The position numbers and the translations under genes were made by a program. A DNA stretch of 64,000 nt from positions 62,001-126,000 of the forward strand of contig NZ_FNBH01000005.1 in assembly GCF_900102265.1 (NCBI RefSeq). Direction: 5' to 3'. Under the pieces are notes generated by a model. The model was given only the letters and a program-made list of their open reading frames with translations. It was not told the origin of the DNA and made no database searches. The first letter of the stretch is position 1; each line of letters starts with the position of its first letter. The stretch comes from Epilithonimonas hungarica. GTDB taxonomy: Bacteria > Bacteroidota > Bacteroidia > Flavobacteriales > Weeksellaceae. This document shows positions 1 through 64,000 of this stretch, one piece after another.

Positions 1-2
1 TT

Positions 3-335
3 TTCGATTATCCGAAAGAAATCAAAGCTTTCTATATGAAACTGAATGACGACGGAAAAACAGTTGCCGCAATGGATGTTCTTTTCCCAGGAATTGGCGA
101 AATCATCGGCGGTTCTGAAAGAGAAGCGAGACACGATGTTCTTCTTGAGAAAATGAAAGATTTTGGTGTTGACGAGCACGAACTTTGGTGGTATCTTGAC
201 ACTAGAAAATTCGGTTCTGTTCCGCACGCTGGATTTGGTTTAGGTCTTGAAAGATTGGTACTTTTCGTAACCGGAATGACGAATATCAGAGATGTGATTC
301 CTTTCCCAAGAACACCTAAAAATGCAGAATTTTAG
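3..335 (+). CDS. asnS: Asparaginyl-tRNA synthetase, C-terminal part (5' end outside window)
   Basis: The reading frame is open from the first bases of the window to TAG at 333-335, so only about the last 110 residues are present. They form the end of a class II aminoacyl-tRNA synthetase core. The segment [14 protein letters not shown] precedes [17 protein letters not shown], which is class II motif 3 with its ATP-binding arginine, and the protein ends with a short tail after [10 protein letters not shown]. This ending is typical of AsnRS; AspRS is the main alternative, but [10 protein letters not shown] and the [17 protein letters not shown] spacing fit AsnRS better. The enzyme charges tRNA-Asn in the cytoplasm. 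A strong terminator follows directly, so this is the end of its transcription unit. Confidence 0.9.
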
Positions 336-360
336 AAACTGACTAAATATAAAAAAAGCA

Positions 361-392
361 AAAAAACCTTCAGAAATTCTGAAGGTTTTTTT
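361..392 (+). terminator. Rho-independent terminator after asnS
   Basis: A perfect hairpin pairs AAAACCTTCAGAA with TTCTGAAGGTTTT and runs into a T-tract. It sits 26 bases after the asnS stop codon. Confidence 0.85.
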
Positions 393-431
393 AATGCTAA
401 ATATCATTCATCAAAAATCGTGCTAAACTTA

Positions 432-461
432 TTGTTTTTAAAAAATATTTTTCTAACTTCG
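432..461 (+). promoter_or_regulatory. Candidate Bacteroidetes promoter for rpoN
   Basis: TTG at 432-434, then 19 bases, then TAACTTCG at 454-461, one mismatch from the TAnnTTTG -7 consensus. It lies 33 bases before the ATG at 495. The TTG codon at 477 that would give a longer protein falls close to the expected transcription start. Confidence 0.4.
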
Positions 462-494
462 TAAAGTTGACTTTAATTGACAAATATCAAAATT

Positions 495-1958
495 ATGCTA
501 AAGCAAAATCTACAACTTAAACTCGGACAAAAATTAGCGCCTCAACAAATTCAGTTGATGAAGTTGATCCAGCTTCATACTTTGGAATTTGAAGAAGAAC
601 TTGAAAGAGAATTGGAAGAAAATCCTGCTTTAGAAAAAGTAGAGGACGAAAATTCCGAAGAAGAATATCCAAAAGCTGATGAAGAATACGAAAGCGAAGG
701 CAATGAGAGCATCGAAACCGATTTTGATGTTGACGAATATCTTTATGATGACGAGCCAAGTTACAAAACCGCTTCCAGCAATTATTCTGCAGACGATGAA
801 GAATTTGACAACCAATCTCTTTTAACAGAAGGACAAACGCTTTATGATTATCTTTTGGAACAGATCCGCCTTTCAAGCATTGATGAAGAAGATCTGAAAA
901 TCGCAGAATATCTTATAGGAAATCTTGATACAGACGGTTATCTGAGAAGAGAGATCAAATCAATCGTTGATGACCTTGCTTTTTCACAAGGTGTTTATAC
1001 AACACAGGAAAAAGTGACCGATATTTTGGAAAATTATGTCCAGAAATTGGATCCGCCAGGTGTTGGAGCAAGAGACCTGAGGGAATGTCTGCTTTTACAA
1101 ATCGAGAAAAAAGTAAGCTCTGATTCCTCCGTGATCTTGGCTGGAAATATTTTACGTAATCAATTTGATGCGCTTGCTAATAAACATTACAACAAGATCC
1201 TTCAAAAATATGACATCGATGAAGAAGATCTGAAAGGCGCTTTGGACGAGATTTCCAGATTGTCGCCAAAAGTTGGTGGAAATTTTGACACGCAGACTAT
1301 TACTATCAATCAAGAGATCATCCCAGATTTTGTGATCCAGGTAAAGGATAATCAAGTCATTCCAACATTAAACAACAAAAATGCACCATCTCTTCGTGTT
1401 TCTGACGAGTACAAAGAGATCCTTACAACTTATTCTCACGACAAAAAATCTGCAGAACACAAGCAGGCCGCACTATTCATCAAACAGAAATTAGATGCAG
1501 CAAAATGGTACATCGATGCGATCAATCAAAGACAAAATACACTTCTGCAAACCATTACGGCGATCGTAAAACTTCAGAAAGATTATTTCATTTCCGGCGA
1601 TGAGAAGAACATCAGACCAATGATCCTGAAAGATGTTGCTGACATTACAGGATTTGATATCTCTACAATCTCCAGAGTTGTAAAAAGCAAATATGCTGAC
1701 ACCCCGAACGGAATTATCTATTTGAAAAACTTATTCTCAGATTCGCTAACAAATGATGATGGCGAAGAGGTTTCAACAAAAGAAATCAAACAGCATTTGC
1801 AGGAAGCGATTGACAAAGAAAATAAAAGAAAACCTTACACGGACGATGCTCTTGTAGGGATCCTGAAAGAAAAAGGGTATAACATAGCAAGAAGAACTAT
1901 TGCTAAATATCGCGAACAACTGAATATTCCAGTTGCAAGATTGAGAAAAGAATTATAA
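495..1958 (+). CDS. rpoN: RNA polymerase sigma-54 factor RpoN
   Basis: A 487-residue sigma-54 directs core polymerase to -24/-12 promoters and needs an AAA+ enhancer-binding activator. The N-terminal activator-interacting region is clear (LGQKLAPQQIQLMKLIQL, residues 8-25). A very acidic region II follows (about residues 35-105), then the core-binding domain, the HTH region, and the C-terminal RpoN box ARRTIAKYR (465-473) that reads the -24 element. I chose ATG at 495, giving MLKQNLQLKLGQKL, the usual family beginning, rather than TTG at 477, which would add six atypical residues. Length is normal. The gene stands alone between two terminators. No activator gene was recognised in the window. 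Confidence 0.96.
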   Translation: MLKQNLQLKLGQKLAPQQIQLMKLIQLHTLEFEEELERELEENPALEKVEDENSEEEYPKADEEYESEGNESIETDFDVDEYLYDDEPSYKTASSNYSADDEEFDNQSLLTEGQTLYDYLLEQIRLSSIDEEDLKIAEYLIGNLDTDGYLRREIKSIVDDLAFSQGVYTTQEKVTDILENYVQKLDPPGVGARDLRECLLLQIEKKVSSDSSVILAGNILRNQFDALANKHYNKILQKYDIDEEDLKGALDEISRLSPKVGGNFDTQTITINQEIIPDFVIQVKDNQVIPTLNNKNAPSLRVSDEYKEILTTYSHDKKSAEHKQAALFIKQKLDAAKWYIDAINQRQNTLLQTITAIVKLQKDYFISGDEKNIRPMILKDVADITGFDISTISRVVKSKYADTPNGIIYLKNLFSDSLTNDDGEEVSTKEIKQHLQEAIDKENKRKPYTDDALVGILKEKGYNIARRTIAKYREQLNIPVARLRKEL

Positions 1959-1966
1959 TAGACCAG

Positions 1967-1998
1967 AATCCCGAAGTAATTTCGGGATTTTTCTTTTT
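1967..1998 (+). terminator. Rho-independent terminator after rpoN
   Basis: AATCCCGAA pairs with TTCGGGATT around a short loop, followed by a T-rich tract, eight bases after the rpoN stop. Confidence 0.85.
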
Positions 1999-2118
1999 AT
2001 TTAACATAGAATGATCATCAAACCAGAAATATTGTTAACATTCATTTAAAGTTATTTAGAAAGATTACAAACTATATTTTTCTGACATTTCTCAATGTTA
2101 TATGATTCAACTATTTTC

Positions 2119-2126
2119 TAAATTTG
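2119..2126 (+). promoter_or_regulatory. -7 promoter element of the sdh operon
   Basis: TAAATTTG matches TAnnTTTG exactly and lies 26 bases before ATG 2153. It sits inside the longer ORF that could start at 2102, so that upstream ATG would not be transcribed from this promoter. No good TTG is seen 19-21 bases upstream. Confidence 0.6.
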
Positions 2127-2152
2127 TGAAAATTCAAAATAACAATAGAATT

Positions 2153-2812
2153 ATGGCAGGGATTACGTCTTCTATAGGCAGAAAATATGCTATGGCACTT
2201 TCAGCAATGTTCTTGCTGATTTTTTTGGTGATGCACCTATCCACCAATATGATTTCCATTTTCAGTGAGGATGCTTTTAACACGGCATCGCATTTTATGG
2301 GATATAACCCTGCAGTTCAGTTTCTGATGCAGCCAATCTTGATTTTTGCAGTCGTATTCCACTTTGTGATGGGATTTGTTCTGGAAATCAGAAATAACAA
2401 TGCAAGACCGGTAAAATATGCTATGAACCAGGGTTCTGCTAACTCAACGTGGATGTCCAGAAATATGATTATTTCAGGAGCTGTAATTTTAGCATTTATA
2501 GCATTGCACTTTTACGATTTCTGGATTCCGGAGATCAGCTACAAGTATATCCAAGGAAACAATCCAGATGAATTGAGATATTGGGAAGAATTGCACCACA
2601 AATTCCACGATGTATGGAGAGTTGTTCTTTATGTGATTGCTTTCGTATTATTAGGATTGCACTTAGCACACGGCTTTCAGTCTTCTTTCCAATCAGTTGG
2701 AGCAAGACATCCAAAGTACACCCCTTTTATCAAAGCATTTGGGAATTGGTATTCTATCATTATTCCGCTTGGGTTCATTATCATCGCAATTTATCACTTC
2801 GTTACTCAATAA
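2153..2812 (+). CDS. sdhC: Succinate dehydrogenase / fumarate reductase cytochrome b subunit
   Basis: This integral membrane subunit (219 aa from ATG 2153) anchors the SDH complex and carries heme b to pass electrons to menaquinone. MAGITSSIGRKYAMALSAMF begins the typical Bacteroidetes form. Hydrophobic helices lie near residues 17-35, 60-80, 110-130, 160-180 and 195-217, with histidines inside or beside them (for example VMHLS, VFHFVMG, LHLAHG) suitable as heme ligands. The start at 2102 is disfavoured because a perfect -7 element lies within that extension. sdhA follows after 13 bases and sdhB after a further 23, so the order is C-A-B with one fused membrane subunit, as in the five-helix SDH/QFR type. 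Confidence 0.93.
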   Translation: MAGITSSIGRKYAMALSAMFLLIFLVMHLSTNMISIFSEDAFNTASHFMGYNPAVQFLMQPILIFAVVFHFVMGFVLEIRNNNARPVKYAMNQGSANSTWMSRNMIISGAVILAFIALHFYDFWIPEISYKYIQGNNPDELRYWEELHHKFHDVWRVVLYVIAFVLLGLHLAHGFQSSFQSVGARHPKYTPFIKAFGNWYSIIIPLGFIIIAIYHFVTQ

Positions 2813-2825
2813 TAAAAAGTAAATT

Positions 2826-4835
2826 ATGAGTTTAGATTCAAAAATTCCTGCTGGTCCACTTAAGGACAAATGGAAAAATCATAAAGACCATATGAACTTG
2901 GTTGCTCCAAACAACCGGGACAAAATAGATATCATCATTGTTGGGACAGGATTAGCAGGTGGTTCTGCCGCTGCAACTCTTGCCGAACAGGGATATAACG
3001 TAAAAGCGTTCTGCTATCAGGATTCTCCAAGAAGAGCGCACTCTATTGCAGCTCAAGGAGGTATCAATGCTGCAAAGAATTACCAAGGTGACGGAGATTC
3101 AACTTACAGGTTGTTCTATGACACTATCAAAGGTGGGGATTACCGTGCAAGAGAAGCTAACGTTTACAGGTTAGCTGAAGTTTCTGCAAACATTATTGAC
3201 CAATGTGTTGCTCAAGGTGTTCCATTCGGACGTGAGTATGGTGGTCAATTGGATAACCGTTCATTTGGTGGAGTTCAGGTAAAAAGAACGTTCTACGCAA
3301 AAGGACAAACCGGGCAACAGTTATTATTAGGAGCTTATTCTGCGATGAGCCGTCAAATCGGAAAAGGTAGAATCCAGATGTTCAACCGTCACGAGATGCT
3401 TGACCTTGTAATTGTTGATGGAAAAGCAAGAGGAATCATCGCAAGAAACCTTGTAACTGGTGAAATCGAAAGACATTCTGCTCATGCAGTAGTCATTGCT
3501 TCCGGAGGTTATGGAAACGTATATTTCCTTTCTACCAATGCAATGGGTTCAAACGTTTCTGCAGCTTGGAAAATCCACAAAAAAGGAGCCTATTTTGCAA
3601 ATCCTTGTTATGTTCAGATTCACCCGACTTGTATTCCGGTTCACGGAACTCAACAGTCTAAATTGACCTTGATGTCAGAATCCCTTAGAAACTCCGGAAG
3701 AATCTGGGTTCCTAAAAACATCGAGGATTCAGTTGCCATCAGAGAAGGAAGACTTAGACCAGAAAATATCAAAGAAGAAGATAGAGATTACTATCTTGAA
3801 AGAAGATATCCTGCTTTTGGAAACTTGGTGCCAAGAGACGTTGCTTCCAGAGCTGGAAAAGAAAGATGTGACGCAGGTTACGGAATTGAAAATAATGATA
3901 CGAAAGAAGGCGTTTATCTGGATTTCTCGACAGAAATCATGAAAAAAGGTAAAGAAGCGGCTATCGAAAAACATATTCATAATCCAACGGAACAACAGAT
4001 CTATGACCTTGGTAAAAAATGGATTGAGGAGAAATATGGTAATCTATTCGTAATGTACGAGAAGATCACTGCTGATGACCCTTACAAAACACCAATGAAG
4101 ATCTATCCTGCGGTTCACTACACAATGGGAGGTGTTTGGGTGGATTATAATTTACAATCTACAATTCCGGGATGTTTTGTAATTGGAGAAGCCAACTTCT
4201 CAGACCACGGTGCCAACAGATTAGGAGCATCTGCTTTGATGCAAGGTTTGGCCGACGGTTATTTCGTATTGCCTTATACAATTGCTGATTATCTTTCTGC
4301 AGATATCAGAACCGGAAAAATATCAACAGAAACTCCGGAATTTAACGATGCCGAAAAAGGAATCAAGGACAAAATTAATTTCTTTTTGACCAATAAAGGC
4401 ACACACACTGTTGACCATTTCCACAAACAATTAGGTCACATTATGTGGAACAAAGTTGGAATGGGAAGAACACCTGAAGGACTGAGAGAAGCAATCAAAG
4501 AAATCGAGGAAGTTAGAAATGAGTTCTGGAAAAATGTAAAAGTTCCGGGAGAAGCTGATAACTTGAATCCGGAATTGGAAAAAGCTTTCAGAGTGGCGGA
4601 TTTCTTGGAATTAGGACAACTGATGGCAATCGATGCGCTTAACAGAAACGAATCTTGTGGAGGACACTTCCGTGAAGACCACTCTACTCCGGATGGAGAA
4701 GCAGAACGTGATGATGTAAACTACAAATACGTAGCTGCGTGGGAATACAAAGGTATGGACATCAATCAATCTGTAGTACACAAAGAGGAGCTTGTGTATG
4801 AGAATATTGAAGTTAAAGCAAGAAGTTACAAATAA
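2826..4835 (+). CDS. sdhA: Succinate dehydrogenase flavoprotein subunit
   Basis: A 669-residue catalytic subunit that oxidises succinate to fumarate, or the reverse, with covalently bound FAD at the cytoplasmic face. The dinucleotide-binding fingerprint is GTGLAGG (residues 40-46). HSIAAQGG (72-79) contains the histidine that normally links FAD. The substrate-domain segments PTCIPVHG, the [15 protein letters not shown]-like region (here [16 protein letters not shown]) and the arginine-rich [10 protein letters not shown] region are present. Length fits the Bacteroidetes SDH/QFR family. It is the middle gene of the sdhCAB operon. Confidence 0.96.
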
Positions 4836-4858
4836 TCTCCATTCAAAAATATATAAAA

Positions 4859-5632
4859 ATGAGTGCAAAAAAAGGCCTAAATCTTACGCTGAAAATTTGG
4901 AGACAAAAAAATAATAAATCGAAGGGACAATTCGATACCTATAAAATTTCTGATGTTTCTACGGATTCTTCATTCTTGGAAATGTTGGATATCCTAAACG
5001 AGCAGTTGATCAACGAAGGGAAAGACCCTGTAGCGTTTGACCACGACTGCCGCGAGGGAATCTGCGGGATGTGTTCACTTTACATCAATGGTAGAGCGCA
5101 TGGTCCGGATACTGGGATTACAACTTGTCAGCTGCATATGCGCCATTTTAAAGATGGCGAAACCATCCACATCGAACCATGGAGAAGTGCTGCTTTTCCA
5201 GTGATCAAAGATTTAGTGGTTGACAGAAGTGCATTTGACAGAGTAATGGCAGCTGGTGGATTTGTTTCAGTGAACACTTCCGGAAATACTCTGGATGCCA
5301 ATGCAATTCCGGTTCCGAAAGAAGATGCAGACAAAGCAATGGATGCTGCGGCTTGTATCGGTTGTGGAGCTTGTGTAGCTTCTTGTAAGAACGGTTCTGC
5401 AATGTTGTTCGTAGGAGCGAAAGTTTCTCAGTTCGCATTGTTACCTCAGGGTCGCGTAGAAGCAAAAAGAAGAGTTCTGAATATGGTAAAAGCAATGGAC
5501 GAAGAAGGCTTCGGAAACTGTTCAAATACCGGCGCTTGTGAAGTAGAATGTCCAAAAGGTATTTCTCTTGAAAACATCGCAAGAATGAACAGAGAATATG
5601 TTACAGCAAACATTTCTACAGCTAATCCTTAA
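4859..5632 (+). CDS. sdhB: Succinate dehydrogenase iron-sulfur subunit
   Basis: A 257-residue electron-transfer subunit joining the flavoprotein to the heme subunit. The N-terminal plant-type [2Fe-2S] site uses C64, C69, C72 (CREGICGMC) and C90. The C-terminal ferredoxin-like part has [11 protein letters not shown] (C166, C169, C172, C176) and [12 protein letters not shown] (C221, C227, C231), which together supply the [4Fe-4S] and [3Fe-4S] ligands. All expected cysteines are present. It is the last gene of sdhCAB and is followed by a strong terminator. Confidence 0.96.
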
Positions 5633-5685
5633 ATAATAGACATTAGATTTTAGAGGTCAGATTTTAGACTTCTTTTGAAATATAG

Positions 5686-5716
5686 ATCCGATTGAAAATT
5701 CAATCGGATTTTTTTA
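5686..5716 (+). terminator. Rho-independent terminator after sdhCAB
   Basis: ATCCGATTGAA pairs with TTCAATCGGAT, then seven T. It lies between sdhB and the convergent PspC-like gene. Just before it AGATTTTAGA occurs twice (5645-5675), a short direct repeat of unknown meaning. Confidence 0.9.
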
Positions 5717-5731
5717 TTCAGAATTATAAAT

Positions 5732-5953
5732 TTACAAATCAAAAACACTAGGTCGTTTAGTCACAACACAATCTTTTATCCAAAGCAAAAAAGCCAAAGT
5801 AAGATAGAAAATAAAGAAAATCCCAGCTGTTGCAAATGTAGAATAGATAAAGAAAACACGTAGTTTGGAAACCGGGATTCCTAATTTAGTTCCGTATCTC
5901 GTAAGCACTCCAAACCATTCTCTCTCGAATCTGTGTCTAATATTATCTATCAT
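5732..5953 (-). CDS. Small PspC-domain membrane protein
   Basis: A 73-residue protein with the layout of a PspC domain: a short amphipathic N-terminal segment (residues 1-30, with LGIPVSKLRVFFIYSTF resembling the family's LGIDPTLVRLLFVLL) followed by hydrophobic stretches near 31-62. PspC proteins are inner-membrane envelope-stress components in enterobacteria; in Bacteroidetes short PspC proteins are common and their role is unclear. The gene overlaps the end of the DUF2851 gene by 11 bases, so the two are co-transcribed and probably translationally coupled. Confidence 0.7.
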   Translation of the reverse strand: MIDNIRHRFEREWFGVLTRYGTKLGIPVSKLRVFFIYSTFATAGIFFIFYLTLAFLLWIKDCVVTKRPSVFDL

Positions 5954-7211
5954 TATTCAGTAATTGAAAACCAATACTGCAATTTAAGCATTTTTTCTGA
6001 TTGCAGAATACTTTGTATTGATAAAGAAAAGCTTGTGTTTGCAACGCATTTTCAAACTTCATTCCTAATTTTTTCCATTCATCTAAAATAGAATTTTTCT
6101 CAGGTTTCATTTGTTTATAGAAATCGAAAATATCATCAACAATTTCTGGATTATGGTTTTTATGATAGAAATATTTCAGTGGCAAAATCGTGTTAATGAT
6201 AATCAAATCGATAAAATCCTGACTGAGGTATTTCTTACTTTCAACGGATGAAATCTTTCCAAAGTTGAAACGATTATCCCAATATTCAGAAGCTTTCACA
6301 TCTTCTAAGATTTTATATAGATCATCAATTGATCTTGCTTCAATTAGTTTTGAAAAAAGATACGGTTGAGAATGATAGAGATTCGCTAATTGTGACAATC
6401 GGATTGTCGGAAAATTGGGAGGGCGAAGTTTTGAAAATTTTGGATGAATCTTAAAATCTGACAAATTGAATTTCACTTTCAAAAAATCAAATTCCCGTTT
6501 CCAAATTTGCATTATTTCATCTTTTGACTCCTCCAAAAATCCACAGATTCCAAAGAATAAAGCTTCCAAATGAATATCATTTTGTTTGATTTTCTGAATC
6601 ACAGAAAAGTCCAGACTTTCTGCCATTTGAAGAAAAATTTCCGCATTCACTTTCAATCCGAAATTATAGACCAGATTTTGAAACAAAACTGCTTCATAAT
6701 TACTTCGGTTTTTTATTAAAGACTCTTCAAAGATTTGAGATTTAGCTTCTAACTTTTTAAGCAAAACAGTTTCTTCAAAAAACAAGGGAATTCTATTTTC
6801 ATCAAACAATTCTTCACACGCAATGAAAGAATGTTCTTGGCTTAAATTCTGATGTTTTTGAATCAGTTCCTTATCAATATAATTTTTGAGTTCAAGTGTT
6901 GGTATATTCTGTTTTTCTAATTCCGGAATATCACAATCATTGAGATAAACAGCGTGAAGAATCAGGTTCCCAAACTCAGGATTGCCGGAATGATTATGGA
7001 AAAACCAATCAGAAGCTTTGGTGTGAATCTCGATATTGCCTGCAAAAATTAGGTCGTCAATCTTAATTTTGGCAAAGAGAAAATCCGGACCAGAATTCTT
7101 GTTCCATTCTCCGAATTCTAATATTTCGATTTTTCGTCCGTCTGTAGAGACAAAATCAAAGTTCCGGAATTTCTTAAAATTCCAGAGATATTGTAATATT
7201 TCTTCATTCAT
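5943..7211 (-). CDS. DUF2851 family protein
   Basis: A 422-residue cytoplasmic protein (no signal peptide or membrane segment) recognisable as the Bacteroidetes DUF2851 family by NSGPDFLFAKIKIDDL, GNIEIHTKASDW and LILHAVYLND in its first 130 residues. Function is not established. The spaced acidic pattern GPDF ... EIH ... LHAVY recalls a PD-(D/E)XK-like nuclease core; that is my inference only. The C-terminus has a cluster of four cysteines (FCNQKKCLNC plus one nearby) that might bind metal. It is the first gene of a two-gene unit with the PspC-like gene. Confidence 0.8.
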   Translation of the reverse strand: MNEEILQYLWNFKKFRNFDFVSTDGRKIEILEFGEWNKNSGPDFLFAKIKIDDLIFAGNIEIHTKASDWFFHNHSGNPEFGNLILHAVYLNDCDIPELEKQNIPTLELKNYIDKELIQKHQNLSQEHSFIACEELFDENRIPLFFEETVLLKKLEAKSQIFEESLIKNRSNYEAVLFQNLVYNFGLKVNAEIFLQMAESLDFSVIQKIKQNDIHLEALFFGICGFLEESKDEIMQIWKREFDFLKVKFNLSDFKIHPKFSKLRPPNFPTIRLSQLANLYHSQPYLFSKLIEARSIDDLYKILEDVKASEYWDNRFNFGKISSVESKKYLSQDFIDLIIINTILPLKYFYHKNHNPEIVDDIFDFYKQMKPEKNSILDEWKKLGMKFENALQTQAFLYQYKVFCNQKKCLNCSIGFQLLNNDR

Positions 7212-7232
7212 TTGTGTCTGTGATTTTTCGTT

Positions 7233-7269
7233 AAATAAAAACCTTCCGCAGCAAGAACTACGGAAGGTT
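7233..7269 (-). terminator. Minus-strand terminator
   Basis: Read on the minus strand, AACCTTCCG pairs with CGGAAGGTT and is followed by TTTATTTAA. It would end transcripts from the secreted-protein gene at 7440-8243, or from the repeat-like region just upstream of it. Confidence 0.7.
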
Positions 7270-7299
7270 AATTTACAGAAATATTTTAATTCTCAAATA

Positions 7300-7435
7300 T
7301 TTTTTTGACGTTGAATCACTCGCATTCCGACTTGTATGGAAATCCTTTTTACGCAACGAAGTGAATTGAAAAGATTGACTACGTCGAATCACTTCGTTAG
7401 GTTTGGGAGCGGAAGGCGGATTAAGATGCCCAAAC
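7300..7435. repeat. Probable degenerate intergenic repeat element with a hairpin
   Basis: This stretch is more GC-rich than other intergenic DNA here and codes for nothing obvious. AACGAAGTGA (7355-7364) pairs with TCACTTCGTT (7389-7398). GAATCACT occurs twice (about 7313 and 7385). On the minus strand it contains ATCCGCCTTCCGCTCC and AAAAAGGATTTCC, which remind me of the interspersed palindromic repeats of flavobacterial genomes. A second copy is not in the window, so the family assignment is inference. Confidence 0.4.
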
Positions 7436-7439
7436 AAAA

Positions 7440-8243
7440 TTATCTCTTATAAAGCGGAGTTCTTTTCGCCAAATAATCCAAAGTGGTTTTATAGGCGTTT
7501 TCGTAAGGCCAAAACGAATTATGATTCTGTGTGAAAAGATTGTCGCCATTGATAGAGAAAATGTTCATCGTAATGCTGGTCTCATAATTCTGGTAAATTC
7601 TGCTAGAAGACGAGTCCGTAGAATTGACCTTCACACTGTTATTTTTCTGTGAAGCATTGGTCTGGGAACTTCCGTAATTTGATGTGTAAACTCCTGACTT
7701 TTCTATAGACACCAAACCGCTGATAACATATTCCACATTCAGGATATGACAGACTTCGCCCATTGTGAAGCCTTGAAGATTGCTTTCATTGATTCCTGCC
7801 TTGTATAATAATGCATTGGTTTCAGTCGGGTCTTGGAATTTGAGATTCTGTTTTTTGGAATTGAAAATCGTGTAAGTTTCCTGTTGGATCTTTTTCGTCA
7901 TCGTCTCGTTGGTTTTCTCTTGGTCTTTCACATAACCGAAAGGCAGAATCGCCACTTTGTTGTGATAATCGCCAACTGCCTGATTGGATTTTGTGGAGTC
8001 ATTCATATCATTAAGATACTCGATGCGACCGGAAGAAAATGTGATTTTCGAAATGTCTTTTTTGTTGAGCGTGTACTCCAAAGTTTCGTTCTGATAAACA
8101 AATTGGATGTCATTCGGATTGTATTTCACGACTTTTCCACGGACTTCTTTGCCGTCAGTCATTGTAACCGTATCGATTTGAGAATACGCAAGAAAGCTAA
8201 TGAACAAAAAGAAAAATGTAAGAAAATGTTTTTTGATACTCAT
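7440..8243 (-). CDS. Secreted protein of unknown function with CsgG/TolB-like segment
   Basis: A 267-residue protein with a signal peptide (residues 1-21, cleavage after AYS). Residues 24-75 (MTDGKEVRGKVVKYNPNDIQ) look like the small beta domain seen in many Bacteroidetes exported proteins. The middle part has VAILPFGYV and LNVEYVISGLVS, resembling the VAVLPF...ADYVI(S/T)G pattern of CsgG/TolB-like periplasmic domains. I do not recognise a named family. The C-terminal third is Ser/Asn-rich. It is monocistronic, downstream of and co-oriented with bshA. Confidence 0.6.
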   Translation of the reverse strand: MSIKKHFLTFFFLFISFLAYSQIDTVTMTDGKEVRGKVVKYNPNDIQFVYQNETLEYTLNKKDISKITFSSGRIEYLNDMNDSTKSNQAVGDYHNKVAILPFGYVKDQEKTNETMTKKIQQETYTIFNSKKQNLKFQDPTETNALLYKAGINESNLQGFTMGEVCHILNVEYVISGLVSIEKSGVYTSNYGSSQTNASQKNNSVKVNSTDSSSSRIYQNYETSITMNIFSINGDNLFTQNHNSFWPYENAYKTTLDYLAKRTPLYKR

Positions 8244-8352
8244 AATGTTGTGCTTTTGATGATTTTGTAAATTATTAGAAATATTTTTCTCTAATTTATA
8301 AAATAAATTTTAACAAACCATTAGTGTTCAAATAATTATGAGTTAGAACAAC

Positions 8353-8380
8353 AAAAAAGTCGCAAATTAATTTTGCGACT
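8353..8380 (-). terminator. Terminator after bshA (minus strand)
   Basis: On the minus strand AGTCGCAAA pairs with TTTGCGACT and is followed by TTTTTTGTTG. It lies 24 bases beyond the bshA stop. Confidence 0.85.
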
Positions 8381-8404
8381 CACATCATATTTAAATAAAA
8401 ACTT

Positions 8405-9556
8405 TTAAACTTCTTTATATTTTGCTTCTTCAAATTTTGCGATTGTATTCTCATACATCTCGATATAGATCGGAAGAATGTTTTTCAAATCAAAATGGAT
8501 GGCTTGTGCTTTCGCATTCTTTTTCATTTCAGCAAGAAGGTTTTCATCACTCAAAAGCTTGATACAATAATTGGACATTGCTTCCACATTCCCGGTTTCC
8601 GCCAAAAATCCAGTTTCTCCCTGAATATTAACTTCCGGGATTCCGCCCGCATTACTACTGATAACTGGTGTTCTCGCCGCCATTGCTTCCAACGCCGCCA
8701 GACCGAAACTTTCCTGTTCTGAAGGCAAAAGAAACACATCAGAAAGCTGTAAAATATGATACAGATTATTGACTTTTCCAAGTAATTTGATTTTTCCAAT
8801 CAAATCGGGATTATGTTCCATGAATTCGGAAATCTTCTCCATTTCCGGACCTTCTCCTATGATAATCAGTTTTGATTTTATTTTCTTGTTGACATTTTTG
8901 AAAATCTCCAAAACATCCTGAATTCTCTTAACCGGTCGAAGATTGGAAACGTGAATCAAGATTTTCTCGTCGTCACTCGCAAATTGTTCTCGTTGGCAAG
9001 TTGTACATTCTTCGAATTCGGAATTATCAATAAAATTCGTAATCACCTGAATCTCTTTCTGAATATTGAAAAACTGAAGTGTATCTTTTTTCAAACTTTC
9101 GGAAACCGATGTTATCGCATCACTTTGATTGATAGAAAACTCAACCGCATGCTTGTAACTCGGATGCTGACCTACCAAAGTAATGTCCGTTCCGTGAAGT
9201 GTCGTAACCAAAGGAACATCTTTGTTATCCGCTTTCAACATTTGCTTTGCTGTAAAAGCTGCATAAGCATAAGGAATCGCATAATGTGCGTGCAAAATAT
9301 CCAACTTGTAAAGATTCACCACACGATAAATCATCGACGACAATGCGATATCATAAGGCTGATACTGGAACAATGGATAGGTCTGAACGTTCACTTTATG
9401 GAAAAATATATTCGGATTGGTAACGTCCAAACGTGCTGGCAAAGCCGAACTGATGAAATGAACTTCAAAGCCCTTATCGGCTAAACTCATTCCTAATTCT
9501 GTTGCCACAATTCCGCTTCCGCCGTAAGTTGGATAGCAAAGTATTCCTATTTTCAT
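8405..9556 (-). CDS. bshA: N-acetyl-alpha-D-glucosaminyl L-malate synthase
   Basis: A 383-residue GT-B glycosyltransferase (family GT4) for the first step of bacillithiol synthesis: UDP-GlcNAc plus L-malate to GlcNAc-malate. The start MKIGILCYPTYGGSGIVATE is diagnostic of BshA, as are LHAHYAIPYA and VTTLHGTDITLVG in the N-terminal domain. The C-terminal nucleotide-binding domain contains LLPSEQESFGLAALEAMA, the GT4 E(x7)E motif. bshB and bshC are not in this window. The GH3 gene lies 67 bases upstream in the same orientation, so co-transcription is possible. Confidence 0.95.
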   Translation of the reverse strand: MKIGILCYPTYGGSGIVATELGMSLADKGFEVHFISSALPARLDVTNPNIFFHKVNVQTYPLFQYQPYDIALSSMIYRVVNLYKLDILHAHYAIPYAYAAFTAKQMLKADNKDVPLVTTLHGTDITLVGQHPSYKHAVEFSINQSDAITSVSESLKKDTLQFFNIQKEIQVITNFIDNSEFEECTTCQREQFASDDEKILIHVSNLRPVKRIQDVLEIFKNVNKKIKSKLIIIGEGPEMEKISEFMEHNPDLIGKIKLLGKVNNLYHILQLSDVFLLPSEQESFGLAALEAMAARTPVISSNAGGIPEVNIQGETGFLAETGNVEAMSNYCIKLLSDENLLAEMKKNAKAQAIHFDLKNILPIYIEMYENTIAKFEEAKYKEV

Positions 9557-9623
9557 TTCTTTTTGTACAATGTATTATGTAAAAAGTATAAAGACTTTTT
9601 TGCTTTTTTAAAGCGTAACAAAT

Positions 9624-11375
9624 TTACTCAATTACAGTCTTAGAATTTTTTGTTTCTAAGCTATTTTTTCTATCAGTTTGATTGGCTGGATTTTTAGCTT
9701 CAATATCCATTCCCATTCCGAATTTTAAATTATTGTTCACCAACACCGGAAGTCTGCCCCAGATTTTTGTTTGACCAAGAATTCCGTTGGCTGCAGCTTT
9801 CATCGAGTCAACATTGTTCTCGTAAGAAACCAGAACTGTAGAAACTTTAGAAATATCAATATCCTTCAGTGCATAAGGACTTCCAAAAACATCTAGAATT
9901 ATATTTTGGTTTTTGCTTAGATCTGATAAGACCTTCTTGCTTGCATCTGAAATTTTGTAAGGTTTGTAGGCTGTAGAATTATCTTTATGAAAACCGATGA
10001 TCACTTTTGAATTGGCTGGGATTGTATTGATTTCATTAGTATTTTTAACAATCACGGTTGTTCCTGTATTCAGTTGGTTTAGAAAAATTTCATAAGGTGC
10101 TTCTTCTAATGGAACATAGTAGTAAGTTTCTTTACAATCCAATGGCAGTAGCTTTTTATCGTCTTTGATCAATGTCAACGCGTTTGCATACATTTTCTGA
10201 ACTAGAGCAGAATGGGACGCATTATTCAAATCATCATTAACATTTTCAGGATTGATATTGTTGTATTTATCTAAACCTAAATAATACTTCGTCAAAAGAA
10301 TTTTCTTCACGCTCTCTTCTACTCTGTTTTGGGAAATTTCTCCTTTATCAATCGCTTGCTGAATCAGTTTTTTTCCCGTTGCAACATCTTGTGAAAACAG
10401 CATAATATCATTCCCAGCTTTGAAAGCCAATGCATCCAATTCCCCCGCTTTGAATTTGTTCGCAACTGCACCCATATTAAGGGCATCGGTAATAATCAAC
10501 CCTTTGTAACCTAATTTTTCTTTCAAAATGCCGGTCACGATTTTTTTAGAAACCGAAGCTGGAATTCCCTTTTCATTTTCCAAAGTCGGAACATATAGAT
10601 GCGCAACCATAACGCCACCAATTCCTCTATTCATCAAGGCTTTGAAAGGTGCAATTTCTATTTTTTCCAATCGTTCCAAATTATGGGAAACGACAGGCAA
10701 ATCCAAATGAGAATCAGTAGAAGTGTCTCCGTGACCTGGGAAATGTTTGATGGCTGCCAAAACTTTGTTATCCTGCAAACCGTTGGAATAAGCTAAAGCG
10801 GAACTCACCACATTATTGACATCTGAACCAAAACTTCTGTTTCCAATAATCGGATTATTTGGATTTGTATTCACGTCTACAACGGGTGCAAAATCCCAAT
10901 TGATCCCCATTCTCTTGCAATCTTCGGCAATCTTCGCAGACATCTCGTAAATCAAATTTTTATCCTGAATTGCTCCTAAAACTATTGCCCAAGGATATTT
11001 ATGTGCTTTTGCAATTCTTTGGAATAATCCCCATTCCGCATCCATCCCGATCATTAATGGAACTTTTGATTTCGCTTGAAATTCATTAACCAGATTGATT
11101 TCTCTCTCAGCATCATCCTGCATTAGAATTAATCCACCAATTTTATCTTGGTTAACAATATTTCTAATTTGGCTGATATGAGCTTCATCTTTATTGGTAT
11201 AAAGTGCAACAATAAATAATTGTCCCAACTTCTCATCTTGCGAAAGTGAATTGTAAGTTTTATCTACCCAATCATTCGCTTTTTTGATTTCCAAACTGGA
11301 AATATTTTTGGGCTGATACTGAGTGAAATAAAATTGCGAAATAAAAGTTATTATAAGAAGACTTAACCTTTTCAT
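9624..11375 (-). CDS. Exported glycoside hydrolase family 3 (NagZ-like beta-N-acetylhexosaminidase)
   Basis: A 583-residue protein with a signal peptide (residues 1-18). The GH3 N-terminal barrel has KHFPGHG (210-216) and DSH (221-223), the loop that in NagZ-type enzymes carries the Asp-His acid/base dyad, and ITDALNMGA with the nucleophile D297. This signature is specific to the beta-N-acetylglucosaminidase branch, which cleaves GlcNAc from muropeptides. Residues 390-560 form a second domain resembling the GH3 C-terminal alpha/beta sandwich. Many Bacteroidetes relatives also carry a C-terminal beta-lactamase-like domain, which is absent here. The protein probably acts in the periplasm. Confidence 0.88.
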   Translation of the reverse strand: MKRLSLLIITFISQFYFTQYQPKNISSLEIKKANDWVDKTYNSLSQDEKLGQLFIVALYTNKDEAHISQIRNIVNQDKIGGLILMQDDAEREINLVNEFQAKSKVPLMIGMDAEWGLFQRIAKAHKYPWAIVLGAIQDKNLIYEMSAKIAEDCKRMGINWDFAPVVDVNTNPNNPIIGNRSFGSDVNNVVSSALAYSNGLQDNKVLAAIKHFPGHGDTSTDSHLDLPVVSHNLERLEKIEIAPFKALMNRGIGGVMVAHLYVPTLENEKGIPASVSKKIVTGILKEKLGYKGLIITDALNMGAVANKFKAGELDALAFKAGNDIMLFSQDVATGKKLIQQAIDKGEISQNRVEESVKKILLTKYYLGLDKYNNINPENVNDDLNNASHSALVQKMYANALTLIKDDKKLLPLDCKETYYYVPLEEAPYEIFLNQLNTGTTVIVKNTNEINTIPANSKVIIGFHKDNSTAYKPYKISDASKKVLSDLSKNQNIILDVFGSPYALKDIDISKVSTVLVSYENNVDSMKAAANGILGQTKIWGRLPVLVNNNLKFGMGMDIEAKNPANQTDRKNSLETKNSKTVIE

Positions 11376-11490
11376 ATTTTGAAAATCTAAAATTCAGAAA
11401 GTTTCCATAAAGATATTAATTCCACGGAAAAAAGCTATTTTTATGGTCTGTAATTTGTAATTAAAATTTTAACGTAAAATATTTATACCT

Positions 11491-12006
11491 ATGAAAAAGT
11501 TTTTGCCCCTTTTATTATTGCTAGTTGCTAGCGTTTTCATCTTCAGTTGTAAGGATGACGATGATGATTATGTACAAGTAGATGTTGATTATCCAGCTGT
11601 GTATGATTTGAGAAATGTTAATTTTTCATATAATTCAACGGATGGTTGGCATTATGGACAGAATTTCAATAATCCTATGCTAGATCAAGACTATGTGATC
11701 ATCTTCAGACAAACGGGAACAACCGGCAACTCTCCTGTATGGCAACAAATACCTAGAACCCTTTACTTGAATGAAGGAGAATTAGATTATGATTTTGATT
11801 TTTCTAAAAATGATTTTATGATATATGCCGGAGGAACTTATGATATCAGTACTACACCACAGTATTTAAATAATCAAACATTCAGAGTAGTTTTAGTTCC
11901 TGCAGTCTATGGAAAAAATGCAAATTCTGAAGATTTAAAGAAAATGACTTACGAAGAGGTTATTGCTAAATACAAAATTAATGACAGCAAAGTTGGAACT
12001 TTGTAA
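11491..12006 (+). CDS. Probable surface-exposed lipoprotein, function unknown
   Basis: 171 residues. The signal peptide ends in a lipobox (FIFSC, lipidated C20) followed at once by KDDDDD. A lysine and acidic run just after the lipid cysteine resembles the lipoprotein export signal that sends Bacteroidetes lipoproteins to the cell surface. The mature part is aromatic- and Asn-rich, predicted beta, with no domain I can name. It is divergent from the GH3 gene (115 bases between the starts) and ends at its own terminator, so it is a single-gene unit. Confidence 0.75.
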   Translation: MKKFLPLLLLLVASVFIFSCKDDDDDYVQVDVDYPAVYDLRNVNFSYNSTDGWHYGQNFNNPMLDQDYVIIFRQTGTTGNSPVWQQIPRTLYLNEGELDYDFDFSKNDFMIYAGGTYDISTTPQYLNNQTFRVVLVPAVYGKNANSEDLKKMTYEEVIAKYKINDSKVGTL

Positions 12007-12030
12007 TCGCAACTTTCACAAATACATTTA

Positions 12031-12057
12031 AAACCGCAGAATCTGTGGTTTTTTTTA
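12031..12057 (+). terminator. Terminator after the lipoprotein gene
   Basis: AAACCGCAGA pairs with TCTGTGGTTT (one G-T pair) and is followed by a T-tract. Confidence 0.85.
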
Positions 12058-12107
12058 TCCTTAAAAATAAATAATACTAATTTAGTATGAATTGAGATTT
12101 TTATTAT

Positions 12108-12115
12108 TAAATTTG
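12108..12115 (+). promoter_or_regulatory. -7 promoter element of the peroxiredoxin gene
   Basis: TAAATTTG, an exact TAnnTTTG match, 29 bases before the ATG. The nearest upstream TTG (12092-12094) is only 13 bases away, shorter than the usual spacing. Confidence 0.55.
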
Positions 12116-12144
12116 TTATCACTTAATTATAAAATATTAATAAT

Positions 12145-12780
12145 ATGTCTATTAAACTTGGCGATACCGCTCCGGATTTTGACGCAGAAAGCAGTTTAGG
12201 AAATCTTAATTTTTATGAATATCTGGGTGATTCTTGGGGAATACTATTTTCCCATCCCGCAGATTACACACCTGTTTGCACGACAGAACTTGGGAAAACA
12301 TCCGAACTAAAGCCAGAATTCGATAAAAGAAACACAAAGGTTTTGGCTTTGAGTGTTGATGGAATCGATAATCACAAAGGTTGGATCTCAGACATCAACG
12401 AAACTCAAAATACAGAAGTAGAGTTTCCAATCATTGCCGATCAGGATAAGAAAGTTTCGGAACTTTATGACTTCATCCATCCGAATGCTAGTGCCACATT
12501 GACTGTAAGATCTCTATTAATTATTGACCCAAATAAGAAAGTAAGGTTGATTATTACCTATCCTGCTTCTACTGGAAGAAATTTCACAGAAATATTGAGA
12601 GTTTTGGATTCTTTACAATTGGTTGATGGCTATGGCATAGCAACACCTGTCGACTGGAAAGATGGAGAAGATGTGATCATTCCGCCAGCTGTTTCACAGG
12701 AAGATGCCGAGAAAAAATTCCCGAAAGGTGTAAAAATTATAAAACCATATTTGAGATATACACCGCAACCTAATAAATAA
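12145..12780 (+). CDS. 1-Cys peroxiredoxin (Prx6 subfamily)
   Basis: 211 residues with the Prx6 active-site sequence SHPADYTPVCTTE and peroxidatic C45. There is no second conserved resolving cysteine, so it belongs to the 1-Cys group. DHKGW-like NHKGWISDI, FPIIADQDKKVSELYDFI and the C-terminal arm (PVDWKDGEDVIIPPAVS) fit the family, and length is normal. It reduces H2O2 or organic peroxides in the cytoplasm, with thiols such as bacillithiol as possible partners; the bacillithiol gene bshA is nearby, but the link is only suggestive. Monocistronic, with its own -7 element and terminator. Confidence 0.93.
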   Translation: MSIKLGDTAPDFDAESSLGNLNFYEYLGDSWGILFSHPADYTPVCTTELGKTSELKPEFDKRNTKVLALSVDGIDNHKGWISDINETQNTEVEFPIIADQDKKVSELYDFIHPNASATLTVRSLLIIDPNKKVRLIITYPASTGRNFTEILRVLDSLQLVDGYGIATPVDWKDGEDVIIPPAVSQEDAEKKFPKGVKIIKPYLRYTPQPNK

Positions 12781-12806
12781 GGTCAAATTTTTCTAATTCC
12801 TAATTT

Positions 12807-12834
12807 AAAAAAGCTCCAGAATTTGGAGCTTTTA
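12807..12834. terminator. Bidirectional terminator
   Basis: AAAAGCTCCA pairs with TGGAGCTTTT, flanked by A and T runs on both sides. It separates the convergent peroxiredoxin gene and the minus operon. Confidence 0.85.
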
Positions 12835-12857
12835 TATATTGAATATTTACATCGAAT

Positions 12858-13607
12858 TTAATTTGCAGAGAAAACTTCTTTGGTAAAATCACCGTTGCTT
12901 TTAGGAATCTCGATGATAATATTTCCATTTTCGTAGTAACCGATCGTTGATTCTCCGGAAGCAAGTTTCACTCGGAAAACATCTGCTTTATTGGTTGATT
13001 TGAAAGTTGCATAAGGAACAGAACTATTTCCATCCACCAAGATAAATTGACTATCGTCAATTTGAATTTTCTGCAGGCTCAAGTTTCCATTCTTGTATCT
13101 TTGTGCCGTTGGAGCCTGAGTTATTTTAACATCATCATTTCTCTTGACTTCTTCCGTAGACTTAGATTCAGCAAGCTTTTCTATCTCCTGACTAGGATTA
13201 GAAATAGGGACTTTAACCAATCCTTGCTTCAGTGCATCCTGATAACCTTGTTCAAATTCTTTGATCGTACTACTGGATTTTTCGGAATAGACCACTTTGC
13301 TATTGCAATCTTTGAACTGAAGAATGATCTTGTTTCTAAACATGCTTTTATCATCCAAAATATCGGCAATCAGAATTTTGCATGGATTCGTCAATGCATC
13401 TTGTGGCCATTGGCTTTTTGTCTCGGAAAGCACGATATATTTTTTTGATTTCAACGATCTTTCTAAAAAATTGTTAAGACCATATGATCTGTTTTCTTTA
13501 AAATCACTGAATTCTGTTGGAATTAAAATATACTTATAATCAGAAATATTTTGAGCTTTGATCAAAACAAGTAAAAACACAGATAAAAAAATTGAGAGCT
13601 TTTTCAT
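12858..13607 (-). CDS. Secreted protein of unknown function
   Basis: 249 residues with a signal peptide (cleavage near IKAQ, residue 19). The first part (YILIPTEFSDFKEN ... FLERSLKSKKYIVLSE) reads like a compact alpha/beta periplasmic domain. The last third (about 170-249) has the repeated short-strand pattern of a small beta domain (KIQIDDSQFILVDG, YENGNIIIEIPKS). I recognise no family. It follows the PorQ-like gene by 21 bases as the last gene of an EamA / PorQ-like / unknown operon, so an envelope or T9SS-linked role is possible but unproven. Confidence 0.6.
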   Translation of the reverse strand: MKKLSIFLSVFLLVLIKAQNISDYKYILIPTEFSDFKENRSYGLNNFLERSLKSKKYIVLSETKSQWPQDALTNPCKILIADILDDKSMFRNKIILQFKDCNSKVVYSEKSSSTIKEFEQGYQDALKQGLVKVPISNPSQEIEKLAESKSTEEVKRNDDVKITQAPTAQRYKNGNLSLQKIQIDDSQFILVDGNSSVPYATFKSTNKADVFRVKLASGESTIGYYENGNIIIEIPKSNGDFTKEVFSAN

Positions 13608-13628
13608 TGGTGAAAGTTAGTTATTTTT

Positions 13629-14711
13629 TTAATTCCTAAAACCGTTTATATCCAATTTCAGAGAAAAGAAGTTGGAGTAAAAATTAGAACCGCCAATCCC
13701 GGAGTTGGTTATCGCATAGTCCAAAGTCAAGCCCTTATATTTGATCCCAATACCCGCACTTGGCTGGAAAGATACTTTTCTTTTCAGATCCTCAATATCC
13801 GAAAGCGTTTGAAATCTGTTGAGTCCTAATCTAACAAAGATCATGTCCTGGAAGATCAGCTCTCCACCGACATAAGGCGTTATACTAGCAAAATCTGTGG
13901 AAATAAGTGCTGCTGTTTTCGCAAAATCGATGTTCAATCCTGCTTCTGGCAAAAGTTTCAGGTCTCTATTGAATTCATAAGTGCGACTTACACCAAGATT
14001 TAGTTTTGGCATCGTGATTTCCATTTTGTCTGCGGGAGCAGGGTTGAATTCTTCACCATTAACAACAGCAGATAATTCTTTCTGGTTGATTGTCCAAAAG
14101 TTGACAGTTGTTGTAGCATCTCTTAGCATAAAACCAAGATTCCAATCTGTATCTGTATGATAAATTGCTCCCAGATCAAATCCAAAACCATAACCACTCG
14201 CAAATTTTCCCACATTCCGGTAAACCACTTTTGCAGTAGCCCCGACGTCTAATCTGTGATTCCCATTTGGATGAAATGCGTACGAGAACAAAGCCGCATA
14301 ATCTGAAGTAGAGAAGGAACTGATTTTATCATAATCAATATTACCCTCAGAATCAATTAATTGAGTTGTATTAAGAATATTATCCACACCTAGTCTTACC
14401 AAAGAGATTGCAAAAACGCCATTTTCATTGTCCAAAGGTTTGGCATATGCGATATAATCGTATTTGGCTATCGATTCAAAATATTCTGCGTGCATTGCAG
14501 CAGCTTGCCAATCTCTGTCTATCCGCAAAAGTCCGGCGGGATTCCACATTGGGGAATACACATCATCCTGATTGGAAACAACAGCGCCTCCCATTGCCAG
14601 TCCTCTTGCACCAGCACCGATATTCAGGAATTCATTAGAATATTTTCTGATGATCTGGGCATCAAAAATTTGACAAAAAATAAACAGTAAAAAAAATAAA
14701 ATTCTTTTCAT
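13629..14711 (-). CDS. porQ: PorV/PorQ-family outer-membrane protein, probably T9SS PorQ
   Basis: A 360-residue protein with a signal peptide (MKRILFFLLFIFCQIFDAQ) and the FadL-like barrel start shared by PorV and PorQ: NEFLNIGAGARGLAMGGA and SPMWNPAGL. The rest alternates amphipathic strands to the C-terminal FFSLKLDINGF. PorQ and PorV are outer-membrane T9SS components; PorV shuttles cargo to the attachment complex, whereas PorQ's role is less defined. Length and N-terminus favour PorQ. I use ATG at 14711; TTG at 14714 would add one residue. Position 10 bases after the EamA gene indicates an operon. Confidence 0.75.
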   Translation of the reverse strand: MKRILFFLLFIFCQIFDAQIIRKYSNEFLNIGAGARGLAMGGAVVSNQDDVYSPMWNPAGLLRIDRDWQAAAMHAEYFESIAKYDYIAYAKPLDNENGVFAISLVRLGVDNILNTTQLIDSEGNIDYDKISSFSTSDYAALFSYAFHPNGNHRLDVGATAKVVYRNVGKFASGYGFGFDLGAIYHTDTDWNLGFMLRDATTTVNFWTINQKELSAVVNGEEFNPAPADKMEITMPKLNLGVSRTYEFNRDLKLLPEAGLNIDFAKTAALISTDFASITPYVGGELIFQDMIFVRLGLNRFQTLSDIEDLKRKVSFQPSAGIGIKYKGLTLDYAITNSGIGGSNFYSNFFSLKLDINGFRN

Positions 14712-14721
14712 CAAAAAATGT

Positions 14722-15621
14722 TTACAGATGGTTTGGTTCTGTAGTCATATCTTCTTTTTTTCTTCTCGATTTTATAATACCATTGACAATGATAGCAATT
14801 ATCATCACCAAAGAAGCGATATAAAAGACAGGACTCATATGCTCTGATGCCCCAAAGATAAAAAAAGCCAGAATAATCCCATAAACAGGTTCCAGATTTA
14901 CAGTCAAGATCAATGTAAAAGGTGAAATGAACTTCATAAGCTTCACACTCTCAAACATTGGATAAGCTGTAAAAACAGAAGCCAACAATACTATTAACGC
15001 AATATCGGTATAACTTATTTCGCTAACCGAAGAAATTTGTCCAGTAAAAAGAAAAAATAAACTAATGACCAGCCATCCTCCGGCAATCTCATAGAAAATT
15101 ATATTTCCGGAACTCGTTTTTCCAAAAATCTTCCCATTGAAAACCGAAAATATTGTTCCGAAAAGCGCACATAAGATCCCATAGAAAATACCTTCTTTAT
15201 ACTTAAGTTCTGCATTGAATATCAAAGAAATACAAACTACTATAATTAGTCCAATGACAACTTCTATCCAATCCGGTTTTCTTTTAAAAACCAAAGGCTC
15301 TATCAATGATGCAAACAATGTAGATAATGACAGACAAGATAATGCAATAGAAACGTTGGAAACTTTTATGGATTGGAAAAAGAAAAGCCAATGAAAGGCC
15401 ATCACACTTCCTATTCCTATAAGTTTAAACAATAATACTTTTGTTATCTTTATACTTTCTTTCTTGATAATTCTGATATATAAATATAGAAAAGCTGCAG
15501 CGAATGACATTCTGTAAAAGACGAGAACATTGGCATCTGTAGAAATCAGTTTTCCTAAAATGGCAGTAAAACCCCATAAAAAAACGATAAAATGTAACCT
15601 CAGCAAATAAGAGTTCTTCAT
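14722..15621 (-). CDS. EamA/DMT-family transporter
   Basis: A 299-residue inner-membrane protein with about ten hydrophobic helices arranged as two EamA repeats: LHFIVFLWGFTAILGKLI opens the first and FYGILCALFGTIFSVFNGKI the second. The motif AFHWLFFFQSIKVSNVSIA fits exporters of the RhaT/YedA type. Substrate cannot be inferred. First gene of the minus operon with the PorQ-like and 249-residue secreted proteins. A TAAGTTTG -7 element lies 27 bases upstream. Confidence 0.85.
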   Translation of the reverse strand: MKNSYLLRLHFIVFLWGFTAILGKLISTDANVLVFYRMSFAAAFLYLYIRIIKKESIKITKVLLFKLIGIGSVMAFHWLFFFQSIKVSNVSIALSCLSLSTLFASLIEPLVFKRKPDWIEVVIGLIIVVCISLIFNAELKYKEGIFYGILCALFGTIFSVFNGKIFGKTSSGNIIFYEIAGGWLVISLFFLFTGQISSVSEISYTDIALIVLLASVFTAYPMFESVKLMKFISPFTLILTVNLEPVYGIILAFFIFGASEHMSPVFYIASLVMIIAIIVNGIIKSRRKKEDMTTEPNHL

Positions 15622-15647
15622 TAATATGATATTGATCTTTCAATTTG

Positions 15648-15655
15648 CAAACTTA
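15648..15655 (-). promoter_or_regulatory. -7 promoter element of the EamA operon
   Basis: On the minus strand TAAGTTTG matches TAnnTTTG exactly, 27 bases before the ATG. No TTG at the expected distance was seen. Confidence 0.5.
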
Positions 15656-15724
15656 TGACAAAAATTACTGATTAATAAGAAGTAGACAAGGCAAAGTTAT
15701 TTTTTGTTCCAGAATATCGACATC

Positions 15725-15760
15725 AAAAAAATCCGTACAAAATCTTTATACGGATCTTTT
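15725..15760 (-). terminator. Orphan terminator-like hairpin between divergent genes
   Basis: ATCCGTA (15731-15737) pairs with TACGGAT (15749-15755). On the minus strand it is followed by seven T; on the plus strand by CTTTTAATAA. No known gene on either strand ends here. Confidence 0.55.
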
Positions 15761-15872
15761 AATAATAACTTATTAAAAATAAACATAAACTAACTAAAAA
15801 TTCATTTCATTTTGTTTATGTAACGTAGAAAAGCAAAAAATATTATGTTATGTTATCTTCTGATACAATTGC

Positions 15873-15902
15873 TTTGTCATTATCTAAAAAATTTTATCTT
15901 TA
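15873..15902 (+). promoter_or_regulatory. Candidate promoter of the acyl-CoA carboxylase gene
   Basis: TTTG (15873-15876), 18 bases, TATCTTTA (15895-15902, one mismatch from TAnnTTTG), then 18 bases to the ATG. Confidence 0.45.
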
Positions 15903-15920
15903 ACGCCAAAGAAAAACCTT

Positions 15921-17549
15921 ATGGATCTAGAGTTCAACAAAAGAGAAGATATTAACAAGCTAAAACTTTCTGACATTAAAAAAAACCTGGCAAAAATTAA
16001 GTTGGGGGGTGGAGAAAAAGCACTCCAAAAACAACGAGACCAAGGAAAAATGACCGCCAGAGAAAGATTGGAATATCTTTTTGATAAAAATTCTGAATCC
16101 ATAGAAATCGGCGCATTTGCAGGTTACGAAATGTATGAAGAGCAAGGCGGCTGCCCCGCAGGTGGCGTGGTTGTGAAAATAGGATACATCTCTGGAAAAC
16201 AATGCATTGTAGTTGCGAATGACGCTACGGTAAAAGCAGGGGCCTGGTTCCCGATCACAGGAAAGAAAAACCTTAGAGCTCAGGAAATAGCCATGGAAAA
16301 TCGTTTACCAATCATCTATTTGGTTGATTCTGCTGGTGTTTTCTTACCAATGCAAGATGAGATCTTCCCAGACAAAGAAATGTTCGGAAGGATTTTCAGG
16401 AATAATGCCAAGATGAGTGCAGCAGGAATCGTTCAGATCTCTGCCATCATGGGAAGTTGTGTAGCCGGAGGTGCTTACCTCCCAATTATGAGTGATGAGG
16501 CGATGATCGTGGACAAAACCGGAAGTATTTTCTTAGCGGGAAGCTATCTTGTAAAAGCTGCAATTGGAGAAAACATCGACAATGAAACTCTTGGAGGTGC
16601 AACGACACATTGTGAGATATCCGGCGTTACAGATTACAAAGCAAAAGATGACAAAGATGCTCTGGACAGGATCAAAAATATAATGAAATCTATCGGAGAT
16701 TTTGACAAAGCCGGATTCGACAGGATAGAAAGTTTTCCACCAAAAGAAAATCCTGAAAATATTTTTGGAATAATGCCGATTGCAAGATCAGAGCAATATG
16801 ACACTTTTGATATCATAAAATGCCTTGTCGACAATTCTGAATACGAAGAATACAAACCAGACTATGGGAAAAGTATTATTTGTGCAACAGCAAGAATCGA
16901 CGGCTGGAGCGTTGGAATCGTTGCCAACCAAAGAAAACTGGTAAAAAGTGGTAAGGGAGAGATGCAGTTCGGTGGTGTGATCTATTCCGATTCGGCTGAC
17001 AAAGCGACACGTTTCATTGCCAATTGCAACCAAAGAAAGATCCCTTTGGTTTTCCTTCAGGATGTCACTGGTTTTATGGTCGGTTCCAAATCCGAACACG
17101 GCGGCATCATAAAAGATGGTGCAAAAATGGTAAATGCCGTTTCCAATTCTGTAGTTCCCAAATTCACAGTGATCACAGGAAACTCTTACGGTGCAGGAAA
17201 TTACGCCATGTGTGGAAAAGCTTATGATCCAAGATTGATCGTAGCTTGGCCTTGGGCAGAACTTGCAGTAATGGGTGGTTCACAAGCAGGAAAAGTTCTT
17301 CTTCAAATCCAGGAATCGGCTCTTAAAAAGCAAGGAAAGGAGATATCCGAGGATGAAAGAAAGGAGATTCTTGACAAAATACTGAAAGATTACAACAGAC
17401 AAACTCAGCCAACTTATGCTGCAGCAAGGCTTTGGACAGATGCGATCATCAATCCTGTGGATACAAGAAAATGGATCAGTATGGGAATAGAAGCTGCCAA
17501 CCATGCTCCAATTACAGAAAAATTCAACCTCGGAGTTATCCAGGTATGA
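15921..17549 (+). CDS. Acyl-CoA carboxylase, carboxyltransferase (beta) subunit
   Basis: A 542-residue biotin-dependent carboxyltransferase with two crotonase-like halves: the N-terminal acyl-CoA half has MTARERLEYLFD and GSCVAGGAYLPIMSDEA, and the C-terminal carboxybiotin half has PLVFLQDVTGFMVG, ITGNSYGAGNYAMCGKAY and WAELAVMGG. The ending LWTDAIINPVDTRKWISMG resembles methylcrotonyl-CoA carboxylase beta subunits (leucine degradation), but propionyl- or other acyl-CoA substrates remain possible. The biotin carboxylase/biotin carrier subunit is not adjacent. It has its own promoter; a secreted-protein gene follows after 36 bases. Confidence 0.88.
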   Translation: MDLEFNKREDINKLKLSDIKKNLAKIKLGGGEKALQKQRDQGKMTARERLEYLFDKNSESIEIGAFAGYEMYEEQGGCPAGGVVVKIGYISGKQCIVVANDATVKAGAWFPITGKKNLRAQEIAMENRLPIIYLVDSAGVFLPMQDEIFPDKEMFGRIFRNNAKMSAAGIVQISAIMGSCVAGGAYLPIMSDEAMIVDKTGSIFLAGSYLVKAAIGENIDNETLGGATTHCEISGVTDYKAKDDKDALDRIKNIMKSIGDFDKAGFDRIESFPPKENPENIFGIMPIARSEQYDTFDIIKCLVDNSEYEEYKPDYGKSIICATARIDGWSVGIVANQRKLVKSGKGEMQFGGVIYSDSADKATRFIANCNQRKIPLVFLQDVTGFMVGSKSEHGGIIKDGAKMVNAVSNSVVPKFTVITGNSYGAGNYAMCGKAYDPRLIVAWPWAELAVMGGSQAGKVLLQIQESALKKQGKEISEDERKEILDKILKDYNRQTQPTYAAARLWTDAIINPVDTRKWISMGIEAANHAPITEKFNLGVIQV

Positions 17550-17585
17550 TTTTTGCATTTAAAGGAGGAATCTAAACACAAAAAC

Positions 17586-18302
17586 ATGAAAAAATATTTA
17601 TTTATGGTTGCCGGACTATGGGCGATCAATTCCTCTTATGCACAATGTACAATTTCTGGAAGCAATATTTTAAAATTAAATGAAACAACTTCTTTCACAG
17701 TAGATACAAAGGGCCAGTGTGAAGAATGCTATCTATGGAAATCATCAAACGACAAGAATGTAACGTTCGAAGGAAGCCTCAAAACCAACAAAATAAACTT
17801 AACGCCTAAAGATGTTGGTAAAAACAACATCAGCGTATCGATATTGACCGACAAAGGACCTGTAGAATGTGGAAAAACAGTTGAAGTTGTTGAAAACAAA
17901 CCAGGTGTCGCACAAAACAATTGTGGGATAAACATCGATGATTTCAAAGAGGTTAAGGTCAGTGAGTCTGTCATTTCTTTTTTCCCAAATGAAAATAGGA
18001 TCTCCGACTATCTTTACAAATGGACTGTTACCTACGCTAACGGTGAGATTCAGGAATCGACAGAGAAAATTCCTCAATTCTTTTTTTCTGAGATCAATTA
18101 CATAACATTGGTAAAGCTTAAAATAACATCCAAAAGTCCTATCTGCTCACTAAGCGTTTCCAAAAAATATGAACAAAATTTTTGGAAGCCCTCCTCGACC
18201 ACAAAAACTACCAGTATAGAACAAAAGGCATATTCACAAGGAAGCTATAACGAATATATAAAACCCGATGACAACAAAATAAAAACTGAAATCAATCATT
18301 AA
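17586..18302 (+). CDS. Secreted cysteine-containing protein of unknown function
   Basis: 238 residues from ATG 17586, whose MKKYLFMVAGLWAINSSYAQ is a classical signal peptide; the TTG at 17553 would bury this signal. The mature protein has paired cysteines (CTISGSN, CEECY, VECGKTV, NNCG, SPICS) and two beta-rich segments resembling Ig/PKD-like folds (about 24-110 and 115-200). No catalytic motif was seen and no family recognised. AAAGGAGG at 17561-17568 looks like a Shine-Dalgarno but is 17 bases from the ATG, too far to be typical. It may be read through from the carboxylase gene; a terminator follows. Confidence 0.7.
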   Translation: MKKYLFMVAGLWAINSSYAQCTISGSNILKLNETTSFTVDTKGQCEECYLWKSSNDKNVTFEGSLKTNKINLTPKDVGKNNISVSILTDKGPVECGKTVEVVENKPGVAQNNCGINIDDFKEVKVSESVISFFPNENRISDYLYKWTVTYANGEIQESTEKIPQFFFSEINYITLVKLKITSKSPICSLSVSKKYEQNFWKPSSTTKTTSIEQKAYSQGSYNEYIKPDDNKIKTEINH

Positions 18303-18332
18303 TCAGTTTTATTAATTGATTTTACCAAAACC

Positions 18333-18360
18333 AAAACTTCCTATTCCGGAAGTTTTTTTT
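18333..18360 (+). terminator. Terminator after the secreted-protein gene
   Basis: AAACTTCC pairs with GGAAGTTT around a short loop, followed by eight T. Confidence 0.85.
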
Positions 18361-18426
18361 ATGGATCTAATTCAAATTGATTTTTAATAAAATTAAAGTA
18401 TTTTTTAATTTTATTAAAATAATTAT

Positions 18427-18434
18427 TACATTTG
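18427..18434 (+). promoter_or_regulatory. -7 promoter element of the DUF2089 operon
   Basis: TACATTTG matches TAnnTTTG exactly, 19 bases before the ATG at 18454. The upstream DNA is almost pure A/T. Confidence 0.55.
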
Positions 18435-18453
18435 TAACACAAAATTAAAACAA

Positions 18454-18720
18454 ATGAAGCTTCCTATCATATGCCCAAGTTGCGACCATACTCTTAACGT
18501 CAGTCAGATGACATGCCCTTCTTGCGCAACTCAAGTGAATGGTGATTATGAACTTCCGGTCCTTTTGAAACTGAGCAGAGACGACCAAGAGTTTGTCCTC
18601 AACTTTTTTTTATCCAGCGGAAGTATCAAAGAAATGGCGAAACAAGCAGAACTCTCTTATCCGACCATGAGAAACAAAATGGATGATCTCATCGAGAAAG
18701 TAAAAAAACTTCAGAACTGA
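18454..18720 (+). CDS. DUF2089 family protein (zinc ribbon plus HTH)
   Basis: An 88-residue protein. CPSCDHTL (residues 8-15) and CPSCATQV (21-28) form two CxxC knuckles of a zinc ribbon. Residues 36-88 carry an HTH-like helix set (LSRDDQEFVLNFFLSSGSIKEMAKQAELSYPTMRNKMDDLIEKV) typical of DUF2089, probably a DNA-binding regulator. It opens a tight four-gene plus-strand unit with a PH-like membrane protein (5-base gap), a YIP1 protein (3-base gap) and a serine hydrolase (15-base gap), and is a good candidate for the unit's own regulator. Confidence 0.85.
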   Translation: MKLPIICPSCDHTLNVSQMTCPSCATQVNGDYELPVLLKLSRDDQEFVLNFFLSSGSIKEMAKQAELSYPTMRNKMDDLIEKVKKLQN

Positions 18721-18725
18721 AAATT

Positions 18726-19130
18726 ATGAAAAGTATTCCTGTGAGAATCGGTTGGGAGTTATTATTATTTATTTTAGTGGTAATGATTTTCTCAACCTAT
18801 CAAGAAATTCTAAAACTTAACTGGATAGCCTTGCTCTTTCCTATCTTCATATTCGTATTGGTTTTATGGCTTTGTTTTTCTATAAAATATTATTTGGATG
18901 ATGAATTTCTCTACATCAAAAATTCAATTTTTGGGACAACTAAAATTGATGTTAAAGAAATCTATAAAATAGAAAAGAGCTGGAATCTGCTTTCCTCACC
19001 AGCTCCAAGCATTATTGGAAGAGTGGAAATATATTATAAAAATAACAGTATCGTGATTTCGCCAAGAGATTTTGAAGAATTAAAAAACGAACTTCTAAGA
19101 ATCAATCCAAACATCACTGTAAAAGAATAA
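18726..19130 (+). CDS. Small membrane protein with bacterial PH-like domain
   Basis: 134 residues: two hydrophobic helices (about 9-24 and 31-53) and then a cytoplasmic beta-rich segment YLDDEFLYIKNSIFGTTKID ... SIVISPRDFEELKNELLRINP that has the outline of bacterial PH domains. The final SPRDFEELKNEL is typical of those domains. Function unknown; such proteins often sit at the membrane in stress or envelope operons. Second gene of the DUF2089 unit. Confidence 0.65.
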   Translation: MKSIPVRIGWELLLFILVVMIFSTYQEILKLNWIALLFPIFIFVLVLWLCFSIKYYLDDEFLYIKNSIFGTTKIDVKEIYKIEKSWNLLSSPAPSIIGRVEIYYKNNSIVISPRDFEELKNELLRINPNITVKE

Positions 19131-19133
19131 ATT

Positions 19134-19703
19134 ATGACCTGGAAAACCATTTTTAACCCTTTCGGGAGATTTGATGAGAAAAATCTTCTCTTCGCAGGAA
19201 TACTATTTTTTGTTTTGAATATTTTTGGCTGTTACTATGCCGGAAATGTAAATGACAGCATTTTCCATCTTTCTCTTTTGAAAGAAAACCAGACGATTTG
19301 GGATGTTGTAAGAATCAATTCTTTGAGTACAATTTTCGCAATTCTTGTTCTATTTATTCTTGCTTTATTCTTTAATAATAAGACCCGTATCATTGATATC
19401 ATCAACACGGTTCTGGTATCCGCTATTCCGCTGATCATAATAATGCCAGTCTCCGGTATGTCATTCTTGAAGAATGCAACCCAGAGTATCACAAAAAGTG
19501 TTGGCAATCCCAATCAAATAGAAACTATAAACCTCATCTTGGTCACCGCTTTTGCATTGGCAACATTACCATTTATGATTTACAGCTTTGTACTTTATTA
19601 CAACGGATTCCAAACCGCGACCAATATCAAAAAGTGGCAGCACATTGTTCTTTTTGCAGTCGTTTCACTTATCCTGGTCATCGTTAGCCAGACTATACTT
19701 TAA
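19134..19703 (+). CDS. YIP1-family membrane protein
   Basis: 189 residues with five predicted membrane helices (roughly 18-36, 60-80, 85-108, 133-155, 170-188), a short N-terminal WKTIFNPFGRFDEKN segment and NTVLVSAIPLIIIMP in the third helix region, the layout of Yip1/YIPF-like proteins in Bacteroidetes. Molecular role is unknown in bacteria. Third gene of the DUF2089 unit. Confidence 0.7.
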   Translation: MTWKTIFNPFGRFDEKNLLFAGILFFVLNIFGCYYAGNVNDSIFHLSLLKENQTIWDVVRINSLSTIFAILVLFILALFFNNKTRIIDIINTVLVSAIPLIIIMPVSGMSFLKNATQSITKSVGNPNQIETINLILVTAFALATLPFMIYSFVLYYNGFQTATNIKKWQHIVLFAVVSLILVIVSQTIL

Positions 19704-19718
19704 ACAAAATTCAAACAT

Positions 19719-21380
19719 ATGAAAACCAAATTTTTATTGGTGCTGATCTTATTGGCACAGACTTTTCACACCCAAGATTTAACAGGTTCCTGGCAAGGCG
19801 AAATCGACCTTGGAGCAATGAAACTCCCTCTGATTCTGAATATTAAAAAAGATGGGAACAAATACATTTCCACGGCTAAAAGCCCAAAACAAGGCGACAA
19901 AACCATTACCGTTGATAGAACCGAATTTGCAAATAACGAGCTGATATTCGAAATGAAGGATCTGGATGCGTCTTACAAAGGACAATTCAAGACCGACCAT
20001 TTTGAGGGAACTTTTACGCAACGTTCCAGAGATTTCAATCTGGATCTTTCAAGGACCAATGAAAAAAATGTGGACAAAATCTCCAAAGAATCAAAAATCG
20101 AAGACCTTGGAAGCAGGGAGATCAACACCAAAAAGATTGATGATTTACTGAATTATATGACAGAGAATAAACAGTCTGTTGGAAGTATTTCCATTTTCCG
20201 AAACGGGAAAGAAGTTTACCAGAAAAACTTTGGTCAAGATCAATTGTCCAATGTAAAATGGGATTCCAATACACGTTATCAAGTTGGTTCTGTCAGCAAA
20301 TTATTTACGGCTATTATGCTAATGCAACAGGTAGAAAAAGGAAAGCTGAACCTCAGTGATAAACTTTCCAAATATTTTCCAGATGCTCCAAATGCCTATA
20401 AAATCACAATTGAAACAATGTTAAATCACACCAGTGGATTGGGCGATTATGTTGGAGAACAATACCAGTGGTTGTTCAAAAAACCGGTTGGAGACAAAGT
20501 AATTCTTGATACGATCAAGGCACAAGGCGTGGAATCCCAGCCGGGAGAAAAAACGAGATATTCCAATTCCGGATACTATCTTTTGAGCAGGATTCTGGAG
20601 AAAATCACAAAAACACCTTACAACGTGCTTCTGAAAGAGAACATTACAAACAAAGCGAATTTGAAAAACACTTTTTCAGTTCTGGACAACCCTACCAATG
20701 TTTTCAGATCTTATAAAAATAAAGACGGAAAATGGTTAGAAATAGAGGATTTTGACTTTCACAATTGTATTGGTTTGGGTGATATCGTTTCCACTCCTAA
20801 TGATTTGAATCTTTTCATTAATGCTTTATTCAATGGAAAGTTCGTGAAGAAAGAGACACTCGACAGGATGATGCCAACTTCTAAAAAGCCTTTAGATTTT
20901 GGATTAGGATTAATGGCTGTCCCGTTTTATACCAAAGTTTCTTTTGGACACGGTGGTGATACAGCCGGAAGTCATTCGATAACATCATATAATCCGAAAG
21001 ATGATTATTCTGTTTCAATGATCATTAATGGAGAAGAATATCCTCATAATGCTTTAGGATTAGGAATCTTGAGTATAATTTATGATATGGATTATACCTA
21101 TCCGAAATTCGGAGTTGATGCTACCAAATCTGTGGATACACCAGAAAAATTCCAGAAATATATTGGAGATTACACCTCTCCGGATATTCCTATGGATTTG
21201 AAAATCTTTTCACAAGACGGAAAACTGTTTGCGCAGGGAAAAGGTCAAACTTCTTTTGAACTGGAATATGTAGATAAAGATGAGTTCAAATTTGTACCTG
21301 CAAAGATCCAGATCAATTTTTTTCCAAATCAATTGCAGCTTTTGCAAAACGGAAAAACCTATAACTTTACCCGGAAATAA
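19719..21380 (+). CDS. Exported serine hydrolase (class C beta-lactamase fold) with N-terminal lipocalin-like domain
   Basis: 553 residues, signal peptide 1-18. Residues 20-112 (LTGSWQGEIDLGAMKLPLIL...) form a small beta domain often fused to these enzymes. The penicillin-recognising domain has S191-x-x-K194 (SVSK), Y281-S-N283 (RYSNSGYYLL) and H411-G-G413, the complete catalytic set of the AmpC/esterase/D-aminopeptidase family. The C-terminal 80 residues form a further beta domain. The substrate could be a peptide, ester or cell-wall fragment; resistance to beta-lactams should not be assumed. Last gene of the DUF2089 unit. Confidence 0.85.
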   Translation: MKTKFLLVLILLAQTFHTQDLTGSWQGEIDLGAMKLPLILNIKKDGNKYISTAKSPKQGDKTITVDRTEFANNELIFEMKDLDASYKGQFKTDHFEGTFTQRSRDFNLDLSRTNEKNVDKISKESKIEDLGSREINTKKIDDLLNYMTENKQSVGSISIFRNGKEVYQKNFGQDQLSNVKWDSNTRYQVGSVSKLFTAIMLMQQVEKGKLNLSDKLSKYFPDAPNAYKITIETMLNHTSGLGDYVGEQYQWLFKKPVGDKVILDTIKAQGVESQPGEKTRYSNSGYYLLSRILEKITKTPYNVLLKENITNKANLKNTFSVLDNPTNVFRSYKNKDGKWLEIEDFDFHNCIGLGDIVSTPNDLNLFINALFNGKFVKKETLDRMMPTSKKPLDFGLGLMAVPFYTKVSFGHGGDTAGSHSITSYNPKDDYSVSMIINGEEYPHNALGLGILSIIYDMDYTYPKFGVDATKSVDTPEKFQKYIGDYTSPDIPMDLKIFSQDGKLFAQGKGQTSFELEYVDKDEFKFVPAKIQINFFPNQLQLLQNGKTYNFTRK

Positions 21381-21419
21381 ATTTCCAAAAGAGACCTGGC
21401 TATTAATGAATAAAAAGCT

Positions 21420-21507
21420 GCGCAGGAGTTGGGCAACTCTTGCTTAGGTTTCTGCCAACTCCAGCGCAGGTGTTGGTAAAAAGAAGCGCAGGTTTCCGTT
21501 AACAGTT
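21420..21507. repeat. Tandem repeat, four degenerate units of 22 bp
   Basis: GCGCAGG (or GCTTAGG in unit 2) occurs at 21420, 21442, 21464 and 21486, exactly 22 bases apart. The unit pattern is roughly GCGCAGGnnTnnGnnAAC plus a variable tail. It lies between the convergent serine hydrolase and metalloprotease genes. Confidence 0.75.
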
Positions 21508-21522
21508 AAATTCAAATAATAA

Positions 21523-21555
21523 AAGCGAGGCGTCTCTATAAGATCAGCCTCGCTT
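21523..21555 (-). terminator. Terminator after the metalloprotease gene (minus strand)
   Basis: On the minus strand AAGCGAGGC pairs with GCCTCGCTT and is followed by TTATTATTTG. The loop begins TGATCTTAT, a sequence shared with the next hairpin at 24517-24554. Confidence 0.75.
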
Positions 21556-21581
21556 CGTAAAAACACAAATTAAATATTATA

Positions 21582-24482
21582 CTATTTCTTGATCACTTTT
21601 GCTGTTTCTGTTTTGCCTTCCACAGAAGCTTTTACAAAATAAACCCCAGAAGATAATCTCGAAAGGTCAATAACATTGGAATTGCTGATCTCCTGCAACA
21701 ATTGCCCGGCAGAATTATAAACAGAAATCTGTTGTACTTTTTTGTCAGAGGTCACCCGCAGGATATCAGTAACCGGATTTGGATAATATCTGAGAGAGCC
21801 ACTGCTAATATCAGAAACTCCCAATTGTCCAATATTCAAAGTATAATCCTCTACCTGTCCATAATAAGAAGCTCCGCATGGCGTTGTATTGGGATTGGAA
21901 ATAGCCCCATAAAGCCTTACCCTCATCTTTGTTCTTCCAGCTACAGCAGTCGCGGGAATTGTTACAACACCAGTCCAAGGAGATGTTTTATAACTGGTGG
22001 TTAAAACTTTTTCTCCAGCATCATCGAAATCGCCATCCTGATTGAGATCGATCCATACAATTACCTGATCAAAATCTGAAGAACCAGTCGTAGAAGATGC
22101 TGTGAAGTTGTAGATCCGCCCAGCCGTCACATTGCCGATAACATTAGAAAAGTCTTCGTAGCCTGCATTAGAAGCAGAATTATTATTGATATCTGCGAAC
22201 GTTACATTGGCAATCTTTTCAGAACTCAAATATGTAGATTCCGCTGTACAATAGCTATGGGCACCAGTGAAGAATCTGAGACCAGCATAAGCCCCCGTTG
22301 TTCCACTGCAAATAGCCGCTACATCCACATCATATGATCTATTGATCTCTAATTGAGATAAATCGTAATGGTTGGTATTGATATTATTAATTACAGTCCA
22401 ATTATTTTCTGAAGATCTTTTATATCTCAAAGTATAGCTGGCTCCTGCGACCAGGTCCCAATCTACAGTTGCTGTGGTCTGTGTGATGTCAGCAGCTAAT
22501 AAATTAGTCGGTGCAGAACCGTCACATGCTCCAACACTTGACACAGCAATATTTCCTAAAGCATAGAAAACATTATCAACCGCAGAAACCCTCACAATGA
22601 TCTGTGAATTCGAAGTAATTGCTGAAAAATCAAAAGATTCAGATCCGTCGTTAGGTGTCGAATTCGTTAAAACACTCCAAGTCAAACCCTGATCTACTGA
22701 ATAATCGATTTTCACATTGGACACATTATAAGGTGCAATATGCGTATTCACAACATCCCAGGTAATTGGACTTGATACGTTATTGTAAACCTTTGATGCT
22801 GTCATTTTGAAAGGTCCGTCATTCCCCACTGTAATGGTTTGTGAACCAAATGCAGTTTGCTGTTGTGTCACGTCCGGATTGTTATCTCTAACCAAAACCC
22901 GGAAATTCATTGTTCTTGCCACATTGGAAACGGATTCCCAATCTGCTGCGTTAGATAAACTTCCGCCCATCACCGTACCTAGTTTCGGAAAATATCTGTA
23001 AGGTAAGCCAGAAGGAGGCAATGACCTGAATTTGGCACCATTAGTATTATTATCAGTAACTGATTTTACCGGAGCTGTCGCCAGATCATATTCTTCCCAA
23101 CTGTAAGTCAATGGGTCATTTTCAGCATCAGAAGCATCCGCCTTCAGCACAAAAGCTGTACCCTTTGGAATGGTCTTATTTTGTAAAACTGCAACAACAG
23201 GAGGGCTATTATCAATCGTTTTGCTGTTTCCACAAGGCTGGGAATTGACATAATCCTGAACCTGTTCCACACTTCTTGTATGAAAATACGAATCAGAATA
23301 GTTTTGTACATTATCAAAAATCGAAATGCCTCCATATCCCATAATGGTTGAACCAGAACCAGGTTCCATATGAGCCGTTTGATTCGGCGCAGCCTGAATG
23401 TCAAAAGAATAAGTATGGTCCGCTCCAAACTGATGTCCCATCTCGTGGGCCACCAGATCGATATCGAAACGTTCGCCCTCCGGACCGCCTGTCTTTGGTG
23501 TACTGAAGGCTGCTCCTTTTGAATTAGCATCCAAATTGCCGGACGGATTTCTGCACACATTCCCGACATCTCCAGCATTTCCAGAACCTCCGGTTCTTCC
23601 AAACAAATGGCCGATGTCATAAGCATTATTCCCGATGACAGAAGTCAGGGTCTGCTGTAATTCCAGATTCCAAGTACCACCAATTCCTACGTTGGCATTG
23701 GAGTAAGGATCGGTTGACGGATTGGTGTAAATCAACTGAGGAAAATCCTGCACATCCAGATGGATTGCAAAATCCTTTTCAAAAACACCATTTACCCTTG
23801 TTACCGTAGCATTGATCGCAGCAAAAGCTTGTGGAATGCCACCGAAATATTGTGTGTATTCTCCAATTACAGAGATTGCTAACCTATAAGTTCTGTATTT
23901 TTTATCGCTTGTTTTACTAAAATCTGTTACTGAATTCGAAAAATCTGCACCTTTTGCCAATTGGTCAATTTGGTGTTTACTGATCGGGGATTCATTGGTT
24001 GTGCAGGAAAATGCAGATTCTCCTTTTTGCTTTTCAGTTTTTGGAAAAACACCATAAACAGTTTTCTCTTTGTCCAATGGTTCAATAAATTCATATTGTC
24101 CATCTTTGAACATCATCGATTGTAAATCGTATGGAGACACACTGAATCTTACCCAAACCGTAGGCTCACCCACCTTAGTCCCGACATAAGAACCTAGTTG
24201 ATAACGATCTGCCAAAGATTTCTCGACAACCGGCAAGCTATAAACCTCAAACCGTTCGGTCTTACCGTCTAAAGTTGGCAGATCAATGAAGGTTGGTTTA
24301 TTATTTCTTCCCATCGCTTGTGCATTTGACAACTGATCTCTTATCAAATCAAGATCGAGAGAATAGAATTTCTTGGACTTTGTTTCTTTTAAATCCGTTC
24401 CTTTCAATGTAGTAGGACTCCATTGAGCTGAAGCTAGAGCAATTCCGCCACAAAGAGAAAGAACAGCAAAAATTTTCTTCAT
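21582..24482 (-). CDS. T9SS-secreted reprolysin-like zinc metalloprotease
   Basis: 966 residues from ATG 24482, giving MKKIFAVLSLCGGIALASAQ as signal peptide; the ATG at 24557 is disfavoured because the upstream gene's terminator lies in that extension. A propeptide-like region covers about 25-190. The metzincin catalytic site is HEMGHQFGADH (H346, E347, H350, H356) with Met-turn STIMGYGG (M381). After it come a PKD/Ig-like region, a fibronectin III domain (CDGSAPTNLLAADI...), a GEVED domain (VIVWIDLNQDGDFDDAGE ... GQVEDYTLNI) and a type A T9SS sorting domain (YYPNPVTDILRV ... GVYFVKAS ... KVIKK). It is probably a secreted or surface-bound protease and the last of three cargo genes in a row. 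Confidence 0.92.
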   Translation of the reverse strand: MKKIFAVLSLCGGIALASAQWSPTTLKGTDLKETKSKKFYSLDLDLIRDQLSNAQAMGRNNKPTFIDLPTLDGKTERFEVYSLPVVEKSLADRYQLGSYVGTKVGEPTVWVRFSVSPYDLQSMMFKDGQYEFIEPLDKEKTVYGVFPKTEKQKGESAFSCTTNESPISKHQIDQLAKGADFSNSVTDFSKTSDKKYRTYRLAISVIGEYTQYFGGIPQAFAAINATVTRVNGVFEKDFAIHLDVQDFPQLIYTNPSTDPYSNANVGIGGTWNLELQQTLTSVIGNNAYDIGHLFGRTGGSGNAGDVGNVCRNPSGNLDANSKGAAFSTPKTGGPEGERFDIDLVAHEMGHQFGADHTYSFDIQAAPNQTAHMEPGSGSTIMGYGGISIFDNVQNYSDSYFHTRSVEQVQDYVNSQPCGNSKTIDNSPPVVAVLQNKTIPKGTAFVLKADASDAENDPLTYSWEEYDLATAPVKSVTDNNTNGAKFRSLPPSGLPYRYFPKLGTVMGGSLSNAADWESVSNVARTMNFRVLVRDNNPDVTQQQTAFGSQTITVGNDGPFKMTASKVYNNVSSPITWDVVNTHIAPYNVSNVKIDYSVDQGLTWSVLTNSTPNDGSESFDFSAITSNSQIIVRVSAVDNVFYALGNIAVSSVGACDGSAPTNLLAADITQTTATVDWDLVAGASYTLRYKRSSENNWTVINNINTNHYDLSQLEINRSYDVDVAAICSGTTGAYAGLRFFTGAHSYCTAESTYLSSEKIANVTFADINNNSASNAGYEDFSNVIGNVTAGRIYNFTASSTTGSSDFDQVIVWIDLNQDGDFDDAGEKVLTTSYKTSPWTGVVTIPATAVAGRTKMRVRLYGAISNPNTTPCGASYYGQVEDYTLNIGQLGVSDISSGSLRYYPNPVTDILRVTSDKKVQQISVYNSAGQLLQEISNSNVIDLSRLSSGVYFVKASVEGKTETAKVIKK

Positions 24483-24516
24483 AATATGATTGTTACAATT
24501 ACCCAGATCATCAATG

Positions 24517-24554
24517 TTAAAAAACGAGACCTTTCCGATAAGATCAGTCTCGTT
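24517..24554 (-). terminator. Terminator after the beta-helix protein gene (minus strand)
   Basis: AACGAGAC pairs with GTCTCGTT on the minus strand and is followed by TTTTTAACA. The loop TGATCTTATCGG... shares TGATCTTAT with the hairpin at 21523-21555. Confidence 0.75.
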
Positions 24555-24580
24555 CAAATTAATAATTATGATGAATAGAT

Positions 24581-26551
24581 TTACTTTTTGATTATTTTCG
24601 TCATTTCTGTTTTGCCTTCTAAAATTGTTTTCACAAAGTAAACTCCTGAAGATAACTTGGTAAGATCGATGACATTAGAATTGCTGACTTCCTGGATCAA
24701 TTGTCCGCCAACATCATAAACCGAAATGTGATCAACTTTTTTGTCTGATGAAACTGTCAACACATCATTCACAGGATTTGGATAAACCTGAATTTTCGTT
24801 TTTCCTGCAACATCCCCAACTGCCATTGTGGCAATGGTAAATTCGTCTGCCCCAATATCCGGCGTGGAAGCACTTCTCGCTTCTCCATCAAAATCCGCAG
24901 TAACATCTGCAATAGCAACACCCTTGTTATCAATAGCAGAATTTTCAGAATCCAGAACAAGATGGAGATTGATGGCAGAAACAAATTTTGGAAGAGCTTT
25001 TAAGGAATTGTTATTACCTCCAAGAATACTTTTCAATCCTGCAATATCAGTAAATGCAGGTGGACCTCCTGGGGTTTGTCCCAAATTCGGACCTGTACTA
25101 TAATAGATATTATTATCAATATTAGAATATGTCGCCGCTACCGGTGGAACCGAAATAGAATATGCCGGAATGCTAGTATCTGCTAAATTGACAACAAAAA
25201 TATTGTTTCTAAGGTCTATTGCACCCGCTGTAGAAACAGTAGAACTAAATGCTATAGGCATACCTTTGTTGGTTCCATCGTTCTGGGTTTCTGTCAGATA
25301 AACCGAATTGTTATAGACTTTATAACCTGTTCCCGCATTGATCAAAATTCCTCCAGTGTAAGTAGCACCTGAGGTATTTGCTGCAAAGCTGGATATTTTT
25401 GAAATGAAGTTGTTGCTTACCAATGTATTAGATGCAGTTCCCGCACTCAATATGATAGCTTCAGCTCCGTAACCTACAGTAGTTGCAGTTCTCAGACCGA
25501 CCAGATTATTGATATCATTCTGGCTGATTACAGTTCCTACAGTTGACCCGCCTAAACTAATTCCTGTAACAGAGCTATTGAATCCATTGCTAGAAAAGTT
25601 AGAAATTTTGTTTCCAATAATCTTATTTGCTGTAGGCGCACCACCTGCTCCTGCATTGTTGAAAATTTGAATCCCTGTTACACTACCTCCACCTGCATTA
25701 TTCACACTGATATTCTCGATAATGTTATTGGAAACAGTGGTATTCATAGTTGAAACGGCAAGCCAAATCCCTCTTTTTACATCATTAGAAGTATTTTCAA
25801 AGTTCCCGATTTTGTTCTCCGAAACTATCACACCGTCTGTCCCTCCAAGATAGATTCCCATAAATCTGTTAGAATTTTCCCCGCTTGTAGAAAGGTCATT
25901 TTTAGTAATCACTGAACCAGAACCGTTTCCGACCGCAGACACAGCAATCATATAGATTCCTTGATAGGATTTTTGTATGGAGTTATTTTCCAGTCGGATG
26001 TTATTAAAATATCCTGCAGTTTGCGCTCCAGCCGTGTTACTTACGATGATACCGCTTCCCGAAGTTTTCACACCATTGATAAGGGTCGTATTCTTCACTG
26101 TAACATTCGTCAGTGGATTGGCACTATCAGAAGAACCCATCGCAACAACCAATGCTCCAGTCGCAAAGCCATTGATAATACTTAGATTTCTGGAATCGGA
26201 GCCATTATTACTTCCGTCTATTGTAACGTTGCTTCCCAAGATCCTCAAAACAGGGCCTGCGGTAGCAGCATTGGTAATAGTTGCATCAACACCCGTTGCT
26301 GGTTTCAAAGTTACCGAAGTAAAGTTGGATGTTCCTGTGCTACGATTCAAAACAGCAGTTGCTGTTTCCGAAGTGTTAGCAGTTATGGTAAGATTGATTG
26401 CACCTTGGTGAGTTCCCGCATTGATGGCATCGAAAGCGTCTTTAACTGTTGCATAAGTCGCCGCTCCTGTTCCTGAGGTTGCAGTTACATCTACTTGTGC
26501 GAAAGCTGCAATTCCTACAAGGCTTGATAAAAAAAATAAAGTTTTTTTCAT
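24581..26551 (-). CDS. T9SS-secreted right-handed beta-helix protein
   Basis: 656 residues with a signal peptide (residues 1-18, cleavage at FAQ). Residues about 100-420 repeat short strands with Asn and Ile/Val ladders (NVTVKNTTLING, NIRLENNSIQKS, GVIVSENKIGNF, TVSNNIIENISV, KVYNNSVYLTE), the pattern of a PbH1 right-handed parallel beta-helix. Near the end is LLxIADV...DFDGEARSASTPDIGADEF, a motif common in such flavobacterial proteins, and then a type A T9SS sorting domain (VYPNPVNDVLTVSS ... KIIKK). It may bind or cleave polysaccharide, but no catalytic residues can be assigned. Confidence 0.88.
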   Translation of the reverse strand: MKKTLFFLSSLVGIAAFAQVDVTATSGTGAATYATVKDAFDAINAGTHQGAINLTITANTSETATAVLNRSTGTSNFTSVTLKPATGVDATITNAATAGPVLRILGSNVTIDGSNNGSDSRNLSIINGFATGALVVAMGSSDSANPLTNVTVKNTTLINGVKTSGSGIIVSNTAGAQTAGYFNNIRLENNSIQKSYQGIYMIAVSAVGNGSGSVITKNDLSTSGENSNRFMGIYLGGTDGVIVSENKIGNFENTSNDVKRGIWLAVSTMNTTVSNNIIENISVNNAGGGSVTGIQIFNNAGAGGAPTANKIIGNKISNFSSNGFNSSVTGISLGGSTVGTVISQNDINNLVGLRTATTVGYGAEAIILSAGTASNTLVSNNFISKISSFAANTSGATYTGGILINAGTGYKVYNNSVYLTETQNDGTNKGMPIAFSSTVSTAGAIDLRNNIFVVNLADTSIPAYSISVPPVAATYSNIDNNIYYSTGPNLGQTPGGPPAFTDIAGLKSILGGNNNSLKALPKFVSAINLHLVLDSENSAIDNKGVAIADVTADFDGEARSASTPDIGADEFTIATMAVGDVAGKTKIQVYPNPVNDVLTVSSDKKVDHISVYDVGGQLIQEVSNSNVIDLTKLSSGVYFVKTILEGKTEMTKIIKK

Positions 26552-26582
26552 ATAAATTATTTGAGAATAGGTTCAATTTTGG

Positions 26583-26639
26583 CAAAAAGAATCTCGGCTA
26601 TCCATAAAAGATAGTTTTACAATAGCCGAAAAGATTCTT
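26583..26639 (-). terminator. Long hairpin after the GEVED protein gene (minus strand)
   Basis: AAGAATCT-CGGCTAT pairs with ATAGCCG-(3-base bulge)-AGATTCTT, and on the minus strand the hairpin is followed by TTTTTG. It lies 23 bases beyond the stop at 26662. Confidence 0.65.
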
Positions 26640-26661
26640 AGATTATTTGAAAGAAATTTGA

Positions 26662-28092
26662 TTATTTCTTGATGACTTTAGAAGTTTCTGTTTTGCCTTC
26701 CACATCAGTTTTCACAACATACACGCCTGCAGAAAGTTTGCTCATATCAATTGTATTGGTATTCTGAACTGTTTTTATTAATTGACCAGCTGTATTGTAA
26801 ACAGAAACCGAGTTTACTTTTTTGCTTGAGGAAACTGTTAAAACATCTTTCACAGGGTTTGGATAGAACTGAACTTTGTTTAAAGAAGTTTCGCTCGTTG
26901 CCAATGCCTCTTTTACATTCAAAGTATAATCTTCAATTTGTCCGTAATTATAATTTCCGCAAGCACCGGTAGGCCAGAACATTGCAAACGTGGAAGGTGA
27001 ATTAACTTTTAGAAGTCTCATTCTCGTATTCCCCACCATTGCATTATCAGGAACTTTGATATCCAATTCTGCAACTTGAGTATCCATTCCTGTACTTCCT
27101 TTTACAAAACCAATTCTGTAGATCTCGTTCTCATTATCGAGTGTTCCGTTTTGATTCCAGTCGATAAAAGCTGTGAAAGTACTTACCTTCCAAGATCCGG
27201 CTGTATTACCTTTAACTGTGATCTTATACTCTTTGCCTCTTTCAAGATTTCCAACTTTGGAAAGAAAATTCTCGTAAGAACTACTGGCATTAGGATCAGT
27301 AGCATTAGATATATCTGCAAAAGTCACAGAAGTAATAGGCTCAGAAATAGTTGCAGTAACGTCACAATAAGACGAGGTACTCGGATTGTTTGGCAATACC
27401 CTTATTTTGGTGCTTCCTTTAAGACCTTCACCAGACCAGTCATTATAGCTCAAGCTCCAGTTACCTTCTACCGGCTGAAGAGGAACCATTCCCGCCGGTG
27501 CGAAAAGTCTTGAATCTGAATTGAAATCTACATCCAACTCGCCATTTTCATCGGCATACATTTCTTCATCCTTATTAAGTTCCCATCCATTCGCAGCAGG
27601 ATCAGCAACATTTATTTTAACTTGCCCGTATGGGACCAGATTCTTCACCTTAACTGTAGAGCCAGATACAAAATCGGACATTTTAAACTCTACAGGGGCG
27701 GCAGTTCCGGTAATAACATTTTTAGGATCTTTTATAACTGTATAATTTCCTGAAGCTGTTTTACCAGAAGCATCTGCCACATTAAGTGTATAGTAACCCA
27801 GAGGAGATGTATTCGTCCAGCCATTGAACTGAAAAGTAACATTTCCGCTAGCATCTGTGCTAGAAGACAATGACCTCAAACCACCTTGCGGATCTACGGA
27901 GGTAAACTTAATTGCAGAATTGGCAGCAAAACCGCTACCTGTAACCTGGATGCCATAGGCCCAATACCAATATTCTAAAATACTGTTTTCAGGAGCAGGA
28001 TTACCAGGTACGGTTGTATCGATAGAGATGCTCTGTGCGGACATCATTCCTGATAAAAGCAAAGAAGCAAAAAAAGCGTTTTTCAATTTCAT
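26662..28092 (-). CDS. T9SS-secreted GEVED-domain protein
   Basis: 476 residues from ATG 28092 (MKLKNAFFASLLLSGMMSAQ signal peptide). The longer start at 28119 lies in a perfect -7 element and would displace the signal. The N-terminal half has Ig-like beta segments (GIQVTGSGFAANSAIKFTSV ... YTLNVADASGKTASGNYTVI). Residues about 245-385 form a GEVED domain (TFTAFIDWNQNGTLDNENE ... GQIEDYTLNV), also found in the metalloprotease. The protein ends in a type A T9SS sorting domain (FYPNPVKDVLTVSS ... KVIKK). No enzyme motif was seen; an adhesin or binding role is plausible. Confidence 0.88.
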   Translation of the reverse strand: MKLKNAFFASLLLSGMMSAQSISIDTTVPGNPAPENSILEYWYWAYGIQVTGSGFAANSAIKFTSVDPQGGLRSLSSSTDASGNVTFQFNGWTNTSPLGYYTLNVADASGKTASGNYTVIKDPKNVITGTAAPVEFKMSDFVSGSTVKVKNLVPYGQVKINVADPAANGWELNKDEEMYADENGELDVDFNSDSRLFAPAGMVPLQPVEGNWSLSYNDWSGEGLKGSTKIRVLPNNPSTSSYCDVTATISEPITSVTFADISNATDPNASSSYENFLSKVGNLERGKEYKITVKGNTAGSWKVSTFTAFIDWNQNGTLDNENEIYRIGFVKGSTGMDTQVAELDIKVPDNAMVGNTRMRLLKVNSPSTFAMFWPTGACGNYNYGQIEDYTLNVKEALATSETSLNKVQFYPNPVKDVLTVSSSKKVNSVSVYNTAGQLIKTVQNTNTIDMSKLSAGVYVVKTDVEGKTETSKVIKK

Positions 28093-28116
28093 ATCATTCA
28101 ATTTTAAATTATGGAT

Positions 28117-28124
28117 CAAATGTA
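28117..28124 (-). promoter_or_regulatory. -7 promoter element of the GEVED protein gene
   Basis: On the minus strand TACATTTG matches TAnnTTTG exactly, 24 bases before ATG 28092. It supports that start. Confidence 0.55.
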
Positions 28125-28249
28125 GTTACGAAATTGATGAAAAGAAAATTTTTGCTGTTTAGAATCAAAGAATTTACAAGAATCAGAACAGCTTTTAAAA
28201 GCATTAAACACCTGAAAAACAAATAATTATAGCAAACTCACAAAGAATT

Positions 28250-29338
28250 CTAGGCTTTTACCGATTTCAGTTGGTTTATTCTTTTCTTGATGTAAAATAA
28301 ACTTCCGAATGTGAATAAAAATATTAATATCACAAAAAAATAAAACAATCTCTGATTATTTTTCAATTCTAAATTTTGTAACTCAACGTTTTTATCAAGC
28401 AAATCAGAGAAAGATTTTTTCTCTATTTCTTCATTCTTTAAAAGATTTTTTTCCAGTTTTTGGTTATAAAAGAAATACCGTTCTTCATTATTTTGAACAA
28501 GATAATTTTGACTGAGTGCATCATAGATTTCCGTCAACATTTCAATATTTTGTGATTTCCCAATCTGTTTTTCAGTCTCCAAAAGTATATGATTGGCTTT
28601 GATGAAATCCTTTTGACCTTCCAGAGATGCCGCTAAACCAATTCTTGCATAGGAATAGACTTCCGCAATTTTGTTTCTTTCCGATTCCCTGATGACGTCA
28701 GAAAAAACTATTTCCGCTTCTTTCGATTTTCCGATTTCGATCAAACAATAACCTTTTTGCATTTTGGTAATATTGATATTCAGAAGGCTGCTTTTATCTT
28801 TACTTTTATTATATTGATTAATGGCTTTATCAAAATATCTGATGGCGAACTCCGGGTCCAGATTATCCTTGTAAATCAGCGCTTTGACAAAATAAATATT
28901 GGCAGTCACCTGTTGCAGAGAATTATCGTTCAAATAATCAATAAGCGTTTCTGCCCTATTGAGATAATTAATTGCTTTTTTATTGAGTTTCAGAATGTAA
29001 TACTGATTTCCGATAAAACCCAAAGAATTGATCATCATCAAAGAATCCTTGGATTTTTCAGAATTATTAAGCGCAGCCAAACCTAGTCGCAAGGCGTCTG
29101 AAGAAAGGTGTTTTACAGAATAAGCGCTTCCTTTGGCCAGAAGAAATTTACTTTTTAATCTGTCATCATCTAATTTCGGCTCCAACTTTTTCAACGTGAT
29201 CAGTGCAGAATCAGGGTTTGCAAAAGCCATTCTGTCTGCAGCCGTGATTTCCTGTTCAAGCTGAACGCGACTTTCGGATTGTCCAAAAACAACAGTAGAA
29301 ATTATCCAAAATAAAATAAATAATAACTTTTTCACCAC
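28250..29338 (-). CDS. Exported TPR protein with C-terminal membrane helix
   Basis: 362 residues: signal peptide (1-19), helical TPR-like repeats across about 25-300 (for example KAINYLNRAETLIDYL, FAIRYFDKAINQYNKS), a coiled segment near 290-325 and one membrane helix (332-350) followed by a short basic tail. It has the sensor half of Bacteroidetes membrane regulators but no kinase or DNA-binding output. Start is GTG at 29338: no in-frame ATG precedes the signal peptide, and the stop of the upstream gene shares one base with it (TAGTG), indicating translational coupling. Its likely partner is the upstream AraC-type regulator. Confidence 0.75.
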   Translation of the reverse strand: MVKKLLFILFWIISTVVFGQSESRVQLEQEITAADRMAFANPDSALITLKKLEPKLDDDRLKSKFLLAKGSAYSVKHLSSDALRLGLAALNNSEKSKDSLMMINSLGFIGNQYYILKLNKKAINYLNRAETLIDYLNDNSLQQVTANIYFVKALIYKDNLDPEFAIRYFDKAINQYNKSKDKSSLLNINITKMQKGYCLIEIGKSKEAEIVFSDVIRESERNKIAEVYSYARIGLAASLEGQKDFIKANHILLETEKQIGKSQNIEMLTEIYDALSQNYLVQNNEERYFFYNQKLEKNLLKNEEIEKKSFSDLLDKNVELQNLELKNNQRLFYFFVILIFLFTFGSLFYIKKRINQLKSVKA

Positions 29339-30819
29339 TATTTATTTTTTAATTGTTCGATAAATTGAGACGGACTCGTTCCTGTCACATTCTTAAAAAT
29401 CGTGGTAAATGTAGTTCTGGAAGCAAAACCAGCTTCTTCTGCCAAGTAACTCGTTTTATATTGCAAATACTCCGGATTATTTTCCAATTTCCCAACTATG
29501 TATTTAACCCTTAATTCATTAAGATAATTATTGAAGTTCTTTTCTTTATGTTTATTGATGATCTCTGACAGATATTTTGAGTTCGTGTCCAGTCTTTTCG
29601 CCAACACGGCCAAAGACAAATGCGGATTGGTAACTTCTTGTGATTTTTCAAAAATTTCTAATTTGGAAAGAATGAGATTCTCCGTCTTTTCCGGAATCAC
29701 AAACACATTACTTGCCTGAAAATCTTTCAGTTGATCGCTCAGCTTTTGCTCATATTCATCAGAAATAATCCTCTTTTCGATTTCAGAATTGACTATTTTA
29801 ATTCTGTTTTTCAGGATTAAAAAGTAGATCAGATAACCAATAACCGATAAAAATGCAATGACAATTAGTACCAACAGGATTTTGTTTTGAAGATCTTTTG
29901 CCAAGTTACTGGCTTGTTTTTCTTTTTGGTCGATGAGATTGATGACATTCACACGCGCATTCTGCAAATCAGAAATTGAAAGTTTTAAAAGTTTGATATA
30001 TTCTTTTCTGACACGGAAACAGTCTTCAGAATTACTGCCATTACAAACTTTTTGAGACCAATTTTTGTATAGATCTTTGTAAAAAACATCACCGTATTGA
30101 GGGTTTTGTTTTTTAAGCAAAATCAAATCTGATTCTCGAAAATCATTATTCTTGATTTTTGATTTGAGAAAATTGATGTTGGATAAAAATTTGAAATATG
30201 GATTGTCTTTAAGATTAATAGCAAATGGTCTATTTTCTATCTCAGATTGAATCAATTGAAACTGAATTCCGAAATTCGGATACAATTCCGATTGCAGATT
30301 TATATTTTTCTGAATTAATGACAGAGCATCTTTATAATTTTTCTCTGAATATAATTTTTGAATTTCAAGTTCAGTTTTCCATATGACAACCGTATTTCTC
30401 TCTTCACCTTCCAAAGATTCCGAGGCTTTTTCCAACTCCGAAATAGAATGAGAAACTGCATTTTGAAAACCTGTTTTAACGTAAATTTCCCCCAGCAGAA
30501 AATCATTTTTCGCTTTCAGAAAACCGTTGGAAACATTGGAAGAAAGTCTGTCTGCAGAAATTAATTTGACAACAGCGTCACTGTATCTTTCGAGATTGAT
30601 GTAGATTTCTACCTGCAAAAGATATGCATTATAAACATCATCCACAGTTCCAAAACTCTGATTAGAAACAATATACTGGGCCGTTTTCAGTGCTTTTTCT
30701 GGGTCAGAATACATCAATGCCTCGATGTCCTTTGTCAGATTTTGCGCATCCGTAATTTGGGCATTAGCTTTTGTTGCTAACACAAAAAACAGAATGATGG
30801 AAAAGAATCTTATCAGCAT
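29338..30819 (-). CDS. Membrane-anchored AraC-family regulator with exported TPR sensor domain
   Basis: 493 residues. A signal peptide (1-20) and a helical TPR-like region outside the cytoplasmic membrane (about 25-300) are followed by one membrane helix (ILLVLIVIAFLSVIGYLIYF), then a cytoplasmic AraC DNA-binding domain in the last 110 residues: LSLAVLAKRLDTNSKYLSEIIN is the first HTH and TSYLAEEAGFASRTTFTTIFKN ends in the usual GTSPSQF. This one-component membrane design is common in Bacteroidetes. It is first in a two-gene unit with the TPR/membrane protein, has a candidate TTG-N19-TATCTTTA promoter, and lies next to the T9SS cargo genes. The target is unknown. Confidence 0.85.
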   Translation of the reverse strand: MLIRFFSIILFFVLATKANAQITDAQNLTKDIEALMYSDPEKALKTAQYIVSNQSFGTVDDVYNAYLLQVEIYINLERYSDAVVKLISADRLSSNVSNGFLKAKNDFLLGEIYVKTGFQNAVSHSISELEKASESLEGEERNTVVIWKTELEIQKLYSEKNYKDALSLIQKNINLQSELYPNFGIQFQLIQSEIENRPFAINLKDNPYFKFLSNINFLKSKIKNNDFRESDLILLKKQNPQYGDVFYKDLYKNWSQKVCNGSNSEDCFRVRKEYIKLLKLSISDLQNARVNVINLIDQKEKQASNLAKDLQNKILLVLIVIAFLSVIGYLIYFLILKNRIKIVNSEIEKRIISDEYEQKLSDQLKDFQASNVFVIPEKTENLILSKLEIFEKSQEVTNPHLSLAVLAKRLDTNSKYLSEIINKHKEKNFNNYLNELRVKYIVGKLENNPEYLQYKTSYLAEEAGFASRTTFTTIFKNVTGTSPSQFIEQLKNK

Positions 30820-30845
30820 AATTTGACAATCCTAAGACAAAACAA

Positions 30846-30875
30846 TAAAGATAAAAAATTCTAAGTTCAATTCAA
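30846..30875 (-). promoter_or_regulatory. Candidate promoter of the membrane AraC regulator
   Basis: On the minus strand TTG (30875-30873), 19 bases, TATCTTTA (30853-30846), one mismatch from TAnnTTTG. Confidence 0.5.
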
Positions 30876-30896
30876 TTTAAAAAAAATCAAAATCCA

Positions 30897-31244
30897 TCAA
30901 TATTCCAAAACTTTTCCGGTAATCTGTTTGCGATGCCGGATTCCCCATTCCGCAAGATGTTCGATGATCTTTTTCAGCGTCCATCCGTACTCTGTCAATT
31001 CATATTCTACACTTATCGGCTGTGTGCTGAGAACGGTCCTTTTCACCAATTGATTGATTTCTAAATCTTTCAATTCACTGCTCAGCATTTTTGCGGAAAC
31101 ACCTTCAATTTCTTTCTGTAAATCTGAGAAACGCATCTTATCATAACATAAAGCTGCGATAATGGCAATTTTCCATCTCCCTTTTAAGACATCCATTGTA
31201 TCCTGAACTGCAGCAAGATTAGATTTTGGGCATTTTATTTTCAT
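30897..31244 (-). CDS. HxlR-family transcriptional regulator
   Basis: 115 residues: a single MarR-like winged-helix domain of the HxlR type, with DVLKGRWKIAIIAALCYDKMRFSDLQKEI, GVSAKMLSSELKDLE and the wing VEYELTEYGWTLKKIIEHL. A cysteine at position 5, before the first helix, is in the place used for redox or electrophile sensing in YodB/HypR-type members. It is divergent from a nitroreductase gene, the usual partner of such regulators, with inverted repeats in the shared intergenic region. Confidence 0.9.
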   Translation of the reverse strand: MKIKCPKSNLAAVQDTMDVLKGRWKIAIIAALCYDKMRFSDLQKEIEGVSAKMLSSELKDLEINQLVKRTVLSTQPISVEYELTEYGWTLKKIIEHLAEWGIRHRKQITGKVLEY

Positions 31245-31314
31245 ATGAGCTTTTATTTTTATAAATATTAAATTTTCATTAATTCAAATCCACAAAGAAT
31301 TGATTTTCAAATAA

Positions 31315-31346
31315 GTTACTTTTTAGTAATAATAACTTTTCGTAAC
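31315..31346. promoter_or_regulatory. Candidate HxlR operator
   Basis: TTACT-TTTT-AGTAA (31316-31329) is a perfect inverted repeat. Next to it lies ATAACTTTTCGTAAC, whose reverse complement GTTACGAAAAGTTAT resembles GTTACTTTTTAGTAAT. The pair lies about 30 bases upstream of the nitroreductase -7 element. Confidence 0.5.
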
Positions 31347-31374
31347 CTAATTACAAAAATAAACTTTTCTTATT

Positions 31375-31382
31375 TACCTTTG
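31375..31382 (+). promoter_or_regulatory. -7 promoter element of the nitroreductase gene
   Basis: TACCTTTG matches TAnnTTTG exactly, 26 bases before the ATG. Confidence 0.6.
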
Positions 31383-31408
31383 CATCTTCAAATTAAAAAT
31401 TATAAAAA

Positions 31409-32041
31409 ATGAGTTTATTAGAAGACTTAAACTGGCGTTACGCAACTAAAAAAATGAACGGTGAAATCGTTTCTCAAGATAAAGTGGATTACATTTTAGA
31501 AGCGGCGAGACTGGCGCCCTCTTCCTCAGGTTTACAGCCTTACAGAATATTTGTCATCACAAATAAAGAATTATTAGAAAAAATTAAACCGATTGCTTTC
31601 GACCAGGCTCAGATCACAGATGGTTCGCACCTTTTGGTTTGGGCAGCTTGGGATGGTTATTCTCACAACAGCATTTCTGAAGTCTTCGAAAAAACGACTG
31701 CTGAAAGAGGAATACCAAAAGAAGCGATGGATGATTACAAAGCAAGACTTTGGGGAATGTACGAACCTCTTGGAGGCGAATGGCACGCAACACACGCAGC
31801 AAAACAGGCTTATATTTCTTTCGGATTGGCAATCGCTGCAGCTGCTGAACAAAAAGTGGATGCAACTCCGATGGAAGGCTTCAACAACCAAGCTTTAGAT
31901 GAGCTTTTAGGATTTGCCGAAAAAGGATTGAAAAGTGTTGTAATTCTACCTTTAGGTTACAGAGACACTAGCGGAGACTGGTTGGTAAATCTGAAAAAAT
32001 ACAGAACTCCAAAAGAGGAATTCATCACAGAGATCAAATAA
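31409..32041 (+). CDS. Nitroreductase-family NAD(P)H-dependent oxidoreductase
   Basis: 210 residues of the FMN-dependent NfsB-like fold. Features are RYATKKMNG near the start (FMN phosphate contacts), LAPSSSGLQPYRIFV (cofactor and substrate pocket), the central helix KQAYISFGLAIAAAAEQKVDATPMEG and the C-terminal GLKSVVILPLGYRD. It reduces quinones or nitro-compounds; the physiological substrate is unknown. Divergent from the HxlR gene, which suggests induction by quinones, aldehydes or other electrophiles. Confidence 0.9.
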   Translation: MSLLEDLNWRYATKKMNGEIVSQDKVDYILEAARLAPSSSGLQPYRIFVITNKELLEKIKPIAFDQAQITDGSHLLVWAAWDGYSHNSISEVFEKTTAERGIPKEAMDDYKARLWGMYEPLGGEWHATHAAKQAYISFGLAIAAAAEQKVDATPMEGFNNQALDELLGFAEKGLKSVVILPLGYRDTSGDWLVNLKKYRTPKEEFITEIK

Positions 32042-32044
32042 ATT

Positions 32045-32078
32045 AAAAAGCGTCCTGAAAATATCAGGACGCTTTTTT
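32045..32078. terminator. Bidirectional terminator
   Basis: AAAAAGCGTCCTGA pairs with TCAGGACGCTTTTT. It serves the convergent nitroreductase and arginine decarboxylase genes. Confidence 0.9.
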
Positions 32079-32115
32079 GTCTATTATCTTTTATCTTAAT
32101 GTCTATTATCAAAAC

Positions 32116-33507
32116 TTAATATCCCAAAAGCTTCAGGACATCTTCCGGTCTCTGCTCTTCTCTGAACAATTCGTATGTGAAATTTCCATCTTCATCCTTA
32201 TCAATCAAAATATGTTTTGGCTGAGGCATCAGACAGTGGTGAACACCACCGTAACCGCCAATCGTTTCCTGATAAGCACCGGTATGGAAAAATCCTATAT
32301 ACAAAGGTTTTGTATCGTTATAGACAGGAAGGTAAATCGCATTGGTATGTTGTTCAGAATTATAATAATCATCTGAATCACAAGTCAGTCCACCAAGAAA
32401 AACTCTCTCATAAGAATCTTCCCAACGATTCAATGGTAACATAATGAAGTGACGGGAAATTGCCCAAGTATCAGGCAAAGTGGTCATAAAAGACGAATCT
32501 ATCATATTCCATTTTTCTCTGTCGTTCTGGCGTTTCTGAGAAATGATCTGGTAAAGATGCCCTCCGCTTTCGCCAACTGTAAAGCTCCCGAATTCTGTAT
32601 AGATATTTGGTTCTTCAACACCCTCTTCTTCACAGAATTTTTTGATCTGAGAAACAATTTCGTTGACCATATACTGATAATCATAATCGAAATTAAGCGA
32701 TGTTTTGATTGGGAAACCACCACCTATATTCAATGAATCCACTTCAGGCGCAATTTTTTTCAATCTTGCATAAACGCGAAGACATTTGTACAACTCGTTC
32801 CAATAATAAGCCGTGTCTTTGATTCCTGTATTGATGAAAAAGTGAAGCATTTTCAGCCTTGCATTCGGATGTTCCGCAATTTTTTGGCTGTAATAAGGAA
32901 TAATATCACGGTAACCGATTCCTAATCTCGAGGTATAAAATTCGAACTTTGGTTCTTCCTCAGATGCGATCCTGATCCCGATATCGAAAGTCCTGTCAAT
33001 ACTTTCCGTCAGTTTATCAAGTTCTCTGTAATTATCAAGAATTGGTGTGATTTTTTCGAATCCGCTATTGATCAGATCCGAAATTTTCGCCAGGTAATCA
33101 TCCGTTTTGAAACCGTTGCAGATCACCTCGATATCTTTAGTTACTTTCCCCTTGTCATAAAGGGATTTGATGATATCCATATCGTATGCGGAAGACGTTT
33201 CCATACTGATATCATTCTTCAAAGCTTCCTCCACAACGAATGCGAAATGACTGGATTTCGTACAGTAGCAATATCTGTAATTCTTGCGGTATTCGGTCTT
33301 TTCAAAAGCTTCTTTGAACCAAAACTTTGCCCTTTCTATATTCTGAGATATTTTTGGTAGATAATTGAACTTCAAAGGAGTTCCGAATTTTTCCACAACT
33401 TCCATCAGGTTGATATCGTGGAACTTCAGATTATTCTCTTCTACATTGAACTCTTCTGTAGGAAAATAAAGCGTTTGGTCAATTAGTTCAGAATATTTTA
33501 TTTTCAT
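32116..33507 (-). CDS. speA: Arginine decarboxylase (PLP, alanine-racemase fold)
   Basis: 463 residues of the fold-type III PLP decarboxylases. The PLP lysine sits in YCYCTKSSHFAFVVEEAL (CTK), SLNIGGGFPIKTS is the phosphate-binding glycine loop, and LGGLTCDSDDYY is the C-terminal CxSxD motif shared with ornithine and arginine decarboxylases. Length and the start MKIKYSELIDQTLYFPTEEF fit the short Bacteroidetes SpeA form, which makes agmatine for polyamine synthesis, rather than the 630-residue proteobacterial one. Agmatine-processing genes are not in the window. Ornithine or diaminopimelate specificity is less likely. Confidence 0.88.
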   Translation of the reverse strand: MKIKYSELIDQTLYFPTEEFNVEENNLKFHDINLMEVVEKFGTPLKFNYLPKISQNIERAKFWFKEAFEKTEYRKNYRYCYCTKSSHFAFVVEEALKNDISMETSSAYDMDIIKSLYDKGKVTKDIEVICNGFKTDDYLAKISDLINSGFEKITPILDNYRELDKLTESIDRTFDIGIRIASEEEPKFEFYTSRLGIGYRDIIPYYSQKIAEHPNARLKMLHFFINTGIKDTAYYWNELYKCLRVYARLKKIAPEVDSLNIGGGFPIKTSLNFDYDYQYMVNEIVSQIKKFCEEEGVEEPNIYTEFGSFTVGESGGHLYQIISQKRQNDREKWNMIDSSFMTTLPDTWAISRHFIMLPLNRWEDSYERVFLGGLTCDSDDYYNSEQHTNAIYLPVYNDTKPLYIGFFHTGAYQETIGGYGGVHHCLMPQPKHILIDKDEDGNFTYELFREEQRPEDVLKLLGY

Positions 33508-33598
33508 TTCTGGCTAAAAAAAGTTAATTGGTTTTACGATGCAAAAATGATTAAAAAAACTGAATATATACGTTAATAATTCTATAAAAATTAATGAA

Positions 33599-34231
33599 TT
33601 AATTCCCGACAAAAATCAGCAGATCACCTTTTTTATATTTAATCACAACCTCTTTATTTTCAGCAATATTCCGTGTTCCAATTCGTTCTCCTAGAATCAG
33701 ATCTTCTTTATACAAAGGCCATTTCAATCCTTTGGTTTCAATGTTTTTCGCAATTGGAAAAGGCATCAGTGAAATCATTTTTCCTTTGACATCAGAAATT
33801 GTGAATTTCTTTGGAATAAAGTAATATGACGAATATTGATCAAAAAACCGAAGATTCGCTTTATCCTTAAAAACAAAAGCCACGCTCAGGTTCCCAAGAA
33901 AATGGTCCTGCTCTCCTCCACTTCCACCGTAAACATCAATGTTTTCAAAACTTTTTTCGATAATAATTTCCAAAGCTTTATGAAAATCGGTCTTGTTCTG
34001 GTCAGGCGTTTCTATAATTTCGAATTGATGAGCCTGAGCTTGCCGAATAATCTCTTCCTCAATTTTATGTGAATCAAAATCTCCCGAAATTAAATCCAGT
34101 TTATCTAAAGGAAATTTCAGTTTTTTCAGATAATGAAAAGCACCATCTGTACAGGCGATCAAATCATAACCTGACAAATCCGGAATCGTTTTCGGAGAAT
34201 CTCCATTGATGAAAAGAAGTGCTTTTTTCAT
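33599..34231 (-). CDS. Thiamine pyrophosphokinase
   Basis: 210 residues; converts thiamine and ATP to thiamine diphosphate in the cytoplasm. The family motifs are in order: DLIACTDGAFHYL, LDLISGDFDS, TPDQNKTDFHKAL and DVYGGSGGEQDHFLGNL, with Asp residues for Mg-ATP. The C-terminal beta domain ends normally. It follows the cobalamin adenosyltransferase gene by 15 bases in one operon. No TPP riboswitch was recognised upstream. Confidence 0.9.
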   Translation of the reverse strand: MKKALLFINGDSPKTIPDLSGYDLIACTDGAFHYLKKLKFPLDKLDLISGDFDSHKIEEEIIRQAQAHQFEIIETPDQNKTDFHKALEIIIEKSFENIDVYGGSGGEQDHFLGNLSVAFVFKDKANLRFFDQYSSYYFIPKKFTISDVKGKMISLMPFPIAKNIETKGLKWPLYKEDLILGERIGTRNIAENKEVVIKYKKGDLLIFVGN

Positions 34232-34246
34232 TTAAAATAATTAATT

Positions 34247-34819
34247 CTAACTTCTATCATTAGGATTCCAATATTCTTCGGGTTCGTTATGAAGCTTTGA
34301 AACATATCTTGCCAGAACAAAAAGATAATCAGATAAACGGTTCAAATATTTGATTAATTCCGCACGCACTTCTTCAGATTGATTGAGAAAAACCAAACTG
34401 CGTTCCGCACGTCTGCAAACCGTTCTCGCCACATGAAGAAAAGTCGCCGCTTTTCCGCCTCCAGGTAAAATAAAATATTGCAAAGGCTCCACTTTCTCTT
34501 CCATCTCATCCATCCAAGTTTCCAATTCTTCAATTTCTTTGTCGGAAATCACCAAAGGCAATCTTGCTTTTCCATTAGCCAAAAACAATTTATCAATTGG
34601 CGTCGAGGCTTCGGAACCAACCGTGAACAAATCGAACTGAATTTTTTTCAGCTGATCAATGACACTCTCGTCATCAATGTGAGATTTAGCTACGCCAATG
34701 TTCGCGTTTAGCTCATCGATATTGCCGTAGGATTCTACTCTTGCGCTGGCTTTGGAGATCCTGCTTCCGCCGTAAAGTCCGGTTTCACCTTTGTCACCAG
34801 TTTTTGTATATATTTTCAT
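34247..34819 (-). CDS. Cob(I)yrinic acid a,c-diamide adenosyltransferase (PduO type)
   Basis: 190 residues. Transfers the adenosyl group of ATP to cob(I)alamin. KIYTKTGDKGETGLYGGSR is the N-terminal ATP-binding signature. FILPGGGKAATFLHVARTVCRRAER holds the conserved Arg/Glu pair of the active site, and YLNRLSDYLFVLAR ends the five-helix bundle. First gene of a two-gene operon with thiamine pyrophosphokinase. B12-dependent enzymes are not in the window. Confidence 0.93.
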   Translation of the reverse strand: MKIYTKTGDKGETGLYGGSRISKASARVESYGNIDELNANIGVAKSHIDDESVIDQLKKIQFDLFTVGSEASTPIDKLFLANGKARLPLVISDKEIEELETWMDEMEEKVEPLQYFILPGGGKAATFLHVARTVCRRAERSLVFLNQSEEVRAELIKYLNRLSDYLFVLARYVSKLHNEPEEYWNPNDRS

Positions 34820-34869
34820 TTTCAGTTTTTATGAAAGCTTAAAATTAAGATTTTTATTTTTGAAAGACA

Positions 34870-35055
34870 TAGATACAATAGAATTTTTAAAACACTTTAG
34901 CCACTTAAGATTAACTTTAAAATCCGTTAAGATAAGTTCACTTAAGCCGAAAATCGAAGATTTAAAAACTAATGTGTTCTTATGTGACTTTAAGATTAAT
35001 CAATTTAAAACTTATGTGTTAAAGTTCTATGTTTCTATGTGGTTTATATTTTTCT
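34870..35055. repeat. Low-complexity intergenic repeat-like sequence upstream of the ABC transporter
   Basis: Non-coding 248-base gap. CACTTAAG occurs twice, and the stretch with TATGTGACTTTAAG, TATGTGTTAAAG and TATGTGGTTTATATTTTT is an oscillating TATGTG repeat. A related sequence, GTGTGACTTTTGTGGTTATATTTT, lies before recG (55715-55742). Such TTTGTG/TATGTG strings recur between genes in Bacteroidetes; the function is unknown. Confidence 0.4.
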
Positions 35056-35067
35056 TAAATTGCTGTA

Positions 35068-36876
35068 ATGAAAAAGCCATTTCAAAAAACCACCAATCTT
35101 ATTCATATCTATCTTCAGTTGAGACGCTTCATCAAACCTTACCGAATGATGATTTTCGTGACATTATTGTTGACTTTTATCGGCGCATTATTCGCTCAGG
35201 TGAATCCTTTGGTTTTGAAATATACTGTTGACGAAGTGACAAAACTGACACAACTTCCCAACCCGATGGAAGAAGGGATTCACGTTTTGATTCTGATTTC
35301 AATCATACTTTTGGGAAAAGAACTGGCGAATATTTTTATTCAATTCGGACAGAAATTTTATGGCGAAAAAATCCGAATCAATGTCAGCTCAGAATTATCA
35401 CAGGCTGCGATTGACAAAATTTTGACTTACAGAATTGCCTATTACAATGACGACCGCCACGAATCCGGAAAACTTCAAATCCGTATCGACCGAGGAATTG
35501 AAAGCTTGACCAAACTCGTTCAGAATTTTTTCATCGATATTCTTCCGTTGTTTTCAACTGCGATTATTGCATTGGTTGTGATGTATATGCAGAATATTTA
35601 TGTAGGATTGGTTTCCACATTCGTAATTCCGATTTATTTTTATGTGACGTCTAGGCAGGCAAAAAAATTGGGAAATGTAAGACGGACACTCAGAAATCAG
35701 CGTGAGCAGAAAACGTCCGGACTTCTGAATCTCATCAATTCCATAATGGTTATCAAGAGTTTTGTTCGTGAAAAATTTGAAGGAAGAAAACAATATAATC
35801 TTCAGATGAAGCTGATGGAAAGCCAACTTTACACAAGGCGAACCAGTTTTATTTACGACGGATTGAAAACTTTTATAGAGCAATTCGGTGTTGTTTTGAT
35901 TATCCTTTTGACAGTTTATCTTGTGCTTGACCAGCAGATGACAATTGGTGCAATTATGCTTCACATTATGTTGTTCAACAACGTTTCTGCGCCTATTCGT
36001 CAGCTTCACAGGATTTATGACGATATGAACGATGCATTCATTTATGCCGAAGCTTATTTTGAAATTCTGAATGACGACGAGGAAAAAGAGCCGAACGGGA
36101 CCATCGATAATATCCCTATCAAAGGGAATTTTGAAATCAAAAATGTCGATTTCACCTATCCAAACGGAATGAAAGCACTTCACCGTGTTTCTTTGAAAAT
36201 CGAAAACGGAAAAACGACCGCTTTGGTTGGACTAAGTGGCGCTGGAAAATCAACAGTTATCAATTTGCTTTGTAAGTTTTACGAACCTGATTCCGGAGAA
36301 ATTCTTTTGGATGGCAACAATCTGAATGATTTCAATAATGAATACCTCCGTGATGACCTTGGTCTGGTTCTTCAGAAAAATCACATTTTCAAAGGAAGTA
36401 TTGAAGATAACATTCGATACGGAAATCTTAACGCAACTTTAGAAGAAATCAAAGAAGCAGCAAGAAAAGCTTATCTTCACGAGCAGATTTTGGATTTGCC
36501 GGATGGTTACAATCACGATGCGACACAGCTTTCCGGAGGTCAGCAACAGAGAATTGCCATTGCAAGATTATTCCTGAAAAACCCACCGATTATTTTCCTT
36601 GACGAACCAACCGCAAGTCTGGATGCGATTGCAACAGAACAAATTAAAAATTCTCTTGACGCTATTAAAAAGGACAGAACCGTGATCATTATTTCCCATT
36701 CGTTGTCGCAGATTTTGGATTCTGATATGATCTATGTGATGAAAAAAGGCGCCGTTGTGGAAAACGGGACGCACGAAGAACTCTATGAAAAAGACGGAAC
36801 TTACCGCGAAATCTTCGATGCATCTGCAAGAAGCCTGAATCTTGACAGACTTGTGAAAACTTATAAAGATGAATGA
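35068..36876 (+). CDS. ABC transporter with fused membrane and ATPase domains (MsbA/multidrug type)
   Basis: 602 residues: an exporter-type transmembrane domain with six helices (about 30-330) and an ATPase domain with Walker A GLSGAGKST, Q-loop LVLQKN, signature LSGGQQQR, Walker B PPIIFLDEPT and H-loop IISHS. It works as a homodimer in the inner membrane. Substrate could be lipid or drug and cannot be told from sequence. The downstream WYL regulator gene overlaps by eight bases, so the two are coupled. Confidence 0.9.
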   Translation: MKKPFQKTTNLIHIYLQLRRFIKPYRMMIFVTLLLTFIGALFAQVNPLVLKYTVDEVTKLTQLPNPMEEGIHVLILISIILLGKELANIFIQFGQKFYGEKIRINVSSELSQAAIDKILTYRIAYYNDDRHESGKLQIRIDRGIESLTKLVQNFFIDILPLFSTAIIALVVMYMQNIYVGLVSTFVIPIYFYVTSRQAKKLGNVRRTLRNQREQKTSGLLNLINSIMVIKSFVREKFEGRKQYNLQMKLMESQLYTRRTSFIYDGLKTFIEQFGVVLIILLTVYLVLDQQMTIGAIMLHIMLFNNVSAPIRQLHRIYDDMNDAFIYAEAYFEILNDDEEKEPNGTIDNIPIKGNFEIKNVDFTYPNGMKALHRVSLKIENGKTTALVGLSGAGKSTVINLLCKFYEPDSGEILLDGNNLNDFNNEYLRDDLGLVLQKNHIFKGSIEDNIRYGNLNATLEEIKEAARKAYLHEQILDLPDGYNHDATQLSGGQQQRIAIARLFLKNPPIIFLDEPTASLDAIATEQIKNSLDAIKKDRTVIIISHSLSQILDSDMIYVMKKGAVVENGTHEELYEKDGTYREIFDASARSLNLDRLVKTYKDE

Positions 36877-37831
36877 AGACCATTACATAAAAAAAATAGA
36901 CCGCGTTACTTCTATTCTGACACAACTGCAAACTAAATCCATTGTCCGTGCACAAGATTTAGCGGATAAATTTGATGTAAGTATCAGAACCATTTACAGA
37001 GACATCAAGACTTTGGAAAATGCGGGAATTCCAATTTTTGGTGAAGCCGGTTCCGGTTATTCTTTGGTCGACGGCTACAAACTTCCACCCGTGATGTTTA
37101 CGAAGGAAGAAGTTTTGAGCTTCATCACTGCCGAAAAACTGATGCAGAAATTTTCTCACGAAAGCCTCGATTCCCATTACAATTCCGCAATGGAAAAGGT
37201 GAAAGCTGTCATCAGAAATTCGGAAAAGAACCTCGTTCAGAATATCGAAAATCAGATTGATATCTATTCCTATCGCCCGGAAAACTCGGATAATGTCAAA
37301 AATATCATTCCAACAATCCTGGAAAGTATTGCTGATAAAAAACAATTGAAATTTCATTATCAAAATGTTAAAGATGAGGCTAGTGAAAGGATCATCGAAG
37401 CGGTCGGGATTTTCTACGAAGTCAATTATTGGTATGTGATGGCGTTTTGTACGATGCGAAAGGATTTCAGACAATTTCGTGTGGACAGGATTTTAAAAAT
37501 TGAGAAAACTGAAAATCCGTTTCATCAGGAATACGGGAATGTTGGCGATTACCGAAAAAAATCAAAGAATCAAAAAGTTGGCGTTCGGCTTTTGGTTGAG
37601 AAAAAAATATTGCCTTTTCTTGTCAATTCTAAAAAATATTACGGATTGGTTGCTGAAGAAGAAAGTGACAACAAAATGCTGATGACTTTTGAAACCGAAT
37701 GGATTGAAGAGGGTTTTCCGCGCTGGCTGATTACGTTTGCAGATTTTGCTGAAATCATCGAACCCAAATATCTTAAAGACACAATGAATGATTTGATCAG
37801 TAAGATTTCTAATCAATTGAACAAAAAATAA
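36869..37831 (+). CDS. WYL-domain transcriptional regulator (YafY type)
   Basis: 320 residues. N-terminal DeoR-like winged helix (VRAQDLADKFDVSIRTIYRDIKTLE, residues 27-51), a linker with GEAGSGYSLVDGYKLPPVMFT, then a WYL domain (about 150-230: LKFHYQNVKDE ... VNYWYVMAFCTMRKDFRQFRVDRI, with WYVMAFC for the WYL motif) and a WCX-like C-terminal extension. WYL domains bind nucleic-acid or small ligands. It overlaps the ABC transporter gene by eight bases and may control it. No defence genes are nearby, so a link to phage defence is not suggested. Confidence 0.88.
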   Translation: MNEDHYIKKIDRVTSILTQLQTKSIVRAQDLADKFDVSIRTIYRDIKTLENAGIPIFGEAGSGYSLVDGYKLPPVMFTKEEVLSFITAEKLMQKFSHESLDSHYNSAMEKVKAVIRNSEKNLVQNIENQIDIYSYRPENSDNVKNIIPTILESIADKKQLKFHYQNVKDEASERIIEAVGIFYEVNYWYVMAFCTMRKDFRQFRVDRILKIEKTENPFHQEYGNVGDYRKKSKNQKVGVRLLVEKKILPFLVNSKKYYGLVAEEESDNKMLMTFETEWIEEGFPRWLITFADFAEIIEPKYLKDTMNDLISKISNQLNKK

Positions 37832-37855
37832 AGTCTGCTTTTTGGCAGACTTTAA
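37830..37855. terminator. Hairpin between convergent WYL and DinB genes
   Basis: AAAGTCTGC pairs with GCAGACTTT. The A- and T-rich flanks are short, so termination strength is uncertain. Confidence 0.6.
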
Positions 37856-37876
37856 AATCAAATCAAGCGTATAAAA

Positions 37877-38356
37877 TTATCTTTCTCTTTCCCAGAAAAA
37901 CGGCGGTTCAATCCCCAAAGCTCTCAGATAAACATAACCCTGACCTCTGTGGTGGATCTCGTTGTCCACGAAATAAAGAATGTTCTGATAAATCGGAAAC
38001 TCGTACTGCCCAAATAAGTTGAATGTCTCCTGAAATCTTTCCTCCGTGATTTGGCTGAAATATTCATTAATGATTTCGGTTTCTTCGTCCCATTTTGTCA
38101 GAAGCTCAGCTTTGGTTGTCGGATTGAAAGATTCATCAAATGTATTGATTGTTCCTTCAACAATGGATTTCAAAGCTGGTCCGCCGATAGCAATCATTTC
38201 CAGAACCAATTTTGAAAATGGTCTCATTCCGCCAATTGAAAACCCGAATAAATCTTTCTCCGGAAAAGCTTCGATTACTCTTCTTGTAAGATTTCTGTGA
38301 CCTTGCCAATGGATTAAAAGTTGTTGTGAGTCCAGGACTTTTGCGTTTGCGTTCAT
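37877..38356 (-). CDS. DinB-family protein
   Basis: 159 residues of the DinB/YfiT-like four-helix bundle. The putative metal-ligand histidines are in LLIHWQGHRNLTRRV and YFVDNEIHHRGQGYVYLRALG; the HHRGQ motif is characteristic. Family members are metal-dependent thiol or hydrolytic transferases, and some work with bacillithiol; a bshA gene is elsewhere in this window, but no specific link can be shown. I start at ATG 38356; the TTG at 38380 falls in the gene's own -7 element. Confidence 0.82.
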   Translation of the reverse strand: MNANAKVLDSQQLLIHWQGHRNLTRRVIEAFPEKDLFGFSIGGMRPFSKLVLEMIAIGGPALKSIVEGTINTFDESFNPTTKAELLTKWDEETEIINEYFSQITEERFQETFNLFGQYEFPIYQNILYFVDNEIHHRGQGYVYLRALGIEPPFFWERER

Positions 38357-38377
38357 AATAGTTTGTTTTATCTGATA

Positions 38378-38385
38378 CAAATTTA
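38378..38385 (-). promoter_or_regulatory. -7 promoter element of the DinB gene
   Basis: On the minus strand TAAATTTG matches TAnnTTTG exactly, 21 bases before ATG 38356. Confidence 0.55.
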
Positions 38386-38446
38386 CGATGCTGTTGTGAC
38401 AATAGTATGTCAGTAGAGTTTTTGGAAAATAAATTTATTAAGCAAT

Positions 38447-38477
38447 AAAAAAGTCACAAAGGAAACTTTGCGACTTT
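38447..38477 (-). terminator. Terminator after lptB (minus strand)
   Basis: AAAGTC-CAAAG pairs with CTTTG-GACTTT (one mismatch), and on the minus strand TTTTATTGC follows. Confidence 0.75.
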
Positions 38478-38520
38478 CAATTATTTCATTTTTATAAATC
38501 TTGTGCTTTTGCGATAAAAC

Positions 38521-39249
38521 CTATATCTTCTCAAAACGGAAGTTTTCCCCAAGGTAAGCCTGTCTCACTTCCGGGTCGTTCGCCAAATCTTCAGGAATCC
38601 CTTCTTTCAGGATTTTCCCTTCGAACATAATATACGTTTTATTCGTAATCGCCAAAGTCTGCTGAACGTTGTGGTCGGTAATCAAAATCCCGATATTTTT
38701 CTCCACCAAAGACCTTACGATCTTCTGGATATCCTCCACCGCAATCGGGTCAACTCCGGCAAAAGGCTCATCCAAAAGGATAAAATTAGGACTTGTCGCA
38801 AGACAACGCGCAATTTCGGTTCTACGTCTTTCACCTCCGGAAAGTAGATCTCCTCTATTTTTACGAACGTGTTCCAGATGGAATTCCTCAATCAATTCAT
38901 CACATTTTTTTTGTTGTTCTTTTTTGGAAAGCTTCGTCAATTGTAAAACACCCAAAATATTATCTTCCACAGACAACTTTCTGAAAACCGAAGCTTCCTG
39001 AGCCAGATAGCCTATTCCTTTCTGGGCACGTCTGTACATCGCATCCTGTGTGATATTTTGCTTATCCAGAAACACATTTCCCAAAGTCGGTTTCACCAAT
39101 CCAACAATCATGTAGAAGGAAGTCGTTTTACCTGCTCCATTTGGTCCCAAAAGTCCGACAATTTCTCCTTGTTGAACCTCTAATGACACGCCTTTCACCA
39201 CTTTTTTTGGCCCGTACTCTTTGATTAAATTTTCTCCTCGTAAAATCAT
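38521..39249 (-). CDS. lptB: LPS export ABC transporter ATP-binding protein LptB
   Basis: 242-residue ATPase that powers LPS extraction from the inner membrane with LptF, LptG and LptC. Walker A GLLGPNGAGKTT, Q-loop GYLAQEASVFRKLS (typical of LptB), signature LLSGGERRR, Walker B FILLDEPFAGVDP and H-loop ILITDHN are all present. The ending RQAYLGENFRF matches LptB. Other lpt genes are not adjacent. A perfect -7 element ends only four bases before the ATG, so the mRNA may be leaderless. Confidence 0.95.
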   Translation of the reverse strand: MILRGENLIKEYGPKKVVKGVSLEVQQGEIVGLLGPNGAGKTTSFYMIVGLVKPTLGNVFLDKQNITQDAMYRRAQKGIGYLAQEASVFRKLSVEDNILGVLQLTKLSKKEQQKKCDELIEEFHLEHVRKNRGDLLSGGERRRTEIARCLATSPNFILLDEPFAGVDPIAVEDIQKIVRSLVEKNIGILITDHNVQQTLAITNKTYIMFEGKILKEGIPEDLANDPEVRQAYLGENFRFEKI

Positions 39250-39253
39250 AAAA

Positions 39254-39261
39254 CAAAGATA
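39254..39261 (-). promoter_or_regulatory. -7 promoter element very close to the lptB start
   Basis: On the minus strand TATCTTTG, an exact TAnnTTTG match, ends four bases before the lptB ATG. Confidence 0.4.
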
Positions 39262-39320
39262 TATATTTTTTTGTTGGAAGACAGATGTCAGAAGATGGAA
39301 GTTAAACTTTTACAATTTAT

Positions 39321-39328
39321 TATCTTTG
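39321..39328 (+). promoter_or_regulatory. -7 promoter element of the SpoU methyltransferase gene
   Basis: TATCTTTG, an exact TAnnTTTG match, 14 bases before ATG 39343. It lies inside the longer ORF from 39271 and so supports the shorter start. Confidence 0.55.
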
Positions 39329-39342
39329 CAAAAATTCTCAAA

Positions 39343-40113
39343 ATGCTCATAGAAAGCCTTCAAAACGAAAAAATCAAAAGACTAACCCGACTTCTATCCA
39401 AAAATCAGGACAGAAGGAAAGCCGGTATTTTTATAGTAGAAGGTCAACAGGAGAACGAAAGAGCATTGCATTTTGGAAATCAACCCGAAGAATATTTTAT
39501 CTGCGAAAGCATTTTCAATGGAAAATTACCCGATTCTAAAATTCATTTTGTTTCCGAAAAGCTTTATGAAAAAATCGCTTATCGAGGGACTACCGAGGGA
39601 ATTATTGGGATTTATAAATTAGAGCAAAGAAACCTTGACGAGTTCAAACCAAAGCAGGATTCTGCAATCATCATTTTAGAAAGCGTGGAAAAACCCGGAA
39701 ATCTTGGTGCTATCCTGAGAAGTTGTGAAGCTTTCGGAATCAATGCTTTGATTGTTACCGACCCACGGACAGATTTCTACAACCCGAATGTCATTCGTTC
39801 CAGTGTTGGTTGTCTATTTGGAATGAATATCTTCCAAGCTTCAAATGAAGAAACAATGGAATTTTTAAAAATCAATGATTATAATATTTTCACCACTTTT
39901 ATGAGTGAAGATGCAAAAAACATCCAGGAAAAAAATTTGAAAACCAGGTCTGCCGTTTTGTTTGGAACAGAGCATTCCGGTTTGAGTGATTTTTGGAAAG
40001 GGAAGGGAGAAAATGTCTTGATCCCGATGTCAGGAACAATAGATTCTCTTAATCTCAGTAATGCAGCAGCAATTACCTGCTACGAAATCTTGAGACAGAA
40101 ATTAGAGAAATAA
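39343..40113 (+). CDS. SpoU/TrmH-family RNA 2'-O-methyltransferase
   Basis: 256 residues from ATG 39343. The N-terminal substrate-binding part starts MLIESLQNEKIKRLTRLLSK and has AGIFIVEGQQENERAL. The C-terminal SPOUT knot has its three motifs: LESVEKPGNLGAILRSCEAFG, LFGTEHSGL and IPMSGTIDSLNLSNAAAI. It is SAM-dependent and acts on rRNA or tRNA; closest in layout to RlmB/TsnR-like enzymes, but the target nucleotide cannot be assigned. Confidence 0.9.
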   Translation: MLIESLQNEKIKRLTRLLSKNQDRRKAGIFIVEGQQENERALHFGNQPEEYFICESIFNGKLPDSKIHFVSEKLYEKIAYRGTTEGIIGIYKLEQRNLDEFKPKQDSAIIILESVEKPGNLGAILRSCEAFGINALIVTDPRTDFYNPNVIRSSVGCLFGMNIFQASNEETMEFLKINDYNIFTTFMSEDAKNIQEKNLKTRSAVLFGTEHSGLSDFWKGKGENVLIPMSGTIDSLNLSNAAAITCYEILRQKLEK

Positions 40114-40142
40114 AAAAACCGCTTCTTTCGAAAAGCGGTTTC
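40114..40142. terminator. Bidirectional terminator
   Basis: AAACCGCTT pairs with AAGCGGTTT. Minus-strand transcripts meet seven T. It separates the methyltransferase and lipoprotein genes. Confidence 0.85.
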
Positions 40143-40163
40143 AAATTCTTAACTTGGTTAAGA

Positions 40164-40373
40164 TTATTTTTTAGCAGCAGCTGAATCAACTTTAGCAGCA
40201 GCAGAGTCAACTTTAACAGCAGCTGAATCAACTTTAGCAGCAGCAGAGTCGATAGTTGCAACAGCAGAATCAACTACAGCAGAATCAGCAGCAGCAGTAT
40301 CAACAGTTTCAGTTTTTTTACAAGCTACAAGAGCAACAGCAGCGATAGCAGCTACGAATAATGATTTTTTCAT
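40164..40373 (-). CDS. Small Ala/Asp-rich repeat lipoprotein (paralog A)
   Basis: 69 residues from ATG 40373. The signal peptide MKKSLFVAAIAAVALVACKK ends in a lipobox, with the lipidated cysteine in VACKK. The mature part is only Ala, Asp, Ser, Val, Thr and Lys, and its end is built from seven-residue units (DSAAAKV, DSAAVKV, DSAAAKV, DSAAAKK), which fits a helical, possibly coiled, periplasmic protein, loosely like Lpp. Function unknown. A paralog with a nearly identical signal region is at 42237-42473, and the two flank a membrane protein/lipoprotein gene pair. The ATG at 40412 would hide the signal peptide. Confidence 0.8.
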   Translation of the reverse strand: MKKSLFVAAIAAVALVACKKTETVDTAAADSAVVDSAVATIDSAAAKVDSAAVKVDSAAAKVDSAAAKK

Positions 40374-40435
40374 AATAATTAAATTTAAATTGTTAGTTAA
40401 TAGATCGTCCATTATTTGAACAGGGCAAAATTATA

Positions 40436-40443
40436 CCGATAAA
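40436..40443 (-). promoter_or_regulatory. -7 promoter element of lipoprotein A
   Basis: On the minus strand TAATTTTG matches TAnnTTTG exactly. It lies 62 bases before ATG 40373, giving a long leader. Confidence 0.5.
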
Positions 40444-40448
40444 ATATC

Positions 40449-40498
40449 TTTGTTTTGAAAATTAATTGTAATATATTTGTAAAACAAGATTTACAAAT
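40449..40498 (+). promoter_or_regulatory. Promoter with overlapping palindromic operator for the HTH-like membrane gene
   Basis: TTTG (40449-40452), 19 bases, TATATTTG (40472-40479), a full consensus promoter. ATTTGTAAA (40475-40483) and TTTACAAAT (40490-40498) form a perfect inverted repeat over the -7 and start region. A similar palindrome, TTGTAAA-TATT-TTTACAA, is at 42586-42603. Confidence 0.6.
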
Positions 40499-40539
40499 AA
40501 GAACTACTGTAAATCAATAAATTAAGAATATATAGAATT

Positions 40540-41625
40540 TTGAGCGATATAGAATTTTCATATTTTCAGTCCTTAAAAGCTGCTGTTCAGGAGAAATATC
40601 TTGAGACGCATTCGCCATCTTATGATGACATTTCCAAATGGAAGGGCATTGATATTATTTATTTTCAGGAAGACCTGAGACAAAAGGCCAAGGGAAATAT
40701 TAGTGAAAAGACTTTTTATACCTACTTCAAAAATAACTCACTGGAAAAAACCCCAAGAATTGATATGCTCAATATATTAGCAATCTACTCCGGATATAAT
40801 TCTTGGTCTGAGTTTAAGAAGAAAAACCCTTTAGCAGTTGTTGAACAACCTGTATTAATAGAGTCTAAATTAACGACTGAAACGAAAGTACCAGCTTCTG
40901 AAGCCATAAACAATCTTCAAGAAAAAGTTACGAAACCACTTGTTTCCATAGATAATCAAGCTTTTGATGAAATCAATCAAAACATCAATTTCAATAGTGA
41001 AAAACAGAATTTCTTAAAAAGATATCTCTGGTTGGGGATTTCGGCATTTTTATTTGCAGTTGTTCTTATTTTAGTATTTTATGACAACCTTTTTTATAAA
41101 AAGTACACCTATGCTTTTACTGATGCAGATAGAAACTCATCCATAAAGGGAGAACTGGACGTTAAAATCATCCGAGAAAATGAATCTCCAATCCTCTTCA
41201 AAGTAAAGCCTAATTCAAAATTTGTCTACGAAACAAAAAGCAAAAATCTCAAGATGGTTATTTCTTCGCCTTTTTACAGGACAGATACCGTGACAAGAGA
41301 TTTGACATCAGCACCTTCATCCGAAAATATCGAGTTGAAACCTAATGATTATGCGATCCAGCTTTACTATTATTCGAAGTCAATTATTGATTTTAAGAAA
41401 AAAACAAGTGAATTAAACAAGCTCATCAGTGACAATGCCCTGATCTATCAAGTTGTTGATAGCGACATATATGGCATTGAAACGATGGACAAACAGAAAT
41501 ACATCTCGCTGGTCACACTTCCTACAACATCGCTAGAAAACCTGGAAGTAATTGATTCTCAAATGAAAAATGGAAAAATAGTAATGATCAAATTCAAAAT
41601 TACTGACGATGAAAAAGCAAAATAA
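40540..41625 (+). CDS. Membrane protein with N-terminal HTH-like domain, function unknown
   Basis: 361 residues starting at TTG 40540; the next in-frame ATG is 75 codons on and would cut the N-terminal domain. Residues 25-95 (ISEKTFYTYFK ... TPRIDMLNILAIYSGYNSW) show a pattern recurring in Bacteroidetes proteins that looks like a small helical, perhaps HTH, domain. A hydrophilic linker (100-158), one membrane helix (163-182) and a beta-rich C-terminal domain facing the periplasm follow. The topology suggests a one-component or anti-sigma-like envelope sensor, but that is inference. The next gene overlaps by 17 bases. Confidence 0.65.
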   Translation: MSDIEFSYFQSLKAAVQEKYLETHSPSYDDISKWKGIDIIYFQEDLRQKAKGNISEKTFYTYFKNNSLEKTPRIDMLNILAIYSGYNSWSEFKKKNPLAVVEQPVLIESKLTTETKVPASEAINNLQEKVTKPLVSIDNQAFDEINQNINFNSEKQNFLKRYLWLGISAFLFAVVLILVFYDNLFYKKYTYAFTDADRNSSIKGELDVKIIRENESPILFKVKPNSKFVYETKSKNLKMVISSPFYRTDTVTRDLTSAPSSENIELKPNDYAIQLYYYSKSIIDFKKKTSELNKLISDNALIYQVVDSDIYGIETMDKQKYISLVTLPTTSLENLEVIDSQMKNGKIVMIKFKITDDEKAK

Positions 41626-42205
41626 ATTATATCATCTTTTAATAATTACTGCACTAATAATCATTGGAATTATATCTTGTGATAAAAAATATGACGGCAA
41701 GGACAACTCTTTGGAGACCCTTCGAAATGCCAATAACAGAATAACCTATTCCAAGACAAAACTAGACAGCGTACAAGCAATCAATGTTATTACTTCGCAA
41801 AAAGTCCAGGATCTATTAGACCTATCAACACTTTATACCTCAGGGAACAAAGACACAGAAATTGATTCTGTTATTTACACACAAATGCAAGCTCACTTTC
41901 TATCCAAAGATTCCAATAATCTAAAACCTTTATTAAAGGAAATGGACAGTTTGAAAGTGAAATTTGCAAAAGTAAACAATCTGACTACATCCAAATCCAT
42001 ACACGAAAAAGACACTCTGGATTTTGCAACTTTCGATGTAGAATATTATGACAACAAGAAAACTTACATCACTACGGTTAACAGAAAAGCCCAATATCTA
42101 TTAAAAGCTTCTCCCGTTAAATTCCAAAAAGAGTTCAAGTTTTACTTTACCAAATTCTATCAAAAGGAATCGGACAGTACAAAAACAACAAAACCCACTA
42201 ATTAG
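41609..42205 (+). CDS. Putative lipoprotein coupled to the HTH-like membrane protein
   Basis: 198 residues with a signal peptide ending in a lipobox (IIGIISC, cysteine 24). The mature region is charged and mostly helical to about residue 115, then beta (FDVEYYDNKKTYITTVNRK). No family recognised. The start overlaps the upstream gene by 17 bases, so the two products are probably made in a fixed ratio and may interact across the inner-membrane/periplasm boundary. A terminator follows. Confidence 0.65.
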   Translation: MKKQNKLYHLLIITALIIIGIISCDKKYDGKDNSLETLRNANNRITYSKTKLDSVQAINVITSQKVQDLLDLSTLYTSGNKDTEIDSVIYTQMQAHFLSKDSNNLKPLLKEMDSLKVKFAKVNNLTTSKSIHEKDTLDFATFDVEYYDNKKTYITTVNRKAQYLLKASPVKFQKEFKFYFTKFYQKESDSTKTTKPTN

Positions 42206-42218
42206 CGGGTTTTGTTTT
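42190..42218. terminator. Terminator between convergent genes
   Basis: AAAACCC-A-CTAATTAG-C-GGGTTTT hairpin with GTTTT on the plus side and GTTGTTTTTG on the minus side; usable in both directions. Confidence 0.75.
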
Positions 42219-42236
42219 AATTAGATTAGAATCTAA

Positions 42237-42473
42237 TTATTTTTTGATTTCTTCTTTAGCAGCTTTCTCGTCAGCTTTTACTTCAGCTTTAGCAGAATCA
42301 GCAGTAGCTTTTACAGAATCAACTGTAGCAGTTGCAGTAGAATCGATAGCAGCAACAGCAGAATCAGCTGTAGCGTCTACTGAATCAACAGCATTAGCTT
42401 CTACGTTATCAGTTTTTTTACAAGCTACAAGAGCGATAGCAGCGATAGCAGCTACAAATAATGACTTTTTCAT
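42237..42473 (-). CDS. Small Ala/Asp-rich repeat lipoprotein (paralog B)
   Basis: 78 residues. The signal peptide MKKSLFVAAIAAIALVACKK is almost identical to that of paralog A at 40164-40373, also in DNA. The mature part (VDSVDATADSAVAAIDSTAT ...) repeats DS(V/A) units and ends in a charged KADEKAAKEEIKK helix. The strong similarity of the 5' parts and divergence of the tails point to a duplication with later change in repeat number. Function unknown. Its upstream region holds a TACCTTTG -7 element and a TTGTAAA/TTTACAA palindrome. Confidence 0.8.
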   Translation of the reverse strand: MKKSLFVAAIAAIALVACKKTDNVEANAVDSVDATADSAVAAIDSTATATVDSVKATADSAKAEVKADEKAAKEEIKK

Positions 42474-42534
42474 TTTCTAAAAATTTAAATTATTAATATT
42501 ATTGTTTGTGAATTATCGTGTTATAATTACAAGA

Positions 42535-42542
42535 CAAAGGTA
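42535..42542 (-). promoter_or_regulatory. -7 promoter element of lipoprotein B
   Basis: On the minus strand TACCTTTG matches TAnnTTTG exactly, 61 bases before the ATG, a leader as long as that of paralog A. Confidence 0.5.
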
Positions 42543-42585
42543 GAACGGTCTGATAAAAATCATTAATAAATAACTTGTAATATCA

Positions 42586-42603
42586 TTGTAAATATTTTTA
42601 CAA
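42586..42603. promoter_or_regulatory. Palindrome similar to the one at 40475-40498
   Basis: TTGTAAA-TATT-TTTACAA, a perfect inverted repeat about 45 bases upstream of the lipoprotein B -7 element. Confidence 0.4.
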
Positions 42604-42633
42604 ATAAAATACAATGATTTTCAAATACTTAAA

Positions 42634-43203
42634 TTAAAATTCAAAATAATCATAAGGTGTAATTAAACCATCCAAAGCTATATCCAGTTCAAAAACATCA
42701 GCAACATCTTCATTCGGAGAAAAGAAATTTAAGCCAATTTTTTTATGAATCTTTGAATTATGAAAAAAGAAAGCATCATAGAAACCTTTCCCATATCCTA
42801 CTCTATTTCCCAGTCGGTCACAGTATAGCAAAGGCGTTAAAACATATTCCAATTCAACATTTGAATCAATATTTGAAATTGGTTCTTTGATTCCCAACTT
42901 GTTAATTTCAAATTCAGAATCCGGAAAGATCTCCACAGAAATCATTTTTCCATTTTTAATTTTCGGAACAAAAACCCTTATTTTATTATCAAAAAAATAA
43001 TCAATGAAAATCTGAGTATTCACTTCATTAAACCTTTCAATCGATAAAAAAAGATTAATCTTTTGATTTTCAATAATATTAAATTGTAAAATAAACTTTT
43101 TGAAGATTTTTTCGGACAAAAAAACAACCTCATCCTGTGATAAAGCCATTCTTTTTTCTCTATAAATCGTTCGAAGTTCTTTTTTAGTAAGACTAAGATT
43201 CAT
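42634..43203 (-). CDS. 5-formyltetrahydrofolate cyclo-ligase
   Basis: 189 residues from ATG 43203; converts 5-formyl-THF to 5,10-methenyl-THF with ATP. Family features: a basic N-terminal helix (LRTIYREKRMALS), VFVPKIKNGKM, and the C-terminal signature RLGNRVGYGKGFYDAFF near YVLTPLLYCD. Start: ATG 43203 follows the ferredoxin stop by two bases; a GTG at 43242 would overlap that gene and add an atypical N-terminus. It is the last gene of the trhO operon. Confidence 0.9.
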   Translation of the reverse strand: MNLSLTKKELRTIYREKRMALSQDEVVFLSEKIFKKFILQFNIIENQKINLFLSIERFNEVNTQIFIDYFFDNKIRVFVPKIKNGKMISVEIFPDSEFEINKLGIKEPISNIDSNVELEYVLTPLLYCDRLGNRVGYGKGFYDAFFFHNSKIHKKIGLNFFSPNEDVADVFELDIALDGLITPYDYFEF

Positions 43204-43205
43204 TT

Positions 43206-43436
43206 TTAATTTTCTTTGACCGAAATTATATTTACAGGACACGCTTTGGCAGCCCTATCACAAGATTCGGAAGCGTCGTATTGTGACGTTTTCATTGTAT
43301 GAAAGCCTTTTTTATCAATAGATTTTAACAATACGGACTTCCCGTCTTTTTTAGACATTCTAAAAAATTCCGGCGCAAACTCTGCGCAATAATTACAACC
43401 GATACATTTATCCCGCTGAAGTGTTACAATTATCAT
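43206..43436 (-). CDS. Small ferredoxin
   Basis: 76 residues. CIGCNYC near the N-terminus (after RDK) and ACPVNI near the C-terminus supply four cysteines for one [4Fe-4S] cluster; an extra cysteine in SESCDRA may be structural or allow a different cluster type. This is the single-cluster ferredoxin fold of about 60-80 residues. It lies between the U32-family gene (31-base gap) and the cyclo-ligase (2-base gap). U32 hydroxylases need iron-sulfur clusters and reducing power, so this ferredoxin is a plausible electron donor; that is inference from position. Confidence 0.88.
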   Translation of the reverse strand: MIIVTLQRDKCIGCNYCAEFAPEFFRMSKKDGKSVLLKSIDKKGFHTMKTSQYDASESCDRAAKACPVNIISVKEN

Positions 43437-43467
43437 TTCTATTAATAATCAAAGACAAAATTCTCTA

Positions 43468-44712
43468 TCAGGCTTGAACTATTTTATACAATCTGTCAGA
43501 AGGACGAACTCTGAAGTTGGTCTCGAAAGTGATCACATCAGATTTTGATGCTTTTTCCGCTTCTGGTTTTTGATCAACTCGCATCGTTTCTACAACCATT
43601 TCCTGAGAACCTGTCGTAGGCCCCTGAATCAAAACTTTATCACCAACTGTCAAATCGTATGCCTCTATAAGGAACTCCGCGATATTAGATTTTGGGTAAA
43701 AATGGCGTCCTTTTCCAACATAAATTTTCTTTTGAGTAGCGCTGGATCCGGAACTATCAGACCATTCACCTAATTCCTGACCAAGATAATACCCATTCCA
43801 GAATCCTCTGTTATAAACAGTTTCCAACTGCGACATCCACTCTGCAACCTTTTCCTGAGAAAAATTATTTTCAGCAATAGCATCAATTGCCTCTCTATAA
43901 GCTTTCACCACAGTTGCAACATACTCGGGAGCGCGTCCTCTTCCTTCGATCTTGAGAACTTTCACACCCGCATCTATGATCTGATCAAGAAAACCGATCG
44001 TGCAAAGATCTTTCGGAGACATCATATATTCGTTATCCAGTTCTATTTCAAAACCTGTTTCTTGGTCTATAATAGTATATTTCTTTCTGCAATTTTGTTT
44101 GCACGCCCCTCTATTTGCAGAAGAATTAGCCGAATGCAAACTTAAATAACACTTTCCAGAAACAGCCATGCAAAGCGCGCCATGACCAAAAATCTCGATT
44201 TCGACCAAATTTCCAGAAGGTCCTCTGACGTCATCTTTTACGATCTGGTTACATATTTTTTTGATCTGGCTAATGCTTAATTCACGACTCATTACCATTG
44301 TATCGGCAAAAAGCGCATAGAATTTCACCGTTTCAATATTCGTGATATTGATCTGTGTAGAAATATGGACCTCCATCCCGATTTGTCTTGCATAAGAAAT
44401 CACCGCCTGGTCCATCGCAATTACAGCAGTAATGTTGGCTGTTTTTGCTTTGTTTAGAAGTGTTTTTATAATAGACAAGTCATGGTCATATATAATCGTG
44501 TTAAGTGTAAGATAGGTCCTCACCCCTTTTTCCCCACAACGTCTGCTAATCTCCGGAAGGTCATCAATTGTGAAATTGATTGATGCTCTAGCTCGCATAT
44601 TAAGCTGCTCTACACCAAAATAAATAGAATCTGCACCATTATCCAAAGCTGCTTGCATTGATGTAAAATCGCCAGCCGGTGCCATCAATTCCATTCTACC
44701 GTTGTTTGTCAT
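43468..44712 (-). CDS. U32 peptidase-family RNA hydroxylase (TrhP-like)
   Basis: 414 residues from ATG 44712 (MTNNGRMELMAPAGDF); ATG 44694 is an alternative. The barrel domain begins MELMAPAGDFTSMQAAL and DSIYFGVEQLNMRARA. Four cysteines, C181, C188, C204 and C208 (ALCMAVSGKCYLS, GACKQNCRKKY), are the cluster ligands known in the family. E. coli members TrhP and RlhA hydroxylate tRNA U34 and 23S rRNA, respectively, using prephenate. The last 85 residues form a separate beta module (VGDKVLIQGPTTG) that also ends the neighbouring TrhO. The gene overlaps trhO by 17 bases. Confidence 0.88.
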   Translation of the reverse strand: MTNNGRMELMAPAGDFTSMQAALDNGADSIYFGVEQLNMRARASINFTIDDLPEISRRCGEKGVRTYLTLNTIIYDHDLSIIKTLLNKAKTANITAVIAMDQAVISYARQIGMEVHISTQINITNIETVKFYALFADTMVMSRELSISQIKKICNQIVKDDVRGPSGNLVEIEIFGHGALCMAVSGKCYLSLHSANSSANRGACKQNCRKKYTIIDQETGFEIELDNEYMMSPKDLCTIGFLDQIIDAGVKVLKIEGRGRAPEYVATVVKAYREAIDAIAENNFSQEKVAEWMSQLETVYNRGFWNGYYLGQELGEWSDSSGSSATQKKIYVGKGRHFYPKSNIAEFLIEAYDLTVGDKVLIQGPTTGSQEMVVETMRVDQKPEAEKASKSDVITFETNFRVRPSDRLYKIVQA

Positions 44713-46072
44713 CTCGGTCTTCCAAAATTTTATACAATTTATCCGACAATCTAATTCTGAACGGAATCTCAAAAGTAATCTGGTCTCCAACTTTAGCAGT
44801 TTCAGAAGAAACGCCATTGGCGAAAATTTCTTTTATGATAAACTCCTGCTCGCCAGTCGTTGGGCCAGAAATCAAAACTTTGTCACCAACTGAAACTTCT
44901 TTATTTTCAATTAAAAACTGTCCTATTTTCGATTTAGAATAATAATGTTCTCCTTTACCAATTAAGACTTTTTTACTTTTTATCTTTTGGCGAATATCTT
45001 TGGTGTCAGCTTTAGCCAAAGGTTTATCGGGTAAATTACCTGATTTTTTGAACTTCAAGGATTCGGATTTTCCTTTTCTGAAGATCTTATTCCCAACCTG
45101 CAGACCTTTTCTTTTCGCAACCTGCTCTTCCCAAGGCAAATGAATCGTTTCCAAACATTCTGTAGAACAGCAGTTTTCCATTGCAGCCTTACAGTCATCA
45201 CATTGGATAAACAACAAATGACAAGCATCATTCGCACAATTCGTGTGATTATCACAAGGTTTTCCACACTGGTGACATTGCGCAATGATATCGTCCGTTA
45301 TTCTCTCCCCTAATCTATGGTCAAACACAAAGTTCTTCCCAACAAACTTACTTTCAACACCTTCCTCTTTTACCTGACGCGCGTATTCGATAATTCCGCC
45401 TTCAAGCTGATAAACATTTTTAAAACCCTGATGTTTAAAATACGCACTCGCCTTCTCACAACGGATTCCGCCAGTACAATACATCAAAAGGTTTTTATCT
45501 TCTTTATAATCCTGCAATTGCTCATTGATAATTGGCAAACTTTCTCGGAAATTTTCAACATCCGGCGTAATTGCGCCTTCAAAATGCCCAACTTCACTTT
45601 CGTAATGATTCCTGAAATCCACTACAATCGTATCCGGATTGGCCAGCAAATCATTGAATTCCTGAGCCTTAAGATGAATTCCTTTATTCGTCACATCAAA
45701 AGTTTCGTCATTCAAACCATCCGCAACAATCTTATTTCGAACTTTAATCGTCAATTTCAAAAACGAGTGATTATCCTGCTCCACAGCCACATTCAGGCGA
45801 ATGCCTTTCATAAAATCGTACGCTTCCAAAGTGTCTCGGAAAGCCTCAAATTGATCCGCAGGAACACTCATCTGAGCATTGATTCCTTCGTGCGCCACAT
45901 AGATTCGGCCGAGCGCATCCAAGGCGTTCCAGGCTATAAATAATTCGTCGCGAAATTTCTTTGGGTTTTCAATTTTGGCATACGCATAGAAAGACAATGT
46001 AAGGCGTTCCTTACCAGCTTCATCAATAAGTCTGGCTCTTTCTTCTGCGCTTAAGGTGTTGTACAGTTGCAT
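44696..46072 (-). CDS. trhO: tRNA uridine(34) hydroxylase TrhO with extra C-terminal U32-type module
   Basis: 458 residues, about 110 longer than E. coli TrhO. The N-terminal ferredoxin-like domain (LSFYAYAKIENP ... VAHEGINAQMS) and rhodanese domain with MYCTGGIRCEKAS (C199 and C205) are intact. A cysteine-rich segment (CHQCGKPC, CANDAC, CDDC, about 266-302) probably binds zinc. TrhO performs O2-dependent formation of 5-hydroxyuridine at tRNA position 34. Residues 366-450 (VGDKVLISGPTTGEQE ... SDKLYKI) match the C-terminal module of the next gene's product, with roughly 41 of 86 residues identical. First gene of a four-gene operon. Confidence 0.92.
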   Translation of the reverse strand: MQLYNTLSAEERARLIDEAGKERLTLSFYAYAKIENPKKFRDELFIAWNALDALGRIYVAHEGINAQMSVPADQFEAFRDTLEAYDFMKGIRLNVAVEQDNHSFLKLTIKVRNKIVADGLNDETFDVTNKGIHLKAQEFNDLLANPDTIVVDFRNHYESEVGHFEGAITPDVENFRESLPIINEQLQDYKEDKNLLMYCTGGIRCEKASAYFKHQGFKNVYQLEGGIIEYARQVKEEGVESKFVGKNFVFDHRLGERITDDIIAQCHQCGKPCDNHTNCANDACHLLFIQCDDCKAAMENCCSTECLETIHLPWEEQVAKRKGLQVGNKIFRKGKSESLKFKKSGNLPDKPLAKADTKDIRQKIKSKKVLIGKGEHYYSKSKIGQFLIENKEVSVGDKVLISGPTTGEQEFIIKEIFANGVSSETAKVGDQITFEIPFRIRLSDKLYKILEDRDDKQR

Positions 46073-46106
46073 GCTATAAACGTTTTAAGTGAGAAAAATA
46101 ATGGCG

Positions 46107-46114
46107 CAAAGATA
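46107..46114 (-). promoter_or_regulatory. -7 promoter element of the trhO operon
   Basis: On the minus strand TATCTTTG matches TAnnTTTG exactly, 34 bases before the trhO ATG. The 21-bp repeat array begins just upstream of it. Confidence 0.55.
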
Positions 46115-46139
46115 GGGATTTTTGGTTGATAGTTGTTGG

Positions 46140-46433
46140 TTGATAGTTATCAGGAATTCATTAGGTTATCAAACGATTTAATTTAACAATCAAACTAACT
46201 AAGTATGTCGTCCAGGATCTTAAATAGATAATCAAAGTACTTGAGTAAACAATCAAGGATATTGAGTAGACCGTCAAAGGTCTTGAGTAGACTATCAAAG
46301 GTTTTGAGTAGACTGTCAGAGGAGTTGAGTAGACAATCAGAGGAGTTGAGTAGACAATCAGAAGAGTAAAGTAGACTGTCAGAAGAGTAAAATAGGTTGT
46401 TACAAGAGTTAAGTAGATAGTTACAGATAAAAT
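46140..46433. repeat. Degenerate tandem repeat array with exact 21-bp period, about 14 units
   Basis: GTAGAC or a variant starts a unit at 46203, 46224, 46245, 46266, 46287, 46308, 46329, 46350, 46371, 46392 and 46413, with weaker units at 46182, 46161 and 46140. The central units follow GTAGAC-NN-TCA-(A/G)AGG-N-NTTGA. The array lies between the divergent trhO operon and DPP-IV gene. The minus strand is open for 92 codons with a YSxPLxV heptad, because 21 is a multiple of three. Confidence 0.9.
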
Positions 46434-46474
46434 TAACATTAAATCTACTCTGCTTTAAAACAATTAATCTTTAT

Positions 46475-46482
46475 TATATTTA
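46475..46482 (+). promoter_or_regulatory. Weak candidate -7 element for the S9 peptidase gene
   Basis: TATATTTA, one mismatch from TAnnTTTG, 19 bases before the ATG. Confidence 0.3.
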
Positions 46483-46501
46483 CGTCATTAAAATCTTAAA
46501 A

Positions 46502-48637
46502 ATGAAGAAAGTCTTATTTTCTGTTGTTATGATGACAGCAGTTTTCTCACAAAATACTTATGCACAAGAAATTACACTCGATAAAATCTATTCCGGCTAC
46601 TATCGCGGAAAAGGAATCGCAGGAATCGCATCCTTAAATGACGGCGAAAACTACGCTACCATCGAGAAAGACGGCATTGCAAAATACAATTACAAAACGT
46701 CTCAACAATCCGGAAACATCGTGGATGGAAAATTCGAATCGTATATTTTCTCTGCCGATGAGTCCAAAATCTTGTTGCAAAAAGAAAGTGAGTCGATTTA
46801 CAGGCATTCGTTTTTAGGGAAATTTGATGTGAAGGATTTGAAATCAAATAAAGTAACGCCTCTTAATAACGGAAACTACATTCAGGAACCGAAATTCTCT
46901 CCGGACGGGAGCAAAGTCGCTTTCATAGTTGACAATAATTTGTTTTATCAGGATTTGACTTCAAATAAAATCACTCAAATCACAACAGACGGAAAGAAAA
47001 ATTCTATAATCAACGGACTTGGAGACTGGGTTTATGAGGAAGAATTCGGTCACGCAGATTATTACCAGTGGAACAAAGCAGGCGATGCGATTGTTTTCGT
47101 GAAATTTGACGAGTCAAAAGTTCCGGAAATATACATTCCAATCTACGGGAAATCGCTTTATCCAACCGAAATGCGGTACAAATATCCAAAAGCCGGAGAA
47201 ACCAACTCAACTGTTTCTGCTCAATTATATCAATTAAATCCAGGGAAAACAACTGCTTTAAATATCGCAGGTTTTGAGAATCATTACATTCCACAAATCT
47301 GGCAAACGAATGACGCTAACGAAATTGTCATCGCAACCAGCAACAGACATCACAGCAAAGTTGATTTGATAAAAGTGGATACTAAATCCGGAAACTTAAC
47401 CAAACTGTTCTCCGAAACAGACAACGCCTGGATAGAAACCGACAATCTGACCTTGGAATTTTTGGACGACAACTCTTTCCTTTGGGCTTCCGAACGTGAT
47501 GGTTACAGACAATTGTATTGGTACGACAAATCCGGAAAACTGAAAAAACAAGTGGCAAAAGGCAATTGGGAAATCACAGATTATTATGGCTACAACCCAA
47601 AGACCAAGGAAGCTTACATCCAAACAACTGAAAAAGGAAGCTTGAACAAAGTTGTTTCAAAACTGAATATCAATTCCGGAAAAACAACTTTGATTTCTTA
47701 TCCTGAAGGAAACAACTCGGCAAGTTTTAGCAAGACTTTTAATTATTTCATCAACACCAATTCAACAGCGTCTTCTCCAAACAAATATGTCTTGAAGGAT
47801 GCTTCTGGTAAAGAAATTAAAGAATTACAAAACAATAATGAAGCGCTTGCGAAGCTTCAGAAAGATAATTTTGTAGCGAAGGAATTCATTACTATTCCAA
47901 ATTCTGTTGGCGACCAACTCAACGCTTGGATCATCAAACCGAAAAACTTTGACCCAAATAAAAAATATCCATTGTTTATGTTCCAATATTCTGGTCCAGG
48001 TTCTCAGCAGGTTTCAAATTCTTGGGACGGAGGAAACGGAATTTGGTTCGAAATGCTGGCTCAGAAAGGTTACGTTGTAGCTTGTGTGGACGGACGAGGA
48101 ACAGGTTTCAAAGGTTCAAAATTCAAAAAAGTGATTTACAAACAATTGGGTAAATACGAAATCGAGGATCAAATCATTGCTGCAAAATGGTTTGGAAACC
48201 AATCTTATATCGACAAATCCAGAATTGGGATTTTCGGATGGAGTTTTGGTGGTTATATGAGTTCTCTTGCAATGACAAAAGGCGCTGATGTTTTCAAATT
48301 GGGAATTGCTGTTGCGCCGGTGACGAACTGGAGATATTATGACAGCATTTACACAGAAAAATTCCTGCAGACTCCGCAAGAAAATCCGGAAGGTTATGAC
48401 CAAAATTCGCCAACTACTTTTGCAAATTTGTTGAAAGGGAAATTCCTTTTGATTCACGGAACTGCTGATGACAATGTTCACTTCCAAAACTCAATGGAGT
48501 TTTCTGAGGCGTTGATCCAAAATAAAAAACAATTTGATTTTATGGCTTATCCGGACAAAAACCATGGCATTTTTGGAGGACAAACAAGACCTCAGCTTTA
48601 TGAAAAAATGACGAATTTTATTTTGGAGAATTTGTAA
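46502..48637 (+). CDS. Dipeptidyl peptidase IV-like S9 peptidase
   Basis: 711 residues with a signal peptide (cleavage after TYAQ, residue 22). The N-terminal eight-bladed propeller (about 30-460) includes DWVYEEEFG, the double-Glu motif that in DPP-IV anchors the free N-terminus of the substrate. The C-terminal alpha/beta hydrolase has the catalytic serine in GWSFGGY, Asp in HGTADDNVH and His in DKNHGI. It probably removes Xaa-Pro (or similar) dipeptides from peptides in the periplasm. Downstream are three POT transporters that could import the products. Confidence 0.93.
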   Translation: MKKVLFSVVMMTAVFSQNTYAQEITLDKIYSGYYRGKGIAGIASLNDGENYATIEKDGIAKYNYKTSQQSGNIVDGKFESYIFSADESKILLQKESESIYRHSFLGKFDVKDLKSNKVTPLNNGNYIQEPKFSPDGSKVAFIVDNNLFYQDLTSNKITQITTDGKKNSIINGLGDWVYEEEFGHADYYQWNKAGDAIVFVKFDESKVPEIYIPIYGKSLYPTEMRYKYPKAGETNSTVSAQLYQLNPGKTTALNIAGFENHYIPQIWQTNDANEIVIATSNRHHSKVDLIKVDTKSGNLTKLFSETDNAWIETDNLTLEFLDDNSFLWASERDGYRQLYWYDKSGKLKKQVAKGNWEITDYYGYNPKTKEAYIQTTEKGSLNKVVSKLNINSGKTTLISYPEGNNSASFSKTFNYFINTNSTASSPNKYVLKDASGKEIKELQNNNEALAKLQKDNFVAKEFITIPNSVGDQLNAWIIKPKNFDPNKKYPLFMFQYSGPGSQQVSNSWDGGNGIWFEMLAQKGYVVACVDGRGTGFKGSKFKKVIYKQLGKYEIEDQIIAAKWFGNQSYIDKSRIGIFGWSFGGYMSSLAMTKGADVFKLGIAVAPVTNWRYYDSIYTEKFLQTPQENPEGYDQNSPTTFANLLKGKFLLIHGTADDNVHFQNSMEFSEALIQNKKQFDFMAYPDKNHGIFGGQTRPQLYEKMTNFILENL

Positions 48638-48657
48638 GAATTAATTTCATCAATAAA

Positions 48658-48697
48658 ATAAAAATCCTTTTAAATTAAGTTTTAAAAGGATTTTTTA
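48658..48697. terminator. Bidirectional terminator
   Basis: AAAATCCTTTTAAA pairs with TTTAAAAGGATTTT; A and T runs on both sides. It separates the peptidase from the convergent toxin gene. Confidence 0.85.
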
Positions 48698-49000
48698 TTA
48701 CAATCTTGTTTGCCAAATTTTAGGATTTCTGGAGGTGTGATAAATACCGATAATCAAAATTGAATTGCTTAAATCATCATATTTATAATGGATTCCGAAT
48801 GGGAAATCTTTCAAATAACAAATTCTACAATCATTATATTTTTTCTCTTTGGATAGCGGATTTTCTCTAAGAAATTTCACCTCATTTTCAAATTCTTCGT
48901 AAAATCTAAGAAGTAGCTTTTTATTAATTTTTCTATACCAATCGTCAATTTCTTTTAAGTCTGTTTTTACAAATGCAGAAAATTCAATTCTACAATTCAT
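48698..49000 (-). CDS. ParE/RelE-family toxin
   Basis: 100 residues with the ParE/RelE fold: an N-terminal strand and helix (RIEFSAFVKTDLKEIDDWYRKINKKLLLRFYEEF) and a strand-rich end (CRICYLKDFPFGIHYKYDD ... ILIIGIYHTSRNPKIW). The HTSRNP ending is typical. ParE-like members poison gyrase and RelE-like ones cut mRNA on the ribosome; which applies here cannot be told. The antitoxin gene lies upstream and overlaps by 11 bases. Confidence 0.85.
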   Translation of the reverse strand: MNCRIEFSAFVKTDLKEIDDWYRKINKKLLLRFYEEFENEVKFLRENPLSKEKKYNDCRICYLKDFPFGIHYKYDDLSNSILIIGIYHTSRNPKIWQTRL

Positions 49001-49238
49001 CTTTTAACCTTTTTATATAATCATTCATTTCAGATTCTGAAACAATCGAGGTTGAATTTTCAGAAGTATATGTCAATCTTCTTCTTGTTTCTTCAATTTG
49101 CCATTGCGGAACTTCATTTTGACTATCATCAGAGTAATACTTGAATTTCAAAAAATCAATAAAATCGTTTACTTCTTCGTAGAAATCTTCCGGAAGTGTC
49201 TGTATATTGTCTTGTAAATGTTTTATGGTAATTGGCAT
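48990..49238 (-). CDS. Antitoxin of the ParE/RelE-type module
   Basis: 82 residues. The first half (MPITIKHLQDNIQTLPEDFYEEVNDFIDFLKFKYY) resembles small DUF2281-like antitoxins; the second half is a polar, probably disordered toxin-binding segment ending in SESEMNDYIKRLKDEL. Gene order antitoxin-toxin with an 11-base overlap is classical and implies coupled translation. Usually such antitoxins repress their own operon. The module sits between the DPP-IV and POT genes. Confidence 0.82.
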   Translation of the reverse strand: MPITIKHLQDNIQTLPEDFYEEVNDFIDFLKFKYYSDDSQNEVPQWQIEETRRRLTYTSENSTSIVSESEMNDYIKRLKDEL

Positions 49239-49254
49239 TTCGGTTACTTTCTAT

Positions 49255-49262
49255 CAAAGTTA
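49255..49262 (-). promoter_or_regulatory. -7 promoter element of the toxin-antitoxin operon
   Basis: On the minus strand TAACTTTG matches TAnnTTTG exactly, 16 bases before the antitoxin ATG. Confidence 0.55.
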
Positions 49263-49318
49263 TAAAATTTTTTAATTCATTTTAAAATTCTATTTTTACG
49301 AATCAACAAATTAACTTT

Positions 49319-50989
49319 ATGAAAACTAAACATCCTAAAGGCCTGCCTTTCCTTTTTTTCACAGAAATGTGGGAACGTTTCGGTTACTATTTGATTCTCG
49401 GAATTTTTGTTTTGTATCTGATAGAGCCGCAAGGCGTTGCCGGAGGATTGGGAATTCCTGACAAAGATGCCGATGATATTTTCGGGACTTTCATTGCCTT
49501 GACGTATTTGACGCCTTTTCTTGGCGGATTTTTAGCTGACCGTGTTTTGGGTTACATCAAATCCATTTATCTTGGCGGTGTTTTGATGGCTGCAGGTTAT
49601 ATTGGTGTAGGTATTTTCAAAGAATTGCCATTATTTTATGGTTCTCTCGCATTGATTATTATTGGAAATGGTTTCTTCAAACCTACGATTTCTACACTTC
49701 TGGGAAATCTCTATTCCGAAGAGCCTTACAAAGCAAATAAAGATTCTGGCTACAACATTTTTTATATGGGAATCAATATCGGAGCATTTATCTGTAACAT
49801 TATTGCGGCATTTATGCGGAATAAATTCGGTTGGGGCGAGGCTTTTATTACGGCCGGCGTTGGGATGTTGCTTGGATTGGTAATTTTCACAATCGGACTG
49901 AAGCATTATAGACACGCTGCTATTATGAAACCAAGCCAGGAAGGTGATACAAAACTGTCTGAAATCCTGATGAAAGTTTTTGTTCCGGCGATTATTGCCG
50001 GCGTTATTGGCTGGTTTGTTCCAACGATGATTTTGGGAACTAATATTTTTGGTAGCACAAATACAGATGCATTTATTTTCGCTTGTGTTCCTGTTATTTA
50101 CTTCTATGTCTTGCTTTATTTCAAATCCAATCCATTGGAAAAACCTGCGATTGGTGCTTTGCTTTCGATATTCCTCATCAGTATGTTTTTCTGGGCGGTT
50201 TTTAAACAAAATGGAACAGCTTTGACTAGATGGGCAAATTACTATACAGACAGAAGTGTTTCCGAATCTGTGGAAAAACCTTTGGCTTCGCTTTATCTGG
50301 TTGAAGAAAAAAGTTACGCCGATAAGGAAACCCCAATTTTTGATGAGCAATTCCGTTCTCAGAAAGATACTGAGGGAAAAACCTTAAAAGAAACAGGAAA
50401 AGATATTTACTTTAGAAATGTTTCCTCGGAGAAAAAATCAGAATTGGAATCGAATTCCGATAAACCTATTTTCCTTTACAACACAGAACTTTTTCAATCC
50501 ATCAATCCATTTTGGGTTATTGCTTTAACGCCAATAATCGTCGGTGTTTGGGCAATGCTGAGAAAACGTGGAAAAGAACCTTTGACACCTAGTAAAATCG
50601 TTTTAGGGTTATTCATCACCAGTTTATCTTGCCTTGTAATGGTTGGTGCGGTTTACGCAGGAAATAATGGTGCTGAAAAAGTTTCTGCACTTTGGTTGAT
50701 TGCCGGATATGGCGTCGTAACAATCGGTGAGCTTTGTCTGTCGCCAATGGGATTATCATTCGTTTCAAAATTATCCCCTGCAAGATTGACCGCATTGATG
50801 ATGGGTGGATTCTTCTTAGCGAATTCAGTGGGGAATAAATTATCTGGAATCCTTGCCAGCACCTGGTATAATTATGAAAACAAAGCCAATTATTTCTTGG
50901 TTAATTTTGGACTTTTGATTTTCGCAACTTTGTTGGGATTATCGATGTTGAAAAGACTTAATAAAATAATGAAGGAAAGTGGACATTAA
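49319..50989 (+). CDS. POT/PTR2-family peptide transporter (first of three)
   Basis: A 556-residue proton-coupled oligopeptide symporter with 12-14 membrane helices. Family signatures are FTEMWERFGYYLILG (ExxERFxYY, proton coupling and substrate) and IIGNGFFKPTISTLLGNLY (PTR2 signature). A hydrophilic stretch of about 65 residues (residues 325-390, SVSEKPL..ETPIFDEQFRS) lies between helices, longer than in the other two copies here, and could face the periplasm. The conserved ELCLSPMGLSFVSKL is near the C-terminal bundle. Imports di- and tripeptides. Confidence 0.92.
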   Translation: MKTKHPKGLPFLFFTEMWERFGYYLILGIFVLYLIEPQGVAGGLGIPDKDADDIFGTFIALTYLTPFLGGFLADRVLGYIKSIYLGGVLMAAGYIGVGIFKELPLFYGSLALIIIGNGFFKPTISTLLGNLYSEEPYKANKDSGYNIFYMGINIGAFICNIIAAFMRNKFGWGEAFITAGVGMLLGLVIFTIGLKHYRHAAIMKPSQEGDTKLSEILMKVFVPAIIAGVIGWFVPTMILGTNIFGSTNTDAFIFACVPVIYFYVLLYFKSNPLEKPAIGALLSIFLISMFFWAVFKQNGTALTRWANYYTDRSVSESVEKPLASLYLVEEKSYADKETPIFDEQFRSQKDTEGKTLKETGKDIYFRNVSSEKKSELESNSDKPIFLYNTELFQSINPFWVIALTPIIVGVWAMLRKRGKEPLTPSKIVLGLFITSLSCLVMVGAVYAGNNGAEKVSALWLIAGYGVVTIGELCLSPMGLSFVSKLSPARLTALMMGGFFLANSVGNKLSGILASTWYNYENKANYFLVNFGLLIFATLLGLSMLKRLNKIMKESGH

Positions 50990-51004
50990 TCATAAATGAT
51001 GGTC

Positions 51005-51053
51005 GATAAATGATTATTGATTTGAATCACAATCAATCGATTATCATTTATTA
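51005..51053. repeat. Imperfect inverted repeat between POT and GNAT genes
   Basis: ATAAATGATTATTGATT faces AATCAATCGATTATCATTTAT (imperfect pairing), reaching into the 3' end of the GNAT gene. There is no clear T-tract; it may act as a weak bidirectional terminator. Confidence 0.35.
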
Positions 51054-51535
51054 TCTATCTTCTGATATGCTAATCTTGGTGTTCCGTCTGCTACATAAAT
51101 GATTCCGCATTTCTGGTAACCGAGTCTTTCCAAGACTTTTTGCATTGCGACATTGGTTTCGTGGGTATCAATTCTGATATTTGGGAATAGCTGAAAACAC
51201 CATTCGAAACAGAATTGTGCCACACCTTTTGCTTTTCCGTTGGAAGCCAAACGATGAACGACACCGTATTTTTCATCATTCAGCCAAGCTCCGTTTTCAA
51301 TTAATGAATAATTAGGGTCATCACCAATAATAAAATCGAAGGTTGCAACCACTTCATCATCATTAATAATCAAAAAATTATAATCTTTTTCTACACTTTC
51401 CAACATCAATTCCTTTGATGGATAACCATTGGTCCACTGGACTGTATTTCCACTTTCGCGCATCAGCTGTCTTGCGGTGTTGATGCAATCCATTATTTCA
51501 TTGATATCTTCCGGCGTTGACTTTCTAATTTCCAT
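51044..51535 (-). CDS. GNAT-family N-acetyltransferase
   Basis: 163 residues with the GNAT plan: N-terminal IRKSTPEDINEIMDCINTAR, a central acceptor strand (VVATFDFIIGDDP), the acetyl-CoA loop region HRLASNGKAKGVAQFCFEWCF (a modified Q/RxxGxG/A) and the C-terminal NVAMQKVLERLGYQKCG. Substrate unknown. It is in antisense orientation between two POT genes, with no clear operon partner. Confidence 0.82.
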   Translation of the reverse strand: MEIRKSTPEDINEIMDCINTARQLMRESGNTVQWTNGYPSKELMLESVEKDYNFLIINDDEVVATFDFIIGDDPNYSLIENGAWLNDEKYGVVHRLASNGKAKGVAQFCFEWCFQLFPNIRIDTHETNVAMQKVLERLGYQKCGIIYVADGTPRLAYQKIDNK

Positions 51536-51604
51536 AATATAAAAATAATCTGGCTGAATGTGTTAATCGTCTGCAATTTAACTTTACCGTTGATGAAAAA
51601 AAAC

Positions 51605-51612
51605 TATATTTG
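51605..51612 (+). promoter_or_regulatory. -7 promoter element of the second POT gene
   Basis: TATATTTG matches TAnnTTTG exactly, 32 bases before the ATG. Confidence 0.55.
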
Positions 51613-51644
51613 TTACCTTTAAGAAAATTTAACAATTAATTTAT

Positions 51645-53360
51645 ATGGAGACAGTAAAGACTAGTTCGAAACATCCTAAAGGCTTGTGGGTCCTATTTGG
51701 GACGGAGATGTGGGAGCGTTTTAATTTTTACGGGATGAGAGCATTGCTTACCTTATTTATGGTAAACTCTCTACTGATAAGAGAAGCCGATGCTTCTATC
51801 ATCTATGGTGGATTCTTGGCATTGTGTTATTTAACGCCACTTTTAGGAGGTTTCATTGCTGATAAATATTTGGGTAACAGAAACTGTATCATTTTAGGAG
51901 GAAGTTTGATGGCGATTGGGCAATTTTTGCTTTTCTTGAGTGCTTCAACTTTTTCTGACAACCTTGGCGGTGCAAAAGGTCTAATGTGGTTTGCTCTTTT
52001 TGTAATTATCTTCGGAAACGGGTTCTTCAAACCTAATATCTCATCAATGGTGGGGAGTCTTTATCCAAAACAAGAGAAATCTAAACTGGATTCTGCTTTC
52101 ACGATTTTCTATATGGGAATCAACATTGGAGCATTCCTGGGTCAGTTTATCTGTCCATATGTTGGTGACGTAAAAGATGCAGCCGGAGTAAGAGATATTT
52201 TTGCTTTCAAATGGGGTTTCCTTGCGGCATCTATCGCAATGATCATCGGGACTGTAACGTTTTTCATCCTTAAGAACAAATATGTTGTAACACCGGAAGG
52301 AAGACCAATCGGAGGATTACCAAAGCATAATACAAGCGAAGACTTTGAAGAAGGTGAATCTCAGACTGCTAAATTCTCTGGAAAATTTATAGGATTTACA
52401 ACGATTTTGTTTGTCATTCTTTTCTTCGTATTCAGATACTTTTTGGTAGGAGAATTTGGGTTTAATTCTGTGGAAATGGGACAATTGATCAAAGGAATCA
52501 TCTATCCTTTCATTTATGCAGCTGGTATTTCATTAGCATTCTTAATTATGAGTTCTGCTGAAAATAAAATCGAAAGACAAAGAATCTGGGTCATCTATAT
52601 TGTTTCGTTCTTTATTATTTTCTTCTGGGCGGCTTTTGAACAAGCAGGTTCATCACTAACCTTCATCGCAGATAATCAAACTGACAGAAATATTTTTGGC
52701 TGGGATATGCCGCCATCAATGGTTCAGATTTTCAATGGACTTTTTGTTGTGCTTTTGGCTTTACCATTCAGTTTACTTTGGGATAAATTAAGAGCCAAAG
52801 GAAAAGAGCCGGTTTCTCCTTTGAAACAAGCGATCGGTTTGGCATTAATTGCATTATCTTATTTCATCATCGCTTATAATGTAAAAGACCTTGGGAACTC
52901 AGGATTATTAGCAATCAAATGGTTGATCTTGCTTTATCTGATTCAAACAATGGGTGAACTTTGTTTATCGCCAATTGGATTGTCTTTGGTTGGTAAATTA
53001 GCACCTAAAAGATTCTCATCTTTATTATATGGTGTATTCTTCATCGCGAATGCTGCAGGTTATGCGTTAGCTGGAACTTTGGGAGCAATCATCCCTGCAA
53101 CTGGAGACAAATTTGCAAAAGCACAAGAAATTGGTGTTAACCTTCAGGATGTTCTTGACAAAAAAGTAACATTGAATGCAGATCAAGTAAAAGCTTTCTC
53201 TACAGCACAATTGCCAACAGAATACACAACATTTGCAGGATTCACCATTCACAACCTTTTCGAATTCTTTATGGTTTTCGTAGTTCTTTGTGGAATTGCG
53301 TCTGTATTGCTGGCTTTCTTATCGCCTATCCTTAAGAGAATGATGCATGGTGTGAAGTAA
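51645..53360 (+). CDS. POT/PTR2-family peptide transporter (second of three)
   Basis: 571 residues. FGTEMWERFNFYGMRALLTLFM carries the ExxERF motif and IFGNGFFKPNISSMVGSLYP the PTR2 signature; 12-14 helices. ELCLSPIGLSLVGKLAPKRF is conserved. The insertion near residues 490-520 (LQDVLDKKVTLNADQVKAFS) between late helices is specific to this copy. It differs from the first copy in its loops, so substrate ranges may differ. It has its own -7 element. Confidence 0.92.
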   Translation: METVKTSSKHPKGLWVLFGTEMWERFNFYGMRALLTLFMVNSLLIREADASIIYGGFLALCYLTPLLGGFIADKYLGNRNCIILGGSLMAIGQFLLFLSASTFSDNLGGAKGLMWFALFVIIFGNGFFKPNISSMVGSLYPKQEKSKLDSAFTIFYMGINIGAFLGQFICPYVGDVKDAAGVRDIFAFKWGFLAASIAMIIGTVTFFILKNKYVVTPEGRPIGGLPKHNTSEDFEEGESQTAKFSGKFIGFTTILFVILFFVFRYFLVGEFGFNSVEMGQLIKGIIYPFIYAAGISLAFLIMSSAENKIERQRIWVIYIVSFFIIFFWAAFEQAGSSLTFIADNQTDRNIFGWDMPPSMVQIFNGLFVVLLALPFSLLWDKLRAKGKEPVSPLKQAIGLALIALSYFIIAYNVKDLGNSGLLAIKWLILLYLIQTMGELCLSPIGLSLVGKLAPKRFSSLLYGVFFIANAAGYALAGTLGAIIPATGDKFAKAQEIGVNLQDVLDKKVTLNADQVKAFSTAQLPTEYTTFAGFTIHNLFEFFMVFVVLCGIASVLLAFLSPILKRMMHGVK

Positions 53361-53387
53361 AAACCGTTCACATTTATTTATAAATTC

Positions 53388-53415
53388 AAACCACCGGATA
53401 TTCGGTGGTTTTTTG
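53388..53415 (+). terminator. Terminator after the second POT gene
   Basis: AAACCACCG pairs with CGGTGGTTT, followed by a T-tract. Confidence 0.9.
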
Positions 53416-53432
53416 TTAAATTCGTATGTCAG

Positions 53433-53518
53433 AATCCAATTGTTGACGTAGTGTGTCAGCAATTGGATTAGAATAATTTTAATCAAAACAAATTTGTGAC
53501 TCACTGCGTCACGAATTG
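53433..53518. repeat. Two related 30-bp palindromic elements in inverted orientation
   Basis: Arm 1 (53437-53466) has AATTG-TTGACGTAGTGTGTCAG-CAATT; the reverse complement of arm 2 (53489-53518) reads AATTC-GTGACGCAGTGAGTCAC-AAATT. They match at 22 of 30 positions. Arm 1 lies in a perfect 10-bp stem AATCCAATTG/CAATTGGATT, and arm 2 holds GTGAC/GTCAC. They lie between the second and third POT genes. Confidence 0.7.
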
Positions 53519-53538
53519 AATTATTTATCAATTATATT

Positions 53539-55050
53539 ATGAATCTTACACTTGAAGAAATCCAGAGTTTCAAAGGAAAATATCCTAAACAAATTTGGTC
53601 TTTATTTTTCTCAGAAATGTGGGAGCGTTTCTGCTTCTATGGGATGCGGGGGATGCTCGTTTTCTTTATGATCTCTCAATTAAAATTTGGCGATGAACAA
53701 GCTAATCTCCAATATGGCGCAACACAGGCATTTGTTTACGCATTTACTTTTGTGGGCGGTTTGTTTGCAGATAAGATTCTAGGATTCAGAAGATCTCTTT
53801 TTTGGGGCGGAATTTTGATGATCATCGGTAGCCTTATTCTCGCTGCCAATCCTCACGATTATTTCTTTTTGGGAATCTCGTTCACTGTTGTGGGAACAGG
53901 ATTTTTCAAACCGAATATCTCCACAATGGTTGGAAAATTATACAAACCTAACGATACAAGAACCGATGCTGGATTCTCTTTGTTCTATGCAGGAATCAAT
54001 TTGGGAGCACTTTTAGGCGGTTATCTTTGTATCGCTATTGGAAAAGGCGAGATGTTTTCTCATCTAATCCCTGAAAGTAAAAGATGGAATGTTGCTTTTG
54101 GATTAGCTGCAATTGTAATGGTTGTCAGTTTGATCAATTTCATTTTCACACAAAGAAGTTTGGGGCCAATTGGACTTGCTCCTCAAAAAATTAATAAAGA
54201 TGGTTCTTTTTCTCCACTAGAAAAATGGAAAGAATATGGCGTTTACATTCTTTCATTGATCTTCATCCCGTTGATCATGATAATGGTCTCCGTTCCACAG
54301 TACACTGATTATTTTATGTGGACTGTCGGGCCATTGACACTACTCTACCTTTTTTATGAGATGACGAAGGTTACTGCACCTGAACGTAAAAAACTTTGGG
54401 CAGCCTTGATCTTCATTATTTTCTCAATTCTATTCTGGGGAATCTACGAACAAAGCGGTGGTTCACTAAGTATTTTCGCAGCGAATAACCTCAACAAAGA
54501 CCTTTTCGGATTAGACCCAAATGGCGTTAACAATTCCGGAGGTGCTTTCTTTATTATTTTCCTGGCACCGTTGGTTGGGCTACTTTGGATCTGGTTAAGC
54601 AAAAAGAAACTGGAGCCGAATACCATCAACAAATTCGGGTTAGGATTTATATTCCTGGGACTTGGTTATTATATTCTTTTCGGAACCAAATTTTTCGCTA
54701 ATCTGCAAGGAATCACTTCTCTTAATATTTTCACGATCGCATTACTGGTAATTACTTTTGGTGAGTTATGCTTATCTCCCATCGGGCTTTCCATTATGAC
54801 AAAACTATCCACAGAAAAACTACAGGGAATGATGATGGGAATGTGGTTCTTAGCCTCTGCTTATGGGCAATATGTTGCAGGACAAATTGGAGCAGGATTA
54901 GCAAAAGTAAAATCCGGAGCCACCAATCACGATGCTCTTATCACTTATACCGATGGATATAAACAATTGGGATTATATGCATTGATTGCCGGAGTAATAT
55001 TAATTTTGATATCACCATTCGTAAAAAAACTGATGCAGGGTGTAAAGTAA
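53539..55050 (+). CDS. POT/PTR2-family peptide transporter (third of three)
   Basis: 503 residues, the shortest of the three. FSEMWERFCFYGMRGMLVFFM (ExxERF) and VVGTGFFKPNISTMVGKLYK (PTR2) are present, as is ELCLSPIGLSIMTKLSTEKL. The long loop of copy one and the late insertion of copy two are missing. The upstream intergenic region carries two palindromic elements, and no clear promoter was found. Imports short peptides. Confidence 0.92.
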   Translation: MNLTLEEIQSFKGKYPKQIWSLFFSEMWERFCFYGMRGMLVFFMISQLKFGDEQANLQYGATQAFVYAFTFVGGLFADKILGFRRSLFWGGILMIIGSLILAANPHDYFFLGISFTVVGTGFFKPNISTMVGKLYKPNDTRTDAGFSLFYAGINLGALLGGYLCIAIGKGEMFSHLIPESKRWNVAFGLAAIVMVVSLINFIFTQRSLGPIGLAPQKINKDGSFSPLEKWKEYGVYILSLIFIPLIMIMVSVPQYTDYFMWTVGPLTLLYLFYEMTKVTAPERKKLWAALIFIIFSILFWGIYEQSGGSLSIFAANNLNKDLFGLDPNGVNNSGGAFFIIFLAPLVGLLWIWLSKKKLEPNTINKFGLGFIFLGLGYYILFGTKFFANLQGITSLNIFTIALLVITFGELCLSPIGLSIMTKLSTEKLQGMMMGMWFLASAYGQYVAGQIGAGLAKVKSGATNHDALITYTDGYKQLGLYALIAGVILILISPFVKKLMQGVK

Positions 55051-55112
55051 AACAGGTAATTGAAACGTCTAAAACCATAAGAATGTAATTAAAAGAATAA
55101 AAAAAAACACAA

Positions 55113-55646
55113 ATGAAAAAACTAATACTAATATTTCTTTTAACAACAGGATTCTTTGGAATGGCCCAAGTCCGATGGATAACACTTTCGCAGGCTTTGG
55201 AGGCTCAGAAAAAAGAACCGAGAAAAATCCTTATCGATTTTTATGCAGATTGGTGTGCCCCGTGCAGGGAGATGGAGAAGTACACGTTCAATCATCCGGA
55301 AATTGCAAAGATCATCAATCAATATTATTATGCTGTCAAGTTTGAGAGCGATGGAAACGAATCCGTAACTTTTGCAGGGCATAAATTCACAAATCCCGAC
55401 TACAAAAGCAAAAAGGGCAAGAATGGGCTACATCAGTTCTCAAAATATATGAACATCAACATCATCCCGACAATGATCTTTCTGGATGAAAATACCGACC
55501 CGATCACAAGCCTGTCTGGTGCTCTCAAAGCGAAAGAAGTGGAACCATATTTCACAATGATCGCCAAAAATGAGTATAAAAACATCAAGACCCGAAAAGA
55601 ATGGGAAAGCTATCAAAGAAAATTCAAGTCGAAGATAAAAGAGTGA
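55113..55646 (+). CDS. Exported thioredoxin-like protein
   Basis: 177 residues with a signal peptide (cleavage after GMAQ, residue 19). The thioredoxin fold is clear: ILIDFYADWCAPCREME with the redox CAPC motif, and IIPTMIFLDENTDP with the cis-proline. It resembles the DsbD C-terminal/thioredoxin_7 group and probably reduces or isomerises disulfides in periplasmic proteins. It sits 62 bases after the third POT gene and may be co-transcribed, as no terminator was seen between. Confidence 0.88.
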   Translation: MKKLILIFLLTTGFFGMAQVRWITLSQALEAQKKEPRKILIDFYADWCAPCREMEKYTFNHPEIAKIINQYYYAVKFESDGNESVTFAGHKFTNPDYKSKKGKNGLHQFSKYMNINIIPTMIFLDENTDPITSLSGALKAKEVEPYFTMIAKNEYKNIKTRKEWESYQRKFKSKIKE

Positions 55647-55679
55647 TCTTTTAGACTACAAAAGCCACAAAGCATTATT

Positions 55680-55745
55680 CTAATTCTCTAGATAAAATAA
55701 GTTTTTTCATTTTCCCTGTGTGACTTTTGTGGTTATATTTTATTT
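55680..55745. repeat. TTTGTG-type intergenic sequence upstream of recG
   Basis: GTGTGACTTTTGTGGTTATATTTT resembles the stretch ending before the ABC transporter at 35055 (TATGTGGTTTATATTTTT). Possibly a member of a recurrent intergenic sequence class; not enough for a family call. Confidence 0.35.
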
Positions 55746-55776
55746 CCCGAAATTCGTCGTAACAAATTTTCTTTTC

Positions 55777-57867
55777 TTGACTTTAGAAACTTCCATAGAA
55801 TTTCTCAAAAACATCGGAACCGAACGCGCAAAACTCATCAGAAACGTGCTGGGAATCTCGACTGTGGAAGACTTATTGACCTTCTACCCAATCCGCTATA
55901 TTGATAAGAGTAAAATTTACAAAATTGGAAATCTCACGAAAGAACCGGATGCAGATATTCAACTGAGAGGAAAAATAACGGATATTCAGGAATTGGTTTA
56001 CGAAAAGGGGAAAAAACGGCTTTCAGCCAAATTCCGTGATGATACTGGAACGATGGATCTGGTTTGGTTTCGATATACGAATTGGATGAAAGATGCAATT
56101 CCTCTCAACAAGGAGATTTTTATTTTCGGAAAGGTAAGTTTCTTCAACGGCAATTTTTCTATGTCCCATCCTGAGATTGAAGCCGATGAAAAAAAAGCCT
56201 TGTATGGAACTTTGTTACCAATTTATCCCGGAAGTGAAAAACTCAGCAAACGGGGAATTAATAACAAGTTCTTTCAAAATGTCATCTTCAGTCTTCTGAA
56301 AGATCTACCAAATTTAGTTTCGGAAAATTTACCCAATTATTTGATGAAATCTTTGAAATTGATGGATAGAATTAATGCTTATTATGATATCCATTTTCCA
56401 AAAAATTTCAGACAATTCGAAGAAGCTGACAGACGATTGAAATTCGAAGAAGCATTTTTCTTTCAGTTGGGTTATGGACTCAAAAAACTTCATCAGAAAA
56501 CCAAATCATTCGGAAATCCGTTCCCGATTGTAGGTGATTATTTCAATCAATTCTATGAACATCATCTTCCTTTCGAATTAACCAACGCACAAAAACGCGT
56601 TCTGAAAGAAATCCGAACCGACATGAAGCGTTCGACCCAAATGAACCGGCTTTTGCAGGGAGATGTTGGTTCAGGAAAAACGATGGTTGCATTATTAACA
56701 ATGCTGATTGCGATGGACAACGGTTTCCAATCATGTATGATGGCTCCGACGGAAATCCTGGCGCAGCAGCATTTTAACTCAATTCAGGAATTATTACATA
56801 AAACAGGCATTAAGGTGAGACTTTTGACAGGCTCATCCAAAACTTCTGAAAGAAAAATCATACACGAAGAACTGGAAAACGGTGAACTTTCTATTCTGAT
56901 CGGAACGCACGCCATTTTGGAAGACAAAGTAAAATTCAAGAATCTTGGCTTGGCAATTATCGATGAACAACATAGATTCGGGGTGGCACAGCGGGCAAAA
57001 CTTTGGGCAAAGAATAATATTCCGCCTCATATTTTGGTAATGACTGCAACACCGATTCCAAGAACGCTTGCGATGAGTTTTTATTCGGATCTGGATGTTT
57101 CTGTGATCGATGAATTGCCAATTGGGAGAAAACCAATTATTACCGCTCACAGACGGGAAAAAGACCGATTATCGGTTTATAATTTCTGCCGAGAAGAAAT
57201 AGAGAAAGGCCGCCAAATCTATTTCGTTTATCCACTTATCGAGGAGTCGGAGACCTTGGATTATAAAAATCTGATGGAAGGTTTGGAAAATGTGATGAAT
57301 TTCTTCAAAAGTTATAATGTAACAATGGTTCATGGGCGAATGAAACCTGCAGAGAAAGATGTCAATATGCAATTTTTCGCTTCAGGACAAGCACAGATAA
57401 TGGTTGCAACGACCGTAATAGAAGTTGGTGTCAACGTTCCGAATGCTTCTGTAATGGTCATAGAAAGTTCGGAAAGATTTGGACTGTCTCAGCTTCACCA
57501 GTTGCGTGGACGCGTTGGAAGAGGCGCGGAACAAAGTTATTGCATTCTGATGTCTGACGACAAACTGAGCAAGGAGAGCCGAACAAGAATTAAAACAATG
57601 GTTCAGACAAATGACGGTTTCAAAATCTCAGAAGTTGATATGGAATTGCGTGGCCCTGGCGACATTCTTGGGACTCAACAAAGCGGTGTTATAGATTTTA
57701 AGAAATTAAGCCTTATAGAAGATTCAGCTATTATCAAAGCTTCGAAACTAGCCGTAGAAAAGATTCTGGAACAAGATTCTCTTCTTAATCATCCGGATAA
57801 TCAAATGATGAAACAATATTATATCAGGCAATATAAAGGGAAGAATAAGTGGTCGCAGATCAGTTAA
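55777..57867 (+). CDS. recG: ATP-dependent DNA helicase RecG
   Basis: 696 residues from TTG 55777; a start at 55720 would add 19 hydrophobic, non-family residues, whereas TTG gives (M)TLETSIEFLKNIG, a standard RecG beginning with a wedge/OB domain. SF2 motifs in order: Walker A LLQGDVGSGKTMVA, MMAPTEILAQQH, DEQH box (IIDEQHRFGVAQR), TATPIP, MVHGRMKP, and the TRG-like VGRGAEQSYC with ELRGPGDILGTQQSG. RecG remodels stalled replication forks and Holliday junctions. Terminator follows at 57889. Confidence 0.95.
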   Translation: MTLETSIEFLKNIGTERAKLIRNVLGISTVEDLLTFYPIRYIDKSKIYKIGNLTKEPDADIQLRGKITDIQELVYEKGKKRLSAKFRDDTGTMDLVWFRYTNWMKDAIPLNKEIFIFGKVSFFNGNFSMSHPEIEADEKKALYGTLLPIYPGSEKLSKRGINNKFFQNVIFSLLKDLPNLVSENLPNYLMKSLKLMDRINAYYDIHFPKNFRQFEEADRRLKFEEAFFFQLGYGLKKLHQKTKSFGNPFPIVGDYFNQFYEHHLPFELTNAQKRVLKEIRTDMKRSTQMNRLLQGDVGSGKTMVALLTMLIAMDNGFQSCMMAPTEILAQQHFNSIQELLHKTGIKVRLLTGSSKTSERKIIHEELENGELSILIGTHAILEDKVKFKNLGLAIIDEQHRFGVAQRAKLWAKNNIPPHILVMTATPIPRTLAMSFYSDLDVSVIDELPIGRKPIITAHRREKDRLSVYNFCREEIEKGRQIYFVYPLIEESETLDYKNLMEGLENVMNFFKSYNVTMVHGRMKPAEKDVNMQFFASGQAQIMVATTVIEVGVNVPNASVMVIESSERFGLSQLHQLRGRVGRGAEQSYCILMSDDKLSKESRTRIKTMVQTNDGFKISEVDMELRGPGDILGTQQSGVIDFKKLSLIEDSAIIKASKLAVEKILEQDSLLNHPDNQMMKQYYIRQYKGKNKWSQIS

Positions 57868-57887
57868 TCATTAGCTATTATTAATAA

Positions 57888-57915
57888 AAAGCCAACTATA
57901 AATAGCTGGCTTTCT
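57888..57915 (+). terminator. Terminator after recG
   Basis: AAAGCCA-CTAT pairs with ATAG-TGGCTTT (one mismatch) and is followed by CTAAATTT. Confidence 0.65.
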
Positions 57916-58270
57916 AAATTTAAAAAATAGTATATGAAGAAAAATTACTATCAGGTGTGTGTTTGATTTCGTTCTGAAACAAAACTAAAATTATACGTGA
58001 AATATAATTTTAATGTATCATTATGCATTTATTAAAATTTGATAAGAATTAATTCAATTAATGATCATTAAAAATTAACATTTAATCTATATATATTAAA
58101 AAAACAGAATTATCAAAATATACGAAATAAATTAAATATTTAAAAATCAAACAAATAATCATATTTCTTAAGAAATTACAATTATTAAAGGCAAAATACA
58201 GCTCTATTTAACATTTATATTTTTAACAATTTATTCAAAATAAAACTTAAGTTTTATCAAAAAGAAAAAC

Positions 58271-58308
58271 ACAAAAAAGCACTTGCAAACAAACAAATGC
58301 TTTTTTGT
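58271..58308 (-). terminator. Terminator of the porZ-recO operon (minus strand)
   Basis: ACAAAAAAGCA pairs with TGCTTTTTTGT across a 16-base loop. It lies 19 bases beyond the GNAT stop. Confidence 0.7.
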
Positions 58309-58326
58309 CTTGTTTTTAAATTCTTT

Positions 58327-58815
58327 CTAAAGTATAAATTCCATCAGATAATCATCCATCACATAACCATTCCCGATATCAAAAGTCCCTTCATTATAAA
58401 CTTGAAAACCCTGAGATTCGTAGAAACTTTTAGCCTGATTATTTTTGTTAACAGCCAGAGTAATTCTTTTATCACCAATTTTTCTTACTTCATCTTTTAT
58501 AAAATCTAAAGCTTTTTTTCCCAATCCTTTTCCTTGAGCTTCTTTTAGAAAATAGATCCGATGAAGTTTGGCAGTACCCATTTCCTGATGGAACTCAAAA
58601 CCGATGAAACCAAGATATTCATCATTTTCCTTGATCAGATAATACTGGAAATTTGAATCTTCTAAATGAATCCTAATTGCATGATCAGAATACATCAGAT
58701 CCAACATATAATCAATTTGCTCTTGTTTCAAGATATCCGCATAAGCAACATTCCAAGATCTTTTGGCTAAATTTTGAATGGTTGGAATATCTTCTATCTC
58801 TGCTTTTATAATCAT
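58327..58815 (-). CDS. GNAT-family N-acetyltransferase
   Basis: 162 residues. The acetyl-CoA loop is EAQGKGLGKKALDF (Q/RxxGxG/A in full), with KLHRIYFL before it and NNQAKSFYESQGFQ in the C-terminal part, a clean GNAT fold. Substrate unknown; closest in general layout to the diamine/ribosomal-protein type acetyltransferases. It follows recO by five bases as the last gene of a five-gene operon. Confidence 0.88.
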   Translation of the reverse strand: MIIKAEIEDIPTIQNLAKRSWNVAYADILKQEQIDYMLDLMYSDHAIRIHLEDSNFQYYLIKENDEYLGFIGFEFHQEMGTAKLHRIYFLKEAQGKGLGKKALDFIKDEVRKIGDKRITLAVNKNNQAKSFYESQGFQVYNEGTFDIGNGYVMDDYLMEFIL

Positions 58816-58820
58816 AATTT

Positions 58821-59498
58821 TTAAAAAATCTCTTTAATGATCTCTAAAGACCTCGGTTCTCGAAAATCTGTAAAATGGTAGTGAAAATAAACCAGAATAG
58901 AATCCAGGAAGTTTTGTTTTCCTATCCTGCTTAGTTTTATATCGTATGGATCCTGGGAAATAATCAATTTTTTCCAAATTGAGGAAATAGCCTTATCGAA
59001 AAAGTGGTGCGTTTCTCGTTCTTCAAAATTTCCAGATTCCGGATTTAAGAAATCATTATCCGAAAATAGAGGCTGCAAACCCTGTTGTTTCAAAAGTCTA
59101 AAAATGAATATCAGATGAGATTGAAAATTATCCATTTGCAACTGATCCAGGAAAATAGAAATCTCTGAATAAATATTCTGATTCTGATTCTCGTTTCTCA
59201 AAACCTGGTTCAAGAGGTCGGAAATAAAGAACAGAATCGAGTTTTTCCGAATGTCTGATGTGAAAAGCTCAGAATGTTTCTGTTCTATTTTGGTAACATT
59301 CCGAATATTTTTTTTTTGGTCCGATGTGTAAAGCACCAATTCATTTAATGGAAAAAGAAAGGCTTTCTTCTTATTTTTTGGTGCATAGATTCCTTTTGCG
59401 AAAAAACTTTCGAACCCGTTTTTTTTACAAAAACAATGGAGAACAGCATCGTGATCTCCATATTTTGTATAAGACAATAAGAAAACTTCTTGTGTCAT
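58821..59498 (-). CDS. recO: DNA repair protein RecO
   Basis: 225 residues. The N-terminal OB fold (VFLLSYTKYGDHDAVLHCFCKKNGFESFFAKGI) and the helical C-terminal part (LLNQVLRNENQNQNIYSEIS) match RecO. RecO helps load RecA on SSB-coated gaps with RecR. The cysteine-rich zinc motif seen in some RecO proteins is absent, as in other Bacteroidetes members. It follows porZ by four bases; recO-porZ linkage is common in this phylum. Confidence 0.88.
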   Translation of the reverse strand: MTQEVFLLSYTKYGDHDAVLHCFCKKNGFESFFAKGIYAPKNKKKAFLFPLNELVLYTSDQKKNIRNVTKIEQKHSELFTSDIRKNSILFFISDLLNQVLRNENQNQNIYSEISIFLDQLQMDNFQSHLIFIFRLLKQQGLQPLFSDNDFLNPESGNFEERETHHFFDKAISSIWKKLIISQDPYDIKLSRIGKQNFLDSILVYFHYHFTDFREPRSLEIIKEIF

Positions 59499-59502
59499 TT
59501 CA

Positions 59503-61779
59503 TTAGTTTACAACCGCAATTTTAGCCGTTGCAGTATCTGTACCGTCTTCATTGGTCATTAGAACATAATAGATACCGGACGCTACTCTTACGCCTCTTT
59601 TATTGTTGAGATTCCATTCGAAATAACCACCATTTGCAACCGCAGAATGTACAAGGTTACCTGCCGCATCTGTAATTCTGATGTTGGTTTTTTGTGCTAA
59701 TCCTCTTATTCTCACATTACCTTTGTATTGGGCATAAACTACCGGATTAGGATATACCAGAACATTTCCAAAATTAGAGGTCACCTCCGTAACATCGCCT
59801 TGATAAACCATTATACCATCTATGGTGGCAAAATATACCTTTCCGGTTTTTTCATCAATTTGGATATCCGTTACACTATCATTGGGCAATGGAGAGTTGG
59901 ATTTGGTAAAATGATAAATGGTTTTGTCTCCATTGGAGCTCATATAAAAAACACCCCCTCCGTCTACAGAGACCCATTTTTGATTACCAGAATCTACTGT
60001 AATTTGTAATATTTCCGCATCTCTAAATAATTCTTCCCCCAAACCATTTTCTTCTATTATGATATTATCTGTTTGCGGATTATCTTCTAATATTGCCGAT
60101 TTTGGATTTGAAAGAACCCTGAGTCCTATCGCCGTGCCGATCCAAAGATCATCATTTTTATCAATAGCAGTAGACACAACCCCTCCTTCTGGAATATTAT
60201 TTTGATTAGTAAGCACCTTAAATTTATCATCTGAAGTATTGCTGATCGTATTATTATAATCATACATGATAAGACCCGTAATCCTTGGAATAGGAATATA
60301 TAAAACCCCATCTTTCACTAATGGTTTTTGTGCTCCATTGGATACATTGAGGTTTTTCATTATTAATTTATCAGTAGCTCTATCCAGATAATAATATCCT
60401 GTCCCTAATCCGCCATCTATCATAGTTACCGTACAAATCAGGTTATTTCCGCTATCAAAAACACACCCTATAGGTCGATTTTGATATATATTTGCAGAGG
60501 GTATATCATATGACTTTACAAAATTATCATTTGACATTTTATAAATTCCCTTAAAAGAATGATATTGTGGAAAAGTATAATAATTTACAAAAAAAACTTC
60601 TGTCGGATCAGAAGGATTAGGAACAACATCTAAGACGTTATAATATATACTGGTATCTTGCTTAAATAAATCTGGATAAATCCAGGAATTACCATCAAAA
60701 TGATAATATCCTACACGCTTAGGAATCGATGTATCATACTCCGATCTAGCACCTGTAGAAACCCATATCTGATTATTTAATAACGATAACTTATAAGATG
60801 TATTATTAAATGGGCCATCTGGTTTCAAACTATTTTTTTGTTCATTATATATACCGGAAATCTGTGTCCCTGTGAACAAGCCATTATTGTAAATCAAAGC
60901 TGTATTTATGTTCTCTCCAGCATCAAAAGTTTTTTGTTGGATGCCGTTAGTTCCATATATATATACTTGAGATTTATCGGTAACTATAATTTGGGTGTCG
61001 GTAACTCTTACGTCCTGGACATCTACAAACTGTTTATTAATTGTAGAAAAGCTATTACCCGTTCTATATTTTACTTGAAAATAAAATGTATTTGCATCAA
61101 TCTTTATTTTCTTCGCAAAAGCGATTGTATTTATAGCATCAATTTTAGTAAACTCAGCATTTATATCAGTTTCTATAATATTGGAGGCCAAGTTCCATTC
61201 AGAATAAAGTGCAAAAGTTGCATTAATCTCATGAAATTTGATCCCTTTATTAGTAGCAACATATACTATGTTATCTTTAATTACTGCAGAATTTACAGCT
61301 TCATAGGTTGTTCCTATTGAGAAAAAAGCCGTATCTCCAAATTCTCTTTTAGATATATTAAAAATAGAAACCCCATACCCGGTAGATATAATTGCTTTGT
61401 CACCATTGATAGATATGTGATTAATTCTTTTGTTAATATTGGATGATATAGGAATATCTACAATCAAAAATATACCATTGGGTGTAATAACATCCATAAA
61501 TCCATTTTCATAACCAATAATACCTGTTTGTGAAGTGGCATTATAATCAAACGCCGATATTTTCACCTCATGTAAACCATTGGCTTTTGATAATTTTTTG
61601 ATTTCTCCCGTACCTGGATAATAATAGAAAATACCATTCTCAGTTGCTGCAATAAGACGATTTCCATCTTCTCTTATCACTTTCACGTTATTATAAGAGA
61701 AAAGATCGCTCCACTTACTAGACTGAGCCTGAGAAATAAGAGTTATAAAAACTAATATAATTAATAAAATTTTCTTCAT
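59503..61779 (-). CDS. porZ: T9SS attachment-complex protein PorZ
   Basis: 758 residues with a signal peptide (cleavage after SQAQ, residue 19). The body repeats beta-propeller blades typical of two-propeller PorZ (RLIAATENGIFYYYPGTGEI, DKAIISTGYGVSIFNI, DLWIGTAIGLRVL, QKWVSVDGGGVFYMSSNGD). A C-terminal sorting-type domain follows (LVYPNPV near residue 680, ending TATAKIAVVN). PorZ is part of the surface complex that releases cargo and links it to anionic LPS. The gene overlaps the metallophosphatase stop by four bases (ATGA) and precedes recO by four. Confidence 0.92.
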   Translation of the reverse strand: MKKILLIILVFITLISQAQSSKWSDLFSYNNVKVIREDGNRLIAATENGIFYYYPGTGEIKKLSKANGLHEVKISAFDYNATSQTGIIGYENGFMDVITPNGIFLIVDIPISSNINKRINHISINGDKAIISTGYGVSIFNISKREFGDTAFFSIGTTYEAVNSAVIKDNIVYVATNKGIKFHEINATFALYSEWNLASNIIETDINAEFTKIDAINTIAFAKKIKIDANTFYFQVKYRTGNSFSTINKQFVDVQDVRVTDTQIIVTDKSQVYIYGTNGIQQKTFDAGENINTALIYNNGLFTGTQISGIYNEQKNSLKPDGPFNNTSYKLSLLNNQIWVSTGARSEYDTSIPKRVGYYHFDGNSWIYPDLFKQDTSIYYNVLDVVPNPSDPTEVFFVNYYTFPQYHSFKGIYKMSNDNFVKSYDIPSANIYQNRPIGCVFDSGNNLICTVTMIDGGLGTGYYYLDRATDKLIMKNLNVSNGAQKPLVKDGVLYIPIPRITGLIMYDYNNTISNTSDDKFKVLTNQNNIPEGGVVSTAIDKNDDLWIGTAIGLRVLSNPKSAILEDNPQTDNIIIEENGLGEELFRDAEILQITVDSGNQKWVSVDGGGVFYMSSNGDKTIYHFTKSNSPLPNDSVTDIQIDEKTGKVYFATIDGIMVYQGDVTEVTSNFGNVLVYPNPVVYAQYKGNVRIRGLAQKTNIRITDAAGNLVHSAVANGGYFEWNLNNKRGVRVASGIYYVLMTNEDGTDTATAKIAVVN

Positions 61780-62732
61780 GTTAAACTTATTATGTTTTCA
61801 TCTATTAACTGATTATTCCACGAAATATTTTTCACATTCTTATTTTTGTCGAAATAAAAATCCAATCTTCCCAATAAAATCCCAGCCCAACCTACTTGAT
61901 TCACAATCACATTTTTACCATTTTTATTTTGAAAACTAAGCGGTTCTGGTAAAAAAGTGTGTGTGTGTCCCCCTAAAATCAAATCTATTCCAGAAGTCTT
62001 TGCTGCCAAATGTTTGTCTGAGATCTTCTTTGGGTCATCTTTATAATCAAAACCTATGTGTGAAAGACAGATGATCAGATCACATTTTTTCTCGCTTCTT
62101 AAAAAATCAGAATAATGTTGTGCTATCTCTATGGGATCATGATAAACTGTTTCTCCATAATTTTTTTTCCCAACAAGACCATTAAGTTCTATTCCGACCG
62201 CAAAAATCCCGACTTTGATCCCATTTTTGTTGAATATTTTATAGGATTCTGTCTTCCCATCTAAAATCGTATTTTTAAAATCATAATTTGAGCAGATGAA
62301 TGGAAATTTCGCATTAGGTAATACTTTCAAAAATCCCTCCAGTCCATTATCGAAATCATGATTCCCCATTGTAGATGCATCATATTGCATCATGCTCATT
62401 AATTTAAATTCCAATTCGCCTCCGAAAAAATTGAAATAAGGTGTTCCCTGGAAAATATCCCCCGAATCCAAAAGCAAGACATTTTTTTCCTCACTCCTTA
62501 TTTTTTTGATCAGGGATGCTCTTCTCGCAAATCCGCCCTGATTGGGATTGCTTTTAAACGAATCGGCAAAAGGTTCAATCCTGCTGTGCTGATCATTGGT
62601 ATGCAAAATTGTCAGCTTGTGTGCAGATTCTTTTTTCAATATGTCAAATTGTTCCGCTAACAAAAGATTAGGTGTTAATGTCAAAGCGAGACTCCCACCT
62701 CCTATACACTTTAGAAATTCTTTTCTTTTCAT
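61776..62732 (-). CDS. 5'-nucleotidase-like metallophosphatase domain protein
   Basis: 318 residues containing only the N-terminal (catalytic) domain of UshA-like 5'-nucleotidases. Metal ligands are in LTILHTNDQHS, LLLDSGDIFQG, TMGNHDFDNG, CLSHIG and LGGHTHTF. The N-terminus MKRKEFLKCIGGGSLALTLT resembles a signal peptide with a Tat-like body, but has KRK, not RR. The missing C-terminal substrate-binding domain is encoded by the upstream gene (one-base overlap), in reverse of the usual domain order. Followed by porZ with a four-base overlap. Confidence 0.88.
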   Translation of the reverse strand: MKRKEFLKCIGGGSLALTLTPNLLLAEQFDILKKESAHKLTILHTNDQHSRIEPFADSFKSNPNQGGFARRASLIKKIRSEEKNVLLLDSGDIFQGTPYFNFFGGELEFKLMSMMQYDASTMGNHDFDNGLEGFLKVLPNAKFPFICSNYDFKNTILDGKTESYKIFNKNGIKVGIFAVGIELNGLVGKKNYGETVYHDPIEIAQHYSDFLRSEKKCDLIICLSHIGFDYKDDPKKISDKHLAAKTSGIDLILGGHTHTFLPEPLSFQNKNGKNVIVNQVGWAGILLGRLDFYFDKNKNVKNISWNNQLIDENIISLT

Positions 62733-63496
62733 TATTCCTGCACTTTTTTATTTCTGAAGATCAGTCTTACATCATCAGGCACAGAAACTTCTGGGTTCTG
62801 TTTAAATTTTTCCAGAAATAGGTCACGCATCTTGATACCTGTAGGAATCATTTCGCCTTTGCTGAAGAAAAACATATTATCTCCTCCCAAAGCTAAATAA
62901 TCCGATGTTGCAATATAATACGTTTTGTTTTCATCAATTGTTTTGCCGTTGATAAGCTTTTTCGATATCATATCTCCTCCGTCTGTTTCTATTATCATAT
63001 GAGAAACCGGGTTATTTTGCTGCGTTTTTAAATAATATTGGAACATACCATCAATAACCTTTCCGGACATTTTTACAATTACAATTTCATTATTGAAGGG
63101 CATCACTTCATAAATATTTTTCAGGGTAATGTCTCCTTTCGGAATTATATTTCTAATTCCGCCAATGTTGATTACAGCAGCATCAATAGGAGGTATATTG
63201 TTATTTTTTGCCCATGCATCCGCACCTTCAAAAGTATAATCCGCCAAAAGGTTTCCGAGATTGCTATTATCTCCGGATTTATTAAGCTCTACATTGGTAT
63301 GGGAGATTTTGGTGTTCATCTTACCTTCCAGCTCGTGTTTATAAGGTTGGATAACGGCATCCATCGCCTTGTCGTCTTGTAATTGACTGGTAATGTAAAT
63401 GTTTTTTTCGGTATGGATGTCTGCAATATTGAGCGGCGTTTTACATCCGATCAAAAGCAATCCAATGATTCCGAATACAAGGAATTTATTCTTCAT
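62732..63496 (-). CDS. Lipoprotein with 5'-nucleotidase C-terminal domain
   Basis: 254 residues with a lipobox (LLIGC, cysteine 18). The rest is the C-terminal domain of UshA-type 5'-nucleotidases: NLGNLLADYTFEGAD, AAVINIGGIRNIIPKGDITLKNIYEVMPFNNEIV and YYIATSDYLALGGDNM, which hold the nucleobase-stacking part. On its own the domain is not catalytic, so it should pair with the metallophosphatase made from the next gene. It opens the operon, and the promoter TTG-N21-TAGATTTG lies 24 bases upstream of its ATG. Confidence 0.88.
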   Translation of the reverse strand: MKNKFLVFGIIGLLLIGCKTPLNIADIHTEKNIYITSQLQDDKAMDAVIQPYKHELEGKMNTKISHTNVELNKSGDNSNLGNLLADYTFEGADAWAKNNNIPPIDAAVINIGGIRNIIPKGDITLKNIYEVMPFNNEIVIVKMSGKVIDGMFQYYLKTQQNNPVSHMIIETDGGDMISKKLINGKTIDENKTYYIATSDYLALGGDNMFFFSKGEMIPTGIKMRDLFLEKFKQNPEVSVPDDVRLIFRNKKVQE

Positions 63497-63519
63497 TTTT
63501 TATTTAGAAAATAGGAATA

Positions 63520-63551
63520 CAAATCTAATGATTTTAAGGCTTGTAAACCAA
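63520..63551 (-). promoter_or_regulatory. Promoter of the five-gene nucleotidase-porZ-recO operon
   Basis: On the minus strand TTG (63551-63549), 21 bases, TAGATTTG (63527-63520), an exact -7 match, then 23 bases to the ATG. Confidence 0.6.
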
Positions 63552-63582
63552 CTAATTAATTATTGGTCAATGAAATGGGTTG

Positions 63583-64000
63583 TTAATTTTTCTTCAAAAG
63601 TAAAATGGTATCTTTTTTCGAGGAACCTAAATCGTTATCTTGATCAAAAGTTTTGATGGTTACGATAAAACCTGCCTTTTCCAACCTTTCTGCCAAACCT
63701 TTTACAGAATAAAGCCTAACGTGGTCTGCCTGTCCGAAATACTTCAATCTATCCTCATCTGTCTTTGCTTCAGGAACTTCATATATATCACCTTCCTTGA
63801 AGGGCGTTTGCACGAATACCTTTCCATCGTTTTTCAGAACTCTGTACAGTTCGGCCATTGCCTTTGCATCATCCTCTATGTGCTCCAAAATATGATAGCA
63901 GAAAATATAATCGAAAAAGCCCTCTTCCACAGGAATGTTGGTAATATCATACTGATATTCTGCTATGAAATCCGTAGAAAGATCGGTTGGGAAATATTGG
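63583..64000 (-). CDS. Class I SAM-dependent methyltransferase, 5' part outside window
   Basis: The frame stays open to the window edge, so the N-terminus is missing; 138 residues are visible. FFDYIFCYHILEHIEDD is motif II-like with the EHI of many methyltransferases, preceded by DITNIPVEEG, and followed by LYRVLKNDGKVFVQTPF, the usual L(K/R)(P/N)GG-type strand. The end is VRLYSVKGLAERLEKAGF ... SKKDTILLLKK. The GTG at 63930 is internal, not a start. Substrate unknown. Confidence 0.85.
   Translation of the reverse strand, partial: QYFPTDLSTDFIAEYQYDITNIPVEEGFFDYIFCYHILEHIEDDAKAMAELYRVLKNDGKVFVQTPFKEGDIYEVPEAKTDEDRLKYFGQADHVRLYSVKGLAERLEKAGFIVTIKTFDQDNDLGSSKKDTILLLKKN

Follow-up and report, generated by a model that had tools for sequence, protein, structure and literature searches.

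The window, a stretch of 64,000 nt of Epilithonimonas hungarica (GCF_900102265.1, NZ_FNBH01000005.1, positions 62,001–126,000; coordinates below are window-relative), contains a trhO gene overlapping a U32 gene, and the two products share a C-terminal module. How did this module come to be on TrhO, and what is it kept for? The features concerned are the following.

44696..46072, minus strand: trhO with a C-terminal graft, 458 aa (NCBIfam NF001133, 266.1 bits, cut-off 170)
45155..46000, minus strand: ordinary TrhO core, with UPF0176_N (residues 25–115), rhodanese (136–231) and Rhodanese_C (245–306), all above the Pfam cut-offs
44975..45064, minus strand: linker between TrhO core and graft, about residues 337–366, variable among relatives
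44720..44974, minus strand: grafted barrel, TrhO residues 367–451 (BLASTP to the U32 C-terminus; AlphaFold model matched to 4he5)
43468..44712, minus strand: TrhP-like U32 protein, 414 aa, ATG at 44712 (PF01136 region and C-terminal barrel; 236.3 bits, cut-off 22.4)
43474..43731, minus strand: C-terminal barrel of U32, residues 328–413 (BLASTP)
44696..44712, minus strand: overlap of trhO and U32, 17 bases (gene ends)
43206..43436, minus strand: single-cluster ferredoxin, 76 aa (PF13459 and PF13370 above cut-off), 31 bases downstream of U32
42634..43203, minus strand: 5-formyltetrahydrofolate cyclo-ligase (TIGR02727, 108.4 bits, cut-off 84.9), downstream of the ferredoxin

The overlap and the ferredoxin following it agree with the original prediction for this locus. 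The cyclo-ligase gene belongs to a gene order conserved in relatives, where it lies downstream and identifies the site. Ahead of trhO, the intergenic gap holds a tandem array (46225–46417; 21-base unit, about 7–8 copies, 81–83% alike). Two small related lipoprotein-like frames (40164–40412 and 42237–42473, minus strand), which have a common MKKSLFVAAIAA start and repeats rich in alanine and aspartate, flank two unknown genes.

TrhO ends in a barrel of the U32 type

In its core domains, its CTGGIR loop and its equivalog score, the window protein is like E. coli TrhO (YceA), the O2-dependent U34 hydroxylase, and it is presumably itself an O2-dependent enzyme forming 5-hydroxyuridine at position 34 (ho5U34). 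The active-site loop was read at residues 199–204, followed by C205 (200–206 in the E. coli numbering of PMC6599085, which, like PMC11138216, is cited here from its accessible part). The two proteins differ by about 110 residues, an excess that had been noticed before and consists of the linker and the U32-type barrel; the accessible part of PMC6599085 mentions no barrel on TrhO.

By BLASTP, TrhO 367–451 and U32 328–413 were identical at 44 of 86 positions (51%) and positive at 61 (E 2e-24), against an earlier estimate of 41 of 86. A structural match of both modules had been set beforehand as a test, and it was found: the AlphaFold model of the TrhO module matched 4he5 in a fold search (18% identity), and the grafted module folds like the U32 C-terminal domain of known structure. 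The TrhO and U32 modules are thus homologous. Neither window module matched PF16325, the Pfam U32 C-terminal domain, which gave weak matches with 33 of the 52 modules of set A2 (E up to 10, best 1.5e-4), and PDB sequence searches with the U32 query and the module profile returned chance-level rows alone. The AlphaFold model of full-length TrhO was poor (pLDDT 51) and was set aside.

In the Geobacillus structures (4he5, 4he6) this domain sits on a U32 protein, whereas in the window it is also carried by a rhodanese-type hydroxylase. The TrhO-TrmR fusions described in PMC6599085 likewise join TrhO to a part of the same pathway, but with the methyltransferase TrmR as partner, whereas the window protein has gained the accessory barrel of a parallel hydroxylase. 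In the open-licence literature, as far as titles and abstract openings go, we found no report of a TrhO with a U32 domain or of a ferredoxin for TrhP; such a report may exist elsewhere.

The U32 protein is native to its family

The neighbouring protein had been called TrhP/RlhA-like. "TrhP-like" holds, since TrhP is its nearest equivalog, but it is not TrhP proper: it reached 195.2 bits with NF011996 (cut-off 534). Nor is it UbiU by NF047963 (170.7 bits, cut-off 440). It shares the U32 core with TrhP (YegQ) and B. subtilis TrhP2 (YrrO), both of prephenate-dependent U34 hydroxylation, and differs from them by its low score and by the adjoining ferredoxin gene. By motif spacing, its E173, C181 and C188 are read as the equivalents of TrhP E162, C170 and C177, named in PMC6599085. 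Its product is presumably also 5-hydroxyuridine at tRNA position 34.

A whole-genome search found no other U32 match in the genome of the window. In a tree, the protein grouped with the U32s of the window's family, called f1 hereafter, to which it is native. We considered whether trhO had entered through recombination within U32 and rejected this, as no mosaic signal was found in the window U32. Several genomes encode another U32 protein, which is longer (about 600–630 aa, 33–36% identical, in the core only; for example G218:C7:97401–98351 and G257:C51:122246–123175), and some of these genomes are without the TrhP-like U32.

Fused TrhO occurs in two families

A survey for the fusion and the operon had been proposed. 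Among the matches listed, TrhO spanned the module in 24 of 296 genomes of the phylum, namely 7/7 of f1 and 17/17 of g4, one genus (perhaps Flavobacterium) of a second family, f2, in the same order as the window; in the other 12 f2 genomes, TrhO matches ended before the module. The operon, as described below, also occurs in f2 without the fusion. Carriers among the best 80 of at least 567 matches belonged to Chryseobacterium, Epilithonimonas, Kaistella, Elizabethkingia and Halpernia, the top-scoring module from a named genome being that of Epilithonimonas hominis (89%).

Within f1, 24 of 90 genomes had a fused TrhO, one had an unfused TrhO (59% identical), and a full TrhO was not found in 65. 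A free-standing module match, counted as U32, was present in 64 of the 66 f1 genomes without the fusion (the two others are 76% and 81% complete), versus 8 of the 24 with it. The U32 query likewise had no full-length match in 4/7 f1 carriers and 7/17 g4 carriers. Altogether, among the matches listed, 41 distinct genomes had a fused TrhO, 18 with U32 and 23 without. The sole unfused f1 TrhO (L177 4358–5434, genome G360), about 60% identical to the window core and distant from it in the tree, is probably a separate acquisition.

Over the 296 genomes, both proteins were found in 54, TrhO only in 106, U32 only in 83 and neither in 53 (Fisher p 2.9e-6, with genomes treated as independent, U32 presence hand-picked from the match list, and G212, E 1.4e-27, just outside the TrhO threshold). 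Among the matches listed, TrhO was unfused in 95 of the 106 TrhO-only genomes. Since unfused TrhO is also found without U32, the graft is not the cause of U32 dispensability.

The fused gene crossed families

In a TrhO core tree of 48 rows chosen from TrhO loci, the fused cores formed one clade (100/100), and vertical descent, in which g4 would group with the other f2 sequences, was rejected (p-AU 0.000164). The fused gene therefore crossed families. Placement of f1 TrhO inside g4 was not recovered by the tree, and g4 TrhO as one clade was not rejected (p-AU 0.279); the likely direction is from g4 to f1, because f1 is mostly without TrhO. In the first of the module trees, all of which have fewer than 90 columns, the TrhO modules nested inside the g4 U32 modules (94/91 and 92/71).

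The fusion may have arisen in g4 more than once, by two grafts or by one graft and gene conversion, with loci L081–L084 standing apart from the other g4 and f1 sequences. The linker of L081–L084 differs, their module letters are more U32-like, and the free module tree does not keep the g4 TrhO modules together. However, holding all TrhO modules as one clade scored 1.23 above the free tree (p-AU 0.55), a single TrhO-module clade was the best tree of the first module analysis (93/86), and the cores form a single clade; we consider a second graft, or conversion, rather unlikely.

U32 and ferredoxin disappear together, in place

Unfused trhO lies directly upstream of U32-ferredoxin in f2 loci L085, L086 and L088, and after it in L087. 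This neighbourhood is therefore older than the graft. In 19 f1 loci without fused TrhO, U32 was always followed by the ferredoxin (about 1 kb off in L152) and in 17 then by the cyclo-ligase, which was not found at L156 and was inverted and farther off at L152. Carriers show either trhO-U32-ferredoxin-cyclo-ligase or, in f1, trhO-cyclo-ligase. Of 80 loci of named genomes, 79 had a usable trhO frame (all but L245); U32 and ferredoxin were kept in 15, and neither was present within the 5 kb flanks in 64. Of the 64 distances from trhO to the cyclo-ligase, three were strongly negative, probably from over-long starts, and one was 396 bases.

A frame-shifted ferredoxin remnant was detected between fused trhO and cyclo-ligase in Elizabethkingia miricola (L213 5274–5409, tblastn E 6e-5; when the 64 segments were shuffled 20 times, E never fell below 0.25), and weaker traces lay in the same gap at L256 (E 0.002) and L250 (E 0.11). 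Given this remnant and the joint absence, U32 and ferredoxin therefore vanish together and in place. On the tree of fused TrhO (58 rows), U32 presence changed 14 times, 6 of them in g4 and 8 elsewhere; this is a quick tree on which gain and loss are indistinguishable. TrhO seems to have replaced f1's own U32 in many species. Its position in U32's place in many relatives suggests that both make one product, as had been supposed when they were first described as a pair.

We therefore favour, with reasonable though not full confidence, a history in which a domain graft preceded horizontal transfer and in-place replacement, the graft serving TrhO, most likely as a tRNA-binding barrel. A copy of the U32 3' end would have been joined to trhO in g4, which has the trhO-U32-ferredoxin operon; the phylogeny supports this step. 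As to the route, U32 may, for example, have been duplicated in tandem and the copy fused by an in-frame deletion. The fused trhO then entered part of f1, directly upstream of the native U32, as trees and gene order show. The rest of f1 has U32-ferredoxin-cyclo-ligase and hardly any TrhO. Judging from the E. coli homologues and the gene order, both enzymes presumably make 5-hydroxyuridine at U34, TrhO with O2 and U32 with prephenate and electrons from the ferredoxin. Many carriers would finally have dropped U32 and ferredoxin together, leaving trhO beside the cyclo-ligase. The window locus, which keeps both enzymes, looks like an intermediate, and f1 would hold genomes from before, during and after the replacement.

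The barrel is maintained for TrhO itself

In named genomes, dN/dS of the module was 0.072 in the 64 loci without U32 and 0.088 in the 15 with it (0.028 and 0.031, respectively, for the TrhO core). As the module is constrained even without U32, the graft is therefore kept for TrhO itself. Going by its fold and by the substrate of TrhO, the simplest reading is that it most likely acts as a tRNA-binding part. This would be an accessory barrel of an RNA enzyme that moved between unrelated enzymes of probably one pathway and was kept by selection.

EF-Tu-type barrels have varied roles, and a common fold alone shows no function, hence no proof of tRNA binding. The barrel might thus contact the ribosome or a partner protein, or help the enzyme to fold or stay stable, and U32 might act on another RNA, such as rRNA, its loss being unrelated to TrhO. 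U32 enzymes include RlhA, whose target is 23S rRNA (PMC6599085), and the window protein is under the TrhP cut-off. Yet U32 was lost mainly in f1 carriers of TrhO, with trhO in its place, and both cores score closest to U34 hydroxylases, so that we hold these other roles and targets to be possible but doubtful.

Another reading builds on the local duplication of the original prediction: the end of the neighbouring U32 gene would have been copied to trhO within this lineage, and through the module both proteins would bind some partner in common, for example the ferredoxin. It fits the overlap and the 51% identity of the modules, but is very improbable: the window TrhO module is up to 60% identical to some g4 U32 modules, a clade of f1 TrhO and f1 U32 modules was rejected (p-AU 0.0022; 12 rows of named genomes left out, f1, g4 and five f2-type or other U32s kept), the fused gene was imported, and the module is still under constraint at loci lacking U32 and ferredoxin.

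The ferredoxin is a genetic partner of U32

Cys 11, 14, 17 and 66 of the ferredoxin are the predicted ligands of one 4Fe-4S cluster; a further cysteine is at 59. At the U32 loci read, the ferredoxin was present in 27/27 of f1, 14/14 of f2 and 6/10 elsewhere, as well as in 15/15 of named genomes. Beyond the named loci, it was absent from all U32-less carriers read (14/14 in f1, 7/7 in g4). The ferredoxin is thus a genetic partner of U32. It had been proposed as a dedicated donor: it does track U32, but a role for both enzymes is not supported, since 64/64 U32-less named loci kept TrhO without a ferredoxin gene there. Found near U32 at every locus read of the order and gone where U32 is gone, it is a specific candidate electron donor. 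The [4Fe-4S] cluster of TrhP is redox-active (PMC11138216), in keeping with a ferredoxin as donor; according to the accessible part of PMC6599085, there is so far no evidence that TrhP itself catalyses the hydroxylation step.

tRNAs and later modification steps

ARAGORN was applied to all 42 tRNA genes of the genome of the window. In six four-codon boxes, Val, Ala, Leu(CUN), Pro, Ser(UCN) and Thr, it showed no C34 tRNA, and UGG is the sole Pro anticodon. E. coli lacking the two hydroxylases is impaired once C34 tRNAs are removed (PMC6599085). U34 hydroxylation should therefore matter here. In that organism TrhP prefers tRNA-Leu3 and tRNA-Pro3, and TrhO the other four (PMC6599085). A stronger proposal would make the U32 barrel a portable tRNA-recognition part that gives TrhO the tRNA range of U32, the fused enzyme fully substituting for the U32-ferredoxin pathway, and the ferredoxin an unrecognised donor of prephenate-dependent RNA hydroxylation; taken as a whole, we judge this improbable. 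One of the 42 genes (L294 230–380; C3:262963–263060 of the same genome) is tRNA-like, with acceptor and T arms that look intact and an anticodon that is not assignable (ttcg by ARAGORN).

For the step after hydroxylation, CmoB had two matches in this genome, both far under cut-off (24 bits versus 275). TrmR-like matches (E 1e-20 or better) were found in 30 of 40 genomes picked from the 243 with TrhO or U32, versus 17 of 40 taken from the 53 with neither, and in 0/7 genomes of family f17 having U32 without TrhO; the f17 result counts against the favoured reading. The genome of the window encodes an O-methyltransferase (L104 1453–2100, contig C1) with one full Methyltransf_3 match, a candidate TrmR, whose best solved relatives are various O-methyltransferases, including a tRNA 5-hydroxyuridine methyltransferase.
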